Positions 1 to 10,034 of a stretch of 10,034 bases of DNA are shown here, piece by piece. This DNA is from Pseudomonadota bacterium (GTDB lineage Bacteria > Pseudomonadota > Gammaproteobacteria > Steroidobacterales > Steroidobacteraceae): contig JAKAFQ010000117.1 of assembly GCA_021817875.1 (NCBI GenBank), positions 1 to 10,034 of the forward strand. The letters are read 5' to 3'. How positions within the stretch are numbered: the stretch's first letter is position 1; each line of letters begins with the position of its first letter. The notes beneath the pieces are model-generated. The model searched no databases and was not told the DNA's origin. It saw nothing but the letters and a program-made list of their open reading frames with translations. The position numbers were made by a program, and so were the translations under genes.

Positions 1-1
1 G

Positions 2-709
2 CGCGCCAGCGCCCGGCGCATCACCGCGGTGCTTCCCTACTTCGGCTACGCCAGACAGGACCGCAAGGCCGGACCGCGCACGCCGATCTCGGCGAAGCTT
101 CTCGCCAATCTGATCACGGAAGCCGGCGCCAGCCGGGTTCTGACCGTCGACCTGCACGCCGGACAGATTCAGGGGTTCTTCGATATCCCGACCGACAATC
201 TGTTCGCCGCTCCGGTGATCGTGCGGGACATCGAGGACCATCTCGGGCAGGACAATCTGATGGTTGTCTCGCCGGATGTCGGCGGCGTGGTGCGCGCCCG
301 TGCCTTGGCCAAACGGCTGGGCGCCGACCTGGCTATCGTCGACAAGCGGCGCGAGAGGGCCGGCGAATCGGAAGTGATGAACATCATCGGCGACGTTGCG
401 GGCCGCGCATGTATCCTGGTGGACGATATCGTCGATTCGGGCGGCACCATCTGCAACGCCGCCGAGGCGCTGATCGAGAAGGGCGCCAAGACGGTCTGCG
501 CCTATGCCACTCATGGAGTGTTCTCCGGCGGCGCGGTGGCGCGTATCAGGGAGTCCAGGCTCAATCCCATGGTGGTGACCGATTCGATCGAGGCCACCGA
601 AGACATGTGCAGATGCGCCAACATCCGGCGCGTCTCGATCGCTCCGCTGATCGGCGAAGCCATGCGCCGCATCAACAACGAAGAAAGCGTCTCCAGCCTG
701 TTCGATTGA
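2..709 (+). CDS. prs: Ribose-phosphate pyrophosphokinase (PRPP synthetase), 5' partial
   Basis: Makes phosphoribosyl pyrophosphate from ribose 5-phosphate and ATP, the cytosolic precursor for purines, pyrimidines, NAD, histidine and tryptophan. The frame is open from base 2, so the gene enters from outside the window; the GTG at 29 is an internal valine codon. The visible 235 residues correspond to roughly the last three quarters of a ~315-residue family member. Recognisable motifs are the [17 protein letters not shown] segment, [17 protein letters not shown], the flexible-loop DKRR, and the PRPP-binding loop [16 protein letters not shown]. The reading frame is intact to TGA. The usual proteobacterial followers (rplY, pth) are not here: the next gene is convergent. 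The 136-nt gap 710-845 holds an AT-rich patch near 801-820 and a 5-bp GC stem at 753-766, neither a convincing terminator. Identity is very secure. Confidence 0.97.
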
Positions 710-845
710 CAAGGCGCGGGCATCAGGCCAGGCACCGGCACGATTGCACGCTCGCGCGGCTGCGCGCCCGACAGGCCCGGGAACAGATGACAAATCCGCC
801 TTAATATAGCGTAAATCGATTGCCGGGACGCATGGGCTCCGCGCC

Positions 846-1469
846 TTACTGCCCGAAACGGCGTCCGCCCGTGGCGAGGTAGGCCTCTTCCTCGGGTGTT
901 CCTGCGCGCCCGAGTGCGGCGTTGCGGTGCGGAAAGCGTCCGAAGCGCAGCACGATGGATCGATGCCGCTCAGCCGAGTCCAGCGCGCTGGCGAACAGCG
1001 GCCGGAGCGGCTCGGGCGCCTCGGCCAGAAGTCTGCGGTAGGCGGCCACCGATTCATCGTGCGCATCGGGCCGTTCGGCGTGCTGCAGCGGCATGTAAAA
1101 GAAAATCCTTTCCAGCGGTGAGAGCGCCACGTCCGCCGCGGCCTGCATGCCGGAGAGGCTGAGTGAGAGCGCCACGCCGTCGGTGGCGAAAGCGCGGGCC
1201 GTGCCGCGGAAGACGTGGCGTGGGAACTGGTCGAGAAGCAGAATCAGGCTGAGGCGCCGGTGCGGGCTATCGGCCCAGGCGGTCAGCGTGCCGGTGGCGG
1301 CGCGCTCCATCAGGGCGCCGAAACGCTCCCCGATGAGCGCATCGAGCGCGCGCTGTTCCTCGCGCGAGGCGCCCACGCCGAACCACAGTCGCTGGCGTGA
1401 GTCGAGCGACTCGAGGGTGTGCGGCGCCGTGCCAAACCAGAACCGGCGTACCTCGAGAGACTCTTCCAT
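846..1469 (-). CDS. DUF924 family protein
   Basis: Conserved bacterial protein of unknown function. Family hallmarks are visible: LLLDQFPRHVFRGT at about residues 77-90 followed by ARAFATD, FFYMPLQHAE near 123-132, and the C-terminal RFGRFPHRNAALGR with TPEEEAYL. The 207-residue length from the chosen start is close to the family norm. The ATG at 1469 is preferred because the family-like sequence begins there (EVRRFWFG); the upstream in-frame extension to 1583 is arginine-rich and overlaps the neighbouring gene. The ribosome-binding site is weak. It ends convergently with prs and starts 34 nt after the small gene upstream, so the two may be co-transcribed. DUF924 members are predicted to be helical, TPR-like proteins; that is family knowledge, not something seen here. 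Confidence 0.9.
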   Translation of the reverse strand: MEESLEVRRFWFGTAPHTLESLDSRQRLWFGVGASREEQRALDALIGERFGALMERAATGTLTAWADSPHRRLSLILLLDQFPRHVFRGTARAFATDGVALSLSLSGMQAAADVALSPLERIFFYMPLQHAERPDAHDESVAAYRRLLAEAPEPLRPLFASALDSAERHRSIVLRFGRFPHRNAALGRAGTPEEEAYLATGGRRFGQ

Positions 1470-1503
1470 CGCCGCTCTGCAGAAGTTGCCTCGATGTCGG
1501 GGG

Positions 1504-2019
1504 CTACTCGCAGAGGCTTTCGAGATAGCCTTGGGCGACCGCCGAGAGCCGCTTGCGCGCAAGCGCCCGGGCCTTGGGCGCATCCACGATGTACTCCAGC
1601 GGTCCCGAGACCAGAATCTGCCGGATGCACGGGTGGCGCGCCGAGGCGCGGGCCATTTTGTTGAGGACCGTGAAGCCGCGGTTGATCTTGTCCCGGGGCG
1701 CGCGGTTCTGCTCGATGCTGCGTGCCAGGTACTGGCCGAAGCGGGCGTAGAGAAAGTAATCGTCGTCGCCGACCTGGAAGCGGGCTTCGGCGAAAAAGTC
1801 GGGGAAGTACTTTTCGAGATACGAATTGACGCTGCACAGAGCGGGACGGGGATCGAGGCTGCTCGACGCGCGCTGCTTCCTGTCCTTCGTTACACCTCCC
1901 GCAGGTCCGGACCGCCATCGCTGGGCGCCGCGGGCGGCACCACACCCCGCGACGCGGCGCGAATGGTGCGCGAGAAAGTCGGTGGATGCAAGCGGAATGT
2001 CGCGGGCGGCGTCGACCAT
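1504..2019 (-). CDS. Small hypothetical protein, start uncertain
   Basis: Not confidently recognised. The C-terminal ~108 residues (below about base 1830) look like a real compact protein: an acidic and aromatic start (NSYLEKYFPDFFAEARF), then DDDYFLYARFGQYLARSIEQN, a helical middle, and VSGPLEYIVDAPKARALARK near the end. The layout resembles small uncharacterised proteins of the DUF7674 kind, but this is only a weak impression. No ATG, GTG or TTG lies near base 1830 (the local codons are CTG, TGC, AGC, GTC), so the only standard start is the ATG at 2019. That start adds about 63 residues of low-complexity, arginine- and glycine-rich sequence that do not look conserved. A non-standard start, a base error or a small indel near 1830-1900 is possible. 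It lies 34 nt upstream of the DUF924 gene on the same strand. Confidence 0.55.
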   Translation of the reverse strand: MVDAARDIPLASTDFLAHHSRRVAGCGAARGAQRWRSGPAGGVTKDRKQRASSSLDPRPALCSVNSYLEKYFPDFFAEARFQVGDDDYFLYARFGQYLARSIEQNRAPRDKINRGFTVLNKMARASARHPCIRQILVSGPLEYIVDAPKARALARKRLSAVAQGYLESLCE

Positions 2020-2249
2020 TTGCCACCGCCGCGCCGCGCGCCCGCTCGAGCCCGTCGCCAGGCGCGCGTGGCAGTGGATGGGCCCGCCGCCTGCTCACGC
2101 GACCGGACAATCCGGCGCCTTTCAGCCGCCGCACGCTGTGGGTGCAAGCCTGCTTCGAGGTCCGCCCGAACAGTCGAGATCGCATGCGATTCCGGTGTTC
2201 AGGGGCCATGGCGCGCAACCCGCCCTGCGCCAGCCGCGGCTCCCGCACA
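1840..2249 (-). other. Region of doubtful coding content, possible gene remnant
   Basis: About 410 nt between the end of the sensor-like gene and the convincing part of the next minus-strand gene. All minus-strand frames are either interrupted or read as arginine- and proline-rich sequence typical of out-of-frame GC-rich DNA. One minus frame stays open through the whole stretch, but its translation has no recognisable motif. I looked specifically for HisKA (HELRTP-like), N-box and G-box (GxGLGL-like) signatures that would complete the upstream sensor protein and saw none. The plus strand reading is no better. It may be decayed sequence or a long spacer. Confidence 0.35.
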
Positions 2250-3410
2250 TCAAGCGCGTCTGCGGCGAGCCGCCGCCACGGCCAGCTGCACGGCCAGCGC
2301 GATGGCCGTGAGAAAGGCGACAGCGCTGGTGGCCAGAGTCAGATTCAGCATCCGCTCGAGCGTACGGTCCCGCAATTGCGCTCCGCGGCTCGACCACTGA
2401 GTGAGACGCAGCCTGCCGATCACGCTGTGATGGTCCAGGGCATAGATCGGCGCGCCTACCGCAGTCAGCCGCGCTCCATGCGGTCCGACAAGCCGCCGGT
2501 AGAGCCGGGCAAGGATGCCGGGCTCAGGCGCCGGTACCTGCGGGACACTGAGTTCATCGACCCGCGCAAGCGGTGCGCCGTCAGGGGCGCTCACCACCAG
2601 CTCCAGCCCGGGCCTCACGAACCGCGCCAGGTAGGCTGGAAGCCCCGGCGAGGCGAGGATCAGCCGGCCCCGGGTGTGCAGATCGCGGGTGCGCAGCGTG
2701 CCGTAGCTGAGCGGTGTCGCGCCGAGCCGGTCGCGATCGTCGATCAGTACGCCGAACCGGCCGTCGGTGAGCGACAGCGGCATCGAGAATTCGACATCGT
2801 AACCACCGGCAACGATCTGCAACGCGCCGGCGATGCGCGGGTCCCGGACCGCTGATTTCCGATCATACTGACCGGTGACGATGCGGTGTGCCACGATCGG
2901 GCCGGGGCCGGTGAGCGCAAAAAATTCCGCGCGTTGCGCGCCCCGGGCATTGGCAAATCCCACCCACACCCGGTCGCCCATCGCCGATGGACGCAGTGGA
3001 TTGGCAAGTGGCGCATCGAACACCAGGTGAGGGTCCTGTACCTTCAGGAACACGTACAGCATCCGTCCCCATACCCCGGTGAGAATCGCAAAGCGGTGTG
3101 GGGCGGTGCCGTAATGCCGCCACGTGCCGCGCGCGCGCGGCCACTCGTCGGCATACCCATCGACATAAGGCGGGCCCGGCAGCAGGGCGGGGGTGAGATC
3201 ATAAGGGCCCGGGGTCAGCGGCCCGCGATAGCGGTACAGCAGCCCGATACGGCCCTGCAAAGAAGTGGCCAGCGTCGCGGCGACCGACCTCAGGGTGTGC
3301 CGTTCGCTGAGGCGCAGGGCCGATTCCATCTGACGCGCATAACGGATGCCGTCCCAGGGCAGCACCAGCGCAATCAGCAGAAGCAGCAGGAGCTTGAGCC
3401 AGGACGACAT
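2250..3410 (-). CDS. Membrane-anchored sensor-domain protein, PdsS-like, lacking a kinase domain
   Basis: A 386-residue protein with an N-terminal membrane helix (about residues 4-19, LKLLLLLLIALVLPW), a long extracytoplasmic region, a second helix (about 356-381) and a short ARRRRA tail. The central region has an YVDGYADEWP motif (82-91) followed by a predicted beta-rich segment (RFAILTGVWGRMLYVFLKVQDP), as in carbohydrate-binding or DOMON-like sensor folds. The phrase TLERMLNLTLATS just before helix 2 and the overall order match what I recall of the histidine kinase of the proteobacterial dedicated sortase system (PdsS, TIGR03785). That family continues into HAMP, HisKA and HATPase domains. 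Here a TGA follows immediately and no kinase motif is seen downstream in any frame. It is either a truncated kinase or a stand-alone sensor. The ATG at 3410 fits the signal-anchor; no strong ribosome-binding site is seen. It is divergent from the malic enzyme with a 66-nt gap. Confidence 0.7.
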   Translation of the reverse strand: MSSWLKLLLLLLIALVLPWDGIRYARQMESALRLSERHTLRSVAATLATSLQGRIGLLYRYRGPLTPGPYDLTPALLPGPPYVDGYADEWPRARGTWRHYGTAPHRFAILTGVWGRMLYVFLKVQDPHLVFDAPLANPLRPSAMGDRVWVGFANARGAQRAEFFALTGPGPIVAHRIVTGQYDRKSAVRDPRIAGALQIVAGGYDVEFSMPLSLTDGRFGVLIDDRDRLGATPLSYGTLRTRDLHTRGRLILASPGLPAYLARFVRPGLELVVSAPDGAPLARVDELSVPQVPAPEPGILARLYRRLVGPHGARLTAVGAPIYALDHHSVIGRLRLTQWSSRGAQLRDRTLERMLNLTLATSAVAFLTAIALAVQLAVAAARRRRA

Positions 3411-3476
3411 TCAGCCATCTTTCAGGTGGTCGCTTATAGTGGAGTTTTTGCGGCGCCGGTTCCACCGCCACGACTC

Positions 3477-4777
3477 ATGAAGATACCCGAGATTCTCATC
3501 GTAGAGACGGTCCACCAGCCCGGCAGTCTCGCCAAAGTGCTGCAGGTGATCGCCGAGGCCGGCCTCACCATCGAGCACCTGACGGCGGTGCGCCGCGGAC
3601 AGGGGCGAACGGTCTGGGAAATCACCCTGGAAATGGACGAACAGGCCGACGGGAGCCTCTACGAGCGCATCGGCCAGCTGCCGACCGCGCGCTTTCTCGG
3701 TAAGTCAGACCGGGTGTTCAACCGCCACCGCGGCGGCAAGATCCGCAAGGTCGCCAATCTGCCCATCAACACCCGGCAAGTGCTGCGTGACATCTACACC
3801 CCGGGGGTGGCGCGGGTGTGCCTGGCCATCCAGCAGGACCCGCACCTCGCCCACGAGTACACCGGAATCGACAACACGGTGGCGGTGATCACCAACGGCA
3901 CCGCCATACTGGGGCTCGGAAACATCGGGCCGCTGGCCGGGCTGCCCGTGATGGAGGGCAAGGCGGCGTTGTTCGCGGGGACCTCGCGGGGCTGTCAGCC
4001 GTGCCCATGCTGATCGAGGAAACCCGGCCAGACAGAGTCGTCGAATTGATCACCGGCATCCATCTCTCCTTCGGGGCGATCCAGCTGGAGGATTTCGCCG
4101 CGCCGGAGTGCTTCGAGATCGAGAACCGCCTGCGCCAGCAGCTCGCCAAGCCAGTGCTGCACGACGACCAGCACGGTACTGCCGTGGTGGTGCTGGCGGC
4201 CCTGATCAACGCGGCGCGGCGCGCACGCAGGAGCCTGCCGGAAAGCACCATCGGCCAGGTGGGATTAGGCGCGGCCGGCACCGGCATCATGCGGCTGCTG
4301 CGTGCCTACGGGGTCACCCGGTTGCTCGGTGCCGATCGTGATCCAGCGGCGATCGAGCGCATCCGCCCGCTCGGCGGCGAGGGGGCAAGCCTGGAGTCCA
4401 TCATGCAGCGAGCGGACATCGTGCTCGCCACCACCGGTGTCAAGAACCTGATTCGCCCGGAGTGGGTCCGGCCCGGCCAGATCATCCTCGCGCTGTCCAA
4501 TCCCGATCCGGAGATCGAGCCCGTCTTGGCGCGTGAGCGCGGCGCGGCCTTTGCCGCCGCCGACGGCAAGGGGATCAACAACGTGCCGGCGTTCCCGGGG
4601 TTGTTCAAGGGCGCCCTGAACGCCGGGGCCATGCGCTTCACCGACGCGATGCTCATGGCCGCGGCACAGGCCATCGCGGACCTGGCCCAGGGAGAGGAGT
4701 TGGTGCCAGACCCCCTGGACAAAGCGGTTCATGAGCACGTCGCCACCGCTGTGCGGCAGGCGAGCCTGCGCGGTTGA
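3477..4777 (+). pseudogene. NAD-type malic enzyme with N-terminal ACT domain, frameshifted
   Basis: Oxidatively decarboxylates malate to pyruvate with production of NADH or NADPH, linking the TCA cycle to pyruvate. The first frame (3477-4013) gives an ACT domain (about residues 1-75, IPEILIVETVHQPGSLAKVL) and then the malic N-terminal domain with [11 protein letters not shown] (catalytic Tyr about 107) and MEGKAALF (catalytic Lys about 162). It then runs into a spurious tail and TGA at 4011-4013. The family sequence resumes one frame over, [13 protein letters not shown], and continues to TGA at 4777. That part has EDFAAPECFEIE and HDDQHGTA metal-site motifs, the dinucleotide loop GLGAAGTG (4262-4285), LSNPDPEIEP and GKGINNVPAFPGLFKG. 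Adding one G to the GGGG run at 3977-3980 would restore an unbroken ~433-residue enzyme. Both halves are otherwise intact, so a sequencing error or very recent lesion is likely. The ACT domain suggests amino-acid or other small-ligand regulation. A TATAGT hexamer lies at 3435-3440, without a good -35. Confidence 0.9.
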
Positions 4778-4810
4778 GGGGGGATTCAGGACAGGGCCGC
4801 CGGGACGGTT

Positions 4811-4845
4811 CTGCCCCCGGAGCCGTGCGGGTCCCCAGGGGGCAG
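4811..4845. terminator. Inverted repeat between convergent malic enzyme and rpoH genes
   Basis: Arms CTGCCCCC (4811-4818) and GGGGGCAG (4838-4845) are perfectly complementary over 8 bp, with a 19-nt loop. The repeat sits in the ~105-nt gap between two convergent genes, where a bidirectional terminator is expected. No T-tract follows on either strand, so it is not a classical intrinsic terminator. It could act as an RNA 3'-end stabiliser. Confidence 0.35.
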
Positions 4846-4883
4846 CCCGACACGGGCCAGCGACGAGCGCCGGCAGGACGCTG

Positions 4884-5768
4884 TCAGGCGGGAACCGGCT
4901 CGGGGGTCAGAACCCCGCGCAGCTTGCCGAGGGCATTGGCCTCGATCTGCCGGATCCGCTCGGCCGACACGCCGTACTTTTCGGCCAGTTCGTGCAGTGT
5001 CGCCTTCTCGTCGCTCATCCATCGGCGCTGCAGGATGTCGCGGCTGCGCGTATCCAGGTGCTCGAGCGCACTGCGCAGACGGGTCGAGGAGTCGTGTTCC
5101 CACTCGGAGTTTTCCACCTGCTCGGCCGGATCGGCCTCGGGCGCGGGCAGATAGGCGGCCGGACTGTAGGTGTCCTCCTCGTCGGCGTCGGGGGAGGGGT
5201 CGAATGACATGTCATGCGCAGCCAGGCGCTTTTCCATCTCATTGACCTCACCGGTCGTCACGCCCAGGTCGCGGGCGACCGCCGCGGTTTCCTCGACGGA
5301 CAGCCAGGTGAGGTTTTTCTTCAGCCGCCGCAGATTGAAGAACAGCTTGCGCTGTGCCTTGGTGGTGGCAATCTTCACCAGGCGCCAGTTGCGCAGCACG
5401 TACTCGTGAATCTCGGCCCGGATCCAGTGAACCGCGAAGGACACCAGGCGCACGTTGAGCCCTGGATCGAATCGCTTGACGGCCTTCATCAGACCCACAT
5501 TGCCTTCCTGAATGAGGTCGCCAAACGGCAGGCCATAGCCTCGGTATCCGCGGGCAATGTGCACCACGAAGCGCAGATGCGACAGAACCAGCTTGCGTGC
5601 CGCCTCCAGATCTTCCTCACTGCGGAAACGTTCGGCCAGCTCCCGTTCCTGCTCACGGTCCAGCACCGGAATACGGCTCACCCGGTCAATATAGGCATCC
5701 ACGCTGCCGACCGGGCCGGTAATCGCCAGATCGCAGCGCCTCGCGATCAATGCTGTGCTTGCGGTCAT
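4884..5768 (-). CDS. rpoH: RNA polymerase sigma-32 factor (heat-shock sigma)
   Basis: Directs RNA polymerase to heat-shock promoters. The 294-residue protein matches the family along its length: region 2 with [35 protein letters not shown] and [26 protein letters not shown] (about 60-132), the diagnostic RpoH box QRKLFFNLR (139-147), region 3, and the region 4.2 helix-turn-helix (about 256-284, [18 protein letters not shown]). The ATG at 5768 is chosen over the ATG at 5804 because it has a GGAG ribosome-binding site (bases 5774-5777, complement) 5 nt away, and because the upstream ATG lies inside the operator and probable promoter. E. coli RpoH is 284 residues. Regulation: a perfect CIRCE operator overlaps the likely promoter, so HrcA repression is inferred. 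In many gammaproteobacteria rpoH follows ftsX; here it is a separate transcription unit. Confidence 0.97.
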
Positions 5769-5794
5769 GCGTGCTCCGAAACTCTGTGCAGCCA

Positions 5795-5824
5795 ATATTA
5801 GCACTCGGGGTATGTGAGTGCTAA
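5795..5824 (-). promoter_or_regulatory. Probable sigma-70 promoter of rpoH overlapped by CIRCE
   Basis: Read on the minus strand, TTAGCA (5819-5824) as -35 and TAATAT (5795-5800) as -10 are 18 nt apart, each matching 4 of 6 consensus bases. Transcription would start near 5788, leaving about 20 nt of leader that contains the GGAG ribosome-binding site. The -35 hexamer and half of the -10 lie inside the CIRCE arms, which fits repression by promoter occlusion. The hexamers alone are modest; the geometry is the main support. Confidence 0.45.
5798..5824. promoter_or_regulatory. CIRCE operator (HrcA binding site) upstream of rpoH
   Basis: Left arm TTAGCACTC (5798-5806), 9-nt spacer (5807-5815), right arm GAGTGCTAA (5816-5824). 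Both arms equal the CIRCE consensus exactly and the spacer has the canonical length. CIRCE is the operator of the heat-sensitive repressor HrcA, classically in front of groESL and dnaK-type operons. The site ends 29 nt upstream of the rpoH start codon. The other side faces the cytochrome b561 gene, whose start is about 160 nt away, so rpoH is the more likely target. Confidence 0.93.
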
Positions 5825-5845
5825 TCTGCCTGAAAGGTTCCCTGA

Positions 5846-5867
5846 GGGTGCCCCGAATGGGGGACCC
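5846..5867. repeat. Small GC-rich inverted repeat in the rpoH / cytochrome b561 gap
   Basis: GGGT (5846-5849) and CCCC (5851-5854) pair with GGGG (5859-5862) and ACCC (5864-5867) around a GAAT loop, with one G-G mismatch. It lies just upstream of the rpoH promoter. No T-tract is present and no function can be assigned. Confidence 0.25.
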
Positions 5868-5983
5868 ACCCCCGCTGGCGACCTGGCGTGAACTGAACCA
5901 CGGCGGGCACTTCCCAGAATGTGCAGGTTTCCGTCAGGATTCTGATCTATCGTCAGCGGCGTCATTGCCCTACAGGAATCGAT

Positions 5984-6571
5984 ATGCTCAGTCCCCGTCA
6001 CCGCCAGGATTCCGCCTCCGTAAACGCCCCCCTGAATTACGATGGCTTCAGCATCCTTCTGCACTGGCTCACCGCGGTCCTGGTGGGCACTCTGTGGACC
6101 CTCGGCCAGTGCTTCAGCTACTTCGCCCGAGGTGTCCCCCGCCATGCGGCGCTTTCCATACATATCCTGCTGGGTATCACCCTCGGCGCGGTTCTGCTGG
6201 TGCGGATCGCCTGGCGATCGAGCGCCGGTCGCCGGCTGCCGGCGGCTGATTCAGGCTGGCCGGGGCGCCTGGCCCAAAGCGCCCATCACGGCTTGTATGT
6301 GTTGCTGGTGGTGACGGTGGCACTCGGGATTTCCCGGGTGTGGCTGCAGGGTACCCACGTGTTCGATTGGTTCGCCTTTGCCAGACCGGCGTTCAGCACG
6401 CGGGCGCTGACGCGGACCGTCGGGGGGCTGCACGGCGACTTCGCAGACATCGTCGTGATTCTGGCGGGCCTGCACGCCGCCGCGGCGCTCGCGCACCACT
6501 ACCTCCTGCGTGACTCCGTGCTGCAGCGCATGCTGCCTCGAAAGAACAAGATTCGTACGGATGCAGAGTAA
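5984..6571 (+). CDS. Cytochrome b561 family membrane protein
   Basis: A 195-residue diheme b-type cytochrome of the inner membrane, of the CybB/YodB type (PF01292-like), which passes electrons between quinol or other carriers and partners; the specific partner cannot be told. Four membrane helices are visible with family histidines: H27 in LLHWLTA, H60 in SIHILLG, H101/H102 in AHHGLYVLLVV, then H150 and H164, spaced 14 residues apart as in family heme-ligand pairs, and H171 in AHHYLLRD. The ending DSVLQRMLP is also typical. The ATG at 5984 is chosen over the upstream in-frame start at 5921 because AGGAA (5974-5978) sits 5 nt before it and the added N-terminus has no family character. The stop is 10 nt before mutM, so the two are probably co-transcribed. 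Confidence 0.92.
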   Translation: MLSPRHRQDSASVNAPLNYDGFSILLHWLTAVLVGTLWTLGQCFSYFARGVPRHAALSIHILLGITLGAVLLVRIAWRSSAGRRLPAADSGWPGRLAQSAHHGLYVLLVVTVALGISRVWLQGTHVFDWFAFARPAFSTRALTRTVGGLHGDFADIVVILAGLHAAAALAHHYLLRDSVLQRMLPRKNKIRTDAE

Positions 6572-6581
6572 AAAGTAGGGG

Positions 6582-7397
6582 ATGCCCGAACTTCCCGAAG
6601 TCGAGACCACCCGCCGCGGCATCGAGCCGCATGCGCTCGGCCGGCGCATCGTGGCCCTCGAGGTCTACGAGCCCCGGTTGCGCTGGCCGGTGCCGCGATC
6701 TCTCGCGGCCCGCGTCGCCGGTCAGCGCGTCACCGCCACGGAGCGCCGGGCGAAGTACCTGCTGATCAGGCTGACCTCCGGCACGCTGCTGGTGCACCTG
6801 GGGATGTCGGGCTCGTTGCGTGTGCTGTCGGCCGACACCCCGCGCACCGCGCACGACCGGTTTGATGTGCGGCTGGATTCAGGGCAGATCCTTCGGTTCA
6901 ACGATCCGCGCCGGTTCGGCAGCCTGCACTTCACCTCGGAGGATCCTGCGCGACACCGGCTGCTCGCGCATCTTGCGCCGGAGCCGTTCGACCGGGCGTT
7001 CCATGCGGGATACCTCTGGGAAGTGACGCGAACGCGGCGCCTGACGATCAAGCAGCTGCTGATGAACAGCCGCCTGGTCGCCGGCGTCGGCAACATTTAT
7101 GCCAGCGAGGCGTTGTTTCGCGCCCGTATCCGGCCTGCGCGCCAGGCGCGCAGTCTCTCGCGGGCCGAGGCTGCGCGGCTCGTCCGGGCGGTGCGCGCCG
7201 TGCTGGCGCAGGCGATCCGGGTCGGCGGCACTACGCTGCGCGATTTCGTTGGCGCGGACGGCTCACCGGGATATTTTCGGCAAAAGCTCTATGTTTACGA
7301 GCGCGCGGGCAAACCCTGCCGGGCGTGCGGCACGCTGATCCGGCAGATCGCACAGCAGGGGCGCTCGACGTATTACTGCCCGAGATGTCAGCGCTGA
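6582..7397 (+). CDS. mutM: Formamidopyrimidine-DNA glycosylase (Fpg/MutM)
   Basis: Base-excision repair enzyme that removes 8-oxoguanine and formamidopyrimidines and cleaves the abasic site. The 271-residue protein is complete: N-terminal PELPEVE with catalytic Pro2 and Glu3 (Met counted as 1), the conserved lysine in RRAKYLL (K58), NDPRRFGSL, the helix-two-turn-helix segment with VAGVGNIYASEALFRA, and a C-terminal zinc finger with cysteines 246, 249, 266 and 269 and the DNA-contacting arginine at about 261. The start is fixed by PELPEVE, since the N-terminal proline is the nucleophile. Only a G-rich stretch (GGGG directly before ATG) serves as a ribosome-binding site, consistent with coupling to the cytochrome gene 10 nt upstream. 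It converges on coaD; coaD and mutM are neighbours in many proteobacteria. Confidence 0.98.
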   Translation: MPELPEVETTRRGIEPHALGRRIVALEVYEPRLRWPVPRSLAARVAGQRVTATERRAKYLLIRLTSGTLLVHLGMSGSLRVLSADTPRTAHDRFDVRLDSGQILRFNDPRRFGSLHFTSEDPARHRLLAHLAPEPFDRAFHAGYLWEVTRTRRLTIKQLLMNSRLVAGVGNIYASEALFRARIRPARQARSLSRAEAARLVRAVRAVLAQAIRVGGTTLRDFVGADGSPGYFRQKLYVYERAGKPCRACGTLIRQIAQQGRSTYYCPRCQR

Positions 7398-7511
7398 GCC
7401 GCTTCTGCGAGCAGACACCGCCGCCGGGTGAGCGCCTCGAGCCGGGGCTTCGCGGCTCCACTACAGGAATGCCCCTGCAGTCCCTGCGCTGCGCGCAGAC
7501 CGGCGCAGATG

Positions 7512-7534
7512 GCCCCGGGATGGCTGCCCGGGGC
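7512..7534. terminator. Strong stem-loop between convergent mutM and coaD
   Basis: GCCCCGGG (7512-7519) and CCCGGGGC (7527-7534) form a perfect 8-bp GC-only stem with a 7-nt loop. A weaker 6-bp stem (GAGCCG at 7439-7444 with CGGCTC at 7453-7458) lies nearer mutM. The 171-nt gap separates convergent genes and otherwise shows no gene. No T-tract follows, so this is a putative bidirectional 3'-end structure rather than a textbook terminator. Confidence 0.4.
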
Positions 7535-7568
7535 GCCGCGCATCGGCCGTGCTCCGGGTGAGCGAGAC

Positions 7569-8653
<1,085 letters not shown>

Positions 8654-8681
8654 GGCGATTACGATACACTAGCGGGCACGC

Positions 8682-9668
8682 ATGCCTCGCTCCGAATCCA
8701 AAAGCCAAGTACCCCAAAACGCAGAGCGTCAGGGTTTCTTCAAGCGGCTCACCCAGCGGCTGAGCCGGGGCGGGCGGCTCGGCTTTGACCTGGTCAATCT
8801 CTTCCGCGGGCGCCGGATCGATGCCGAGATCCTCGAGGAACTGGAGACCCGGCTGCTGACAGCCGATGTCGGCGTCGAGGCCACAGAGCACATCCTCTCG
8901 GGGCTGCACAAGCAGGTGGCGCGCAAGGAACTGGCCGACGTCGAGGCGTTGATCGCGGCGCTGCGCGAAGCGGTGGTCGGGATTCTCGAACCCTGCGCCC
9001 GGGCGCTGGTCATCGATGCGGACCGCAGGCCATTCACCATCCTGGTGGTGGGCGTCAACGGTTCCGGCAAGACCACCACCATCGGCAAGCTGGCTCGCCG
9101 CTTCACGGACGAGGGCCGCAGGGTGATGCTTGCCGCGGGCGATACCTTCCGAGCTGCCGCCATCGAGCAGCTTTCGGTGTGGGCGACGCGGACCGGCGCG
9201 GACTGCATCGCGCAACACGCCGGGGCCGATCCCGGCGCCGTGATCTTCGACGCGCTGCAGGCGGCGCGTGCGCGTGGCGCGGATGTGCTGTTGGCCGATA
9301 CCGCCGGTCGCCTGCACAGCCAGGCACACCTGATGGACGAGCTGAAAAAGATCAAGCGCGTCATGCAGCGACTCGACGCTACCGCGCCCCATGAGGTGCT
9401 GTTGGTGCTCGATGCCAACCAGGGACAGAACGCGCTCGCGCAGGCCATCCAGTTCCACGAGGCAGTCGGGGTGAGCGGCATTGCCATCACCAAGCTCGAC
9501 GGCACCGCCAAGGGCGGGATCGTGATCGCCATCGCGCGCCGGCTGGGCCTGCCGATCCGTTTCATCGGCATCGGTGAGCAGCCAGGGGACTTCGGCGAAT
9601 TCGATGCGCGCGCTTTCGCCGCAGCGCTCGTCGAGGGCCCGGGCGAGACCACCCGGGTGAGCGGATGA
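8682..9668 (+). CDS. ftsY: Signal recognition particle receptor FtsY
   Basis: SRP-family GTPase that docks ribosome-nascent chain-SRP complexes at the inner membrane for co-translational insertion. The 328-residue protein has a short N-terminal tail, a basic amphipathic helix (about 17-33, RQGFFKRLTQRLSRGG) likely to bind lipid, an N domain from about residue 46, and a complete G domain: P-loop GVNGSGKTT (124-132), DTFRAAA (154-160), DTAGR (206-210) and TKLDGTAKGG (270-279). The long acidic A domain of E. coli FtsY is absent, as in many bacteria. The ATG at 8682 fits the reading frame and the divergent arrangement. Its TGA overlaps the ftsE start as ATGA, indicating an ftsY-ftsE operon. Confidence 0.98.
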   Translation: MPRSESKSQVPQNAERQGFFKRLTQRLSRGGRLGFDLVNLFRGRRIDAEILEELETRLLTADVGVEATEHILSGLHKQVARKELADVEALIAALREAVVGILEPCARALVIDADRRPFTILVVGVNGSGKTTTIGKLARRFTDEGRRVMLAAGDTFRAAAIEQLSVWATRTGADCIAQHAGADPGAVIFDALQAARARGADVLLADTAGRLHSQAHLMDELKKIKRVMQRLDATAPHEVLLVLDANQGQNALAQAIQFHEAVGVSGIAITKLDGTAKGGIVIAIARRLGLPIRFIGIGEQPGDFGEFDARAFAAALVEGPGETTRVSG

Positions 9669-10034
9669 TCCAGCTCGAGCGGGTCAGCAAGCGTTATCCC
9701 AATGGGCGGGAGGCGCTCACCAACGTCAGCTTTTTTGTCGATCGGGGCGAGATGGTGTTCGTCACCGGGCGCTCGGGCGCGGGCAAGAGCACGCTGCTGA
9801 AGCTGATCGCGCTGCTCGAACGGCCGACACGCGGTACGCTCATGGTCAACGGCCGGAACGCCGGTGCGCTCAAACCGCGCCATATTCCGGCATTCCGCCG
9901 CCAGATCGGAGTGGTGTTCCAGGACCACAAACTGCTCGCCGACCGACCGGTGTTCGACAACGTGGCGCTGCCTCTGGTGGTCGCGGGAGCCCCTCTGAAG
10001 GAGATCGACAAGCGTGTGCGCGCCGAGATCGGAA
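9665..10034 (+). CDS. ftsE: Cell division ATP-binding protein FtsE, 3' partial
   Basis: ATPase subunit of the FtsEX ABC complex, which controls septal cell-wall hydrolases at the division site. The first 123 residues are present and run off the window. They match the family closely: MIQLERVSKRYPNGREALTNVSF, Walker A GRSGAGKS (35-42), KLIALLERPTRGT, the Q-loop region RRQIGVVFQDHKLL with Gln at 86, and VFDNVALPLVVAG. The signature and Walker B motifs would lie beyond the end. The ATG shares bases with the ftsY stop (ATGA), implying translational coupling. ftsX is expected next. Confidence 0.97.
   Translation, partial: MIQLERVSKRYPNGREALTNVSFFVDRGEMVFVTGRSGAGKSTLLKLIALLERPTRGTLMVNGRNAGALKPRHIPAFRRQIGVVFQDHKLLADRPVFDNVALPLVVAGAPLKEIDKRVRAEIG

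Follow-up and report, generated by a model that had tools for sequence, protein, structure and literature searches.

A CIRCE operator overlaps a putative sigma-E-type promoter of rpoH in a Steroidobacteraceae bacterium and in many of its relatives

The rpoH gene of the window, as we call the whole 10,034-nt stretch of Steroidobacteraceae DNA analysed here, is preceded by a CIRCE, the operator of the repressor HrcA, which lies in a fixed register with sigma-E-like and extended -10-like promoter elements; this arrangement recurs before rpoH in relatives of the bacterium, and the presence of the operator mostly goes together with the presence of hrcA. Judging from these sequence patterns, we consider it probable, with a chance of roughly three in four, that the rpoH promoter is a compound one, in which the operator of HrcA overlaps both a sigma-E promoter and an extended -10 element in such a way that HrcA vetoes transcription and sigma-E activates it. 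The HrcA/CIRCE and sigma-32 circuits are usually presented as parallel, and the level of sigma-32 as set mainly post-transcriptionally, as in E. coli. The initial annotation of this DNA presented HrcA acting on rpoH as a departure from the usual wiring; in the class samples described below, an operator before rpoH is the majority state and no oddity.

Both 9-nt arms of the operator match the CIRCE consensus without a mismatch and are separated by a 9-nt spacer, exactly as had been annotated, and the interval proposed at that time, 5795-5824, does contain the CIRCE but starts 3 nt too early, the operator proper beginning at 5798. The three additional nucleotides (5795-5797) are conserved among relatives, but they are promoter-like and their conservation is one-sided. 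That the conservation beyond the right arm might reflect a longer palindrome was considered and rejected, because the mirror position, -3, is not conserved. No other sequence in the window matches the CIRCE with three or fewer mismatches, and none of 200 dinucleotide shuffles gave any such match. The operator overlaps the promoter-like elements and is separated by 29 nt (5769-5797) from the ATG of rpoH, whose product scores above the cut-off of the equivalog model TIGR02392 (Table 1). The mechanically made list of open reading frames opens the rpoH frame at GTG 5804, within the CIRCE; ATG 5768 is favoured because the 294-residue RpoH that begins there aligns from residue 1 with its counterparts in the relatives' loci L001 and L002, where the operator lies 30 and 29 nt from the start, respectively. 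With this start, the distance of 29 nt given in the initial annotation holds. The nearest relatives by RpoH are gammaproteobacterial MAGs; the RpoH of L001 is 90% identical, and that of a Steroidobacteraceae MAG among them (L004) is 80% identical.

Table 1. Features of the window discussed in the text
Feature	Positions	Strand	Remarks
rpoH (sigma-32), ATG at 5768	4884-5768	-	TIGR02392, 407.3 bits against a cut-off of 323.1
GGAG, likely ribosome-binding site	5774-5777	-	by eye; 5 nt upstream of ATG 5768
Extended -10-like element TGCTAATAT, right CIRCE arm plus three bases	5795-5803	-	closing T conserved
CIRCE (HrcA operator) TTAGCACTC-N9-GAGTGCTAA, palindromic	5798-5824	-	exact match; kept before rpoH in relatives
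Sigma-E-like -10, TCACA	5813-5817	-	4/5 to TC[TA][AG]A; 17-nt spacer to the -35
Sigma-E-like -35, GGAACCT	5835-5841	-	6/7 to GGAACTT; register with CIRCE kept in relatives
Cytochrome b561-like gene, divergent from rpoH	5984-6571	+	PF01292, 81.6 bits
Malic enzyme part 1: ACT and start of malic N-terminal domain	2886-4013	+	
Malic enzyme part 2: rest	3818-4777	+	

Conservation of the site in relatives had been suggested as a check, and the operator is indeed conserved there. Among 80 loci gathered by RpoH similarity, in which a CIRCE with at most three mismatches was sought within 500 nt before rpoH, 46 carry the operator, including 29 of the closest 30; the only exception among these, L010, begins inside rpoH. 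At the level of genomes, 29 of the closest 30 relatives contain a CIRCE with at most two mismatches, and 26 contain exactly two sites. A wider sample comprised 274 genomes of the class to which the near relative G001 belongs, of which 252 gave an rpoH match (E <= 1e-60), 199 some CIRCE with no more than one mismatch, and 200 an hrcA match (E <= 1e-20). The 130 rpoH places that scored best with TIGR02392, which come from 128 genomes (G062 and G206 contributed two each), have a CIRCE with three or fewer mismatches upstream of rpoH in 106 cases: 54 of these operators are perfect, 32 have one mismatch, 10 have two and 10 have three. The reversed CIRCE pattern found nothing below five mismatches in the same 130 upstream regions (three loci were read on the wrong strand). 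In a second batch of 30 genomes, hand-picked from the lower-scoring rest of the class, 18 have the operator before rpoH.

At the level of the phylum, the exact composite of sigma-E-like promoter and CIRCE occurs in 12 of 398 genomes, which is a lower bound because the composite pattern tolerates no mismatch. The gene downstream encodes RpoH in eight of the twelve (TIGR02392 over cut-off), ClpB in one (L318) and, by eye, GroES in one (L317); the remaining two are L311 and L312. The ClpB case (G102:C8:47854-47895) is a GAACTT-CIRCE composite before clpB in a genome whose rpoH place is without CIRCE.

The divergent cytochrome b561-like gene of the window lies on the opposite strand and begins at a distance of 160 nt from the operator, and it may be asked whether the operator serves this gene, or both genes. 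We regard this as extremely improbable, since in 29 loci besides the window the CIRCE remains with rpoH although the neighbour varies, and both the sigma-E-like and the extended -10-like elements face rpoH; an operator dedicated to the divergent gene was rejected on the ground that the neighbours differ across relatives. In many of these 29 relatives, a co-directional ORF before rpoH ends like FtsX by eye, and FtsX was confirmed by Pfam in both loci tested (L007 and L038), while L001 apparently has a divergent b561-like gene as in the window, again by eye.

Several other features of the window may be recorded here. Between positions 5824 and 9668, ftsX, the usual gene before rpoH in relatives, is absent, and ftsY and rsmD follow 3 kb further on. 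An ACT-domain malic enzyme (2886-4777, plus strand) is split over two frames by a frameshift, either real or from sequencing. The protein encoded at 2250-3410 on the minus strand has a partial N-terminal similarity to the sortase-system histidine kinase TIGR03785 (96.7 bits, far under the cut-off) and gave no Pfam match, and a DUF924 protein (PF06041, 190 bits) is encoded at 846-1583, also on the minus strand.

The promoter-like sequences around the operator became apparent when 47 rpoH sites were aligned on the CIRCE. The alignment contains a conserved GGAAC about 16 nt before the operator, a conserved TAA opening the spacer and a conserved AAT after the right arm. The sigma-E-like promoter under the rpoH CIRCEs has the form GGAACTT-N16-TCTAA, with the -10 element made up of the last bases of the left arm and the first bases of the spacer. 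We scored the sites against GGAACTT and TC[TA][AG]A about 16 nt apart, which we take to be the sigma-E consensus; the score runs to 12, and 10 or more was counted as a match. Of the 106 rpoH CIRCEs of the class sample, 82 reach this score and 24 fall below it. When flanks and spacer were shuffled with the arm kept, on average 0.98 of the 106 sites did so, and never more than 4 in any of 50 runs. As a further control we used 32 deduplicated groESL CIRCEs with at most two mismatches from the loci already collected, and none of them scored 10 or more. The position of the match is also fixed: among the 82 scoring sites, 61 have it at offset -16, 8 at -17 and 3 at -15, and in the remaining 10, at -30 to -32, the whole sigma-E-like promoter sits just before the operator. 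The flanks of the rpoH CIRCEs are diverse, forming 104 clusters from 106 sequences at 70% identity, and 65 of these clusters match at least five of the seven bases of GGAACTT at -16, whereas the mean for other offsets is 0.7 clusters. In the lower-scoring batch, 12 of the 18 operators before rpoH reach a sigma-E score of 10 and 6 do not. An operator combined with a sigma-E score of 10 or more is found in 82 of the 130 best-scoring rpoH places of the class, where it is the majority state, and in 12 of the 30 places of the lower-scoring batch.

The right arm of the operator together with the three following bases reads TGCTAA-N-N-T, i.e., an extended -10 element. Its closing T is present in 98 of the 106 rpoH CIRCEs of the class sample versus 3 of the 32 groESL CIRCEs, and in 43 of 46 relatives, the window included. 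As TGCTAATAT makes a good extended -10, it is conceivable that HrcA represses rpoH through this housekeeping promoter only and that the sigma-E-like elements have decayed or gone out of use in the lineage of the window, whose own sigma-E match, at 10/12 with a -10 of TCACA and a 17-nt spacer, is a middling and loose one. We consider this unlikely. The chance of such a score at the fixed register is 0.0011, GGAAC in register is retained by close relatives such as L001-L005, and 39 of 46 rpoH sites of the relatives set, the window included, reach a score of 10 (L013, the 47th site, was left out as it has too little flank); the 17-nt spacing is seen in 11 of these 39. The TC of the -10 in the window coincides with the last two bases of the left arm. 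The initial annotation had described a plausible -35/-10 pair overlapping the CIRCE without specifying which; the pair with the best support is the sigma-E-like one at 5841-5835 and 5817-5813. Matches to rpoE were found in all 15 of the relatives' genomes searched, 14 of them over the cut-off.

The distribution of hrcA agrees with a compound promoter of the kind we favour. In the genomes of the 30 closest relatives, hrcA was matched in 29 and exceeded the cut-off in 28, including the nearest two (G001 and G002), so that the absence of hrcA, which had been named as evidence against HrcA control, is not what the relatives display; G003 has no match and G013 only a fragment of the gene. In the class sample, an hrcA match is present in the genomes of 98 of 106 rpoH places with CIRCE versus 9 of 24 places without it (Fisher p = 2e-8), and in the lower-scoring batch in 16 of 18 versus 3 of 12, where lack of hrcA means that no match was found and some of the sampled genomes are surely incomplete. 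The nine operator-less places in genomes with hrcA include two second copies of rpoH (L245 and L291) as well as L229. In the latter (in G142), a repeat resembling the CIRCE, with a spacer of apparently 8 nt, lies on a sigma-E match before rpoH; it was scored as negative since our pattern demands a 9-nt spacer. Among 12 hand-picked named genomes, 11 are without the operator, and 10 of these are without an hrcA match; Nitrococcus mobilis has an hrcA match yet no operator before rpoH, and in Thioalkalivibrio sp. ALJ21 (L038) an hrcA match goes with a perfect CIRCE upstream of rpoH. The operator thus mostly tracks hrcA, and this co-occurrence, together with the conservation of the operator, supports the earlier proposal that the site probably serves to place rpoH under HrcA.

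The same data bear on two other explanations. The site might be a relic in a lineage that has lost hrcA and no longer represses rpoH, and 8 of the 106 CIRCE-bearing places do lie in genomes that gave no hrcA match (two of the eight operators have three mismatches). For the window this appears quite improbable: its CIRCE is perfect, G001 and G002 have hrcA over the cut-off, and L184, L293 and L302, all from genomes without an hrcA match, retain by eye only degraded CIRCE-like sequence. It could also be argued that the CIRCE acts as a hairpin in the rpoH leader RNA and not as an operator, since any perfect inverted repeat can fold if transcribed and, in Bacillus, the CIRCE has been described to act on the mRNA as well. 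This explanation is hardly credible here, given that conservation follows the CIRCE arms and the presence of hrcA; besides, the hairpin as a whole would remain outside the RNA because the sigma-E-like -10 in the left arm would put the transcription start within the repeat.

The promoter-like part of the compound site can persist where the operator does not. Among 15 rpoH places with neither CIRCE nor an hrcA match in the genome, 7 keep a sigma-E score of at least 10 and 8 do not, and 7 of 15 is more than expected from a null rate of 0.11 (p = 6e-4). In L293, where the CIRCE is degraded, the sigma-E match is a full 12/12 and TGCTAAAAT is intact.

The groESL promoters of the same bacteria share the operator with rpoH and differ in the sigma factor they appear to use, having a sigma-32-like and not a sigma-E-like match. 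The best sigma-32-like match of the groESL CIRCEs is at -28 in 25 of 32 cases, and a score of at least 11/13 is reached by 15 of 32, compared to 7 of 960 shuffles and 1 of 106 rpoH sites. When the second CIRCEs of 14 closest-relative genomes were examined, 13 turned out to lie before groES, and the remaining one, located at the end of a contig, duplicates the rpoH site. Where two kinds of site are present (27 genomes), the one at rpoH is closer to the consensus in 13 genomes, has as many mismatches as the other in 14 and has more in none, the second site being confirmed as that of groES for part of these genomes. The groESL CIRCEs of G001, G002, G004, G005, G007 and G009 (L120-L125) deviate from the consensus at the same two positions of one arm (TTAGCAGCC); the rpoH sites of these six genomes have 0 to 2 mismatches.

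In close relatives, nothing with fewer than five mismatches to the CIRCE was found near hrcA-grpE-dnaKJ in the five loci examined (nine were fetched), and HrcA autoregulation was rejected for these bacteria on this ground. Elsewhere in the class, a CIRCE is located just before hrcA in at least eight genomes (G056, G096, G112, G122, G185, G201, G227 and G296). Sigma-32-like promoters were found before dnaK, where 5 of 7 relatives' loci have a match equalled by no more than 3 in 100 shuffles, and before grpE, where this is true of 4 of the 5 found in the 7 loci scored. A sigma-32 promoter on hrcA itself was rejected: of the 9 loci, out of 10, that allowed scoring, even the best (L118) was equalled in 6 of 100 shuffles; in a second scan, one of 7 loci (L142) was matched by just 2 of 100. 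The idea in the initial annotation that the HrcA and sigma-32 circuits act in series is therefore acceptable for dnaK and grpE, which mostly have sigma-32-like promoters and near which no CIRCE was found in the five loci examined, while groESL has a CIRCE of its own.

Each half of the proposed arrangement has a precedent. A CIRCE before rpoH was predicted in Geobacter sulfurreducens (Table 8 in PMC545781), which bears out in kind the remark in the initial annotation that similar wiring may have been proposed. The Geobacter operator, like that of the window, is a perfect CIRCE shortly before rpoH (there at -51), with HrcA as the presumed repressor and groESL as another target; it differs in belonging to another phylum-level lineage and in the presence of a CIRCE also at hrcA-grpE-dnaKJ, and the accessible part of that paper describes no sigma-E promoter under the operator (PMC545781). 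As for sigma-E, the P3 promoter of E. coli rpoH is sigma-E-dependent (PMC8103513), and its TGAACTT-N16-TCTGA scores 11/12 in our scan. E. coli shares the gene and the promoter pattern with the window but has no CIRCE at that promoter, and the control genomes with an hrcA match do not include it. A derivation of P3 from a decayed CIRCE was considered and dropped, the by-eye comparison being too weak to claim it. Outside the enterics, SigE of Bordetella bronchiseptica transcribes in vitro from the promoter of rpoH (fam), a sigma-E-type promoter directly before the gene (PMC3490749); the paper mentions neither CIRCE nor HrcA. In the open-access literature we found no report of an rpoH sigma-E promoter overlaid by a CIRCE, older subscription papers being outside the search. 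Permina and Gelfand (2003) or a paper on Geobacter RpoH may already have listed rpoH among the CIRCE-bearing genes of beta- or gammaproteobacteria. Priority for the union of the two known elements is therefore uncertain.

Given the sigma-E-like character of the promoter that the operator overlaps, the likely logic of rpoH transcription is sigma-E AND NOT HrcA. Free GroEL would keep HrcA active and bound over the -10/start region, and polymerase with either sigma-E or the housekeeping sigma factor would be kept out. When GroEL is taken up by unfolded protein, the activity of HrcA would drop and rpoH would be released, the rate of its transcription then being set by sigma-E, i.e., by envelope stress. 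The sigma-32 so produced would drive dnaK, grpE and groESL; groESL would receive both the sigma-32 input and the direct HrcA input, and new GroEL would restore HrcA. The GroEL-HrcA feedback in this scheme is taken from work on the HrcA of Bacillus.

It is possible, although we would put the odds somewhat below even, that the fused sigma-E promoter and HrcA operator, a unit of roughly 50 bp, is the ancestral rpoH control in Gammaproteobacteria, that promoters of the E. coli P3 type are what was left after the loss of hrcA, and that in some lineages the best operator of HrcA is the one at rpoH and not at groESL. If so, a single site would have combined envelope stress with the folding state of the cytoplasm. 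Should the fused promoter function in the way its sequence indicates, HrcA would stand above sigma-32 in many gammaproteobacteria, the load on GroEL would be reported to rpoH transcription, the sigma-E and HrcA signals would meet at one site, and the derived state would be that of E. coli.
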